DNA of 64,000 nucleotides from contig NC_092809.1 in the NCBI RefSeq assembly GCF_040954645.1, positions 64,108,141-64,172,140 of the forward strand, written 5' to 3'. Position 1 is the first letter of the stretch. Each line of letters opens with the position of its first letter. Source of the DNA: Diabrotica undecimpunctata. Taxonomy: Eukaryota; Arthropoda; Insecta; Coleoptera; Chrysomelidae. The notes beneath the pieces are model-generated. The model was given only the letters and a program-made list of their open reading frames with translations. It had not been told where the DNA came from and did no database searches. The position numbers and the translations under genes were made by a program. Positions 1-64,000 of the stretch are shown here, in pieces.

Positions 1-405
1 CTGTAAAAAATTTCAGTAAATTAACACACATTTCTAGAATATATCTCTTGACTAAATATAAATAACTTTTAATAGGTTAAATAATACAAAACATCACTTT
101 CATTTAACAAACAATCACATATACCTTACTCCTATTTCATTTGTTAACATCTCTCTCCTCAAGAAACAACCTCGTTAATTGTAAGACAGTTACAAAATTA
201 ACCGAATATCACTCAACATCAGCAATACAGGATAGTTTGAACTATGTATCACGAATCAATAACTAAAACTTCTTGTACCGGAATCATTTAATTTACTTTG
301 TACCGTTTGACCTGAAGATGCTTTGCAAAGTGTAGAAAGCGAAACCGGTTGTTTTGGTAGTAAAATTAAATTAATTGTGAGTAAGTCTTATTTTATTTCT
401 TTTAC
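1..405 (+). repeat. Single copy of a hammerhead-bearing dispersed repeat, cut by the window edge
   Basis: This stretch matches about 20390-21032 in the same orientation, with scattered substitutions: the block at 30-250 aligns with 20437-20665, and 300-405 with 20925-21032. Both copies end in the same CTTTTACC terminus. At 19780-21035 the unit is present as an inverted pair, so this is a solo copy of the same family. The hammerhead-like core near its 3' end suggests the terminal repeat of a Penelope-like or retrozyme-like element. No coding sequence is visible. Confidence 0.75.
308..355 (+). ncRNA. Hammerhead-ribozyme-like motif (type I layout), copy 1
   Basis: CTGAAGA (312-318) fits the CUGANGA box. 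A stem II GCTTT (320-324) / AAAGC (336-340) follows, then GAAA (341-344), then CCGGT, which with the last A makes the palindrome ACCGGT as stem III. GAC before the box can pair with GTT after the cleavage position (one wobble) as a short stem I. The unpaired T between box and stem II departs from the canonical G-C closing pair. Activity is unproven. Confidence 0.45.
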
Positions 406-789
406 CTATTTAAACTCTTTTTATGTATTTCGATTAAAAATTTCCTGCCATATATAAATGGGGATATTCCAAGTATAGCTGGTTTTTATTTTAATTTTCC
501 ACTTTCAGGTGGTTTCTGTACGTACGGTGTCTTAGCACTCCCTTACTATAAAATGTTTGGTGCGTATTGGTCCATTGTGTTTTCCTTCGTCATGACTAAC
601 TGTTCCAAGTCAAAACAGTGCAGTAGTTTTCCCTTATGGTAGTAACAAACACATAGATAGTCCAATACCTATAATGAGAAATCAAATAGATACAACATTA
701 TCAACAAAAGATTTAGAAACTCCATCAGTAGAGTTACTACACACTCTGGAGCAGATATTGGATCTGATCCCAACCCTTAAGTCGCTGAT
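406..789. other. No gene recognised
   Basis: Sequence between the repeat end and the first LINE reading frame. The part after about 620 may be the eroded 5' portion of that LINE, but no frame can be followed. Confidence 0.5.
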
Positions 790-2830
790 GCAATAGTGAG
801 GCTAAAACGAATAGAAAAAAAAAAACTTCAGCAGAAGAATTTAACTATTTCAAATGTCAACAAAAGTAAAATCGAAAATGATGTAAACAATTACATAAAG
901 GAAATAAGAACAACCGAAAATGTTGAGAAAATATGCAAATTATTTCGTGCACATCTAAAAAAGATTGTGAAAGAATATAGTGTAACAATAGATTCAAGAA
1001 ACACCAATGCTTGACAAAAGAAATACTAGACGCTATAGAACAAAGAGGACAATAAAAAAATAAAGCAGACGAATACAGTAGAAAAAAAGAGAAATAAAAT
1101 AAAAACTAGGATTAAAGAAAAGTGAATGGCAGAACGATGTTCACAGATGAAACAGTTAAAATTACAAAAAAATTACATGTTTAATATGTATAAGAAAGTT
1201 CATGAATTGGTTGGCCTATAAGTATTATAAGAAAATCACTTATACTCTAGAAGATAATCCAGGAAGAGTTAATACTGATGAACGAGAAATACTTAAAACA
1301 TGAAGTTACTACATAACTCAATTATTCCAAGATGCCAGGCTAAACATAAAGAGCAATGTCAATCAAGAATGACCTAAAATTTTAAAATCTGAAGTTATTT
1401 ATGCAATAAAATTAGCCAAAACCAAGAAAGCAACTGGACCAGACAACATCCTAGCTGAACTTTTAAAAATAATACAAGAGAAATACATCAGCGCTCTAGT
1501 TAAGCTTTTTATGACTTACATATTACTGGTGAAATACCTGAAAAATGGCTTAAGTTGGTTTTTATAATAACTCCGAAGAAGTAGTAGGAAAAGAAACGAT
1601 GACTAGAGGTTAATTATTCTGATAAGCCACACATTAAAATTTTTCTTAGCATTATTAATGGAACAATAAATATTAATTCTGAAAGACACCTAGATGAAAC
1701 CCAGTTTGGATTTAGGAATACGCTGGCTTTCGTGAAACAATTTTTGGGTTAAATGTACTTCTTCAAAAACTCCGCGACCAACGTAAAGATATTTATGTGG
1801 CTTTCATCAATTAAAGAAGGCTTTCGAGCTTAGAGTAAAACGTGGAAAGCTTTTGAACATATTAAGAACCAAAGAAATTAATGATAGAGACATACGATGA
1901 GAGAAACTTATATTGGAATCAGAAAACAGTCGTACGAGTCCAGAGAAAATTAATCAAAACATGTTTCATTCAAAGAAAAGTCAAACAGGGATACATTCTA
2001 TCCTCGCTTTTATTTAATATCTACTTGGATATAATTGTCAAACATGCTTTGCAAGATAAAGATTGCAAAATTTTATATTCACTTTGAAGTGAGAATCAAT
2101 GGTGAACTGATTAGTAATCTTTGATATGTTAACGACACTGTTATTTTATGTAATATTCTATAGAGCCTTCAAGAAAAAAATCATATTTAGTTGTCAACTT
2201 CACAATAATGCTTTCCTATAGATATCTCAATTAAACATTAAAAGTTGCTCACTTTAAACATCTGAGATGCTACATTACAGTCCAACTAGACCCAAGTAGA
2301 GAGATCAAATGCAGAATTAAGGCGGCTGGCACAACGTTTCTAAAAATAAAATAATTCATCTGTAACTAAAGCTTCAACCTAAAATGATGTCAAATAATAA
2401 TAAAATGCTATATTTGGTCAGTGTTGTTACATCGCATCAAGATCTGGACTCTGAAGGCTATCAATCGCCTAGAGGCGTTTGAGATATGGTTCCGTAAAAT
2501 AATGCTCTGAATACCGTGGTCAGCGATGCAGACCAACGCAGCTATGTTAAATTGATCAAATGCCGTTAGTGAGTTATTTAATACAATTAAAATAAAGAAA
2601 ATTTAATACCTAGTGTACATTAGGGGAGACCAGTAATTCTTGAGGTGAAAGGTTACATTAAGGACTGCGTAGGAATTGGAAGGATGAAAGTCATGGCTTA
2701 AGAATATTAGCTATTAGACAGAAATATGCAGTGCCAACTATTTTAACCGGCTGAAGACCACGAATAATGCTCCAATAGAATTACCAACGTTGGTAAGACC
2801 TAATATGGCACAAAAAGAAGAAGTCATTTC
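790..2830 (+). pseudogene. Degraded RTE-like LINE (endonuclease-reverse transcriptase), relic
   Basis: A non-LTR retrotransposon polyprotein in pieces. An open segment at 796-1014 gives a lysine-rich linker typical of the region between endonuclease and reverse transcriptase. Near 1385-1470 one reads SEVIYAIKLAKTKKATGPDN, the early RT motif with its K-x-x-GPD signature. Near 1705-1810 comes a broken FGFR / VAFIN block (RT motif A region), and at 1965-2090 QGYILSSLLFNIYLD (RT motif B region). The C-terminal tail is traceable to about 2815. Frameshifts and stops occur throughout, and the YADD catalytic motif is reduced to 'YVNDT' near 2127. It resembles the family at 40047-41228. It cannot move autonomously. 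Confidence 0.8.
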
Positions 2831-3970
2831 TCCTTGCTTTCTCGGCATTGCTGTACATACACTGGTTTTATATTTAACACTATTGTGTTGCTTGATAATA
2901 AGTTTTACACTACTTCTGATCCATTTGATCTCTGCTTAGTTGTGGTAATTCAGCTGCCTATTTCTATGGCTAGTTTTTTGGTCCGCCCCTGAGTTTTTCA
3001 TTTTCTCGGTACTCAGATAACTGGAAGGTACCCCTATACGACACTTGACGAAACGCCCGATGGGGAACTCGAGCAAAAAATATATAAACATCGGTAAAGG
3101 CAAAAAACAAAAGTATTATAAATTGTTCATCATTTTAACATTATTAATAACAAATAAAACAACTGCGTAGTCTCAAACCATTTTATTCCCAATAATATAG
3201 AGTAAATACATTGTACAAAGGGCTTTATGTTCAAACAATAACGTACCTTAGGTGTAATTGTTTAACTGCAAATTTATGATTATGTAAATATAATATTATA
3301 GAGGCATGGGTAAAATTTCAAGGCCACTATCAACTAGTGAATAACATATTAAGGATCCCTTGTATAGAGGGAAAAAATTCTAGCTAAATAGCTACTTTTA
3401 ATTTCACTAGCCAAAATATTTAGTCATAAATTGTAGTATTCTTTACAAAATAAACGTGAAGTCTAAATTATTATAATTAAAATATCGTAAATATTAAATT
3501 ATAAAAATGTAAGACATGAAAAACTAAAGAACTTATTTATATTTCTAAACGAAACATATAAAGTTGCCAAAAATTACATTTATTATTGCATTAAAAGCTA
3601 ATTACATTTTTTATTCCTATATCATTGTGTTTTTACTCTGTATGTAAAAATTATTAAATATTTAAAAGTTTTCTTTTGTTTTTGTTATTTTAATGATTTA
3701 AAATGCGGTTATGGAAATTTTACTAGTTATTTTTATTAGGACAACCTATTACTTTTATTAATTTAAAAGCAAATCATTAATAAATAAATGATATATGTAG
3801 CAAGAAGTCTTTACCAAGTCGCAAGTCAACCTTTACATGAAAATGATATTAAAGAAGTTGTAAAGTTTATAAAATTAAACTTACAATTAAAGAAAATATT
3901 TTTAATGATTTAAAGTTTCAGGACGTTTTGAGTCCGACCGAAACATTATCACTGAAGACATCTTAAAAGT
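2831..3970. other. AT-rich stretch without recognisable gene
   Basis: Dense stops in all frames; no terminal repeats or protein motifs found. Confidence 0.5.
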
Positions 3971-4435
3971 AATGGACAGTGGAAGTGTGACGTCACAACT
4001 GTCAATTACTTTCCAAACAAAAGTTGAAATGTCCAATCTCAAGACTTTTTAAATTTCTATAAAGTTAACATTTTGCTTCCTTTGCTGCTTTTTCTTTTAA
4101 GTATAGTGTTTTTACGATAATACCATCATAATTCAGTGTTCTATTTCTATGAAATATAGTTTAAAAGTTTAAATTAAAGACATTCTAACCTTACTTTATT
4201 GATACATGCATTTTATTGCTATTTTTATAAAACAACATGCTTTATTATTTACACAACCTTGTAAAATTGTTGTAGTAAGTATTAGAATACTTAGATATTG
4301 CAAAAATCGGAAAGGTTCTGTAAAAAAAATGAAAAAATAACGAAAAATAGAAATTATCCACACTAAACAAGGTTTGTTTGGAAAGTGAAACTGACAGATG
4401 TCAATAAAATATACGTCATCACTTCCACGGTCCAT
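3971..4435. repeat. Imperfect inverted repeat, probable foldback or MITE-like relic
   Basis: The left arm (about 3971-4025, AATGGACAGTGGAAGTG through CTTTCCAAACAA) recurs in reverse complement at about 4368-4435, with small indels. The spacer is AT-rich and non-coding. Termini and target duplication could not be fixed. Confidence 0.5.
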
Positions 4436-4670
4436 TGAAACTAACCTTCAAAGGAACTGACAGATGACATATCCTCACTCGAAAAAATGGACGTTGTCCA
4501 AATGATTGATACTAGCCAACTGAGTTATTTATGAAACTATAGAAATGATGGAATTATATAATTCTCTAAAAACGAAAAGAACCAAAATCTAAATCTAAAA
4601 AAGAATAATTTAGTGAAAAGCTTATAGTTCGTCGAAGATTACACGAATTTAGTTTGCAAAGTTGCAGACT

Positions 4671-4805
4671 AGCAACTGGGCCCAACTTCGCTTGGCTCTA
4701 GAAGAGGAATGACAAAACATCCAGCAAGATGATATTCGCAACCTCATAGACAGCCGACGTTTACAGGCAGTTATAAAGGCTAGGGGAAGCAATACAAAGT
4801 ATTAA
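4671..4805 (+). pseudogene. C-terminal fragment of a Tc1-like transposase
   Basis: About 45 codons with one internal stop read as the end of a Tc1-type transposase: WAQLRLALEEE, then QNIQQDDIRNLIDSRR, ending KARGSNTKY and TAA. The layout matches the C-terminus of the Tc1 copy at 23263-24281, which ends RARGGSTHY. The catalytic triad region upstream (before 4671) is lost or unrecognisable. This is a small terminal fragment of a cut-and-paste transposon. Confidence 0.7.
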
Positions 4806-6560
4806 GTTATTTTTAGTAGTTTTTCTTTGTTATTTGCTTACTTAGGTTAAGTTACATTTAAGTTGTTTTTTTTTTGTTTTTTTATTGTTATCATTGTTTA
4901 TTAAAACCAACATCATGTCGGTGTTTTTAATCATTATTTAAATACAGTGCTTCTAGGATGTCGATATCAAAGTCATTTCGCACCTAAAAATAAACCAATC
5001 CATATTTTCACATAAAACAAAAAACATAATACTAAGAAGACATGGTTGCAATCGAAAAACTACGTTTTGCAAAAATACGCTAACGGAATTATTCCACAGG
5101 ATGTTTTAAAGTTAGGATAAGAAACCATTTTTCGATTAACCCCCGTATAATAAGTCAAATACAAATTTTTATTAAAAAACTCACTATACTAAATTAAAGT
5201 TTATAAATTTATACACAGTCTGCTAAAGAAATCATCAAAATAGGGCTAAAAATAAAAAAATTGAAATACTTTGAATTTGATCAAAGTTTTCTCCGTTGCT
5301 TTTTTTTTGTATCTGAGTGTATTTGTTGCTCGTAAATGCGAATATGTAATTTTTTGATTAGATGACTAAATGTATCACGTATTTTGTAAAGAACAAATCA
5401 ATTCATGCCCTTAATTTTTTTTTTTTTTCGATAAACGTAAGTAGGCCTACGTTAAAACCTTCTATATAAATTCTTTGCTATGCCTAAAGTAATTTGTGAA
5501 CTTTTATTTGATGCACCTTGTATATAATTGGCTGGACTTTACCAGTTCAAGCAGTACCTTACTGATCCCTGGTTAGCGACGGACTTTAATACTAATATCA
5601 TCCCTTTGTTACGTATATTATTTCAAGGCATGTAGACGCCGAACAACAACTTATTTACTTTTTTTTGGACATCTTTTACTCCTTTTTATTAAGAGATCTC
5701 ATTTATCTTTTTTATTGATTTGCAATGATGTTTTTAAATGCATTAAGTTTCATTAAGGCTTTATTATGCCAGTAACACAAATAAAATTATAACTTCATAA
5801 TGCAATTACATTGTGTTCAACACTAATAAAGATGCATAGAACAGCATTAGATAAAAGAGAATAAAAATGTAAACAAAAGACATTTATATCACCCAAATTA
5901 TATTTATTTGAAATCATTAGATATTTTGATAACTTCTTAAAATTTTTAAGGCTTTCTCGAAACAACCTCTTTATTCTTCATAGTTTTGGCTATTGAATTT
6001 TATCAGGTCAACATAAATAAAACAAAAACACAAAGAAGCAAACACACATCTCGACTTGTTAGTTGCCTACGTTCAAGGTGCTAGAATGTTCAAGGCCACG
6101 TCTTCCTCAAGTAGTACAATTTTAGATGCTTTCTATATTATATAGATCGAATATTTTGTATTTATCTTTTGTGTTTATAGATCTACCTCACCTAAGAATA
6201 TATTTGTCCTGTTTATAATTTAAATTACTTTAAATTACCAGAATTTAAATCTGTACATATGAATTTCTCATATGAATTTTGTACGAAAAGATCATTACAG
6301 ATGCAATATTTGACACAAAGCCAATTACTGAGAAGAATAGTATTTTTATCTCATAAAAGAGAAACAAACATGGATTTAATCGTTTATACAACACAAAACA
6401 ATATAAAACATCTATCGAAACATCAATATTCAAGTCATACCTAATAGACGGACCATTTCAGTACCTTTAGAAATAGGTAATGAAATGACAGGGACATTAT
6501 ATCGTGCTCTATACAAAGATGGTAAATACATTTAATATGACGATGGCAAGACAGTCACAT
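4806..6560. other. AT-rich stretch without recognisable gene
   Basis: Follows the Tc1 fragment; its 3' part could extend some hundreds of bases here, as the string GATGCACCTTGTATATA near 5511-5527 resembles a transposon terminus. Short frames at 6245-6444 lie on both strands and match nothing I know. Confidence 0.45.
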
Positions 6561-6562
6561 TA

Positions 6563-8734
6563 AAGGGTGTCCAGACACTCTCCTGACAAACGAAGACCGG
6601 AGATTTCTTAGATAATTTTAAGACAATTTAAAACAATTCACCAAGTCCGAAAATGCTTCCTGAGTGAGCTAGAGATCTTTGAAGACGGCACTTTGTAATT
6701 AGTTTTTTTAATAACTCCAGAACGCTTAGATTTAGAAAAACGAAAACTGGTACAATTGTTTACTTTCTAAAGTCCAATAGATTCCGTCAATTGCAAATTT
6801 CTAGTACCAGTCAGAAGCGTCCGTTTGGGGTAGGTCAGCGGTTATTTTAACTCACAACTTTTTTGTCTTTCAATTTTAAACATTCGTGATAATAGAATAT
6901 TATTTTTTTAGGTATTCTAGTACTAAAAGGTACTCTTACTTTAAGTAGGTATGATATACCGTTTTCTAGAAAAATCGATTTAAAAATTTTTCCTTTTTTC
7001 GTCATGAAATTAATATAAATATTTTTTGCACTAGTTGGCTTTGAACTGTCAACAGAAATATAACTTACAACATACTTTGTGTCATTCAAACACAACACAT
7101 TCAACAAAAATTGTATTTACTACTGAGGAATGCTGGTATGTATTTTGGCGAAATGAGGTGTAACGCTCGAGCAGCACAACGTATATACGCTGAAAAAATT
7201 TTTAATTGTGGTCATCCCACCCCCTCAAAATTTACAGCTCTTCATCAACGATTAAGAATAACAGGTTCAGTGGCCCCAAAAAATAATGAAATAGGGCTGG
7301 ACATAATGATGTAACAGCAGTACATGAAGATATTATTTTATTGGAAGTTGGGGAAAATCCAGAAATTAGCGTTCGAAGACTATCTGCCATGTATCTTACA
7401 ACTTCAAAATATTCCGTAGTAAAGATTATATACAACGAAAATTTATATCGTTTTCATTTTACAAAGGTACAAGCGCTGCTACAAGAAGATTTTACTGCTT
7501 GTAGAGGATTCGATAAATGATTCCAAATTAGAAAAATTAAAAATAAGTTTTTTTTAGACACTTTTTGTTTTGCGACAAAGCCACATTCATAAATAATAGA
7601 AGTTTTAATTTACAAAATACATATTATTATTCGTACGTTGGTGGCAATCCTCACGTTGTTCAAGAATTAAAGCATCAGAATAGGTTTAGCATAAACGTCT
7701 GGACAGGAGTAGTTGATGATTATCTACTTGTACCTGTGGAATTGCCGGCTGGTTTAAATGGTGCTGATTATTTACATTTCCTGAAAAATGCTTTACCTAA
7801 TTTGTTAATGTGCCTTTAAATACTCAGAAAAACTTATGGTTTCTACATGACGGCTGTCACGCTGCCTTTAGCAGGAATGTACGAGACCTTCTTGATAATA
7901 ACTACGAATACCACTGGATTGGAAAAGGCAGTCCAGTTTCTTGGCCAGCAAGGTCGCCGGATTTAAATCCTTGCGATTATTGTATTTAAGGTTAATAAGA
8001 GCATTTGTTTATTCTGTTCAGATGATGCAAAACCGTGCACAAGTTTGGCTAAGGATACAAGATACTTGCAACGAATTTAGAAATTGTTGGAATATTTTCA
8101 AGAATCCGGCGTTAACTAAGCAAAGGGGCAAGTTTATGCATAGAGACTAATGGCCATCACATCAAGCATCTTTTGTAACTATCTATCTTTGAACTTTTTT
8201 TTGTGTTAGTTTCGTTCCATCGTAAGGAAATACTTTAATAACCTTTAAATACAATTTTGTTTTAATTCGAATTTGTTAACGTAATTTAACTTTCATGAAG
8301 AAAAAACTAAAAATTTTTAAATAGAAAACGGTATATCCAACAGATTTAAAGTACTAGTACCTTTTAGTACTAGAATACCTGCAAATTTAATTATCTAATA
8401 ACAGAAATGCTTAAAAGTTAAAGACAAGAAAGTTATACGTTAAAATAACCGTTGACCTACCCAAAACGGACGCCTATGACCTGTGCTATAAATTTGCAAT
8501 TAATGAAACAAATTTAACTCTGGAGGATATAAAATTGTGCCAGTTTTCTTTTTTCTAAATAGAAGCATTCTGGAGGTATTTAAAAAAATCTAAGTAAAGC
8601 TTCATCTTCAAAGAGCTCTAACTTCCTTAGGAAACATTTTCGGACTAGGTGAATTAAGTTAAACTGTCTTATACTTATTTAAGGAATTTATTCTGTCTAT
8701 TTTTCGTTCGTCAGGAGAGTTTTTGGACACCCTG
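6563..8734 (+). mobile_element. Mariner/IS630-type DNA transposon with ~430-bp terminal inverted repeats
   Basis: The left end AAGGGTGTCCAGACACTC and the right end, reverse complemented CAGGGTGTCCAAAAACTC, define an element of about 2.17 kb. TA dinucleotides flank both ends (6561-6562 and 8735-8736), as expected for Tc1/mariner target duplication. The inverted repeats extend inward to about 6990 and 8300 with many mismatches. The interior holds a broken transposase on the plus strand. The degree of TIR divergence indicates an old copy. Confidence 0.85.
7111..8180 (+). pseudogene. IS630/mariner-like transposase, broken
   Basis: The N-terminus reads CNARAAQRIYAEKIFNCGHP then FTALHQRLRITGS, the helix-turn-helix region of insect mariner-type transposases. 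Three catalytic segments are recognisable in shifting frames: FCDKATF near 7565 (family DEATF; the first Asp is kept, Glu is replaced by Lys), WFLHDG near 7845 and SPDLNPCDY near 7957-7984. Segments between them read NPHVVQELKHQNRFSINVW and VELPAGLNGADYLHFL. At least four frameshifts or stops separate these blocks, so no product of normal length (around 330-350 residues in such families) can be made. A fragment of the same family lies at 55848-56010. Confidence 0.8.
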
Positions 8735-8736
8735 TA

Positions 8737-9789
8737 TAACTAAGATAAATTTATGCAGCCACAATAACATCAACACAGTCGTGTGGAACATAAATAAAAT
8801 CCTATACAGCTAAAAGAGAGATGCTATGAAAGACAGCGAAGATGACAGTATTGTAAAGAATAACAGGAAACATGAAATATATAATAAAAACTGAAGACAT
8901 TAGAAGAAATGTTATGTAGGTACAGAAAATAAACTAGTGGATATTGGACCAAACAAAATGGAATAATAGTATATGTTGCACATGACAATATGACGATATT
9001 ATAATATATTAAACCAGATTTGTACATTGGTAATAATAAACTGCTTGAATAAAGAAACAAACACAGCGGAGGAATAAATGTGAAAAGCCATCATTCTATT
9101 CATAATGTTATACCCAATAAAATTTACTAGGGTAACAGAAAGTAGAAAGAATAGAACAACGCAACATGCATATTTATAACAAATTAAATAGTAAGGTCGT
9201 TACCAAAACACTATCTACTATCTGTTCGTTTATAGGATGTGCATATTTTACATGGTGGGTTTTAAAATTCAATAAAAATTTGTTGAAACTGTCCTTATTT
9301 TGTCAAGGAATGTTTATATAATATAATATACATTGTATTGCTTAAATTTACTGCCCAACCAAAAAGTAAATAACCTTTGTTCAAAATCTTGTTAAGAGCG
9401 TGTTTATTTTGTACAAAAAACCACTTATACTTCGTAGAAATATAGATAAAGTCATGCTTAATACCTTTCAGATCACTAAAGTAATTTTTGGTATATCATA
9501 AGCACCCCTAGTAACCGTAATTACAGGAAGGTACCCAAAATTGTAAATATCTAGTATTGAAAATAACTTCTCTAAACCTAACTTTCCTATAATCATTAAA
9601 TATTGCTCTTCAACGCTTAAAAATCTACAACCAGAGGGTTTAAAAACAAAAACAATAAGTGTTAGTAAAGCAATCGATAAGCCCAAAATATCACCATTAT
9701 CAGTGACGTACTTTTCAGTTTCCTTTCTTAATCCTAGAACTTAAAAACTACTATAACTTTCCATATATACAAATTGTACAAAATATAGA
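8737..9789. other. No gene recognised
   Basis: AT-rich sequence. A 72-codon minus-strand frame at 9468-9686 has no recognisable motif and is not called. Confidence 0.5.
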
Positions 9790-10015
9790 AGAGTACGCCG
9801 CTGGTTCTTGGAGCTGAGGATTGTTGTCGTGTACGTCCAGGTTCTTCTCGACACAAAAGACGAACGTGAAACAGTTGCTCATGGTAGAAGTCAGGCTAAT
9901 CCAGCGGCTGCCTTGATCAGAGGCTTGCTAGCACGGGGGATAATAGCTTCTCCAGGTCATTAGATGCCGATATCCCGGTGGGAGAGCTGGATTAGGTTGA
10001 ACACGAGCCATGGTG
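9790..10015. other. Patch of roughly 50% GC, origin unknown
   Basis: About 225 bp stand out from the AT-rich surroundings. On the minus strand an ATG at about 10012 begins a proline-rich reading (MARVQPNPALPPGYRHL) that soon meets a stop, then stays open in the same frame. It could be a captured exon, a SINE or a fragment of an unrecognised element. No function is proposed. Confidence 0.35.
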
Positions 10016-10829
10016 AACTAAAAACAGAAATGAATATGTTAGACAGTTATTTGTAAACGTTTTAAAATAATTTTCTATTTTGATATAGTTGGAGTCGCTA
10101 TAATCACCCATAACTATACAGGGTGATCAAAGTTTGTGACAAAGTCCGTTGTGTCTATTATTATAGCAGATACAAAAAAAAATATTTACAAAAATAGGAG
10201 GTGGCTGTAAGCTTCATATTTTAAAATTAGCTACAAATGTACAGAGTCTTCCATAATACTGTACCACATCAAAGATATGTTTTTATTTTTAATAAAATAT
10301 CCTGTATTTTATTTTAAATTTAAAAGCAACGACCTGTTTCAGCCATAGTTTTTAAAAAATTATCAAAATTCATAAGAAGGATTTATTACAAAATATCTTA
10401 AAGCAACATAGAAAAAAGAATAAAACGATTAAATAAATTGTTATTTTCAGTATAAAAGGTGTTGGAAATGAGCTTTCATAACGTCAACACCGGCTTAACC
10501 CGCCGTTACACGCGCTATGAGGGAACACCTCACCATATTTATTTATAACCAATTAAATTGTCTTGGCTAATACGATAACCTTGAGCACCAAGGAATGCCT
10601 TTATCATTGTTCATGAGAGGGGATGACAAAGTTGTAGAATATTTCAAGCGGTCAGTATGTTCTGATACTTAAAAGAAGTGACATACCTCTTCAGGTATGA
10701 GTATTCCTCACTGCGCATGCAATCACGGTGAAATCACATTTGTGTTATCTCAAAGAAACTTTTAGGTTTTTGTTTAATATTTGGGTAAGTTTAATTAAAA
10801 TATTATGGTTTAGGTTAGGTTAGGACCAT

Positions 10830-11007
10830 AGGCGCCCATAGGGGGGGCTGTGGCACCCCTAGCTTTTCGGGAAAGAACAATTATATTATACAATTATAAC
10901 AAATTATATTATATATTTATACGCATTATACCTACATATATAGACAAACATTTTGACAAAAATACACGTCTGCCCCCCCCCTTCCTACAAATTTCTATAT
11001 GGGCGCT
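10830..11007. repeat. Small inverted-repeat insertion inside the piggyBac 5' region
   Basis: GGCGCCCATAG (10831-10841) and CTATATGGGCGCT (10995-11007) are near-inverted termini around an interior with a seven-G run and a nine-C run at the opposite ends. The block interrupts the leader of the piggyBac transposase and looks like a MITE or LINE-tail fragment. Confidence 0.5.
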
Positions 11008-11052
11008 CTTGTTAGGAACCCTTTGTTAATTTTAATTTGCATTTTTAGTAAA

Positions 11053-12457
11053 ATGGCTTCACGTAAAGAACGTCAATTACTGCAGTGGCTTGCTGAAATT
11101 GAAAATGAAGAAAACAGCGAAAGTTTGGAAAACCTCGATGATAATGAAGGAAGTGAAATTGATCAGGTAGAGATACAAAATTATAATACGGATAGTGAAA
11201 TGTCGGCAAGTTCTGAAGACGAGGGGGACTATATTCCTTGCCTCCCCGTTAGTGTATCACGCAGTCCTACGTATTTATCCTTACCAAAAAACGTGGAGTA
11301 AAAGGTTCCGCAAAAAAAAAAGAAAATTCCATCTGAGTGTTAGAGTTTATATTTTTCAGATGACATTGTTAAAAAAATTGTTATATATACAAACAAATAT
11401 ATATCAAAAATTCGACAAAACATATCCCGTCCAAGAGACGCAATGGACACAACTTTAGACGAAATTAAAGCACTTTTTGGACTACTTTACTTCGCTGGGA
11501 CCTGGAAAAGTGCTCATCTAAGTGTGGATGACTTATGGACTGCAGATGGGCCAGTAATATTCCGAATAACAATGGGGAAAAATCGGTTTCTTCTTCTGCT
11601 AAGGGCACTCAGATTTGATGATTTTAGCGACAGAGAAGAGCGTAGGAAAACGGACAAACTGGTGCCGATACGAGAAGTATTTGACTGTTTTGTGGAAAAA
11701 TGTAAGGTTTATTATGAAATAGTACAGTATGCTACAGTGGATGAAATGCTAGAAGCCTCTAGTGGAAACTCTAAGAAAAAACAAGCGTGAGATACCAACA
11801 ATTTTTCTCGCTACGAAAGAAAGGAACGAAAATACATCTATGTTTGCTTTTAGGAAAGAATGCTTACTTACCTCCTACGTACCAAAGAAAAATAAAAATG
11901 TTATAGTTTTGTCAACTTTGCACGATCAAGATATTATCGACCATAAAACAGGTAATGCTAAAAAGCCTGAAGTGTTAACATTTTACAACCAAACCAAATC
12001 TGGTGTAGATGTGGTCGATAAATTAAAATCTCTATATTCAGTTTCATGAATAAGTTGTAGATGGCCACTTACAATTTTCTTCAGTATGTTAAATATTTGT
12101 GGCATAAACTGTCATATTATTTATTATGAAAATACTAGTATTGAGTTACCACGACGTAAATTTCTAAAAAATCTGGCTTTAGAACTGATTAGACCACATC
12201 AAATGTTACGAATGAACATAAGAACTCTCCCTGTATTGTTACAAATGCAAATAAGGGACTATTTGGGAATTCGAAATGAAGCAGATCCTGTAGAAATGGA
12301 ACAAGTATCTAATAAATGTGCATACTGTCCTAAGAAGAAAAACCGAAAAACCCAGACAAAATGCTGCAAGCCAAATTGTAGAGGACCAGTTTGTAAGGAA
12401 CACACAAAAACTTTGTGTAATTCCTGTTGGGAAATAGAGGAGGAAGAATCTGAGTAG
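11053..12457 (+). pseudogene. piggyBac transposase, frameshifted with internal deletion
   Basis: Starts MASRKERQLLQWLAEIE with an acidic N-terminus, as in many piggyBac-type proteins. A frame break follows at about 11300. From 11443 the conserved core reads DEIKALFGLLYFAG, then MGKNRFLLLLRALRFDD, ending at YATVDEMLEAS, where D of VDE is the first catalytic Asp. A deletion then removes well over a hundred residues, including the second Asp. The frame resumes at 11762 with TIFLATKERNENTSM and TKSGVDVVDKLKSLY (third Asp). A second break at about 12050 leads to 12086-12457 and the C-terminal cysteine-rich zinc-binding domain (CAYCPKKKNRKTQTKCCKPN and CKEHTKTLCNSCW). Two of three catalytic Asp remain. 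Confidence 0.9.
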
Positions 12458-12786
12458 ATGCATTTATTATTTTTAGATTTGTGCAATATTTTTAAAACTT
12501 TTCATTTGTGTATTGATTATTTCTTTTGTGTATTGTCATATTATTTTTGCTGTATGTATTTGACATTTTTATACTTTTGATCTATATTATTTTATGACTT
12601 TTGTTTTGTTAAATAATAAAAAAATGGTTTATGAGACTTTCTATGATATGTGAGTATAACCCATTTTAGTTTTATATATGTTTAAATTAATTCTTCCTCG
12701 AAATAAGTCGAATTGATGTAGGTGAGGGCGACGGTCATACGCGTGCAACCACGTCACAATAGAAGACGCGTGTAACGGTGGGTTAA

Positions 12787-13200
12787 AGGCAATTTTCAAA
12801 TGATCTGCTTAAATTTGTAAGCATTTATTAAATTATGAAATGCTTTGTGAATTCTGACCTTCATGTTATCAATGGTTATTGGAGGTTTATGGTACCCTAC
12901 ATCTTTAATATGGCCTCAGAAGAAGAAGTCAATTTTACTTAATTCTGGTAAGTTAACTGGCCAATAAATGGGTCCTTCTCTTTTTATCTGTTTGGAAATT
13001 GCTCATGAAATTTACCCAGGTGAAGTGCGTTATGATAAGAAGAAGCTTTATCATGTAAATGCCATAATCGTTGACATATGTTGAGTGGCACGTTTTCAAT
13101 TAAACTAGATCAATATTTACTACAAAGTCTCAATAAATCTCTCCGTTTATTGTTTCTTCAGATAAACAAAAACTTATTACATAATAAGTTACGAAACCAC
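12787..13200 (-). pseudogene. C-terminal part of a mariner/IS630-like transposase
   Basis: Reading the minus strand downward from about 13130: IENVPLNICQRLWHLHDKAS (second catalytic Asp region, HDGA in intact relatives), a PFIGQL remnant near 12965, then LPELSKIDFFF, the eroded third catalytic block SPDL...DFFLWG, followed by GHIKDVGYHKPPITIDNM and KVRIHKAFHNLINAY. The 3' end continues beyond the piggyBac at 10498-10455 as AGVDVMKAHFQHLLY. Stops and a lost N-terminal half make it inactive. Confidence 0.7.
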
Positions 13201-13464
13201 ATTATCCCTGATTACTTGCATAGCAACTTGTCATAAGAGCGTCCGCGTGGAACACACGTGTGTCCCAGGGGATACACGTGTGTCACTTTCTAATCTGCGG
13301 CTTCATCTGGTCCAAAGCTGTACACTCGCTGTACATATGCAGGCGACATAAATCGTTAAAAGATGACTCCTTTGAAATAAAAATCGAGCTGTTATAGCAT
13401 TTTTACAAAAGCTAATGAATATTGCCAAATATATAGGTGGACTGATTTAAGGGGACAGCCTGTA

Positions 13465-15202
13465 TATAATATGTATTGTATGTTAAGGTCATCATCACAG
13501 ATAGTATGTAAGATGAAGCTTTCGTAAGTTATTTCTTTAAAAATATAGATGAAATTAAGTCTAGATCTAATTAGATTGTAAGTAATCTAATTAAATAAGA
13601 TTTTTCATCATAGTTTTATTCTTTTAATTTGCTTTTCCGGTTGTTTTAAAATTTATTCCTGTAAAAGATCTAAATAGGATTATTACTGCAGACTTACCGG
13701 CGTTCCCCATCAGTCGAACGGAACGTTCGGCATTTTTGATGAAACTGCGAATACAAGGCTTTATTTTGTTTTTCGCCATGTTTCATTGAGTGGTATCGAT
13801 CAGATTGCGCATTTTGGGTTACGACATTTTACAATCTGATTTAGCTTTTTATTCTGTATTACTTGTGCAAACATATGGAATTTTTTATTTTAAGTAACAA
13901 ATTTGTACTATATAGATCATTGACACAGATACAAGGGATTTAAGATGACAATTTTATAATCGAATTCATTACTATACGTAATTCATTTTTGGATATACAT
14001 CGACACTTGATATGAAAAACTTTTGTAATTCAGTATACGTAGTTTACAGAATGGCGGTTTCAAAAATTTGTTATAACACATTTTGTTGTTGAACTTCAGG
14101 TTTCGTAATTTTTAGTTTTTTATCAACTAGAAAATGGTTTTTAAGGGTGTTACAGTTGAAGTATATATTTTTATATAATCAAAAGTTAAATATGTGGTGT
14201 TTTTTTTTTGGAAGCTGTGGTTTTTCGATCTCTTGCTAAAATTATTGTGAAATTCGGATCATCTGTCTGAGTAAGACTTTAGCTTAGAAAAGTTTAATTA
14301 GTTTGGATAGCAATTAAGTTACTCACTGTTCTATCAATGAACAGATTTTAATCTTACTCTGAAAAGAGTACAATAAAAAAATATTTATATTTTGGTTATA
14401 TTTTGTTATATACATGTATCAAAAAATAGTATAGTCTCTACAAAATGTGTTTATTTTCATCTCGACATTGAACTTAATAACATTTATACTAAAAAAATAA
14501 TCTTTTATTACTCTACGGTAGGTTTGGCAGAAATCGAATAGCCCCTTTAGTGATCGATTGTTTCCTGGCTGCAGAAGAATGATTTATGATACAAAAACCA
14601 TTATTCGAACTCGATACACTCGAAAAGTTTGGTGTAGTTTACGGGATAGTCGCAATCAAAGCTTTACTTTCGCAATAATTTCTCTTTAATTTTTACCAAA
14701 CAATTTTTTTTGGAATTTTGAAAACAACAAATTCAAATAAAGAAATAATATTACCATAAAGAACTGTTTTCAGTGGCATATAAAAGTTAACTGAAACTAA
14801 ATAAACTAAGGATATAAAGATAGTATATCCATATATTACAGCCAAATAAAATGGAAGTTTTTTAAAAGTTGTAGTATACGAGTAAAATTTTAATTAGATC
14901 TAGAATATTATTACTTTGAAGACGATTTCTGAGGAGCAAATGGAAACAATCGTTACGAACCGAATTTTAGCATCGATCCTTTATTTTTCTGTTTGTTGTG
15001 TTCTGTTTGTTCTGATGCTCGCCTCAGGATTTCACTATAGATAAAAAACTAAAATACAACGCCACTATAGAAGCTTCGCTTTAAAAAAGCGACAAGTGAA
15101 CGGATAAAGGAGTATTTTTGCTATTCGGGTATTTGCTTATGCACGCGAACAAAATAAATAATTGATGAAAGAATGTACCCTCTTTGCCGCCGTTACATTT
15201 CG
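13465..15202. other. AT-rich stretch without recognisable gene
   Basis: Stops in all frames; no transposase or RT motif read on either strand. Confidence 0.5.
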
Positions 15203-16915
15203 ACTGGTTTTACTAAGACTGTAGTAACCCATTTTTTTACTCAATTGAGATAATTACAAAAATATATTTTCATCGTTATCAAAATGCATTAATCTATAAA
15301 ATGAATGTTGTTATAGCATTAAGTGATACTTTTAATAATGATCTTACAAGAGTAAAACAGATTTAAGAGAGAAACGGTAATACGTGACGTTTGAATGAGT
15401 TTAGTAATAAATACCAGAATTATTTGCTTCTCAACTTTATTTATATAAAATACTACATTTTGAAGAAGTTAGTGATCTAATTTGCAGTTTTGCATCTTAA
15501 TTCATCCTTTGCACTTTCTTGCATACTGTCCCCTCACTCTGGGTGTGGCCTTTTTCCAGAAATCTGTGAACAATATCAATGTGAAAATGTTCAGCAGAAA
15601 AAGCAAACATCGAAAACAGTCTTCCACAGTTGTCTGAGTAGAACATTATCGTTTTAACACGTTTAATGCTTTGCCTTGAAATCTAAAAATTTTCAGAGAC
15701 TACCGGCAATTTCATTTGAACCCCTTTTAGCTACCTGCTCATGCCAGACAGCAGTAAAACCTGATTATTTCCAACGTTATAAACTGTAAAGTTATATGTA
15801 GATTATTTGCTATTGTAGTAAAAATCACTTACGTTAGACAAAGGAGTGGCTGAAACCTTTTGAAAGTCAAGGCAAGCCACACACAAACTCTTATAATTTC
15901 ATCTAAGCTGTTTGTCCATGTCTTTTAAGTTTCTAATACCTTCTTTGTTTTACTGTCGGTAAACGGTACACTGGTCCTTTTTTCGTTTAAAGAACCCAGT
16001 ATTAAACTGTTCATTGAAAATATCTCTTTATTAACCTGACTTGGCAACTATAGTGATATTATTTTGTTCACAATAGTCGTTGTAAATCGATACACTTACT
16101 GGATATTTAGCCTTTGTTTAAGGTACAACTTCTTCGTACTCTTAAGCGTATAATGGCAAGGTACTACAGGAAACTAATTTAATCGATTTTTTTTTAGTTT
16201 TCTATAGGTTATGTGGTCTAATTATCCACCATCTTTTAGTTTTTATCATTCTGCACTAATAGTTATGTGTTTTTTATCAACCTGTCTCACATGACGAGCA
16301 ATAAAATCCCACTTTCTCGTATGATCTTTTAACTTTCAAAATTCATTGAAACAAAGGTGTCCATCTTCTTAATCTATTTTGGTAGCACATTTCAGTCTAC
16401 ATGTGTTTGCGCATGATGCACCTATTTATCTTCCTTAAATTTTAATGCCTTTTCGATTTCAATGTTCAATGTTTTAGATTTTTCATCCTCCTACTCACTA
16501 ACGTTTCTAATTGCTCTCCTACTTACTCTCTCTATATTGCCCCTGCTTCTTTTCTTTCTATTTGTGGCTGCCTCAATTATGTTCTTATTAAGTTTAATTA
16601 TTAATTCAGATATGTTTTCCTCTTCTATCGGAATGTAATTTGGGTCAGTATCGCAGTCTGCATGGAATGCTTCCTCATCTACAAAACTAGACTTTTAAAC
16701 ATAACCTTAAACTAGCGACGAACACCGTAGTAAACCATGGTACGATATCTGATGTTATCGCCTCGGATAACAACTAAAACTCAAGATATGACGATGTTCT
16801 ACGGTAGTTTTTCATAAATGGGAGATACTATAGAAGAAATCATTATGTTTTATTGTTTTGCACTATTTACTAAAAAGTGGAAAATTTAAGTTACTACAGT
16901 CTTCGTTGGACCAGT
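15203..16915 (-). mobile_element. TIR DNA transposon of GGQN type, minus-strand copy
   Basis: The left end ACTGGTTTTACTAAGACTG (15203) and the right end, reverse complemented ACTGGTCCAACGAAGACTG (ending 16915), match at 22 of the first 26 positions. CG follows on each outer side, a possible 2-bp duplication. The interior aligns with the plus-strand copy at 17505-21780: for example 16621-16680 with 17645-17700, 16300-16560 with 17770-18080 and 15480-15720 with 19550-19780. The sequence just inside the left end (15230-15320) aligns with 21650-21760. So the element ends are seen in two copies. Confidence 0.75.
15480..16690 (-). pseudogene. GGQN-type putative transposase, heavily eroded
   Basis: Minus-strand blocks in order: an acidic N-terminal DTDPN block (about 16660), a basic stretch (about 16560-16480), a FIARH-like block (about 16300), then ACLDFQKVSATPLSNVSDFY and YNFTVYNVGN (15880-15770), and finally a decayed DNCGG motif (15645-15630) with a histidine-rich EKGHT block (15560). 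The family is typified by D-N-C-G-G-Q-N followed about 40 residues later by G-H-T; these may be catalytic residues of a DDE-like fold (inference). Large deletions exist relative to 17505-21780. It resembles proteins annotated DUF7869, but that assignment is from memory. Confidence 0.6.
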
Positions 16916-17504
16916 CGATTTGCTCGTGAACATCCTTTGGTGGCCTGGTACAGACACGTTTACTTGCTCCCTCGCTTCTCCTGCTTCGTGGTCTAACTGT
17001 ATGTTTTTGATTGATCTAAGTATTTAACACTTAATTTAATTAAACTAACACTGTCACGCTGTCACACTGTCTAGTATTGTGCCACTGGTAATGAGATGCA
17101 GAAATAGACAATAAATACCTATATAAGAATAACTGTTTTTATAAGAATGTTTTACACAAAACGCGTCTACCTCTCCAGTGAAGAGATTTATTTTATTGTA
17201 AGTTCCAAGAAGCTTGGAAGCGCACGTGAATCGCTACAGTTTCTCCGCTCCGCTCGGTATCACGCTCTCAGCGCTGGCTCGGTATCCTGATCTATTATAC
17301 CAAAACTACAAAAGATGTCAAAGACGTCAACACTGTATATTATTTTGCTAAACTTTAAGAATTTATTTTTTTGTGTTTTGTTTAGAAAATGAAGGTTTAT
17401 TAAATGATGGCTGAATATGCAATTTAGAACTTCGTAATGACTAATATTAAATAAATTCATATTAATAGTACACAGTTATATTTCAAATGAATTATTACAA
17501 ATTA
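16916..17504. other. Spacer between the two inverted GGQN-type elements
   Basis: Contains a moderately GC-rich run at 16925-16995 and 17215-17290 but no readable gene. A minus-strand frame at 17495-17917 is antisense to the element next door. Confidence 0.45.
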
Positions 17505-18726
17505 ACTGGTCCAACAAAGACCAGTCCAACAAAGACCAGACCAGTGAAAAATATTACATATTTACCTCTTGTGTTTAATTTCAGTAAGCTTAGAAGAGAA
17601 TGAAACCAATGGAAATGAAAATGAAATAATTGAGAGGGAAAGCGATAAGGAACCATTTCATGCAGACTCTGATACTGACCCAAATACATTCCTACAGAAC
17701 AGCAAAACATCTCTGAAGTAATAACTGAAACTAATAAGAATATAACTAAGGCAACCACAAATAGAAAGAGAAGCAACAGCGGCAATATAAAGAGAGTAAA
17801 TAGGAAAAGAATTGGAAACGTTAGTGAGTGGGTGGATAAAAATCTAAAACAAACCAAAATCTGTGACTTCGAAAACTGGGAAAATCGAAAAGGTATTAAA
17901 ATTAAATGAAGACACATAGGTGCACCATGCGTAGACTAAATTGTGCTACTTAAATAGTTAGAGAAGATAGAGACCTTTTTTCACTGGATTTGGAAGTTAA
18001 AAATGGTTATACGAGATAGGGGAATTTTATTGCTCGTCATGGCAGTCAGGTTACCAAAAAACAAGTAACTGTTAGGCAGAACAACGGCCTCGAAGAAATT
18101 ACTCTCTACAGAGAATATTACTTTCTACATTCGCAATGAAACACAACGTGTTTACAAAACTATATTCTTGAAAACCTTAAACGGCAGAAACTTGGATCAC
18201 TACAGCATTAAGAAAACTGCAAGGTGGTAGATCATTGGAGGAAGATAAACGTGAAAAACATACTAACAGACCACATAAACTATAACTACAACCTATAGAC
18301 AACGTAAAAAATCACATAAATCAGTTTCCTGTAGTACCTTTCCATTATACGCGTAAGAATATGACGAAAATGTACCTTGAAGAAGGGCTAAATATTCAGA
18401 AAATGTACCGATTGTATAACAGGTATTGTGAACAAAATAACATTACTACAGTTGCCATGTCACGCCAGTATAGAGATATTTTCAATGAACAGTTCAATAT
18501 TATGTTCTTTAAACCAAAAAAGGACCAGTGTACTGTTTGTTCTGTTTTTAATATGGCTGGAGATGCTGAAAAAGCAAAATTGGTCGAAAAATACGAGTCC
18601 CATATCAAAAACAAAAAAGTTAACAAAAACTTAAAAACATAGACAAACAGCTTGCACTTAATGATACGTGCTTGTGTGTATCTTGCTTTGGTCTTCAAAA
18701 GGTTTTAGCCTTTGTCTATCAGAGTG

Positions 18727-19421
18727 GAGCCATAACCTCTTTTAGTTTACAGACCGGGCGATGCCGGTTGGGTGGCTACAATCATCATGCAACCCAACCC
18801 TCGCCATCCGAAAACCGACCTGATCCTGCTGGTCTGTTCCTCCCCGTTACGATCCGGAAATCAACAGACCAGAAGCGTATGGCCCGATATTTGGCAAGAT
18901 TACTTATCGCTCGAGAATCCACCACCCCCCTCTGCACTTACTAGTTTCGCCAAGCCAAATCGCAGGTCTTGAAAAAATTAGCATATATAACTATAGGAAA
19001 GTTATTAAAAAACATTTACAAATTAAAAAATAGTAATGATAAAGAAGTAAAATGGGATATAAACATGACATAGAAGACAACACAAACAAAGACGAACGTA
19101 GACCACACGATAGGAAAGAAGCCGGTATATATACTCGAAGTGAAATTCTCATAAGTCATTTATGTTAGGACCTCATAGAATGACTATGAATATGGATACT
19201 ACCTTGAATTGCCTTTGTGATAAAATTGCGGACGTCGAACCTAGAAAGGTTTAAAATTCCCCTGATAAGAGAATTCGACTGACACCAAGTTCCGCGAGCT
19301 CCAACGATTAAAGGTGCCATGAAAATGGTTTTGAATGGTCTGAAGGAATCGAGGCTCTGTGTACAGCGCCGTTTTATTGGCGGTTTTATTACCTGCTCAT
19401 CCTGTTGCGCGACATCGATTA
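18727..19421 (+). mobile_element. Unidentified ~0.7-kb insertion in the GGQN-type gene
   Basis: Comparison with the copy at 15203-16915 shows extra sequence between a point near 18726 and the resumption near 19422. Its first 230 bp are GC-rich (18745-18970) and contain an open reading MATIIMQPNPRHPKTDLIL at 18772, preceded in frame by further open sequence. The end near 19421 is AT-poor too. It may be a truncated LINE or a SINE-like retrocopy; no family is recognised. Confidence 0.5.
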
Positions 19422-19842
19422 AGTAATTTTTACTACCTAAGCAAATACTCTACATATAGCTTTACAGTTTTGTGATGTTGGAAATAATTAGGGTTACTGC
19501 TATGTCTAGCATGAGCAGGTGGCTAAAAGAAGTCCAAATGAAATTGCCAGTTGCCTCTGGAAATTTTTACATCTCAGGCTAAACATAGTATTAAATCGAT
19601 AATATTCTACTCAGACAACTGTGGGGGACAAAATAGGATTTTTTTTGTATTTTCGATGTTTGTTTTTGCTGCTGCATATTTTTACATTGATATTGTTCAC
19701 AGATTTCTGGAAAAAGGCCACACTAAGAACGAGGGTGACAGTATGCACGTTGTTAGCGAAAATGCAAAGAAAAGGCAATCGAAAGGTAAAAGAAATAATA
19801 AATTAGACTTACTCACAATCAATTTAATTTAACTAATCAAAC

Positions 19843-19886
19843 GACCGGTTTCGCTTTCTACAATATGCAAAGCATCTTCAGGTCAC
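19843..19886 (-). ncRNA. Hammerhead-ribozyme-like motif, copy 2 (inverted)
   Basis: Minus strand: CTGAAGA (complement of 19875-19881), stem II GCTTT/AAAGC, GAAA, palindromic ACCGGT, then C at the cleavage position followed by GTT. GAC upstream can pair with GTT. C at the cleavage site is the preferred base in known hammerheads. Confidence 0.45.
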
Positions 19887-20931
19887 GATACAAAGTTAAA
19901 TAAATGCTGAAAATAATAAACCCATATTAGGGTGTTGTCGAATAAAGATAAAACAAAGATAGGTGATATAAATTATATAAATTACAGTAATTATGCTAAT
20001 ATTACATGTCTGTGGTTTTTCAAAATGAATAAAATGTCTAAGCAGACAAGGTAAGACCCACAAATTGGTAAATTAGTCTATTAAACTATAATGAATTAAT
20101 AAATAAACAAATAAATAAAACATTACTTACATGCCGGTACTCTATTAATGGATGGTTGAAAGAACATGGTTCAAACTATCTTGTATTGTTGATTGGAGAA
20201 CTCAAGTCAGTTCTAGTTCTTTTAAAATCCTCCCCCTCCGTCTCAATTTTAATTTTTAACTTTATATATTGGACTTTACAACCATTTGCCATATATTGCA
20301 ACATAACTTTATCAAAGAAATTTGATAATTACAAGCTAATATAATTGCACATTCACACAATTTATACATCCATTCTTATTCATTGTCTCACAACTGTCAC
20401 CTTCCAAAACAAAAATAAAAATCTCAATAAATAACACACATTTCATAAATATATCTCCAGAATAAATATAAAAAACTTTAAAGAACTTAATGGTATAGAA
20501 CCTTTCCTTTCATCAAACAAACAATTACATTTACCTATCTCTACTTCATTGGATAAAATCTATCTCCTCAAGAACTTCCCCGTTTACTGTTAAACAATTA
20601 CAATAGTTGACTTGAGTTCTCCAATCAACAATACAAGATAGTTTAAACCATGTTCTTTCAACCATCAATTAATAGAGTACCGGCATGTAAGTAATGTTTT
20701 ATTTATTTGTTTATTTAGTAATTCATTACAGTTTAATAGACTAATTTACCAATTTGTGGGTCTTACCTTGTCTGCTTAAACATTTTATTCATTTTGAAAA
20801 ACCACAGACATGTAATATTGACATAATTACTGTAATTTATACAATTTATATCACCTATCTTTGTTTTATCTTTATTAGACAACACCCTAATATGGGTTTA
20901 TTATTTTCAGCATTTAATTAACTTTGTATCG

Positions 20932-20978
20932 TGACCTGAAGATGCTTTGCATATTGTAGAAAGCGAAACCGGTTGTCT
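20932..20978 (+). ncRNA. Hammerhead-ribozyme-like motif, copy 3
   Basis: CTGAAGA (20936-20942), stem II GCTTT/AAAGC, GAAA (20965-20968), palindromic ACCGGT, T, then GTC, which pairs with GAC immediately upstream of the box (three Watson-Crick pairs). Confidence 0.45.
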
Positions 20979-21780
20979 GATTAGTTAAATTAAATTGATT
21001 GTGAGTAAGTCTAATTTATTATTTCTTTTACCTTTTGAAATGGACTCACACAAGCAACACATTCATGATTTAAAAGGCAATCGGTTGTATATGTGTCAGA
21101 ACAGTGGGTCACATTAATCACAATGGCTAAAACTATAGAAAGAGTTTATGATGTTACGGAAATGTCTAAAGAAATTTTTTTAAATTTAAGTTGACAACGA
21201 AAAAAAAAATCAATAAAAGTTAGCAAAAGGCGAGAAATAAAATTTTCGCATGAACACCAAAATTCTATAACGTGTAGATACGAATTCGATGATGGTTTTA
21301 AAAGTTGTGACATAAAATTAAATCGAAAATGCAGAGAACGGCCTTCTACTACCATCAAATTTCCACCGAAACTGTATGATGCACAATTACTAATTATCGA
21401 AAAAAAGCTAAAAGGATTACTGTGGCTGTGTAATACTAGCAAATTACCATGGATTTTATAAAAATCGTAATCCAAAGAGTTATGTACGTCCTAAAGTCGA
21501 GCTCGAAGATCAGTAACTTCTTCAAAATATAGTATTTTATATGAATAAAGTTAAGAAACAAATAATTATGGTATTTATTACTTTATAACTATCTCCATCG
21601 AAAACTATAGTAACCCATTCAAAATTCACTTACGGCCATTTCTGTTTTATCCAATGTTTTATCCTAAACATCCATTTTATAGATTAATGAATTTTGGTAA
21701 CGCTGTAGATATATTTTTATAATTATCTCAATTACATACAAAATAAGTTAAGTTATTACTACAGTCTTCGTAGGACCAGT

Positions 21781-22671
21781 CAAAATGTATTAACATATCC
21801 GTCAGATTGTTCTATTGGTCAATTACGTATGGTTTTATTTTCATCTCTCTACGTACAAACAACAGCTTTCGCGAACAACACACTTCCCTCGCGTACTTAT
21901 ACAATCCTATTTTGTTTTTATGTGTTATTTTTTACAGCAACCTTATCTCTTATTACATAAACCCCATTTTCTGTTTTGTTTTTCCCGTCAACAGAAGCTA
22001 TTTAATGTTATAAATTAGGACCTGAAATTAGTCTGAGATTCCCGGTCCCCAGGATGATGCCATCATTTTATCTACGCAAAATCGCTACGCAGCAAATGTC
22101 CGAACCTGAAAGATTATTTATAGAACCCTATTTCGAAACAAGATTTTTGTAAACAGCCCGTACCGTCTGTGAATACGGAGACATAAACTTTTAAATTTGT
22201 ATTTTATACTGTATTTTATCTCGCAATATAAGATTTTTTAAATACCACAAGAAAAAATGATAGAACTCATCAAAATAGACATTGATTATAGACAAATTTA
22301 AAAATAAGTTTATTAAGCATCTATTCTTTTTTTAAAGACTTTTCAGTTTGTGATTACTGCAGAAATGGGAATTACCACGGTCACAAAATAAATGAAATTT
22401 AAACAAATAAATTGTGATGAGTTTTATATATGGACGTATAAATAAAGATTTATTATATCTTTATTTATATGTCCATGGTTTTATACCATTGTACATTAAA
22501 TGTATCATGCATGTTTCTATATTTATTTAAGGGTTGTGGGTAAATTACAAATAATAATTATTTTTTAAAAATATTAATGTAACAGCTTTCTCCGCAAAAC
22601 AAATCTTCGAGTAAAAGTTAGGAAACCAGTTTCAGTGTAAATAACAATACCTAACATCATTAGTTCTGCGA
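21781..22671. other. AT-rich stretch without recognisable gene
   Basis: Overlapping small frames at 21807-22018 lack motifs. Only a short hairpin (22430-22476) stands out. Confidence 0.5.
22430..22476. repeat. 20-bp inverted repeat (hairpin)
   Basis: Arm ATGGACGTATAAATAAAGAT (22430-22449) pairs with 22457-22476 at 19 of 20 positions around a 7-base loop. Confidence 0.8.
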
Positions 22672-24797
22672 CAGTTGACAATTTAACCAATTAAACCAAC
22701 GGAAGTAATTTTGTAGATACTATACAAGTTTGTAGATACTAAACCTGTTGCCCGATTTAAGTGATTTTTTTAATATGTTATAGCCTTATTTCTTGACAAT
22801 ATCGTTATAATAATATGGTTGCTAAACAGGTAAATTTTCATTGTATACCGGATGTACGAATTAAACTGTGTTTTTTTCCTCAAGTTTGCATCACCCTGTG
22901 GAATATTCTAGCATTTATAAAATATTGAAATTAAAACCTAACTATAGCCTCATGTTTTCTCAACATTTTGTTTGTTGATTCATTCGCTTATGTTGGATAA
23001 TACAAAAGTTAGGTAGTTTAACAACTAGCCATGTTTTTCATCAATACAGACGATTTAACTCACCAGCAAAATTAACCCCACCACCTTTATTATTGTTTTG
23101 TTTACATTACCTGTGACAGTTTTGTTTCCGTGTTAATAACAATTCTTGAACAATTTGTAATTAAAATTAAATTTCTAATTAAAATTGTAATTTTATATCG
23201 TTGTGAGCGAATATTGTTTAAGTTGAAATTTTAGTGCTTATTTATTTTTTGTGATTTTAAAAATGCCACTGGTTCCAACTGATGCTGCTAGGGCAGTGGC
23301 TTTAGTTGATGCTGGTTACAGTAAACGTCATATCGCTGGTATACTCGATGTACTGAGAACTACGGTACAAGATGCCATCAGATGATTTCGAGAGACAGGA
23401 TCGTACAACCGCAGGCCAGGTCAAGGCCGAAAACGATGCATTTCAGTTCGATATGACCGCTTCATTGTCACTAAAGTATTGAGAAATCGCTTTTGCACCG
23501 CTCCTGAAGATCGTAGGTCTCTTCTTGAGGTAAGAAATGTTAGTGTGAGTAGACAAACAATTAGAAGAAGACTGTCAGAAATAAACTTGAGGGCTTTTCG
23601 TCCAGCTCGCGCACTACAACTGCTCCCACAACACCGTAGGGCTAGACTTCATTTTGCGCGAGAATATGCTATTTGGACTATGGCGTAATGGAAGAATATA
23701 CTGTTTTCAGATGAGAGGAGAATAGCCCTAAAAAGTCCAGATGGACGCCAACGTGTCTATAGGCGTCAAAATGAAAGGTTTGCTGCATGCGCTATAACCT
23801 AACCAATGGCTTACCGATGAGGGTAAAAATAATTTGGGGAGGTATTTCTTACGAAGCGCGTACTGATCTTGTTGTGTTCGGTAGAGGCAGTGGAAATGCC
23901 CAAGAATACGTGTAAGAAGTTCTCCAAGACCATGTCATACTTTTTGCACCATTCATTGGTGATAACTTCAGACTGATGCATGACAATGCACGTTGCCATA
24001 CAGCAATATCTACCCGTGAGTACCTTAATCAGGTCGGGATTCAAGTTCTACCATGGCCAGCACACAGTCCTGATATTAACCCAATTGAGCATATCTGGGA
24101 CAACCTCAAAAGACAGGTAAGAGCAAGAGTACTAGCTCCTGCATCATTTGAAGAGCTTAAGACAGCTGCGGTAGAGGAGTGGCACAATATCCCCCAATCT
24201 GATATCCAGGATATCATGAATGGATTGCCAAACCAGCTCCAAGAAGTCCTAAGGGCTAGAGGCGGCAGCACCCATTATTGATACCTAATTTTTTTTTTTT
24301 CAATTAGACTTTGATTTCCAAAATATTGTTAATTTGAATTTTCTTCGAAGATTTTATTCTTTAGATTTTTACTGTAACAAATGACTTTTTTTCAAAAAGA
24401 TTATTTCTTCTCTTCCGCGGAGATAAAAATTGATAAAAAACATGTCTAGTTGTTAAAGCACCTAACTTTTGTATTATCCAGCATAAGCGAATCAATCAAA
24501 AAACAAAATGTTGAAAAAGTATGAGGCTATAGTTACGATTTAATTTCAGTATTCTACAAATGCTAGAATATTCCACAGGGTGATGAAAACTTTAAGAAAA
24601 AAACACAGTTTAATTTGTACACTCGGTATACAATGAAAATTTAACTGTTTAGCAACAATATTATTATAAAGATATTGTCAAGGAAGAAGGCTATAACATA
24701 TTAAAAAAATCACTTAAATCGGACAACAGGTTTAGGAGTTATAAGAAATCAAAAATTACTAATTTTTAAGGTGGCCGGTTAATTTTGGCCCAGAGTG
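22672..24797 (+). mobile_element. Tc1-like DNA transposon with long terminal inverted repeats
   Basis: 22745-23045 is repeated in reverse complement at about 24440-24760 (compare CCTGTTGCCCGATTTAAGTG with the complement of the stretch ending 24760). The right end, reverse complemented, reads CACTCTGGGCCAAAATTAAC and is followed by TA (24798-24799). The left terminus is eroded; its start near 22672 is approximate. The element encloses a DD34E transposase. Confidence 0.85.
23263..24281 (+). pseudogene. Tc1-family transposase (DD34E), inactivated
   Basis: ATG at 23263 opens MPLVPTDAARAVALVDAGYS, a paired-like helix-turn-helix typical of Tc1/Tc3-type proteins, followed after one stop by FRETGSYNRRPGQGRKR, the GRPR-like linker. 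The first catalytic Asp is in ILFSDERR (about 23700). After frame breaks between 23690 and 23975, the second Asp is in LMHDNARCHTA (23970-24002) and the Glu in SPDINPIEHIWDNLKRQ; 34 residues separate them, the DD34E spacing of the Tc1 clade. The C-terminus ends RARGGSTHY. Total span is close to the usual 340 residues. At least two stops plus frameshifts prevent expression, although all catalytic residues remain. Confidence 0.9.
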
Positions 24798-24799
24798 TA

Positions 24800-25341
24800 T
24801 ATGCAATAGATAGTCACTGAAAGTGAAAAGTAGGTAAAACTTTCCAATTTTTTTCGAATTGCATGGACTTTCCTGAAAATTAGTATATCAATTCATCCGT
24901 CTCCCCACTTTATATTGCCTCGGGCTTTTCTTGTTTGAGGTAAAAATTACCCTTGTATAAAAAAATTCGAAAAGTCTAAATTTACGTATTTTAAAAATTT
25001 ACGTTCAACTAAATTAAATACATTACTTTATACCGTTAAAATCCTTAAAAGCACCTCCTTCAAATCCGAAAAAATAGAGAAAAAGGTTATTAGCAGCTTA
25101 AAATGAACTTTTGTTGTATTTTGTCCCCCCAACCTTCAAGCCACTAGCAAAAAGCTGGAGTATGTCCGGCTAGTTGAACCCTGTCACGCAGGGGAGTGGG
25201 TCGGAGTTCTTTTGACCAAAACAGTTGTAAGAATGGGCGCCAGTCCCTTCCAACGGCTAAGAATGTTTTAATTTTGGAACAACCAAGAAATAAAATGAGC
25301 CTTAATGTAAACCCAACATGAACTGACTCTTCTTATTAATG
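24800..25341. other. No gene recognised
   Basis: Includes a somewhat GC-rich run at about 25120-25260 with no readable frame. Confidence 0.45.
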
Positions 25342-25503
25342 ACTATTTAAATGGAAATAAGCCACAATTAAAGGTTAAAATACGTTTATTGACGTTTCAA
25401 TTTCCAGTTCGGAAATCGTTCTCAAAATACAAACATTAGTAAATTTAATTTAACAATAAACGTATTTTAACCTTTAATTGTGGCTTATTCCCATTTAAAT
25501 AGT
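25342..25503. repeat. Palindromic MITE-like repeat
   Basis: Arm 25342-25391 (ACTATTTAAATGGAAATAAG onward) and 25454-25503 are near-perfect reverse complements. The centre carries, on the minus strand, GATTTCC-gaact-GGAAAT followed by TGAAACGTC, a stem and GAAAC-GUC arrangement like a degenerate hammerhead half. Similar GAAACGTC blocks recur at 63764-63800 and 63917-63950. Confidence 0.75.
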
Positions 25504-26052
25504 AATTAATTTAAAATGCCACAAGAAAATAGCTTCAGAACAATATTAAGAGACTCTTCTTATAAACAAAAAAACTAAAATAAATGAAAAAATCACGGAA
25601 TCGGTATGTGCTGACAAAACAAAAAAAAAAAGATCAATCCCGAATCAACCAATACACTCCTTTTACAAAAACTATACTGAAATTTTGTCAGTAACGTAAC
25701 TTGTTGACTTATAGACATAAATAATAGTTTAATAAAAAAATATAAATTAAACAACCTGTATAAGTTAATATTACGATATAAAGTTATTGGTAATATAATA
25801 TTATTCTCAGAATCATCACATTTTTCCCCAATTATAACTTCTATCCAAATTTTAAGAGACAAGCGTTAATTGGAAATAAAAAGTTTATTCCAAAACTAAA
25901 ACCATTCTTTAATTACAAAGTAAAAGGGGAAATCCCAGTAGTTGGCTATATGTCATAGTTTAAAAGAACTTACCAATAAGTAAAAACTTCTGGAATATAC
26001 TGGTATATTGTTTTATTAAAAAATAATTAAAATTTATCCAAAAGGATAAAAA
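25504..26052. other. No gene recognised
   Basis: An 89-codon minus-strand frame at 25593-25862 shows no motif. The sequence from about 25980 probably belongs to the repeat carrying the hammerhead-like motif that follows. Confidence 0.4.
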
Positions 26053-26100
26053 TTATTCCAAAACGTTTTCGGTCCAGGCGGACTATCATCAGTGAAAAAT
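26053..26100 (-). ncRNA. Hammerhead-ribozyme-like motif with CUGAUGA box
   Basis: Minus strand: CTGATGA (complement of 26086-26092), stem GTCC-gcct-GGAC, GAAA (complement of 26067-26070), then ACGTTTTGGAATAA. AACGTT can form a loop-less palindromic stem III. TTTCA before the box pairs with TGGAA after the predicted cleavage site (five pairs including one G-U). Extra bases between box and stem II deviate from the canonical form. Confidence 0.45.
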
Positions 26101-26135
26101 TTTCAACAGTACTTGAAACTAGCTACTGAACTTTA

Positions 26136-26162
26136 ACCTGGTGGTTACTTTGCCCACCAGGT
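26136..26162. repeat. Perfect 9-bp hairpin
   Basis: ACCTGGTGG and CCACCAGGT around a 9-base loop, 40 bp beyond the hammerhead-like motif; probably part of the same element. Confidence 0.7.
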
Positions 26163-26599
26163 AAAACCCCTTAAAGAAGAACATATGTACCCATTATAGT
26201 AAACTAAGCTTAGTAGACAGTGGTTGAAAGAAAATCAATTATCTTTAAAATGGTCTATAGTGGAAGGTTCTAGGATAAAGTCCCTTAAACTTTTCAACTT
26301 TAAACGATTTTTGCCAAGTTTTACGCTTTTTTTTAAATTTCACAATATATCTTTTTATTTCTACATTTAGCAATATGTATTCATCAACATCATCACCCAG
26401 CACTTTGCGTTCACTGCTGAACATAGGCCTCCCTCATTTTTTTTCATTGTGCTGTATCTTGATATAGAGGTATATGTATTACTAAATAAAAAGAAAGCAT
26501 ATTTTCTGTACTTTAAAATAGTCTATTTTAAAATATTTTAAAGCTAGCGGTAACCAAGATATGGTTCGTCAAATTGTGATATTTGCAACGATTTGTATG

Positions 26600-26945
26600 C
26601 ACCTAAACAATGTACAAGGAAAGAATACTCCAGACGCAATTGTCAGAGAAGCTGAATTTTGCTGAAAATGTCAATATTTTGGAATCTCAAAATAGATGCA
26701 AAAAATATCTTGGCCATGTTATGAGGAATGAACGGAGATACGGCTTGTTGCAACCCATTCTTCAGGGCAAGGTATTTGCAAAGAGAGGACCGGGGAGAAG
26801 AAGAATATTTTGGCTTCAAAACCTGAGAAAGTGGTTTAATACATCGACAACCGGACTATTCAGAATAGCAGCAAGCAAAGTTAGGATAGCCATGTTGATC
26901 GCCAACATCCGGAACGGATAGGCATCGTAAAAAAAAGAAGAAATA
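26600..26945 (+). pseudogene. 3' end of an RTE-like LINE
   Basis: An open frame at 26610-26921 gives the C-terminus of an RTE-like endonuclease-RT: CKKYLGHVMRNERRYGLLQP, KRGPGRRRIFWLQNLRKW, ending MLIANIRNG and TAG, followed by a purine-rich AAAAAAAAGAAGAAA tail. The same C-terminal signature (GHI/V-R, GRRR-WL-NLR-W, ANIR-G) occurs at 41080-41320 and 49300-49521. Everything upstream of this domain is missing, as is usual for 5'-truncated insertions. A conserved LINE-tail string (GAACATAGGCCTCCCTCATT, about 26420-26439) lies just before it and may mark another truncated insertion. Confidence 0.8.
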
Positions 26946-27359
26946 TTAAATTTATAAGTTTATATTAGATGTATATTTACAATTTTAATTTTCTTTATTT
27001 AATTTTTTTTTTGTTTAATGTATATTTTGCATTTAAATTACAATGTTATTTTTAACCCGCTTCCCCTGGGCTATCAAACGGAACCAGAAATGTGTCTGAC
27101 TTTTTCAGTTATCACTTTACCCTTTCAGTGCATCGTTGTCAGTTAGATCTACGCAACCATTTACAACGCCATAGAAAATACATTACCTCTAACAAGATAT
27201 ATAAGTATACTATGTGGAAATGTATATGTCCAAAATTAAAGGTATATTCACAATGGATACGTGAAAACCATATTCGAATACCACAAAAGATGCGGTTTCA
27301 GTACGACGAAACTCCAGCTCGTTTTGGTGTAAATGTGTTTCTTTAACTTATTTCCTAGA
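26946..27359. other. No gene recognised
   Basis: An open frame at 27092-27346 has no identifiable motif. Confidence 0.4.
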
Positions 27360-27960
27360 GATTGTCGTCGTACAGCCCAACCCTTTCTATAATAATTGTT
27401 TTATACCTTCTTTTTTTATTTGCTTTTGTTAGAATATTATTCCACAATAGTCCATGTAAATGTTATTTAGAATCCCAAGTATTTGAAAATTTTAATTCAT
27501 TTACTTGGCTACTTGTATATTAACTGTGAGTCTCCAATTAGTGCACTCTTCTTTTAGTAAGCCTATAGTCTCTATCAATCTCGTCTTCAGCCAGAATGGC
27601 TTGGTCGTTAGTGAATTGTATCGTGTACAATCTCTCGTCTTCGATTGGGATGTCTATATTGTACATGTTGCTTTTGTACTGATTTTAAATATTTTTTGTT
27701 TATTTCTTATTCAGTTATTGCTACCCAGAGCTTCAAAGTGGTACACTATTGTATGCCTTTGTCAGATCTATAAAGACTATAAATATAAGTTGATTGAAAA
27801 GTTGTAGTACTTTTGTAATAACCTGGTCCTAAAAAAATATTCTGTACATAAAGGATCTGCCTGCGCAATAGTTATCTCTTATCACCTTTAAAGCTTCTTC
27901 TACATCTGTTATCGCTTTTTAAGTTTAATTTTTCACTATTTTTCATAGAGCTATGAGAGT
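27360..27960 (-). pseudogene. LINE reverse-transcriptase fragment
   Basis: Minus-strand reading from 27920 downward: AITDVEEALKVIRD, then VFIDLTKAYNSVPL (RT motif A, whose Asp is D of FIDL), and DIPIEDERLYTIQFTNDQAI followed by LAEDEIDRDYRLTK. The last block corresponds to the F-A-D-D-Q catalytic motif of a distinct LINE lineage, with the first Asp of the pair changed to Asn. Stops and frameshifts are frequent and both ends are missing. The DDQ-type motif differs from the YADD of the RTE-like copies in this window, so this is another family. Confidence 0.7.
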
Positions 27961-28139
27961 GAATTTATCACATTTAGCCCTCTGTAGTGTAAACAATTTT
28001 TTCTATTTTCAGCTTCTACCAGCTTCTACGGGAGCCTAGAAGCTGTAGAATATGTGTATATTTGTATATGTAGTTAGACACTGCTTTGTTTCTGAAAGGC
28101 CAGAAGTATTATAACAAAAATACTCTTTATAACTGCAAA

Positions 28140-28275
28140 GAGGGCATGATCGTAAATGATTTAAATATGAATCCAAGATATGCTAATGATAATGTTATAT
28201 TTGTATTTTAGCTTAAATTCGTACAAGAATTGAAAGAATCGAAGAATTGCAATCAATTATTACTTGAAAATTATA
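28140..28275 (+). pseudogene. RTE-like RT fragment around the catalytic box
   Basis: Reads GMIVNDLNMNPRYANDNVIF, matching the G-x-x-V-N-G...IRYADDTV block of RTE-like reverse transcriptase with the catalytic YADD eroded to YAND. It continues KFVQELKESKNC before being lost. Very short, both ends missing. Confidence 0.55.
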
Positions 28276-29133
28276 TTTATCTAACAAAAACTGCTTTCTC
28301 CAACCGATAGTGCGAATTCCATCTTAACTTAAAAATAGAAGTCATATGACAAATGCTTAAAAACAGCTTCAAAGACATTAAAAAATAATAATTTCCGTAC
28401 CTGCCGCTATATATCTAACCCACCGATGATGTAGTGTTGCTTTATGTGTCATTTTAATTGGAAAACTATCCACGGTGAGCTAGGATTTAATTAGAACATA
28501 AATAGGACATTTGCCCTTGAGACTAAAATAATTCTGCGCCGAGCGAAAATATCAAATTTAACGATGTTATATTTGTAAAACAAATGCTAGTTTGTATTCA
28601 AACTATTGGCATAATAAACTATTGTAGTCAACAAAAAAATCTGTATGGAATGTTTCTAAGTTTGGGATGCAAAGTTGGAAATTTTGTGAATAAATAGTTG
28701 CACCATGTTTTATTATTTGCTGGATAGCGAATACGTTTTCTAATAAGAATTTAAATCTAAAAGTAGTATTGGTTCTATGGGGAATTATTCCTTTCAATCT
28801 ATACACGTTAACAGGTTCGTGTTTAATAACTTCTCGATTGTATCGGTCCATCCAGTTGGTGATCGTATTTGATCTCTTCTTCCCTCCGGTTTTACTTAGA
28901 ACACTAGTCTCTCCATATTATTGGCACGTGTTATATGTATGTCCAAATAAAGTTAATATTTTTGAATGTATGGAACTGGAGAGACGTTGTGTATTGTTAA
29001 CCTCCGCAAGGACAAATGTATTTGTTCTTCTGGTTGTCCAGATTCTTTTCCTATTGTTTGAATAGTCTACATTTTAGGGTTACAAATATTTGTTGTTTGG
29101 TATATTTTTATTTAAACGCGAGAAATCAGCTTT
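28276..29133. other. Unassigned; possible 3' flank of the following minus-strand gene relic
   Basis: Minus-strand frame 28603-28851 lacks motifs. The region may contain the C-terminal or untranslated end of the element at 29134-30600. Confidence 0.35.
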
Positions 29134-30600
29134 TTAACTTATATTTGGAGGTATATCAGTGAAGTTAAAACATTGTGGAAGTTGCATTTTTATTAAATTT
29201 ACTTTTGACGAATTGGCTTGTTTTACCGTTACGCAAAAATCGTCAAAATCGTATACTTTTTTTTCGTTTAAGGGCAAGCTCAACTTGGTGATGAAAGGAA
29301 TCTGTGGCCATAAAAACATAAGCTGGCTCAAAAAATTTGATTATTATGTTTTCCACGGCAACTTCTAAACTATTTACCAAATAGGTACATAAAGAAAACC
29401 AAACTGAAAAGGGACCAATTTTTATTTTGGCTGGAGCAATTATCAAGCCAAACTGTTGAAAAAAAGCGTAGAACGCAGAAATAATGTCATCTTTAGATCT
29501 GCCAGCAATTCCCTTATGTTACAAGATGGCCAAAGGGTAGGTATTGAACTTCTTTCCAAGCTAGACAAAACTTTCACTATATGCTACAATACGTGGCATA
29601 AAAATAATTTCCTTGAACGTTTTCAAACGAGTCAGCATAATCACCTAACAATTGAGGAAACAGTATTTTAAAATTCTATGTATGTACTTAATTAACCTTA
29701 TTACCTTTTGCAAATCATCAGCTATAATAATCTCATCATCTCGTTTTATTTTCTCTGTATCTTTCTGGAAATTTTATCGGGCGTTTATTCCTTTTATGTT
29801 ATCACAACACAGTTACCAAGATTTTCTTCATCAGCTTCATGAGATGTGGCTTTTTTGTGTATTTCAAATGCTTCGCAGTCCCAGCACTCTTCATTTCCTA
29901 GATTGGCAAAGGATATATTTAGGTCATTAGACACAATTTTTCTGTATAATTCGTAAGAAAATCTGTATTTGGATATTTTAGTCTAAAATCTTTGTACATG
30001 ACTGTAATGTTTACATCACTAAGGAGCGTGCTCTGTTTTGAATGTGATATCGTTGGGTTAAATGAACTAATATGTTCAATAATTGTGTTTCTGTCCACTT
30101 TGCGTGCATGTTAGCGGTTTCTCCCCTCTTTTTTAGGTACTTACAATTTCAAATTTGTTTTTTTGTATATTTTTCAACATTCTGTCGTTGTCTTTTTCAT
30201 AGCCCAATGTCGCCAAAATAAATATCTTACACGCACATCATCAGATTTCTTTGTTGTTTGATAGTAGTTGTAAGAATACACTCTTGGTGATGTTTGATTT
30301 TGAGATGTACTTCTTTTTTTCTCACTTTGTTTTACACCGCTAAAAACAAACTGTTTTTGTTGTTCTTTTTCTAATAGCCAGTATTATTTATTAATATCTT
30401 TTTGTCTAGTAAATTTTTAAAGCGCAATTAATGTTGCATTTATATGACTTTTTAACTTCATGAGCTCTTATGTAACTCGCTCTTTTTTGTTTCTTTCTTT
30501 CAACAAGTTGCTCATAAATTTTTTTCTTTTTCTTATTTTCCCAATTTTTGTATACAGTTTACTCTCAGTCTTATCAACTGCTTTGTTTGTAATGTGTAGT
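29134..30600 (-). pseudogene. GGQN-type putative transposase, GHTFM subfamily
   Basis: Minus strand, top to bottom: a basic block YEQLVERKKQKRASYIRAHE with Cys residues after it (30530-30430); LGYEKDNDRMLKNIQKNKFE (about 30195); DLNISFANLGNEECWDCEAF (29925-29865), a Cys-containing block typical of the family; HKGIAGRSKDDIISAFYAFF (about 29525-29465); then VNSLEVAVENIIIKFFEPAY and VFMATDSFHHQVELALKRKK (family GHTFM-AD-FHH-VE), ending FDDFCVTVKQANSSKVNLIK and a stop at 29134. The LDNCSSQN block expected before it is almost erased. Related to the relics at 15203-21780 and 32975-37230 but clearly a separate subfamily. Multiple frameshifts. Confidence 0.6.
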
Positions 30601-31126
30601 TGTAAAATATTTTCTCGAATGAAATCATGAACCAAGTAAAATTCATTTTCTCCTGGTTTTATATCGGATAGGTCTCCTTGTGTTCTTCTTATTTGATAAT
30701 TGAATATCTTAAATTACTTAATTCTACCTGATTAGAACTTGCAGGGACTAGTAATACATTGGACAGTATCACTGTCCTAGTACTAGTAATACATCTGTAT
30801 GCTTTTACTTGGGTAAATATTTTGGTTAGATTCGTAACTAGAATTTGACTCGCTTCGTTTACATCTATCGCTGTTCCGGCTAATTGACTGCATTTCTACT
30901 ACTACAAACAATAACTACAATCCGTTATTGCTTACCTAATGTTACCTAAGGTAACATTATTAAACTTACCCTTCATCCATTTCTCACAATATATATTTAT
31001 TTAAAATGCAAAAAACACGAGATAATACCCAATTTCTGACAATAACATATACCTTTTATAATTTGATTTTATGAGTATGAAGTATTTGAGGTTATGTTAC
31101 ATATTGTTCTTCTGTTATACGACGCA

Positions 31127-31283
31127 AAATTGTCCTAACTGATGCCGATCAGTATAAAATGCTAGTTTAAATAGTCCTAACTACATTTTTAAAGTCAAAA
31201 CGGACTATTTTTCTTAGTATATATGAGATAGGACTATTTGTGTTAGTGAACATGGCATTTTAGTCAGTTAGGACAAACAATTT
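31127..31283. repeat. MITE with ~60-bp terminal inverted repeats
   Basis: TTGTCCTAACTGA at the left is mirrored by TCAGTTAGGACAA at the right. Inner blocks AAAATGC and AAATAGTCCTA also pair in inverted order. Non-coding, about 155 bp. Confidence 0.75.
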
Positions 31284-31290
31284 GTATATA

Positions 31291-31295
<5 letters not shown>

Positions 31296-31328
<33 letters not shown>
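31296..31328. repeat. (TA)n microsatellite
   Basis: About 16 uninterrupted TA units directly after the MITE. Confidence 0.95.
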
Positions 31329-31329
<1 letters not shown>

Positions 31330-31332
<3 letters not shown>

Positions 31333-32974
31333 AAGGCACTTACGACGTTTATACGGCAATTTCATTTTGTATATACATAGATAACATATATACATACATA
31401 CCGTGAGCCAATAAAGTCAATTTATGAAATTTTGCAGATAGAACCTTTCATGTTAGGACCGCAGAATATATATGGTAAGTATTTGTAAAAACATATATTG
31501 ATACGCTACTGTTTATGTCGCTCGTGCGCGTACTGTCACAGCGCCATTTAGAAACACTTCCTGTCAAGCTCTAAAAGGGACAACATATATACTCCATTCG
31601 CTTAGCTCGGGCATATTTTGTCATTTTTGACAGATTCATTGTCGGAAACCTACAACACAACAATTCCTACTTCTCAGTATTAATAGCTCAAGTATACTAC
31701 TATTGCAGACTTCTTTCTGTGAAAAAAGAAGAATTATTCTAAATAGTGGAAGTGTATACCAAAGTATAGCGTCTATATTCTTTGTGTATACTAAACCCAT
31801 AAAATTTTGGGTAGTATATATTTAAAAGATATATTTTAACATAACTATTTATTATATATGGTGCAAATAAATAAATATTGATTGTCGTTCTGTTTCTGAA
31901 AGTTCTGTTTTATATAGTATTTAGTTTGTTTACTATTAATATTGGCTATAAGTACGTGTGCTTGGTTGTATAGTAATTTCCAGCCACTTCGAGTCTGCCA
32001 AAAAGTAACTAACTTGCAAAAAATTATTACTAAATTCAGTAAATTCACTAGACAGTTCGGATTGGAGATAGCGAACCGAGTCTACCTACTGCAACACAGT
32101 GAGTAAAGAATTTAATTTAAATCGGTTTTTGTTTGTCCGTTTCTACAATCAAATTAGTAACTAATGTGTCTAGGAGTATATTCCCCGTGTCATATAGCTC
32201 CAATATATTTAATGTTTTTTCGACGGTGTTTAATACGTTGGGTTTAAATTTGTGTTGAATAGTAGTACCGTAAGCATAAATGACAAGATATTTCGATTTA
32301 ACATATTATGGCTAAATTAAAAAGAGACAAATTTCACATTCTCCAAATTTTCATATCAATATGATATATTTCATAGTTATGTATATCAATGAATTCATCT
32401 TGTAAAGGCGAATAGAACCGTGATAATATCTTGAACCAAAACTTACATCTTAATATCGAAAAACCATACTGAAAATGAAGTTCTGAAACATAAGTCACAT
32501 TACCCAACACATGATTTGCAGCAAAATTAACATTCTTCAATTCGACCAATCAGAGTGCGCAGGGCACATCACGTGATTGTCGTCACTCTGATGATGTTTT
32601 CTCAACAGTTTATTTTAACCTCACCTCACTTGTTGTATTTACATGTGCTGATTGCACGCAACTGATTAACGCTTTTATGATTGTGATTTAAATAATACGT
32701 CTTTTATTACTAGTTAATAAACTAAATTATTGGTGCTTAATAGGTGAACTAGTAGAGCCCTCGACTAGTCAAACAAGGAAAAAGAAAATAACTCCCGCGA
32801 AGTGGGACTAAAAAAATCTAAATTATCAAGGTTGGTTGTTAGTAGTCTAAAATAATAGTAGGTTAGTCTTACCAAAGTTGTTTTTAAGTCATTTTTACTA
32901 CATCTAGAACCAAGAAAAATATTGTTAGCTCATAAGCTGTGGAAGAATAAAAAGCTAATAATACTGTTCTTGTG
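31330..32974. other. No gene recognised
   Basis: Short frames at 31845-32048 and 32334-32549 (both minus) have no motif. A GC-richer patch at 32540-32600 contains a CACGTG palindrome. Confidence 0.45.
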
Positions 32975-35900
32975 TAGGTACTCTGCGAAAAGTATGCCGG
33001 ATTTTTCTTCTTGTAACCATGATGGAAGGAAATTTCAATGCGCTACCGTTTCTTTCCAAGACATTAGACGTTTCCATCACAACTTGTACTCTTAAAAAGA
33101 TAAGGTTTACGAAGATAATTTTATTCTGAAGTTTTCTTCATCAATAGAAGTTAAAATAAGAAGACCAACTTCTGGACGATACAAAAGACGACCTATGAGG
33201 ACTTTATAACATTAAAAGATAAATCCGTGATGCCTGTATGTCTTAACACGTTTATAGGTGTACTCCATGTTTCACGATTTCGGGAAAAAAGTATTTTGAA
33301 GCGAATCAGAGAAACCGGCCAGTTTTGTAAAGAAAACAGATAGTTATCTGTTGTCTGTATCTTGTTGTCTGGTTATGCAAAAATCATCGATTTCTTGGCA
33401 AAATTTTTCGCAGATATCTGAAGTTTTTAAGACATAGGTGGGGGTTACTAGATGATAAATAGATAAAAAAGTACTCGTATTGATACCTTGCGTTTTTTTA
33501 ACAATAACTTATGGTCACAATTTGATTTTTTGTCGTATAACGTTTTTCCCTTATATTTTACATAAACAATATTTATATCGTTTTTTTATATCAAGAATAT
33601 CTTTATTTTCCCGTTTTTAAATTAAAATTGATAAATAATTTACGGAGATATTTGCATTAATTTTTTTTATTAACAACATAAAATATTACTAATACATTTG
33701 AACATCGAGGAATTACCGTCTTTTAAATTTGTGCGAAATTTCCCCTGATCGATCAAATAGTTTAAAAGTTATTTAATTTATTTATCCCTTAGGCTAAATA
33801 TTTAAACTATTGAACTTGCTAGAATTGATGCTAGACACATTTAGCCGATTTAATAGGAATCTTTAAGACTAAAACTACCTCAGAAGTTAAATGCATATTG
33901 CGTTTTCATTGAAATTATTTACAAAATAAACGTTTAAAAAAGGGGTATGGTTTTTACTTATAAACAATTGTAATAACTTCTATATCTTTCAAGCTACAGA
34001 CTTGTACGTACAACCATTGGATAGCTGGTAAAAAAACTCACATTAAAAAAAAACCTTTTATGACCAATAGGAACAAAATTAGGGACTATTTTTAAAAAAA
34101 ATCATATCTCCATTGTTTATATACATTAAGAAGTACAAATTTTGAACGAAAATATAAACTTTGTATTGAAACTTATAGCTAAAAAATTCATCTAATTTTT
34201 CGAAACTTACAGCCCTTCGAAACGAAGGTACTTTCGAAAGATCGACATAGGAAAGTGGAGGAGATAACTGTTTCAGCTCCATTTTTTTTTCGAGATTGGA
34301 ACTTCAAATTGAAACACGTAGGAAAAATTTCGACTTCCATTGCAGCTTTTTTTTAACAATAATTTATGTTCACAATTTTATTTTTTGTCTCTAACTTTTT
34401 TCCCTTATATTTTACATAAACAATATTTATCATTTTTTTATATCAAGAATATCATTACTTTCCGGTTTTTTTTTAAATTAAAATTGGTAAATAATTTACG
34501 GAAATATTTGCAAAAAAAGCAATTTTTTTGCAATAATTTATAAATTTTATGAATTTTTTTTTATTAACAACATAAAACATTATTAATACATTTGAACATC
34601 GAGGAATTACCGTCTTTTAAATTTGTGCGAAATTTCCCCCCAATCGATTAAATAGTTTAAAAGTTATTTAATTTATTATTTCCCTGAGGCTAAATATTTA
34701 AACTATTGAACTTGCTCTAATGATGCTAGACACATTTAGCAACTGTTTCAGCTCCGTTTTTTTTTTTCGAGATCGGAACTTCAAATTGAAACACGTAGGA
34801 AAAAATTACATTATCTCGGCTTTCATTGCAGCTAGAAGCCTTTTTTTTTTAATCTGGGGTAACTCGTCGAAATATGAATAAGTTTATAGTTTTCACTGGC
34901 CGGGAAATATGGGAAACCTCGGAATAATTGAGTCCATTTAAAATTCACCGTAAAAACTTACTTTTTTTTTAATTTGGCTGGAATAGTCTCTCGCCGTATG
35001 AATAATGATGACATAATTTTTATCTCGGAAAATCCCGGAAAATCAACATATATTTTTTTATCATTTTATATTAATGAATATAGATATTTTATAAATTTCA
35101 AGTAATTTTTACACATTATAGTATTGTATTCCTTATAGGGGGGGGGGGGGGTAAAAATTATGTAATTATTATTAATACTGCGACATACTATTCCAACAAA
35201 ATTTAAAAAAAAGTTTTTACGGCCAATTTCAAATGGACTCAATTATTCCGAGGTTTCCCATATTTCCCGGCCAGTGAAAACTATGAACTTATTCATATTT
35301 CGACGAGTTACCCCAAATTAAAAAAAAGGCTTCTAGCTGCAATGGAAGCCGAGATAATGTAATTTTTTCCTACGTGTTTCAATTTGAAGTTCCGATCTCG
35401 AAAAAAAAAACGGAGTTGAAACAGTTGCTAAATGTGTCTAGCATCATTAGAGCAAGTTCAATAGTTTAAATATTTAGCCTCAGGGAAATAATAAATTAAA
35501 TAACTTTTAAACTATTTAATCGATTGGGGGGAAATTTCGCACAAATTTAAAAGACGGTAATTCCTCGATGTTCAAATGTATTAATAATGTTTTATGTTGT
35601 TAATAAACAAAAATTCATAAAATTTATAAATTATTGCAAAAAAATTGCTTTTTTTGCAAATATCTCCGTAAATTATTTACCAATTTTAATTTAAAAAAAA
35701 CCGGAAAGTAATGATATTCTTGATATAAAAAAATGATAAATATTGTTTATGTAAAATATAAGGGAAAAAAGTTAGAGACAAAAAATAAAATTGTGAACAT
35801 AAATTATTGTTAAAAAAAAGCAAGGTAAAAATACGAGTATTTTTTCATCTATTAGTTATCTGGTAACCCTCACCTATGTTTTCAGGTTCGGATATCTGCA

Positions 35901-37230
35901 AAAAGTTTTCGACCTTTTTTTTTAACCAGACTGAAATGTTCAGATCCTCATCACTGTGCCAAAGACAAGGGCAGAAAATATCTTTCTGCTGAGTTAAATA
36001 TTAGAAAAATGTAGAAAAGGTATATCAATTCACTCACAAAAGATCAGAGTGATTTAAAAGTAACACACTGGTACTTAAGGTCAATTTTCAACACGAAGTG
36101 CAATCATGTCTTCGGATCCCCTAGAGCAGACGTTTGCTTTACTTGTCTATAGTTAGATGAACGATTAAAACACGCACAGCAAGGTAACGAAAAACAGGAG
36201 CTCATGACTTAAAAACGTGTTTATAAGCTATGTGCTAAGGCTTTTTTAAAATCACTAAAATGCTCTGACCCAAAAATTTTGATTTTTAGTTTTGATTGTC
36301 AAAAAAACCTAGCCTTGGCCAAATTACCAGATCAAGTCACTTATTATAGTAGGCAAATCTACGTTTACAACTTCACTGTGTTCAAAGGGAATGCTTAAAG
36401 TAAACTGACTCCGGATAATGTGACATCCTACATTTGGACAGAAAACGAGTTTAAAAAAGAATTTATTGAAATTGCTTCGTTTATTTTGGATACATTCAAA
36501 ACAACAGAAATGGAAACCCCTATTACTACTGTGCGATTAGGTAGTGATGGATGTGGGGCCAGAATAAAAATTGAATAGTCGATGCTATGGTTTGGTTCTG
36601 CTATCCAAACTTGCACCAAAAAATGTAAGTTTCCCATGTAATAAAAGAGTTCTTTCTTCCCATAACAGGTTCTAGCTATCTTCCACCAGATCGAGTATTT
36701 GGAGTCTCAGAAAAGTGTATGAGAAAAAAATAGGTGATTTACAAACCATCAGAGGACATTGATATTATAGCCAAATATTTGAAAGTAGTAAAGATTGGCC
36801 AATACTGTGACATATTTGACTGAAAGAAAAAAAATAATGTATTCATGAAAAAGCCGGCACAATTTCATTTTCAACAAGGGACCTGCAAAAGGATTATTCT
36901 GACAAGAACTAAATTTAAAAATGTTTTCGTTAGAGGTGAGTACACATACAATTCAGACATGGGTGTGGCAAAGTGTTTAAGCAAGCCAGGAAACTGCTTT
37001 TGGACATGAAACCAAACTTGATTTCTTTCTAAAACTCGACGAAACCAGTGAATAAAGTTGACGTCAACAACTTGTTGAAGAGGCATTATTGGGACCAATG
37101 GAAGAACGATGAGAACTTACTCTTCTACAAAAATGTCATCAATGGGGTTGACGACAATGCAGAAACCAAGTCAGTTTGTGAACACATCGAAGAAGTCAAC
37201 ATCCTTAATGTTTAAAAATATGTTAGTCTA
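32975..37230 (+). pseudogene. GGQN-type putative transposase, third subfamily, split by a foldback element
   Basis: N-terminal half (32975-33355): DFSSCNHDGRKFQCATVSFQ, RRFHHNLYS, RRPTSGRYKRRPMRT, then VCLNTFIGVLHVSRFREKS and IRETGQFCKENR. A foldback occupies 33398-35913. C-terminal half (35940-37230): SSHCAKDKGRKYLSAELN, HVFGSPRADVCFTC, then ILIFSFDCQKNLALAKLPDQ and VTYYSRQIYVYNFTVF (36270-36380), LTPDNVTSYIWTENEFKKEF, GSDGCGARIKI (the DGCGGQNK motif, mutated, about 36543-36573), VIYKPSEDIDIIAKYLKVVK. Several stops and shifts. The order of blocks parallels the other GGQN relics, supporting a single superfamily. Confidence 0.7.
33398..35913. repeat. 2.5-kb foldback element with ~1-kb arms and internal duplication
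   Basis: The left end GCAAAATTTTTCGCAGATAT and the right end, whose reverse complement reads GTCGAAAACTTTTTGCAGAT, begin arms that continue with GACATAGGTGGGGGTTACTAG and its counterpart ACATAGGTGAGGGTTACCAG. A segment of about 370 bp is present at 33490-33860, again directly at 34345-34740, and inverted at 35410-35815. The blocks 34740-34970 and 35205-35410 are also inverted copies. The centre carries a 14-G run (35138-35151). No coding capacity. It disrupts the surrounding GGQN-type gene. Confidence 0.85.
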
Positions 37231-37852
37231 AACAGTGTATCTAAAACAATTAAAGTAAATCTGATTTACAAAACAAATAAAAATTGGTTTTAAAGAGTAA
37301 AACATCATAGCACTGTAAAATAAATTTAATAATTTGTTGAAATTAAAATTGAAATACAATAATTTATTTAATGTTTATTTCTAACCCACAAAAATCATAA
37401 CGATATAAATCACTTAATTTTTCTTGGTTCTAGTTTTTAATTCAAGCTTAAAATATACATAGAGCAAAGTTCAAATATTTTGCATCATAACTAATATTAT
37501 TCATGAGATTTTGGTGCAAAACTCACAGTTAACCACACTTTGGTACAAAACTCTAATTGAAGTGTATCAATTTTAAATTAAATTTACAAAACAACCTTTA
37601 TTAAATACACCCATAAAGTTTAGGCAAACTAGTTTCTATTACAACAAAGTTGTTACACAAAAAAACTGAAGCATTATACCATGACCTTCAATAGTAAACA
37701 GTTTTTCTTAGTTTTACGAAAGTTGAGAAACGTGAAGCATGTGAATTTTGCATCTATACAATTCATATTATACTAATAATATGGTTTCTTAATGTAATCC
37801 ATATTAAATATATAAATGTAAATGCAATTGTTTAAATTAGCTTAAATAACAC

Positions 37853-37930
<78 letters not shown>

Positions 37931-38439
37931 AAGAATAATAATCCTCAAATTATTGCGATTTTACTAAAACAACATTCACATTTAAATAACTTATAGGTAT
38001 CGTAATAGGTCGCATATTTATTTATATAAAAATGTCAAAAGGAATCTCATATATTGCCGTAAATACCTCAATTACTGACATGAAGTATAAATACACCTTT
38101 CTCTTTAACTTTAATAATATCCAGCTTTTGCTTGCGGAGTATTTTTAGAGAAGTATGTTTGTTTTATTGTGCGTTTTGTCTTTATCTTGCTGCTTCTAAA
38201 AATAAAGCTAGATAATTTAGCATTAAAATTTACACCATATGTCCGGGGTTTCTATTATTTATATTTGTAATTAAATATCTGGAGCTGCAGATATAAATGT
38301 AACAGTAATGTATCTAAGAAATTGTTTTTAAATATATTTACTTTTTTATGCTGTATATTTTTTTTGATAAACTTTTTTAATAATCAGAGTGATAGTTAGA
38401 CGTACTTTCCCTTCTTTAACATTCTTCTCTTAAAACTAA
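37231..38439. other. AT-rich stretch without recognisable gene
   Basis: Contains the AT microsatellite at 37852-37923; nothing else readable. Confidence 0.5.
37852..37923. repeat. (AT)n microsatellite
   Basis: More than 30 AT units, essentially pure from 37861. Confidence 0.95.
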
Positions 38440-38905
38440 GCTGATGTTTATTAAGAAAAACAGAACGTTCACAGAAAATGTAACATTGAATGGATCTATT
38501 AAACGTGTAAAGAAGTTAACATACCTGACAACAACTGTTTACTATGAATGGAACATGACAAAGAAAATTGGGTCCAAGATCAAAAAAGCAAAATCAAGGT
38601 TATTAAGATGAAAAAACTTTCCAGCTAGAAAATTTCACTATCATTAAAAATACAATTAATTAAATGCTACGTATTCCCAGAATAGAATAACCACATAATC
38701 AGAATGAAGGAGACCCGTGTCTACAAAATAGCAAGAGATAAGTCACCAATCGGCAGAAGAAGTATCGGACGACCGCCCAAAAGATGGAGTGACAACCTTC
38801 CATAGAGGTATTAATCCTCCAATGAACAAGCAGAATTGCTTATGAAGAGAAAGAAGAAGTAATCCCAGTTCTACTATATGGGACGAAAGCTTGGACTTTG
38901 ACAGG
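38440..38905 (+). pseudogene. Joined fragments of RTE-like LINE C-termini
   Basis: 38455-38600 reads NRTFTENVTLNGSIKRVKKL and TYLTTTV (family YLGT), the segment downstream of the RT. 38695-38800 reads RVYKIARDKSPIGRRSIGRP followed by PKRWSDNLP, the tail of an RTE-like protein, ending in GAAGAGAAAGAAGAAG at 38847-38860. 38862-38900 then reads VPVLLYGTKAWTLT, a more upstream segment. The disordered sequence of domains shows at least two separate insertions or a rearranged copy. Confidence 0.65.
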
Positions 38906-38924
38906 ACAATCTCTCAGCCTTCGA

Positions 38925-39865
38925 AATATGCCCTTTCTCCTTTCTCGATGAAAACAACATTTTATCACAAAATCAGTTCGGTTGTTTTTTGTGACTATGC
39001 CAAAGCCTTTGATTGTGTAAATCACGACATTTTGTTAAAAAAACTAAATTTTTACGGAATTCGAGGTATTTCTTTAAATTGGTTCCAATCGTACTTGAGG
39101 AATAGGAAACAACTAGTAGCAAATGATACTGAGTCTTGTCACAAAAGCATTGTATGTGGAGTACCAACTATAACTTCTGATCTACTTAAAATAAAAACCT
39201 GGTCCGACTCTAATTTACTATCTTTTAACATGGATAAGATAGTAGCATTATCCTATAAACGAGCTCTTCAACCCTTGCTTCTTAATAACAGACAGATCAG
39301 TATCTTTGAGTCTGTAAAATTTCTTGGTATTTTTATCGAGACCAACCTTGAATGGTCCCTTCATATCGATTTAAGTAAGAAACTAGCCTCAGCCTGCTAT
39401 GCAATAAGATATGTTTCGAAGGAAATCTTCGATATGGCGTTCCTTTCTGGAGTTCTAGTACCGCTGCCTAATCTGATGTTATTTTTAAATTACAAAAAAA
39501 AATACGATATCTTTTTGGCCTCAGTAGAATAACAAATTGCACAAACTGCTTCAAAAATCACGGGATTTTAACTCTTCCCTCTTAGTATATTTTAGAAACT
39601 GTTTGCTTAATTCGTAAATACCTACATGTTTTTCCAGCAAGACCTAATAATGACTACTCCACCAGAAAGTAAACCTTTGATGTGTATTTACCGATCCCGT
39701 CCAGTGAGTTAGTAAAGAAATCTATTATATTTGGCAAAAAAATTATACAACTATCTCCCTTTGCAACTTAGATCTACAACTTCTTTCCGTAAGTTCCGTA
39801 AATTGACAAAAGCCTATCTATCTGAAAGACCATATTATTCAGTGGAAGAGTTTTTTAACGAATAA
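38925..39865 (+). pseudogene. Jockey-like LINE reverse transcriptase with catalytic region deleted
   Basis: Begins FLDENNILSQNQFG (RT motif 2) and, after a one-frame shift, VVFCDYAKAFDCVNHDILLK (motif A with catalytic Asp), FYGIRGISLNWFQSYLRNRK and CGVP. The protein then jumps directly to LLKIKTWSDSNLLSFNMDK, so motif B and the YADD box are deleted in frame. The 213-codon frame 38891-39532 therefore looks intact but lacks the active site. The downstream part (39540-39865), in shifted frames, reads GILTLPSLYI, RSTTSFRKFRKLTKAYLSER and YYSVEEFF, the usual C-terminus of this lineage, with a stop at about 39862. Confidence 0.8.
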
Positions 39866-40046
39866 CTAAGAAATTACAGTACGTTTAGGTACAAGTTACT
39901 AAAGTATTTTTGTATATATATTTGGGTATCACATGCAGCAACTTAAACTTATTAGTTCGTAAGGTTCCATTATTATTCAATTTGCAGTTTGTTTACATTT
40001 TGCAATGGATTGTATATTTTATTTATAATACAGCACCATTAGCTTA

Positions 40047-41228
40047 ATGTCTCATACGCTAAAGTTACTACTTAAAGTCATCCATAACCGAATATATCAC
40101 AAACTGGACATAGACGTTAATAATACACAATTTGGTTTTCGCAAAGGCCTAGGAACACGTGAAGCTCTTTTTTCACTTAATATACTAATACAAAGATGCC
40201 TGGACGTCAATCAAGATATATACGCATGTTTTATTGACTATAATAAAGCATTCGATAAAGTACGACATAAACATTTAATGAATGTCCTGAAATCAAAGAA
40301 GATTGACTACAACGACCTCAGGATCATATCAAATTTATACTATAAACAGCGAGCAAAAGTACGTGTTAACGAACAGCTGTCAGAAGAAATTGAAATTAGA
40401 TGTGGAGTAAGACAGGGATGCGTATTGTCGCCAATTCTTTTCAGTGCCTACTCCGAAGAGGTCCTGAAAATAGCTCTTGAGAGTGAAACAGCTGGAATAA
40501 AGGTAAATGGAGTCCCCATTAGCAACATTAGATATGCGGACGACACTGTAATCTTAGCTGAAAACATTGAAGATCTTCAGAGACTGGTGAGCAGAATAGC
40601 AGAGTATGGAAAAGAGTATGGTCTAACAATGAATGTCAAGAAGACGAAATTTATGAGAATATCGAAAACTCAAAGAAATAACGAGAATCTTCTAATAAAC
40701 GAAACCAACGTCGAACAAGTGGACAAATATGCATACCTGGGAACAATGATTAACTCCACAAATGATTACAATCAGGAGATAAAAATAAGAATAGAAAAGG
40801 CTAGAGCAAATTTCAACAAAATGAGAAGAGTTCTATGTACCAGGGATTTAAAACTGGAACTAAGAGTTAGGTTGGCGAGGTGCTATGTTTTTTCGACTTT
40901 ATTTTATGGAATGGAATCTTGGACCTTGAATGCGACATCAATGAAAAAACTGGAATCATTTGAGCTGTGGGTGTACAGAAGAATTCTGAAAATATCATGG
41001 ACAGAACACGTCACAAACAAAGAGGTTCTGGGAAGGATGAACAGAGAAATGGAAATTTTAAATTCAATAAAAACAAGAAAATTAGAATATCTCGGACATA
41101 TTACACGTGGAGAGAAATACACCTTGCTCCAACTGATTATGCAGGGAAAGATCCAAGGAAAGAGAAGCATAGGGAGGCGTAGAATGGCATGGCTGCGCAA
41201 CCTGAGAGATTGGTACGGATGTACATAA
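40047..41228 (+). CDS. RTE-like LINE reverse transcriptase, 5'-truncated, longest open frame in the window
   Basis: 393 codons open. The reading actually enters upstream as STISL before the Met, so the ATG is an internal codon and the element is truncated near 40032. RT motifs: FGFRKGLGTREALFSLN, CFIDYNKAFDKVRHKHLMNV (motif A, catalytic Asp), CGVRQGCVLSPILFSAYSEE (motif B), IRYADDTVILAE (catalytic YADD), NVKKTKFMRISKTQ, KYAYLGTMIN. C-terminal: YGMESWTLNA, VYRRILKISWTEHVTNKEVL, LEYLGHITRGEKYTLLQLIM and GRRRMAWLRNLRDWYGC. A one-base shift at about 41226 ends the frame; the true tail continues as NELFRTAVSKV...AMMIADLRRGD to about 41310, followed by GAAGAAGAAG. The RT catalytic residues are intact, but the N-terminal endonuclease is absent, so it is not autonomous. 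Confidence 0.9.
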   Translation: MSHTLKLLLKVIHNRIYHKLDIDVNNTQFGFRKGLGTREALFSLNILIQRCLDVNQDIYACFIDYNKAFDKVRHKHLMNVLKSKKIDYNDLRIISNLYYKQRAKVRVNEQLSEEIEIRCGVRQGCVLSPILFSAYSEEVLKIALESETAGIKVNGVPISNIRYADDTVILAENIEDLQRLVSRIAEYGKEYGLTMNVKKTKFMRISKTQRNNENLLINETNVEQVDKYAYLGTMINSTNDYNQEIKIRIEKARANFNKMRRVLCTRDLKLELRVRLARCYVFSTLFYGMESWTLNATSMKKLESFELWVYRRILKISWTEHVTNKEVLGRMNREMEILNSIKTRKLEYLGHITRGEKYTLLQLIMQGKIQGKRSIGRRRMAWLRNLRDWYGCT

Positions 41229-41459
41229 AATGAACTTTTCAGAACAGCCGTCTCAAAAGTCTGAATAGCTATGATGATTGCCGACCTCCGCCGCGGAGAT
41301 GGCACTTGAAGAAGAAGTATATTTTATTATCTTTTATTTTGTTATATTGACGACTTAATAATTTTAGTAAATATTAAATTGTTATTGTTATTTTTCTGAC
41401 TTTTTGTAAGCTTTGTCCATAAAATTGTACAATTTTCAGTGAAAATAAAGCATATTTCT

Positions 41460-41760
41460 GTATAGAAGAATTCTCCTAATATCCTGGACAGACCACAAAA
41501 CGAACATGGAAGTACTGGAAAGACCGAGTAAATAACACAAAACTGCATTTACAGTGAAAAAAAAAATTAAATATTTCGGTTATGTTATAAAACACAGTAA
41601 ATACCGTCTCTAGCAACTGATTGTCCCGAGAAAAGTGGATGTGAGGAAAGGTCCGAGTTACAGAAAACATTCTCAGACGCAAATTGAAAGGACTCTGGCT
41701 ATGCAGACAATCTAGTTACAGTGATGAGAGGTGAGCATGACAGAATTATAACTGATCGAA
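41460..41760 (+). pseudogene. RTE-like LINE C-terminal fragment
   Basis: Reads YRRILLISWTDHKTNMEVLE and, after a stop, KKKIKYFGYVIKHSKYRL, aligning with the YRRILKISWTEH and LEYLGHI blocks of the copy just upstream but more diverged. It begins abruptly at YRRIL, so it is an independent truncated insertion of the same clade. Confidence 0.7.
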
Positions 41761-41769
41761 TGCATCTTA

Positions 41770-42590
41770 TTCTTCTTCTTTTTATGTAGACACGATTCTA
41801 TCTGTTTTTCAATGTGTGTCCAATAAGTTATGATTTTATCGTTTTCGTGGTCTTCCTACTGATCGTCTTCCTATTAAATGAACCGTCTCTTACCGTCTTT
41901 ACTACTCTATTTTTTGTCATTGGGCTTATATGATTGTTCCGTTCTACTCTTCTATTTCTAATTAGTCTTTGATGTTCTCCACCTTGCATCTACGTCGTAT
42001 ATCTGTACTTCTAGCTCTGTTCCATATTATTTTACCATTAATTTTTCAAAGTGTTTTATCTCTGCTGTTTCTAACATCCTTTTTGTTCCCTCTGTGTCAG
42101 GTCGTGTTTCTGCCGTTTATATCATTATTGGTCTGATGTCTGTTTTGTACATTGTGCCCTCCATTTCTTCCCCAATATTTTTATTTCTCCATATCGTTTC
42201 ATTAAGGCAACCTGCAGCTCTGTTTAGTCTATTCACTTGATCTTCCACTTTTGTTCTGCACTTTTCATAGCAAGATAATGTGAGGCCTAGATATTTAAAC
42301 TCCATCACTTGTTATATTATCTGGCCTTCCAGCTTCAATTAACATCTTAGTAAATTTGCTGTTATAACCATGTATTTTGTCTTTTTGGGAAAATTGGTTT
42401 GTTTAATTTTCTGGCGGTTATATTAAATTGGCGCAGCATGCGTTGTAAGTCATCTTCACTTTGAGATAGTAATATTGCGTCGTTTGCCTAGCACATCATT
42501 TTAAATTGTTTTGTCTTCCATTTGGTACCCTTTGTTAGTTCTTACTTTTTTATTATTTGCCATAATCCTAGGCACTGCCTGGTGTTCGAC
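41770..42590 (-). pseudogene. RTE-like LINE, minus strand, 5'-truncated
   Basis: From 42560 downward: NNKKVRTNKGYQMEDK, NDAILLSQSEDDLQRMLRQF (the ADDAI catalytic block, first Asp changed to Asn), then MMEFKYLGLTLSCYEKCRTK and QVNRLNRAAGCLNETIWRNK (open frame 42308-42117), PDTEGTKRMLETAEIK with further C-terminal blocks in shifted frames, and a 3' end CATAAAAAGAAGAAGAATAAG at about 41770. The same family tail appears at 60988-61225, also on the minus strand. Multiple frameshifts; the endonuclease and early RT are missing. Confidence 0.8.
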
Positions 42591-42594
42591 AAGA

Positions 42595-42885
42595 GGTTAG
42601 GTCACTATATACAGATCCAGCCATTGTGAAATTTATTAAAGTTCAGAAGATATGATGAGTTGGACACATTACTAGAATATTAGATAATAAGTACACGAAG
42701 AGATTTACATTTTGAAACCCAGAGAGCAGAAACAGAGGACGACCATGTATAAGACTGATTGATGATTTGAAAGAAGACCTTAAGATTCAAAGAGTTAGAA
42801 GATGGGGGAAAGTTGCTAGAAATCGACAGGAGTTTTAGCTCTATGAACTGGCGAAGATCGAATAAATTGTCAGAGACAGAACTAG
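42595..42885 (+). pseudogene. Tail of another RTE-like LINE
   Basis: Plus strand reads IVKFIKVQKI, VGHITRILDNKYTKRFTF, ESRNRGRPCIRLIDDLKEDL and RRWGKVARNRQEF: the V-GHI-R, RGRP-R-DD and KVARNR signature of a LINE C-terminus. It meets the minus-strand LINE tail-to-head, with no spacer long enough to mark a boundary. Confidence 0.7.
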
Positions 42886-44274
42886 CCTTAATTGCGTCAA
42901 TCGTCACTTCTCTTTAAATCGTGACTTCACTTCCATACACCGACATTTATTTTTGTAATCTTTATTCCATTCTTGCTCTTACAATTTATTGTTTTCTTCT
43001 CACTACTTGACCAGTACCTTTCTTTTCCATTTGTATCTATACTTTCTGTTCTTAACAATATAAACAATATTCAATATCATTTATTACAAACATTAAGCCT
43101 ACTAGTCTTTCTAACTCTATCTGGGGTTTCCTATCATATCTAACGTTTTCAATTTAGTGCAACCTTCTACGCCACTACTATTAAGATAATATTAACTCTT
43201 CTCTTACTGTGACAATTTCGCAATTTTCAAATACCATTTTTCTTCTTAAAAAACTCTACAGGTTCTTCGTACATATATTAATTTGAAATTTTACAGATAC
43301 CCATACATCGGTAACCATCAATACTCTTCGAATTTAACCATAATCTCCAGTTTTTAGGTCATGTCTACAAAAGCCTCATATTATCATCAGCACATTCTCC
43401 AAATTTAGCCAATCATAATTGATTTTTTATAAAATCCTTATTTTAATAAGTCAGTTTATTGAATGACGTTATCACTTGAAAGGAAATAATTATCTGACTT
43501 TTTAATTATTCATAATACAATTATTATTCTTTTTTCTTCAACAAAAAATAAAAATATTTTTACTATATACCATTTAAAACAATAATATAAATTTAATTCT
43601 AAATAACAGCCTTATTGGGCATAAATCATTCGACGATTTTTTTTTTAAAACTACCTATCACTTGTCTTGAAGGTCTTGTCATTTCAAAACAATTTTTACT
43701 TCCTTCTGTCAACAGTTATTTGTTATTGTACCACTCAGGGCATAAGGTTCCCTTTTTCGAGCTGGGAAATTGTACGTTCTTTTAAAAAAAGTAATCCTTT
43801 ATCATCGACCTAGTTTCTTATTAGTTACTCAAATTATGTTATTTAAGGTTCACCTAACCTCATCATATGGCTACTTCCAAATACTATATAAACGTAAGTA
43901 ATAACTAAATTTTCAATTTAACAGTCAAAATTGTACCCCTTTTGTTTTCATTTTTAAGTGGTTATACGTTTAGGTTTTTCACTGAGGATGATCTGATAGG
44001 GTCCAAAAAGGCTCTGAAAATTCATAAATCTATTTTAGGCAATTTTTAAACATTTTAATAACAAAATTTTATACCATTTTACAAAAAGAATTTTTAGGTA
44101 AACCATCAGGTTTTGCAGCTTCCAACAGGATATCATATATAATATATTTTCAACGTTTGATGTTTGACCTTGAACGGTCAGTACGAAATAAGCTGACAGT
44201 AGCAAATACTGGAGATTCATCTACATCACAATCGCTTGTTGCACTCTTAGTTGACGGGCAAGATGTTGTAAACA
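42886..44274. other. AT-rich stretch without gene; degenerate hammerhead-like remnant near 43985
   Basis: CACTGAGGATGATCTGATAG (43981-44000) resembles the box and stem II of Penelope-type repeats, but the GAAA element is not in place. No protein motif found. Confidence 0.4.
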
Positions 44275-44640
44275 CCTCCAAGTGAGGATCGTCCTACTAA
44301 GAAGCAGAAAATTAGTGCTGTGGATAGCGAATTTTAACGTGTCATAGAGAAGACGATTCAATCTCGTTGTTAGCTCCCACCACAAACACTCTCGATGGAA
44401 TGCGACGATGAAAAATTATTGTGTCTATTTTTACGTACATAGCTCCTTAAGGTACCTGAAGAGCAGCGTCTTCAAACTAAAATCGAAGTAATGAGCGTGC
44501 TTCAAAAAGCATTAGACAACCATTTCGCAACGTACATAAAACATCTACAGTTAAGTTATTCACATAGCTTCCATATACTACTCAACACCCATTCCTATCC
44601 GTATTATCAGTTTCAACACGAACTAGATATGCCACCATAG
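44275..44640 (+). pseudogene. BESS-domain protein fragment (MADF-BESS type)
   Basis: A single plus-strand frame, broken by three in-frame stops, reads PPSEDRPTKKQKISAVDSEF, then MECDDEKLLCLFLRT, a stop, and LLKVPEEQRLQTKIEVMSVL. The D-D-E-K-L-x-C-L-x-L...K-x-P-x-E-x-R-x-x-x-K pattern is the BESS protein-interaction motif found at the C-terminus of insect MADF-BESS regulators; several transposons of the PIF/Harbinger type also carry MADF-like proteins. The MADF part is not visible upstream. It may be a decayed host paralogue, a retrocopy or part of a DNA transposon. Inference only. Confidence 0.55.
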
Positions 44641-44950
44641 TGACACCACGTGCGGATGGCTACTATTCACGCGAAGGTTCTGAATGTCTACAATTATCTA
44701 ATTAATACAAATATCTAAATATTTATAAATACGTTTTGGTTTCACTGTAAGAAAATTAAAAATTTTCTTGCCTCAAAGTAATGACGAGTTTTTCTTCCGC
44801 AGAGACAGTATCTCTTACTACATAGTTTTCACATGAGGATAAATCCTCTTTTATAATTTCTAATAAATCATCAAACCATCTAATGAACATGCGAAAGGAA
44901 TTAAAAAAATTATTTTATGATTTCTTAAATTTGGATATAGTTTCACAAAC

Positions 44951-44966
44951 TATACCGTAAGACATT
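44951..44966. repeat. Target-site duplication, left copy
   Basis: TATACCGTAAGACATT, identical to 46180-46195, directly abutting the poly-T run of the inserted LINE. Confidence 0.9.
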
Positions 44967-46179
44967 TTTTTTTATTTAGAAATTACAGCCGCATCCACCA
45001 TAATGGTTATTAGCGGCGGCTACAGAATTACAAAATTAGAGTTTATAAAATATTCCTATAGATTTTAAGAAATTTACGATATTAATAACAGAAAAATTAG
45101 TGCCTAATAAATGACTTAAACTGTTACGTATGTTAAATGTAAGACGAAAATGGGCAAATATATGACATTCAATTAATAAATGGTTAACGGTTATTTGTAC
45201 ATTACATGTTCCACAAATAGGTGGATCACTTTTGGACAGTAAATATGAGTGAGTAAGTCTCGTGTGTCCAATTCGTAATCTAGTTATCACCAATTGTTCT
45301 CTTCTGTTCCTGGTTGAGGGTTGCCAAGCTGTAACGTTATTTTTAATTTGCTTCAGTGATGTTTGAGAAGATTGCCTTTCGTTTTTCCACTTGAACAAAA
45401 CTCGATTTTTTATAAAAGCTTTTATATCACTCGCGGTATTTCGATTCTCGGCTTTTTCTATATCGGCACATTTAGCAATTTCACTCACGCACTGGTCCGC
45501 ACTTTCGTTGCCAGCAATGCCAATGTGGGATGGAATCCATATAAATCTGATACTCCTAGAATTTTCTTGAGCCTTCATGAGTTCTAGTTTTATCAGTTTC
45601 TCAAGGGGACCTTTAGGATAGATCTGTTTAAGGGTTTGAAGGGCGCTTAGTGAGTCACTTAAGATAACAGAGTTAGGAATGTTATTAGAATTTATATGCA
45701 TGATAGCTTTAAACATTTCATAGAGCTCAGCGGAGAAAATCGAAAAGAAGGTTGGAAGACGAAATTGATATGTATCGCTTGGAGTAACGAATGCAGCACC
45801 TACTCCTTTATCACACTTACATGCATCTGTAAAGATTTTATAGCTATGTTCGTAATGCTGACGGAGAATTAGATCTAGATTATTCTTAATCTCTGTGTAA
45901 CAGTTAATATGTTTGTTGTAATGGGTTAGACAAGTATTTAAATTTGGGGTATTAATTATCCAAGGAGAGGGGCTTTTAATATTGATTGGAAAGGTATTTG
46001 GGAATTCTATATTAAGACATCTCAGGTAACACCGTACTCGCTCATAGTAAGGCTTATGTTTGGTACTATTGGTAAAGAGATTTATATATTTATTAGTGAA
46101 CGTATTATTAAATAGAGGTTTGTTTACATTTGAGGCTATTGACGTTGCGTGTGAAAGTGTTAAGGAAATTCGGCGGTGA
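44967..46179 (-). mobile_element. 5'-truncated I/Jockey-group LINE with perfect 16-bp target-site duplication
   Basis: A minus-strand insertion of 1.2 kb starts (3' end) with a T-run at 44967-44973 that continues TATTTAGAAATTACAG, corresponding to an A-rich tail. It ends (5' end) exactly at the second TSD copy. The TSD is identical and the body holds an uninterrupted reading frame, so this is one of the youngest insertions in the window. Confidence 0.9.
45036..46178 (-). CDS. RNase H and C-terminal domain of a LINE polyprotein, open from the truncation point
   Basis: 381 codons including the stop, open from the 5' truncation, with no native start. The N-terminal part (46178-45850) reads VRCYLRCLNIEFPNTFP and INTPNLNTCLTHYNKHINCY. 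RNase H follows: YKIFTDACKCDKGVGAAFV (first Asp), FSAELYEMFKAI (Glu), VILSDSLSALQTLKQ (second Asp) and IRFIWIPSHIGIAGNESADQ (His and last Asp region): all expected catalytic positions are present. The C-terminal part ends with a Cys/His motif CGTCNVQITVNHLLIEC. RNase H in this position is typical of the I and some Jockey-related LINE groups. The RT itself lies upstream in the family but was not inserted here. A shorter frame starting at Met 45716 underestimates the open region. Confidence 0.88.
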   Translation of the reverse strand, partial: HRRISLTLSHATSIASNVNKPLFNNTFTNKYINLFTNSTKHKPYYERVRCYLRCLNIEFPNTFPINIKSPSPWIINTPNLNTCLTHYNKHINCYTEIKNNLDLILRQHYEHSYKIFTDACKCDKGVGAAFVTPSDTYQFRLPTFFSIFSAELYEMFKAIMHINSNNIPNSVILSDSLSALQTLKQIYPKGPLEKLIKLELMKAQENSRSIRFIWIPSHIGIAGNESADQCVSEIAKCADIEKAENRNTASDIKAFIKNRVLFKWKNERQSSQTSLKQIKNNVTAWQPSTRNRREQLVITRLRIGHTRLTHSYLLSKSDPPICGTCNVQITVNHLLIECHIFAHFRLTFNIRNSLSHLLGTNFSVINIVNFLKSIGIFYKL

Positions 46180-46195
46180 TATACCGTAAGACATT
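46180..46195. repeat. Target-site duplication, right copy
   Basis: TATACCGTAAGACATT, identical to 44951-44966. Confidence 0.9.
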
Positions 46196-46429
46196 ATATC
46201 ATGTAAAATGGGATCCACCCTAATTTGTCTGTTTTCTTTTATTTTGCGGTTTTTCCATCAACGATACTCCACCAAGCCACAATATATCTGCTTCGTCCAA
46301 CTTCATTCTAAATACTGATCGAAAACTCGCATGGAAAACGACTCATGTGGACCAACGAAATAAAATGCATATTTCGAAACGCGTTACTCAAATAACGCGC
46401 AAATCGCCTCATCTGAACCAGCTCTAAGG

Positions 46430-47595
46430 GTATTTACAATAGTGAGGTGCTAAACGTTTTCACGAGAACAAACTGTATTTAGATCGGGATACAGCTCTAA
46501 CGACCACTTACTAGTGATAAAGAATCTGGTGAAGAAGTCTACAGAATACAACAAATCATGCCATTCGAAAATGTTAAAAGCATTGACATAATGCCGAATA
46601 GGCCATCGCTACATTAACATAATTAAATAGATCTGAAAAATTGCCACAGCTCGCGTAAGACTATCTGAACAAAAAACGAAAAAATTCTGTATACAGCGAG
46701 GAGTACGGCAAGAATACGCAGTGCCTCCAAAGCTATTCGCAACGCTTTTAGAACATACTTGTAAGAAGGGCACATCTGAACAAACATGGTATCAACATAA
46801 ATGGAGAGAAGTTTAGACATTTGAGATTTGCAGATGACATTGTCCTTATAGCCGATCGTACGGATGATACAATATTAATGTTGGAAAAATTATTTGACGC
46901 TTCCTTAGAGGTTGGACTAAAGATTACTATGAACAAGACACAACTAATGACTAATCTGGTGCTAAATCGAAATAGTGCTCTTGATGGAAGGGATTTTGTG
47001 CAGACTACATCGTATAAGTACCTAGGACATGAAATTCGGTTGGGTAGAGGTAACCAAACATGTGAGCTCCCACGTCGCATAGGATTAACCTGGGCAGCCT
47101 TTGGTAAATTAAACTATGTATTTAAATCGGATCTACCTATATGCCTCAAAAGGAAAATCTTTGATCAATGTGTGTTACCTGTACTCACTTATGGAGCGGA
47201 ACCCTTAACACTAAAAAAAAAGGTAGTTAATAAAATTCGCGTGACTGAGATGGCTATGGTGCTCCAGATGTTGGGTGTCTCTCTGAGAGCCCGAATCCCA
47301 AACGAAGAAATACGTCGTAGAACAAAAACAACAAATGCTATCGAAAATTAATCACCGTTAAAATAGAACTGGGCAGGACACGTCGCCAGATTATCAGAAA
47401 ACCGATGGACAAAACGTATTTTAATGTGGAGACCAAGACAAGAAGCAATAAGGAGTAGGGGACGCCTACCAACTAATTATTAAGCTTAAATTACCCTTAA
47501 AAGAAATTAAAATGATTAAGTTTAACAAGAACAGTTCAGGTGTTATGTACGAGATGACGTGATATTGCCAGAACGACTATGTTTGAATCATCATA
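46430..47595 (+). pseudogene. RTE-like LINE with GHEIR-type C-terminus
   Basis: From 46465 one reads REQTVFRSGYSSNDHLLVIK (RT motif 2), a decayed motif A, RVRLSEQKTKKFCIQRGVRQ (motif B start), PPKLFATLLEHTCKKG, then after a shift the 176-codon open frame 46821-47351: MRFADDIVLIADRTDDTILM (catalytic FADD), MNKTQLMTNLVLNRN, YKYLGHEIRLGRGNQTCELP, RRIGLTWAAFGKLNYVF, YGAEPLTLKKKV and MAMVLQMLGVSLRARIPNEE. The tail to about 47595 is out of frame (WAGHVARLSENRW recoverable). The family is clearly distinct from the YADD copy at 40047-41228. The 5' end is missing. Confidence 0.85.
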
Positions 47596-48274
47596 GTTGG
47601 TGGTAGGAAAAAAAAAGGATTTCATAAAACTTAAGCCAGCCGGCGAAAAGAAGGTGAAAATCATTAAAAACGAGAAAGCAGGTGTAATAGTAGTATGCGT
47701 GAATTGAATAAATTTTAAAAAATGTGTGACTGAAGTGTACTCGGTTTTCTTTAAAAATGTATAAACATAATGTTTATCTATAAGAAGGTACATAATACAA
47801 TGGCATTTTAAGCTTATTAAAGTATTTTTTAAAGCTTAAGTTGTGTATTATCTCATTGTGTGTTTCCCAGTTCCCTCATGTATGCGGGGTAAACATAAAA
47901 AACCTCGAAGGTCAAGCAAAAATTTTATTTTTTTTTTCCTGAAAATGACGTGAGAGTAATAGACGAAATTTCATACTAAAAACAAAATAATTAATTATTT
48001 TAAACTCCGAAATTTAGAACATAGTCTGAGCTTACAGTTACGAACTTATTACGGTTTAAAATTAAAAAAAAAATGAAATTTTCTGAAAAAAGCAAGAATT
48101 TTGATTTGTGACGTTTTTCTTCCGGAAAAGCCATATGTCTTAGTAATCATTTTTCCTTATATTTCTGCTCTATTTATTTGTTAAATGTCATATTGAAGCA
48201 TATTTCTTGTTTAGCACTACGACTAGATACTTTGCGGTTTTTTTATTCTTAATTTTATAAGATATTTATTGCTT

Positions 48275-48311
48275 GTTTTGACCCATTATTATCTGTATAA
48301 TGGGTCAAAAC
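48275..48311. repeat. Perfect 15-bp inverted repeat
   Basis: GTTTTGACCCATTAT and ATAATGGGTCAAAAC around TATCTGT. Confidence 0.9.
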
Positions 48312-48955
48312 ATAAATTTCAATGAAAAACTATTAAAGTTTTTATTTAATATAATTATTTATAAACAAAAAATGTACTAATATTCTTGCTTAGATTTGGA
48401 GCTGCGACTGATAAACAGCAACTTGAGCTAATTGCCAGAAGTCGTAAAATCAATCAATAGAACACCCGAAGTAAAACTTTTAACACATCGATATCAAAAT
48501 ATTAGTTTAAACGTTCCAACTTGTTGCACACTCATTGAACACACTGTTTACTATTATTGGCCATTAAAATGTTGGCCAAGAACAACACATTCCAAACAGT
48601 AGTTTTGGCGGGAAGTCGTGCAATATTGACCAGATGGCCTCCCGAGCACGTGGGCTTTTGGCTTCGGCTGAGGTTTTCCCCGTTCTATAGCCAACACCTC
48701 TTATGAGTCAGTCATCAAGTCATAATTTAATATTATTTTTCATGTTTTATTATAAAAAATTTGATAAAGAGAGAGTGCATTAAAAAATTATCAGAGTTAA
48801 GATATGTGGAAAATAACAATGTCCTTAAACTATCAAAATATTACTTATATATCTGAATTGGTTTTAATTTAATTAAATAAGTTATTTTAAAAATAAGTCA
48901 CTACCACTTTTAGTTTAAATTTTACAGGAGTCTGACGCTGATACGCTAGAAATCT

Positions 48956-48989
48956 GACCATCCAGATTTCTTTTGAAATCTGGATGGTC
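48956..48989. repeat. Perfect 15-bp inverted repeat with 4-base loop
   Basis: GACCATCCAGATTTC and GAAATCTGGATGGTC around TTTT. Confidence 0.9.
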
Positions 48990-49019
48990 GACTTTTTTCC
49001 TTTCCATTATGAGTTCGCC

Positions 49020-51050
49020 GTTTTCGTCCTCCACAAAAGTCTACTTACCCAGTCACCTTCTCTGAGGTCTTAATCTATCATAGCATTTTGTATGTATGTC
49101 TTCCATCTTATAGCAGGTCTTCCTCTTTGTTTTATTCCCGGCGCGTTTCAGTGCTATATTCTTTTCGGTCACCTGTGTTCTGGCATTCTTTGTACATGCC
49201 CGTATCACTGCAGGGCACTTTTTTTTATATTGTTTATAGCGCAGTGACGCAGTAATGCAACGTTTACAAAAAGAACCCAAAGTCTTGAAATCCATTAAAG
49301 AAAGTTTCTTCGGACATATAGTGAGAAATGAAAATAAATACAGAATACTACTATTGATATTAGAAGGGAAAATAGAAGGAAATAGAGGACCAGGACGCCG
49401 CCGAATATCCTGGCTTAAGAATTTGAGACAGTGGACAGGTATGACTACCACAGACATATTTCGAATAGCTGCTAATAAAATACGATGGGCCATTGTGGTA
49501 GCCAACATCCATAGAGGATAGGCACTGGCAAAAGAAGATAGTTAAGCATTCTACTTTTATTCTGTATATTTCCTCTGTTCTTATTCTATCCTCTCTGGTG
49601 ATTTGTAGATATCTTCTAATAAAGTCAAATTCAACTGTTCTTATTTTATTTCGTATTGTTGTTTTCATTGGTCATACTTCCGCTCCATATAGGGTAATAT
49701 TCAGCACTGTACTCTGAAAAATCCTTTTTTGTTTTTTTTGTATATGTTAGTGTATTGTTTCATATCACTTCGTAGAGTGTTTTTGTAGCTTGATTTTTCC
49801 GTGCCATTTTAATTTCTATATATTTCATACAAGTACCATCTCGTCTTGTTATTTATTCTAAATACTTAAATGAATTACAACTCTTAATAGTCTCTTCTTC
49901 TAAAATAAAGTTCAAATCTGCAGCCTCGGATACAATACATAACTATTTAGTCTAACATATATTTATCTTGACTCCCCATAGCTTATATTCTTTTAATTTC
50001 GTTATCATATATTCCAAGTCTTCCTGTCTTGTACAAAGATGGCTTTTTCATTTGCGGAAAGCAGTGAATGCAATATATTCTCTTGTACTGATATGCCGAT
50101 TGTTCTGCATGTTGTATATCATTCTTAAAGCATTAACACCCATTTATATTCACCTATTTCTCTGCATGCATTCTTTTCATTCCTTCCCATAATTGTTTCC
50201 TGGACATGCTATCTTCTGCTTTCTTTTCGTCCATAAAGGTCATACGTGTTTTAATATTTTTCTCTGTGATCTTTTCTATCACTTGCTATAGGACGAATAA
50301 TTACCTAGACATGATCTGGCTTTTCGAAATCCGGCCTGTTCTTTGCCGTAATAGTCCATGTGCATTTTACTGATCCCTCTATAGTTATTTGTTGACCTTT
50401 AGTCACCTTTTTTGAAAACTTAGAACATATATGATACACTCCACTTATCTGGAATCTCCTCTCTTGCTTTGATTTTATTGAACAACACTTGTATAAAGAA
50501 TACGATCCTTATGTCTCCATATTTCAGCAGTTCTATTTTTATGTTCTCTGGTCCAGGTTCTTTATTGTTCTTGGATTTCTTTAGTGCTTTAGTTTAAGTA
50601 TCTTTCTATGTGAAGATCGGCTTTCTTTTTTATTCTCACCGGGTCTTGTGCGATATACTCCGGTCTATTCTCCTGCAATAAGTTTGTCTTGGTCTACGGT
50701 TTCATAGTTCTTGGTCCACTCCTTTGATGCAATAATCTGTATGATATTTTTCTTTTGTTATCTTGCACATGCTTATTTATGTCTCCCACACTTTATTCTA
50801 TCTATGTCTGTACATTTTCTCCCAGTACCTATTCGTTCTTCTCGAGCTTTATTCTTTGTTTTACTTGTTGTTTGAGGGTAACATATTCTTCTTATGTGTT
50901 CTCAAGATTCTGTCGTTTAGCCATTTATAAAACGTATCTTTTTTCCTTATAATTATCTCTTCTCCGTTGTCACCGTATTTCTTTAAATATTTATTCGCCG
51001 CTTTCTTTAGTTTTTCTTTAATTAATACTTTTCTTTTGGTGTTCATACTT
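49020..51050 (-). pseudogene. LINE (RTE-like group), minus strand, interrupted by a second LINE
   Basis: Minus-strand blocks from top: a lysine-rich linker with RKDTFYKWLNDRILRTHKKN (50960-50890); PGPENIKIELLKYG (50555-50514, RT motif 1); GFRKARSC near 50330; VIEKITEKNIKTRMTFMDEK and SRKQLWEGMKRMHAEK (50290-50160, motif A region, eroded); then VEFDFIRRYLQITREDRIRT and EEIYRIKVECL (49640-49550). A plus-strand LINE piece at about 49250-49545 interrupts. The tail continues beyond it: GHVQRMPEHR-like, RGRPAIRWKTYIQNAMID and LREGDWVSRLLWRTK (49200-49020). The catalytic YADD is not recoverable. The continuous tail on the far side shows the plus-strand fragment is the later insertion. Confidence 0.75.
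49255..49545 (+). pseudogene. RTE-like LINE 3' fragment inserted in an older minus-strand LINE
   Basis: An open frame of 88 codons reads KESFFGHIVRNENKYRILLL, ILEGKIEGNRGPGRRRISWL, KNLRQWTGM and ANIHRG with TAG at 49519-49521, followed by GCACTGGCAAAAGAAGATAG. Same C-terminal signature as 26610-26921 and 41080-41310. A longer minus-strand frame over the same bases (49053-49508) is partly antisense of this fragment and is not a gene. Confidence 0.8.
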
Positions 51051-51059
51051 CGTTTATCT

Positions 51060-52635
51060 ATAGCATATTCTGTGGCCTAATCCAAAATAGTGTTCGAATA
51101 CTAAATTGTTGTAGAAGTTGTACTTTTTACCTCGTGTTTACGATTTTTTGCATCTCCTTATCTCTTTGGATATGGTTTTTGTGTCGTTTTCCCGTATGTA
51201 TGAATTTCCTTAGTCTTATTCGGAGGTCACTTGCACATTATGTTTGTCTGTATACTACTTATGTCTGTGTATTACATCTTGTATTATTGTTTTGCTAGCT
51301 TTTCTTACTTTTTTTAAATCAATAGAATCAGAAGGTAACATTGTGATGAAAAAAATACGCAACTTAATTACAAATGGATCTGAATTTAAGAAGAAATTAG
51401 AAAAAAATAAAAAAAGAGCATGGCACTTGGTGAGTGCCAACAGAAGTGAATACATCTTATATAGAATTTTTCATATAAAAATGATTGCACGTCATTCAAG
51501 ATTTACCACGTCAGCACCCCGCAGCGTTACCAAAACATCAGAATAGTTAGTAAGTGAGGAATTTTTAAAATGTCGACTATTTGTCAAACTATTATATAAA
51601 CAGTAAATACACTTAGTTTTAAGACTACTGTAACACACTAAAATACATAAGAAAATATTTTAATACAAAATTATATATTCTAAATTTTAAACTTACCCCT
51701 TTAAGAGCATTAATAGTAAAAACATTCCGCCATTATTTCTTGTTCAAAATAATCTATCTTATATGAAAGCTTATCAGCTTTCTACAGACTATTTAGTTGT
51801 TTTGGCATAGCACAATCACAATACACAACAATAATTAGTTTTTAAAGCTATTAATCTAAATTTAATATGTATTTATAAATACAATGCGGCCTAAATACCC
51901 TAAAAATGCGGCAACACTTATACAATTATACAATTTTGCCACACGGTGAACTGTCATTAAAATTTGAAGTATTCCCGTATCAGTTGCGTACACTTATCTA
52001 ATCTATTTCATTAAAATTATTATTTTGTGGAATATTAGACTTAAAGAGTTATTTCATAAAATTTATATTATTAATGATAACAAATGTTTTTGGTTATTTA
52101 ATCCATCCATTTGGATAATTTATTTAATATAATTCTAAAACTCCGAATATAACGAATGATTACATTATTCTGATTATTATATCATGTTACGCCCACAAAA
52201 GATCGAGCAGTTCCGTATGGGTTTCGTATTATCAGCTGTGTTAGGAAAATTTGAACACTAAGGTTGACGTTCTGGAAATTTTAAATATAAGTTATGTAAC
52301 TTTATATAAATTGTGACGTGCAACGGTTTTACTTTGAAAAATGGTATAGCGTGCTATTACTATATATGTAGGATAATGAAATTTTATGTCTACTTATTAT
52401 TGAATTATAAATATTTTATATAACAACATTACACATTTAAAACCTTAAAAATTAAAAAAAAATTTTATTTAAAGATTTTGTTTCTCATTCATCATTATCA
52501 TTTAATAATCATGAATAATGGGAGGGTATAATAATTAATTCTCATCATTTAATTAATATTCATTAAAAACTTTCCATTTGTAAATACTTATCTACAAACG
52601 ACTATAAAATTTCCAAAATAAACTTTTGTTTATTT
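51060..52635. other. AT-rich stretch without recognisable gene
   Basis: A 100-codon plus frame at 51244-51546 is hydrophobic at first and basic later, with no motif. Confidence 0.45.
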
Positions 52636-52639
52636 GAAT

Positions 52640-52945
52640 TATTTGATTTAATTTTTAGTTTTATTTAGTTTTATTTAATTTTAGTTAGCTTTTTATAGTT
52701 TTATTCAATTTTATTTAATTTTGTTTATTTTATTTAATTTTATTAAATTTAAATAAATTTTATTTAATTTTATTTAGTTTTATTTAATTTTATTTAATTT
52801 TATTTAACTTTATTTCATTCTATTTAATTTTACTTAATTTTATTTAATTTTATTTAATTTTATTTAATTTTATTTAATTTTATTTAATTTTATTTAATTT
52901 TATTTACTTTTATTTAATTTTGCGTAACTTTATTTAATTGTCTTA
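52640..52945. repeat. Minisatellite, 10-bp unit TTTTATTTAA
   Basis: About 28-30 units; the central part (about 52780-52915) is nearly perfect and the edges carry variants such as TTTTATTTAG and an 11-bp slip near 52740. Confidence 0.95.
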
Positions 52946-53119
52946 TACAATTGGATATGTATGTATATTATGTATATTACGGTATACCGCAAGCTTCCAA
53001 GCCCGTCCAAAAGATCATACCGAGCGATAGGGAGTATTCACTTCAAAACTGCAGTAATCTATTCTCTGTGCAATAAAAGCGATGCTCTGGATTATTTCAA
53101 TGATAAAATATATTATTAG

Positions 53120-53495
53120 TGCTGGATATTGTTCATAAAATTTTTGAAAATGTATTAAATGGGAGACTAAATGCTATTACTGAATCTATCTTGGAAGACA
53201 ATACACATGCTTGCATATATAATATAATAGATAAAAGTACGATCTGATCTTCTATATAAAACAAATTTTAGTGAACGGGTGCACGTTGACATGATATTCA
53301 TCAACTCTTTTACCCATCCTTGTATTCTTATATAAGTTATACCCACTTCAGAATGCCATACGACATTTGCAAGAGAAGAAGACTTATCAAACCTTATGGG
53401 AATTCAGGTTACCAAATAAATTAATAAGGTTGGTTAAGATGACACTAGTAGATATTAAACGTGACGTGAAAGTAGGTAGAAGAATGTAAAAACAA
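53120..53495 (+). pseudogene. RTE-like LINE RT fragment
   Basis: Reads KIFENVLNGRLNAITESILE followed by DNTHACI (RT motif 1-2 region, family ILEDEQ-GFR), then TLWEFRLPNKLIRLVKMTLV and DIKRDVKVG (segment after motif A). Motif A is decayed and the catalytic box absent. It runs directly into a different LINE at 53500. Confidence 0.7.
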
Positions 53496-53499
53496 ATAC

Positions 53500-54766
53500 A
53501 TGTCAGCATCAAGGACTTATTTAAGGACTCTTGACATTATTCACAATATCGCATTACGAATATGTCTCGGAGCTTTCCAATCCAGTCTCGCCGAATGTCT
53601 TCGCTATGAAACAGGTAATCGTTCCCTTTCGCTCCGCAGGCAACAACTTCTTCTTACAAACTTTGCTAAAGTGTCTTCGAATTAAAACAAACCTATATAT
53701 TTTAATATTTTATTTAATATATTTTTTTTAGTAACAGATACTCACATATTTTCATTAACTCCTCCTTGGATTAATAACTTACCAAAAATTAACCTTTGGC
53801 TTTATTATTATCACAAAAAAGAAATTTTGAAGAAATCTTTCCTAGAGTTGGTCAACACAAACTCATATGCCGAGATTATCTACACAGATGCATCTAAAAC
53901 TAAGACAGGTGTCGGATATTCTGTAAAAACTTCAAATAGTATCATTCAGAAGTTCTGCCTTCCACAATCTACCTCTATCCATACATACAGGAGATCTGTA
54001 CGCCATCCTACAGGTTGGTACAAAATGGTTATGTAACCAAACTAAAGCCAAGAACACTGCAATATGTACAGATTCTATGTTCTCCATCGACTCGATTAAA
54101 AATATATATTCCGAACATCCATTAGTTCATGCAATACATAAAGCAACAAACTGTCACACTTCTTATGGAACAAACATTAATCTAAATTCCTTTACATGTT
54201 GGAATTTTAGGTAATGAGACTGCTGATACTACTTTATAAAAAGCAATTACAATAAAATCAGACATCAAATCTGTTCAACTAGCATAATATCTAAAACCAC
54301 TTTTCAAATCCCAAATCAAAAACTCCTGGCAAAACCAATGGAAGAATTTAACCTCGAACTTACTCAAAAATACAATCCATCGAAACCTTTCAGCTACCTT
54401 ACTTAAGTAGAAGAGACAAATTAATCGTTCGCAGGCTAAGAATTATTGGTCATACACGGCTGACACATGGACACCTGATGGTCTCGCAGAAATCACCTGT
54501 TGCTGAAAAGTGAAGTTCAAAATATTCTTACACAGTGTTTCAAATACGAATAAGAACAAAAAATCCTCTATACAAGGCCTTACAAATGTGATTCTTAACA
54601 AATTAGAACTTGTTTAGAATGTACTAGATTTCCTTTTTGATTGCTTTCATTTTTACATATTCTCTTTATTGTAAATCATACCTAATGTAATGTAAAATGT
54701 AGTAACAAAACTGACCCAGTGTCAACAACCTTGTAGTTGAGAAATAATAAACTAAATAAAAAAAAT
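53500..54766 (+). pseudogene. Jockey/I-group LINE 3' part with RNase H and poly(A)
   Basis: 53500-53690 reads YLRTLDIIHNIALRICLGAF and LSLRRQQLLLTNFAKVSS, the thumb-like region after the RT. 53860-53925 reads AEIIYTDASKTKTGVGYSV, the RNase H start with catalytic Asp; ICTDSMFSIDSIKNIY (about 54060-54110) holds the second Asp, and HVGILGNETADTTL (54195-54240) the last His/Asp region, in shifted frames. Later blocks include SWQNQWKNLTSN. The 3' end GTAGTTGAGAAATAATAAAC plus an A-run (54759-54766) marks the true terminus. At least four frame breaks. The closest relative in the window is the RNase H copy at 45036-46178, but the sequences differ clearly. Confidence 0.8.
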
Positions 54767-55655
54767 CTGCTCTTTAAATATTTAAGATTTTAAGTGCCAG
54801 ATGGATGTTCTTTGGGACTAAGTAAATAGATAAATTAAACATATTACATGATCACTGCAACGCTTATAATTTATTTTCAATGTTTTTCAAAATCAATTTA
54901 CGAAATAATATAATCTTTTATTAATTATTTTACATTTATCTGAATTATAATTTTTAAAATATATTTATTGTATCGAATATTACTAAACATCAGTAATAGT
55001 TTTAATTGTGTTTGTTATTCTAGAATAGCTGTGTCTTCTCTTTATTTATCTATTCATTCTTACGCAGAACTGAATACTACTTTGACATAATTCCAAGAGA
55101 CAGAATTTTATCCGAATGTAACCTTTGGAAAAATCCCAAAACCACCTAACGCCACGTCACTCACACACATACACACACTCTCACACACACCTCAACTTAA
55201 CATGCCAGCCAATGTGCGTGTCCATTGACTGGGTGTCTTCCAGTTGGCAGACGAAAAATCGTCCGACAATCAGAGCCAACTAGGGTGACTCTCTTTCGGC
55301 TGTTAATGCTAGGCCTGCTTGTGTCAAACAAGTGACTGTTTACGTTTCCAGAGCCAGCCCCGATTTGTGCCAGTTTTTATTGTATTGAATGAGGTACAGT
55401 TATTGGCAAGGTAATAGGTCTAGCCTTGACTTTTTAAAATTTCTACGGAAATGTATATAAAATGATTTATGGTTTATGAAATGATATAAACAAAATATAA
55501 AACGAGGGATAGTTACTGTTGATTTTGGTTTGTTGTCCAAAAGATGTATAAAAATAATGTGATCTTTCAATTTGGTTTTATAGGAATATTATATTCATTT
55601 CAAACATTATATTTGGTGATATAGTTGTTTAGCTTAAGAATTTTTTTTTTTTAAA
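54767..55655. other. No coding gene; GC-richer island with (CA)n at 55161-55191
   Basis: 55120-55420 is markedly less AT-rich than its surroundings and includes a CA/CT microsatellite and a CAAGGTAATA string at 55407-55416 that could serve as a splice donor. It could be a noncoding exon or a regulatory segment, but nothing proves it. Confidence 0.35.
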
Positions 55656-55659
55656 TATT

Positions 55660-56010
55660 AGCTAGTTTTTGTGAACTCACTACGAACAAAAAATACCAAA
55701 TTAGTGTCAGCATTGGTAACATTTCCGTGGACCTGTCAACAGAAGTATAACCTGCGTTTTTATTTGTCAAGTTATGATCAGTTCGCGAAGTTTATCTTTT
55801 AGTTTTTTACTTCGTAGCATTCAAACACAACAATTTCAATTCAACAAAAATTGTTTTTACTAATGAGGAATTTGCTGATATGCTTTAATTTATGGCAAAT
55901 TGAGGTGTAACACTTGAGCAGCACAACGTAGATACTGAAAAATTTTCCAATCGTGATCCGACTCATTCAAGATTTACAACTCTTCATCAACGATCAAGAG
56001 AAACAGGTTC
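55660..56010 (+). pseudogene. N-terminal fragment of a mariner/IS630 element related to 6563-8734
   Basis: 55733-55870 aligns with 7040-7125, covering the leader and first codons. The protein start at 55848 reads KIVFTNEEFADM, then after a stop the HTH region in eroded form and SRFTTLHQRSRETGS, as at 7225-7265. It ends abruptly near 56010, where Penelope-derived sequence begins; the rest of the transposase is not found on the far side of the Penelope relic. Confidence 0.7.
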
Positions 56011-56117
56011 GATAATTGATGGATTCGACCGTTACTTGATGGAAATTCATTGTATGTAACAATTAAACACTGAAAACTTTGTTTTCAAAACTTTCACAAA
56101 ATTGGTTATAAAATCTT

Positions 56118-56160
56118 ATCACTACAGCTGTTTCGACAAAGTGCCTTTCTTAATTGATCT
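56118..56160 (-). ncRNA. Degenerate hammerhead-like motif just downstream of the Penelope ORF
   Basis: Minus strand: TTAAGAA (complement of 56147-56153) in place of CUGAAGA, stem GGCA-ctt-TGTC, GAAA (complement of 56131-56134), then CAGCTGT, giving the palindromic stem III ACAGCTGT. It lies about 12 nt after the stop codon of the GIY-YIG domain, the location where Penelope-like elements carry hammerheads. The two changed box bases would probably abolish cleavage. Confidence 0.4.
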
Positions 56161-56164
56161 ATTT

Positions 56165-58215
56165 TTGGTATGCGTTAAAACGAAATAGGTTGAGAAGGGG
56201 AGAACTGTTTGTCTCAAGTTGGTCATTCAGAATTATGTCTGTGTTTTTTAATTCGTTAATTTCCATAGATTCTAACAACGATAGCTTAAAGCCTTTATTT
56301 TGAATGTGAAGAATTTGAAAATCGTCATTAAAAAAATGAGTATGATCTATAAGGTGAACTGCGTACGTAGAATCTATGTTTCTATTATTGAAAGCCCTTT
56401 TATGTTCTGCTATTTGTTTATTAAAATTTCTACCAGTTTGACCTATGTAAGTTTTTGGACAGTCGCCACATTTAAGTTTGTATACACCACTGTGTAAGTG
56501 CTCTTTATTTTGGCTCTTGTTGTTTTTAATATATTTACCTAAGTTGTTGTTCTGAAAGCGGATGTTATTCCTTTCTTTTTTATGTGTTTGGCTATTTTTT
56601 TGATATCTTGCCTGTATACGTAATCGAACAGAAGCTACTGGGTTTTTCTTTCTGGTGGTGGAAATAGTAATTTTAGGACTTTCTTGTGTAGTTTTTGATT
56701 TAAAATTTTATTAATTGTTTGTTCGTTGTATCCATTGTTTACTGCAATTTGCTTAATGATATTTAATTCTGTCTCAAAGTTGTATTTTGACATCGGAATT
56801 TCTGTTAATCTATGTAACATTTATTATGATAGGCTGCCAGTTTATGTTGTGTGGGATGAGATGATGAATTGTGTATAGTCGTATCAGTATGGGTAGGTTT
56901 ATGAAATATGGAGAACTCATGTTTGTTTTTAAGTCTGATAATTTTTAAATCTTAAAAATTTATGGATTTATGTTTGTTTTTAAGTCTGATAATTTTTAAA
57001 TCTTAAAAATTTATGGATTGGTTTTGTTCTGTTGCTATTATAAATATTCAATATGACTATGGAGTGAATTAATATACGATAAAAATTGGTCGAGTTGCCT
57101 GTTAGTTCCTGTTGAACATACCAATACATCGTCTACGTATCTCCACCAATATAAAAACTGTTTGAATACGGGATGTTTTGAAATCTTTGTCTTTAGATCT
57201 TTAGATGATCTATAAAAATATCAGATAGTTATGCAATGGGCTTAGAGGATTGCCCATTTTAAGTCCTGCACTGTTACTTGTATATATTTGATTATTAAAT
57301 TCAAAGTAGTCCTGGTTTATGGAAATTTCAAAAATATGTAAATTTTCAGATGTAATGATTGGATTTATAATATTATGGTCCACAAGTTTTTTTACTATAA
57401 TAAAAGTCTGTAGGAGGAATACTAGAAATAAGATTTTTTACGTCAAATGAAATTAATCTGGAGTTGTTAGGTAATTGCAAATGTTGTATTTTGTTAACTA
57501 GTTTTATTCTATTTTTTATGGTAAATTGAGGTGAAAATTTAGTGTGTTCTAAAATAATCAGTAACAGTTTTTTTAAAAGTTTATGTGACGGAGCTGTATA
57601 AAAAGAAATTACAGGTCTTATTGGGTGATCCGGTTTGTGTAGTTTAATAAATGAGTATAATTTAGGAGGCTGTGGGTTCATAATATTGAGGTATTTCTGT
57701 TCTGTTGGACTTACTCTTGATTTTGAATTTTCTAACGCTAGCTTAATTTGTTTTTGATACTTTTCTGTTGGATCTTTGTGTATCGTTTCAATATTTTGAT
57801 TAATTCAAAATTCTATTGTTTTGTTATTATATTTTATTTTATCTATAGCAGTAATGTTACCTTTGTCTTCTTTGATAAACACTATGTTGTTTTCTATTGA
57901 TTTATTTTTAATTGAAATGGCTATTTCATTCTCTTTGTAGCAGGACTTTTTGGTTTCACTACGCACATCTGTAATAGATTTTGCAACTATACTTTTTTCG
58001 ATATTGTTATCAGTTTTGTTTAATGCTACTTCACATTCAAGTTTTCTGATTATTATATTGAGACAAGTTGTGTTTAAATCCTTTCTCTGAAAGTTGTATC
58101 TTGCTATTACTGAATTAAGTATCTGTAAAATTTATAAATCTATTGAAAAAATTATGGTTCGAAAAACTTTCTGTATAATCATTATTGGGTTTTTTACTAT
58201 CGCAAATTAGATTAT
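56165..58215 (-). pseudogene. Penelope-like element: reverse transcriptase plus GIY-YIG endonuclease
   Basis: Minus strand in order: NIVFIKEDKGNITAIDKIKY and DPTEKYQKQIKLALENSKS (N-terminal region, 57890-57700); PPKLYSFIKLHKPDHPIRPV (57672-57613) and LISFDVKNLISSIPPTDF (RT motif A, catalytic Asp); GLKMGNPLSPLHNYL (motif B, about 57275-57230); LYWWRYVDDVLVCST (catalytic YVDD, about 57155-57110); a linker MLHRLTEIPMSKYNFETELN (56820-56761) through LNQKLHKKVL; then GVYKLKCGDCPKTYIGQTGR (56492-56433), the GIY-YIG nuclease signature with preceding Cys pair, and HKRAFNNRNID. The ORF ends NAYQK-stop near 56166. Internal stops and several frameshifts make it non-functional, but domain order and catalytic residues match the canonical RT-linker-GIY-YIG layout. 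Confidence 0.92.
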
Positions 58216-58283
58216 TTAGTTTTTTTACACGGCAAATTGAACCTTAAGGTTATATAGCACGGTTTATACCTTAAGATAAACAG

Positions 58284-58400
58284 CTACGATGTCTCACTTT
58301 TTGTATTGCTTTTTTCTGTCATCTTTCAGCCATCTGGTCTTGCCGTGACCAGACCTTGCCATTGACAGAAAAAAACAATACAAAAAGCGAGATATCATAG
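58284..58400. repeat. 38-bp inverted repeat with nested small hairpin (MITE-like)
   Basis: Arm 58284-58321 (CTACGATGTCTCACTTTTTG onward) is the reverse complement of 58363-58400 at all but four or so positions. The 41-bp loop itself holds TCTGGTC / GACCAGA. It sits just upstream of the Penelope-like coding region. Confidence 0.8.
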
Positions 58401-58639
58401 TTGTTGTTTATTTTACGCTATGTCATTCAGAATTAAATTATAGATTAAATAATATAAAATTTGGTATCCTAGATTTTAACTTGAGAATTAACCTTTAATA
58501 AACACAACATATTTAAAAGGACCGCAATTAAAACATTTTACAGGAACTGGCATCTTTCAATGTGTTGCTTTATGAGGTTGGTTCGGGCTAGCACTTGCCC
58601 TATACTTGATTCTGTAACAAACCTCTGTCCACACCCTTA

Positions 58640-58870
58640 TGCCACTTCTTTAACCACGCTCTCCATTAACTGATATAAATCTTCTGTGCTATTGAGTACG
58701 GATAACATCATTTTGGCTTGATTTTGAAGTAGAAGATTATGATAATGTAACATATCTTCATTATCAACTCCTGCTTCGTTTACCAGTAACAGTTTGTCAT
58801 GAAAATATGTTGAAACGCTCTGCTTTTTTCATCCTCTACTCTTCATCTTTCTTCTCGACAACACTGGATC
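58640..58870 (-). pseudogene. Possible retroelement Gag-like fragment
   Basis: Minus strand, in one frame: ESVSTYFHDKLLLVNEAGVD followed by NEDMLHYHNLLLQNQAKMML and SVLNSTEDLYQLMESVVKEV, then a stop at about 58640. The S-V-x-x-Y-F-H-x-K-x-x-L-x-N-E-A pattern recalls Gag proteins of LTR retrotransposons, but no zinc knuckle or protease is nearby. Low-confidence assignment. Confidence 0.35.
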
Positions 58871-58952
58871 ATAAGTTTTCCTATACATTTTCTTAATTTC
58901 ATTTTTTAATCCTGTTGAAATCTATTGAAATTAAATTTGGTTTGCTGAGGTA

Positions 58953-58954
<2 letters not shown>

Positions 58955-58986
<32 letters not shown>
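58955..58986. repeat. (AT)n microsatellite
   Basis: Sixteen AT units immediately before the block 58987-60304. Confidence 0.95.
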
Positions 58987-58990
<4 letters not shown>

Positions 58991-60297
58991 ATGATTGTTT
59001 ATTTTGACTTTGATTTTAATTTATTGAGCCAATAAAAAATTATAATTTAATTTTATCAAATGTAAAATAAGACTCCTTATATTACCTGTGTTCGATGGAT
59101 TCAAAGATTTTCTAGTTGTCCTTTATCGAGATAGAGAAGAAAGATAATAATAAAAGAAATAGTATATTACAAAAATTAAGTATTCTTTATTTTATATAAA
59201 AAAGGAATAAAACAATTTTCAACTTCTGCCGTTATCTTATCAATCAGCATACAAGAAAATAAATGAAATTTTTATAATAATAAGATTTTAAATCTACATA
59301 AATTTATAATAAGTGAAAACCAATTTTACTTAAACTTAACTTGAAACAAAAAACAACAAAACTTTAACTTTTGATTAGAAAAACAAAACTCAATTCTTTA
59401 AATTTGAATGATAATGACCATGATGTCAACACAGATCCTTCACAGATACCAATTTCAATTGTACAAAACACTTACAGCTTTTTTTTCTTTTCTTATTGAA
59501 TCGTATGTTGGCACATACCCAGAAAAGTCCAGTCTCCTCAACGATGTGATCTCTCCTCTTTGGCACCTCGGCTGCTTCCTAACGTCTCTGCAAACCTCCT
59601 GCAGACTACACAAAAACACCTGATTCACTTCTCCAAAAACTCAGCTACTTATTTATGACACAAGGACCTCCTTTTGTCAACTTGATGTCGTAAAACTATT
59701 TTCACATATACTTCACAAAATGCCTACTGTAGATATAAGGACCTCTTTTAATCTACTTGTTATCTCCTTCTGCAAAACTATTCACTTCTTTTCACAATGC
59801 CGGTATCCAAACTCATGAACCACACTCTATCTTGAGACAAACGACTGTTTCCTTCGATGACCAAATTATAACTGACTTCTCCGGTCCTCATGATCGGCTC
59901 ACAAATTCCCATTTAAAAACGACCGTCCAATCAAAAGCTCAAATTGTGTTTACCATGATTTTGGAAAAGCCTAATTTCGGTTTCAGAGAAAAACTAAATA
60001 GCTTACTTTAAAATTGGTTTTGTCAATACACAATTTATACATAATTCAAAAGATTAGAATATGGTCATTTAATACTCGATTATACAAACAATGAAAAGAT
60101 TAACTTACAGGTAAAATGTCTTCTAATTCTAAACAAAGGTTTTTTGATAATTTTGTTTGAAACGGAAAAAGGTCATTTTCCAAACAAATTTCTATTCTTA
60201 TCTACACTAAATCTTATCTTAAATTACTATATACATTTTGTTTATAATGATATCTTAAAATTTTATTCTGATGGATCTTTTTATTTATTTTTTTTTC

Positions 60298-60304
<7 letters not shown>
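58987..60304. other. 1.3-kb block bracketed by AT microsatellites, nature unknown
   Basis: Runs from TTGTTATGATTG to TTTCTTTTCTA between two AT arrays. Less AT-rich in the middle (59430-59960), with short frames at 59408-59623 and 59757-60011 that lack motifs. It could be a solo LTR or other element inserted into one AT array, leaving half on each side. Confidence 0.4.

Positions 60305-60376
<72 letters not shown>
60305..60376. repeat. (AT)n microsatellite
   Basis: About 35 AT units. Confidence 0.95.
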
Positions 60377-60379
<3 letters not shown>

Positions 60380-60987
60380 GGTTACGCCAGTAATATTATA
60401 AATAGAAGCTTAGTCGTAATTAGAAAAAGAGTTAAGCGAACCGTTTCGAATGGTCGTATATCTTTTAAATAAACCTTGCAATAATTAAGGATGACAGGAA
60501 ACTACTTTTAACAAACGCTACTTTTCTTAAATCTATTTATAAGTAGTTGTTGCTCTTCACAGAGCATATAATTCAGGAAGCGTAGCCCAACTCTTTTATT
60601 TAACATTGCCGACAAATAAATGAATCGGATAATGACATTTGACATTTCATTGCCCAATATAAGAGATAAATTAAACAAAGCTTTTTTTAGTCTTACTATT
60701 GGATTTATTGTTTTAATTGCTTTATATAAATCCGCTTTGTGATTCTTCTAGTTATGTTTTATTTCTGGCATTATTTTAATTTGTTCAAATATTTTCATAA
60801 CTTTACCCATTATTATGATTACTTGATAGTTTTTGCACTTCGTAGTAAACTGTATATTCTTTTTCAATTCTTTGATCTAGCATTCTTTTTTATTTAAATT
60901 ATTTCTGAAGCCCTAGGAGAACTTACATGATAAGTATCAAATTGATTAGTGATTTAAGAACGAAATCAAAAATATACATAAATATAT
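60377..60987. other. No gene recognised
   Basis: AT-rich, no motif on either strand. Confidence 0.5.
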
Positions 60988-61225
60988 TCTCTTCTTCTTT
61001 TAATTTTTTTGTGTAGACATGGCATGTCTATTTTTAAATGTGCCTTTAGTAAGCTTGTTCCATGATTTTCGAGGTGTTCTCACAGATAATCTTCTTATTG
61101 GGGAACTGTCTCTCGCCGTCTTTACTGCTCTATTTGTTGTAATTCTGCTTATATGATAGATCCATTCTACTCTTTTTATTTCTTACCCAGTTCTTGATTT
61201 TCTCTACCTGCGTATAGTAGAAACC
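60988..61225 (-). pseudogene. 3' tail of an RTE-like LINE
   Basis: Minus strand, from 61215: a V-E-K-I-K-N-W-V-R-N-K block, AELQQIEQ-like residues and an RQFPNKKI segment, ending in the purine tail AAAAGAAGAAGAG. The nucleotide sequence aligns with 41770-41995 (shared strings such as TCTTACCGTC/TCTCGCCGTC and CTTATATGAT), so it is the same family as 41770-42590. Confidence 0.7.
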
Positions 61226-61981
61226 CTCAATTCAGAAGAGTGATTTCATATTTTAAACGCCGAATATCCTCAAATTTAAATGTACACAGCGGCCCTCGAA
61301 AACTGCCTGTTTTCTTGATTGCAATTTGCGTTTCCTCATAAGAAATTACAGAATATATAAAGTAGTATATTTATTTGTGCTTCTCTATAGTAGACTTGAC
61401 CAGAAGTTGTCGTACAGTGTAGCCAAATCTTGTTCACAAGTAGTAATTATGGTCATACAAAACCTGTATTCTTCCACGCAGCGATTATTACCGTCATAAA
61501 AATACCAAAAAACATGATTTTTTCAATAGTAAAAATTAAGCACAAAATTGTAATAAAATAAATTTTATTTATATGTTCCGTTTCGTTACGTATTTAAATT
61601 TATAAAATAAAAATCGATATTTTAAAACATTATTTTTCAATCGTTTGGCAATGTTGGAATTAGCGAGGGAAACTCGGTTTTACAATTCGGATCCAGATAT
61701 GCAGTAAAACTAGTTTTTATTATTTTTTGCCGAAGAAATGAACGAAGAAAACATTGGTGTTTCTATGGGTAAATAGTGCATGTGTTTTTGTGAGTATATT
61801 TTATGTGATAAGTTTGTAAACTTATTGTTGTCAATACTGTTTTATCAATACTGTATTGTAGTATTGATAAAACGTGTTATTGATAACACGAGTGTTATAG
61901 TTTGTCGTTTTATAGTAAATATTTAGTTATATTCTTTGAAATTATTGTATATATAGTATATATCCAGATTATGGAAATACA
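61226..61981. other. 5' flank of the IS630-type gene
   Basis: No coding motif. Probable promoter and terminal region of the following transposon. Hairpins at 61839-61890. Confidence 0.4.
61839..61890. repeat. Two adjacent perfect hairpins
   Basis: GTTTTATCAATACT (61839-61852) pairs with AGTATTGATAAAAC (61860-61873), and next to it CGTGTTAT pairs with ATAACACG (61873-61890). They lie about 90 bp before the transposase ATG. Confidence 0.85.
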
Positions 61982-63284
61982 ATGGACGAAAAACCGAGTT
62001 GTTCCAAGAGAAGACAGCAAAATTCTAATGTTGATTCCAAGAATGAAAAGCCGCAAAAGAGACGGAAAATGTTAACGTCCGAAGAGAAGGTAATGATACG
62101 AAACGTTTATGAAGAAATTGTCGGCAGAAAAATGGCATTAAACGTTAGCCAAGCGGTCGACATTTGTAGCAGTTTAACAAAAGTATCCGTTAGCTGTATT
62201 TATCGTGTACTTAAAAATACATCGGAAAATAAAAAGCAAGAAAAAGGTAAAACTAGAGGTAGGAAAACCATTGTTTTGGATGACGAGACAAGGAATATTA
62301 TACGTCATTTTATTTTCAGAGTGAAATTCCAACACTGAAAAAAATTTCTCAAGAGCTCGAAAATGATGACTCTTTACCCAAGATATCTCGTAGGGTCTTA
62401 ATCAGGACCATGCACGAAATGAACTTTCGATACGTAAAACGCAACAGAAAAAGTATGCTATTAGAAAAAAATGAAATTATTCTGTGGAGAAGAAAATATT
62501 TAGAAAAAATACGAAAAATTTGCAGCACTGGATGCAAAATATATTATTTGGATGAAACCTGGATTAACGAAGGTCATACAGTTGGAAAAGTTTGGCAAGA
62601 TTTAAATGTAAAAAGTAAACGCGAAGCATTTATAGAAGGCTGGTTTTGCTTCAATTTAAGTCGAAAAAAACAGGTGATTATCATGAAGAAATGACTTCTG
62701 AAGTATTTGAGCGCTGGTTTAAGAGAATCTTACCAAAATTGGAATCTGGGTCTGTGGTTGTTATGGACAATGCGCCATATCATAGCCGCAGACTAGAACA
62801 ATTACCGACGACGGTATGGCGGAAAGGGAGAATTCAAGAATGGCTTACAGAAAAGGGGATTGCATACAAAGAATCAATGCTCAAAATTCAACTACTTGAC
62901 ATTGCACGGTTAAGGAAAAGTAAATATCTTAAATATGTTGTGGATGAAACTGCAAAAGATTATGGTGTTAAAGTTCTGCGTCTACCACCTTATCATTGCG
63001 AACTTAATCCCATTGAACTTATCTGGGCACAAGTGAAAGGAGAAGTAGCACGCAATAACAAAACGTTCAAATTAAACGAAGTTAAGGAACTTTTGATTCA
63101 AGCAATCCTCCATGTAACTCCAGAGAAATGGGCTAAATGTATAGGCCACATAATTAAAGAAGAATATCGTATGTGGGAACTTGACACTCATGTCGAAGTT
63201 TTACTAGAGCCAATTATAATTACACCAGGTGAAGATAATGACAGCGATAGCAGCACTGCATCTTCAGATTTAGACAGCGAATAA
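61982..63284 (+). pseudogene. IS630-type (DDE_3-like) transposase, near full length with two frame breaks
   Basis: ATG at 61982 starts MDEKPSCSKRRQQNSN, a basic region, then LTSEEKVMIRNVYEEIVGRK and VSVSCIYRVLKNTSENKKQE, a helix-turn-helix, and KGKTRGRKTIVLDDETR. A one-base loss near 62305 shifts the frame; the protein continues EIPTLKKISQELENDD and RVLIRTMHEMNFRYVKRNRK. The first catalytic Asp is in IYYLDETWINEGHT. A second break near 62640, with loss of some residues compared with relatives, leads to LLQFKSKKTGDYHEEMTSEV, then SGSVVVMDNAPYHSRRLEQL (second Asp) and LPPYHCELNPIELIWAQVKG (Glu). The C-terminus is acidic and serine-rich (DNDSDSSTASSDLDSE). All three catalytic residues remain, so decay is mild. 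Confidence 0.85.
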
Positions 63285-63680
63285 TATTTTCTCATAGTTT
63301 AGCAGGAACACCAGCATAAAAAAACCAAAAACAAAAAAAAAACGAGAAGAACATAGTGTGTATAGAATTTGTGTTAGAATAGAACAATGTTTTGTTACAT
63401 CCAAAATTATTTTTATCTTGTTTTGTTTTATACTATTTAAGTGTTTTGTTTATTTTATTTAATGGGAAAATATGGCTCTTGGCGAACACCCATTTAAAAA
63501 AAAATAACGCGCCACAAGACATACCTCTCGGGTGGTGTGGAAACTGTCTTAAAATTTGTTTTAAAAACATTTCATTGTGTAACTCTTTAAGGGGGGGTCA
63601 CGTCAAAAGACGTTTTAGCGTAACTTCCGCGGCAACCGGGTGGCATCAGTAAGCTTTCTGCAAAATTACTTGTTTTTTAT
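63285..63680. other. 3' flank of the IS630-type gene, no further gene
   Basis: A GC-rich part at 63570-63650 could be an element terminus; no matching inverted terminus was found upstream of 61982 by eye. A frame at 63392-63652 has no motif. Confidence 0.4.
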
Positions 63681-63960
63681 AGCTTTTTGTTTGTGGCATT
63701 CTGTATTTTTAGGAGACAGTAGGGAATAAGCCACAAAATATTTATTCATAGGTTTAATTCACTGACGTTTCGATCTCTATATAAAGAGATCGTTTTCAAC
63801 TATACAAATGATAGCAATATTTATTTTTTTTTGTGGCTTTTTGCTTGTGGCATTCCGTATTTTTAGGGAGAATGTTGGAAATAAGCCACAATACATCTAT
63901 TTACATGTTTATTTTACTGACGTTTCGATCTCTATTACAGAGACCGTTTTTAAAGTTAAG
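63681..63960. repeat. Two tandem copies of a ~154-bp repeat with GAAACGTC stem-loop
   Basis: GCTTTTTGTTTGTGGCATTC at 63681 recurs as GCTTTTTGCTTGTGGCATTC at 63835, and the downstream sequence aligns throughout, including AATAAGCCACAA and ACTGACGTTTCGATCTCTAT. On the minus strand each unit has GATCTCT...AGAGATC followed by GAAACGTCAGT. The AATAAGCCACAA string also occurs in the palindrome at 25342-25503. Confidence 0.85.
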
Positions 63961-64000
63961 AAAAAAAAAGAAAATAATATAGGAATATATAAATATATAA

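What the first reader, a model, noticed from the sequence alone, without database searches (positions are those of the whole stretch)
15203..21780. Two inverted copies define the ends of a GGQN-type DNA transposon of unclear superfamily
Gene relics with DNCGGQN and GHT-NEGDSMH motifs occur in two copies of opposite orientation. Both copies are bounded by the same inverted termini (ACTGGTCC..ACGAAGACTGTAGTA). Proteins of this kind are, as I recall, often annotated as uncharacterised (DUF7869-like) rather than as transposases. Termini conserved in two copies are direct evidence that this one moved as a unit.
Basis: partly seen in the sequence, partly recalled or inferred. Interest (0 to 1): 0.75.

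Follow-up and report, generated by a model that had tools for sequence, protein, structure and literature searches.

The report
DNA transposon with DUF7869 transposase
Two decayed copies of a jumping gene lie here in opposite directions; relatives in the same genome are nearly identical to one another, so it jumped recently, and they suggest that a protein family of unknown function (DUF7869) is the enzyme that moves it.

Summary
Window 15201-16917 (minus) and 17503-21782 (plus) are two old, independent relics of one TIR DNA transposon, each with its own AAAT duplication. The terminus is not confined to this locus: the genome holds 267 matches (reversed control 0). The true terminus starts two bases further out (31-bp TIR, CGACTGGTCCAACGAAGACTGTAGTAACTCA). 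Of 41 copies, 33 carry perfect 4-bp duplications, AWWT-like (shuffled mean 8.3, maximum 16); empty sites were read for two insertions. Of 30 near-full-length copies with exact ends, 29 differ from their majority by 0.30-1.15%, and two spliced copies keep open frames of 716 and 677 codons: a recent burst. The protein is DUF7869. AlphaFold models of an insect-type and a protist-type homologue show an integrase-like core. D388, D465 and D506 are the acids kept throughout, so the triad is probably DDD. A second family (52% protein identity) has related termini and an ATTT duplication. AWWT duplications and a DDD enzyme match published descriptions of Sola/Sola2, but no Sola sequence was at hand: membership is untested.

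The parts
15201..16917 (-). Copy 1: internally deleted relic of the transposon, 1717 bp, both termini kept
   Evidence: Aligns from end to end, with internal deletions, to young copy L070, 11.6% mismatches over 1677 aligned bases; TIR hits at 15203-15227 and 16891-16915
15197..15200 (.). Target-site duplication of copy 1, left (ATTT on +; AAAT in element orientation)
   Evidence: Sequence, scored
16918..16921 (.). Target-site duplication of copy 1, right (ATTT on +)
   Evidence: Sequence, scored
15530..16679 (-). Transposase gene remnants of copy 1 (P0001 residues 37-505 in three pieces)
   Evidence: tblastn with P0001; 19 stops counted over the tblastn pieces, which may overlap
17503..21782 (+). 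Copy 2: relic of the transposon, 4280 bp, with a 5' deletion and two later inserts
   Evidence: 9.1% mismatches to young copy L070 over 2222 aligned bases
17499..17502 (.). Target-site duplication of copy 2, left (AAAT)
   Evidence: Sequence, scored
21783..21786 (.). Target-site duplication of copy 2, right (AAAT)
   Evidence: Sequence, scored
17503..17543 (+). Damaged 5' terminus of copy 2: about 19 bp of TIR, then a 15-bp tandem repeat
21756..21782 (+). 3' TIR of copy 2
   Evidence: the outer CG reads CA here
17560..21507 (+). Transposase gene remnants of copy 2 (P0001 residues 8-674 in pieces, interrupted by the two inserts)
   Evidence: tblastn with P0001; 15 stops counted over the tblastn pieces
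19542..19832 (+). Catalytic-core remnant of copy 2 with FYSDNCGGQN and GHTKNEGDSMH
   Evidence: weak Pfam DUF7869 match, E 0.0046, 17 bits, below the cut-off of 26
18719..19419 (.). Later insert in copy 2 (701 bp), not part of the transposon
   Evidence: L070 positions 1790 and 1794 stand on its two sides
19782..21071 (.). Later insert in copy 2 (1290 bp) that contains a fold-back element with 431-nt arms (19779-20209 / 20608-21038), not part of the transposon
2207..2603 (+). Empty site: repeat copy that lacks the transposon found in its relative at L060
   Evidence: Joined flanks of L060 align across the junction, 302/401 identical, one AAAT, no gap at the junction
35865..36602 (+). Remnant of a more distant DUF7869 gene (22-30% identity to the five best-covering homologues)
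   Evidence: tblastn

Best explanation
The two relics are old members of a cut-and-paste DNA transposon family whose own transposase is a DUF7869 protein. Steps: the transposase binds the 31-bp terminal inverted repeats and probably the imperfect copies of the same motif just inside the ends (inferred). An RNase H-like core with three aspartates (P0001 D388, D465, D506) cuts both ends out of the donor and joins them to target DNA with a 4-bp stagger (fold predicted, chemistry inferred). Repair leaves a 4-bp duplication at an AT-rich, roughly palindromic target, about AC[AWWT]GT (shown by duplications and empty sites). The family was active recently (shown by near-identical copies and open frames); the two window copies descend from an older wave.
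Confidence: 0.9

Rival explanations
1. The element belongs to the Sola superfamily, nearest Sola2: a DDD transposase with AT-rich 4-bp duplications. This is a classification of the best explanation rather than a different mechanism.
For: PMC3627910 (passages): Sola2 elements have AWWT / ATAT, AAAT, ATTT 4-bp duplications and short TIRs. PMC10741241 (passages): Sola encode a 'DDD-TPase', 4-bp TSDs, TIRs of 11-1124 bp, mostly 2-9 kb. Here: AWWT-like duplications, 31-bp TIR, about 3 kb, D-D-D conservation, relatives in a diatom and an oomycete.
Against: No Sola transposase sequence could be fetched, so homology is untested. The original Sola paper and the paper on the catalytic domains of all superfamilies were not held.
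Confidence: 0.6
2. DUF7869 transposons are a superfamily of their own, unrelated by descent to any named one beyond the RNase H fold.
For: No paper in the held library contains DUF7869 or PF25273. No Pfam, PDB-sequence or viral-fold match at the limits used names a transposase. Insect-type and protist-type branches are homologous along 499 aligned columns.
Against: The library is partial and Repbase was not searchable; duplications and triad match Sola2 descriptions.
Confidence: 0.3
3. The enzyme is a DDE type related to the hAT/P/MuDR/Kolobok group, with E513 as third acid and D506xxH509 as their C/DxxH signature.
For: In insect-type sequences H509 and E513 are nearly invariant (87 of 88 and 88 of 88). 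[quoted passage not shown]
Against: In the 121 protist-type homologues position 513 is K or R in all and 509 is F in 117, while D506 stays D in all.
Confidence: 0.1
4. The two copies are a local segmental inversion, or relics moved by some other transposase with DUF7869 as a passenger gene.
For: The copies are only 585 bp apart and inverted, and no experiment ties the protein to the ends.
Against: Separate duplications for each copy and unrelated flanks; 267 dispersed termini. The gene gives the longest plus-strand frames in the five near-full-length copies read, and two families with related TIRs both carry it.
Confidence: 0.04

Closest known systems
Sola2 transposons (as described for dictyostelids in PMC3627910, passages)
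   Same: 4-bp AT-rich duplications of the AWWT type, short TIRs, one large transposase; Sola described as DDD (PMC10741241, passages)
   Different: Sequence relation untested; the dictyostelid Tpase has 888 aa against 716 aa here; those elements also carry Fanzor genes, which I did not look for beyond the frames
Pfam PF25273 (DUF7869)
   Same: P0001 and the other four homologues scanned pass the curated cut-off (34.9-38.3 bits against 26)
   Different: Pfam gives no function; the window piece itself scores 17 bits, below the cut-off
Retroviral integrases, Tc1/mariner (Mos1), TnsB/IstA: RNase H-like DDE recombinases
   Same: Predicted core fold and order of elements; first two acids at the ends of b1 and b4
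   Different: No convincing sequence similarity to any PDB chain; third acid probably D; Tc1/mariner duplicates TA (PMC10045372 passages), here AWWT
piggyBac and Kolobok (4-bp duplications)
   Same: 4-bp duplication; piggyBac is also DDD (recalled)
   Different: Both insert at TTAA (PMC9587614 passages); none of the 33 perfect duplications here is TTAA; termini start CG

Membership tests
Cut-and-paste TIR DNA transposon (DDD/E type) | Terminal inverted repeats shared by dispersed copies | tested here: met
   31-bp perfect TIR; 267 matches, control 0
Cut-and-paste TIR DNA transposon (DDD/E type) | Fixed-length target-site duplication and empty sites | tested here: met
   33 of 41 perfect 4-bp duplications; empty sites for L060 and L048
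Cut-and-paste TIR DNA transposon (DDD/E type) | RNase H-like core with three conserved acids | tested here: met
   By prediction only:
Cut-and-paste TIR DNA transposon (DDD/E type) | Excision and integration by the encoded protein | not testable with these tools
   Needs a bench assay
Pfam PF25273 DUF7869 | Score above the gathering cut-off | tested here: met
   P0001 38.3 bits against 26; the window piece 19542-19832 alone has 17 bits, not met
Sola (Sola2) | 4-bp AT-rich (AWWT) duplications | tested here: met
   First base A in 32 of 33, last base T in 33 of 33 perfect duplications, second base A or T in 31, third in 29, against PMC3627910 passages
Sola (Sola2) | DDD transposase | tested here: met
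   By conservation only: D388/D465/D506, against a PMC10741241 passage; catalysis not tested
Sola (Sola2) | Sequence homology to a reference Sola transposase | not tested
   No reference sequence could be obtained
piggyBac / Kolobok | TTAA target-site duplication | tested here: not met
   No TTAA among 33 perfect duplications
hAT/P/MuDR/Kolobok/Dada group | C/DxxH between second D and last E, conserved through the family | tested here: not met
   DxxH and E513 hold in the insect-type sequences only; F/Y/I and K/R in the protist-type homologues

The most novel reading that the evidence does not exclude
DUF7869 is the transposase of an unnamed superfamily of eukaryotic DNA transposons, present from beetles, moths and an aphid to a diatom and an oomycete, with a D-76-D-40-D triad, CGAC-type TIRs in this genome and a palindromic ACAWWTGT-like target. 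Many proteins now annotated as uncharacterised would then be transposases, and a recently active member exists in this genome.
Probability: 0.3. Interest if true: 0.65.

Novelty: new member of a known kind. Interest (0 to 1): 0.5.

Why it matters
It gives a mechanism to a widespread domain of unknown function: the DUF7869 gene sits inside a unit with defined ends, target duplications and empty sites, and is predicted to fold like an integrase. Many insect proteins carry the domain under names such as 'uncharacterized protein', so the result bears on gene annotation and TE classification. Because copies are young, the ends, the target rule and the candidate catalytic residues can be tested directly.

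Tried and rejected
Rejected: segmental inversion (unrelated flanks, separate duplications). Weakened: E513 as catalytic acid; it was my first candidate for the triad. Led nowhere: phage tblastn with one 118-aa piece (no match), viral fold library (nothing at E <= 0.001), PDB by sequence (one chance hit at E 0.068, none), literature for CGGQN (4 papers, none on transposons by title), DUF7869, PF25273, Diabrotica plus Sola (unrelated by title). Sola, hAT, P or MuDR structures do not appear among the listed PDB rows, which excludes nothing. Passages only were seen of PMC10294476, PMC4455052, PMC5718144, PMC12477816 and PMC7913693; none gave a Sola sequence. The search of the genome with family PF25273 did not complete.

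Host: not named by any tool. P0005 (Diabrotica virgifera LOC114326041) is 98% identical to P0001, and genome copies are up to 99% identical to P0001, so a Diabrotica-like leaf beetle is my inference. P0001 and P0131 come from sources without an organism name; 'insect-type' stands for P0001-P0092 and 'protist-type' for P0093-P0213, most of them unnamed (three of the latter are named: Pythium insidiosum and Amphora coffeaeformis twice).

Full report
Observation. Repeat and alignment searches show two copies of one element in opposite orientation, 71.7-82.9% identical in five blocks. Copy 1 is 15201-16917 on the minus strand; copy 2 is 17503-21782 on the plus strand. Copy 1 keeps both ends (one with 3 mismatches). 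Copy 2 keeps its 3' end and about 19 bp of its 5' end, followed by a 15-bp tandem scramble and a jump to about position 601 of the element. Two later inserts lie in copy 2, 18719-19419 and 19782-21071.

Genome-wide test. The terminus pattern (up to 3 mismatches) has 139 forward and 128 reverse matches in the host assembly (1.74 Gb), against 0 and 0 for the reversed pattern. The tool listed 100 of the 267 places, all exact matches. I took from that list, by eye, the 38 inward-facing pairs less than 5 kb apart and fetched them with flanks. With copy 1, copy 2 and L003 that makes 41 copies. Because both ends had to be exact, the 38 lean towards young copies.

Ends and target. When the element starts at CG, 33 of 41 copies have a perfect 4-bp duplication; shuffling right flanks among copies gives a mean of 8.32 and a maximum of 16 in 2000 shuffles. 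Of the others, 4 have one mismatch, 1 two, 2 three and 1 four. Of the other offsets and lengths tried (offset 0-4, length 1-8), only length 2 at one base further out stands out (35 of 41 against 9.7), which is part of the same signal. Among the 33, the first base is A in 32 and the last is T in 33; the base before is C in 22, the base after G in 20. This gives a roughly palindromic target around AC[AWWT]GT, and explains why both window copies, which share AAATGTA on their 3' side, looked as if homology ran past the ends.

Empty sites. The joined flanks of L060 align without a gap at the junction to window 2207-2603 (302 of 401 identical), with one AAAT. For L048 the genome search with joined flanks scored 40 of 274 candidates and gave 41 matches: its own flanks split as 1-100 and 97-200, showing the 4-bp overlap, and the 39 others have query ranges that span the junction. 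I read 10 of those 39 (L074-L083): none holds the element; 8 are gapless through the 40 bases around the junction, L080 has a one-base gap at the duplication and L082 a two-base gap further out.

Age. Of the 30 fetched copies between 2.75 and 3.25 kb, 29 are 0.30-1.15% from the majority and L040 is 9.1%. Copy 1 and copy 2 are 11.6% and 9.1% from young copy L070, which roughly sums to their mutual distance, as expected of separate descent from one old family. A spliced reading of two copies, L036 and L067, with GT-AG introns gives 716 and 677 codons; intron limits were set by eye. The protein search of the genome scored 65 of 32,543 loose candidates and gave 74 matches, many 96-99% identical to P0001, some without stops.

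Second family. Two places 52% identical in protein, with open frames of 672 and 683 codons and no stops, were read. L084 is a 3129-bp element with a 31-bp TIR that shares 25 of 31 bases with the first, and ATTT on both sides; in L085 only the 5' end was found within the stretch fetched.

Class. From passages of PMC3627910, Sola2 elements have 4-bp AWWT duplications; from a passage of PMC10741241, Sola encode a DDD transposase with 4-bp duplications. Both fit. piggyBac and Kolobok do not fit by target (TTAA; PMC9587614 passages). The insect-type DxxH..E resembles the hAT/MuDR/Kolobok signature (PMC10045372 passages) but is not kept in the protist-type sequences. Without a Sola sequence I leave membership open, with 0.6 for Sola and 0.3 for a superfamily of its own. 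The claim that DUF7869 is not in print rests only, in a partial library.

Noticed in passing
22730-24744: Tc1/mariner-type element with 316-nt inverted arms (90%) and transposase pieces (HTH_Tnp_Tc3_2 at 23386-23688, DDE_3 at 23916-24281).
   Followed up: no
19779-21038: Fold-back element with 431-nt arms, 97% complementary, inside copy 2; AAAAGGCAATCG stands on both sides of the insert, with some 20-30 extra bases between the right arm and the right repeat.
   Followed up: partly
18719-19419: 701-bp insert in copy 2, with a GC-richer stretch by eye near 18750-18930, unlike the element; not identified.
   Followed up: no
35865-36602: Remnant of a distant DUF7869 gene, 22-30% identical to several homologues.
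   Followed up: partly
40029-41225: 399-codon open stretch that looks by eye like a non-LTR reverse transcriptase.
   Followed up: no
25335-25510: 57-nt inverted arms, 96% complementary, 62 nt apart: MITE-like.
   Followed up: no
Homologues P0082, P0087, P0148, P0164: DUF7869 proteins joined to an OTU cysteine protease domain (P0082, P0087) or also labelled PF02037 (P0148, P0164): transposases with accessory domains, perhaps worth a survey. In P0082 the DUF7869 match (19.3 bits) is below the cut-off.
   Followed up: no
L024/L025, G000:C2:124423679-124440194: An inward-facing terminus pair 16.5 kb apart: either a nested insertion or a very large element.
   Followed up: no
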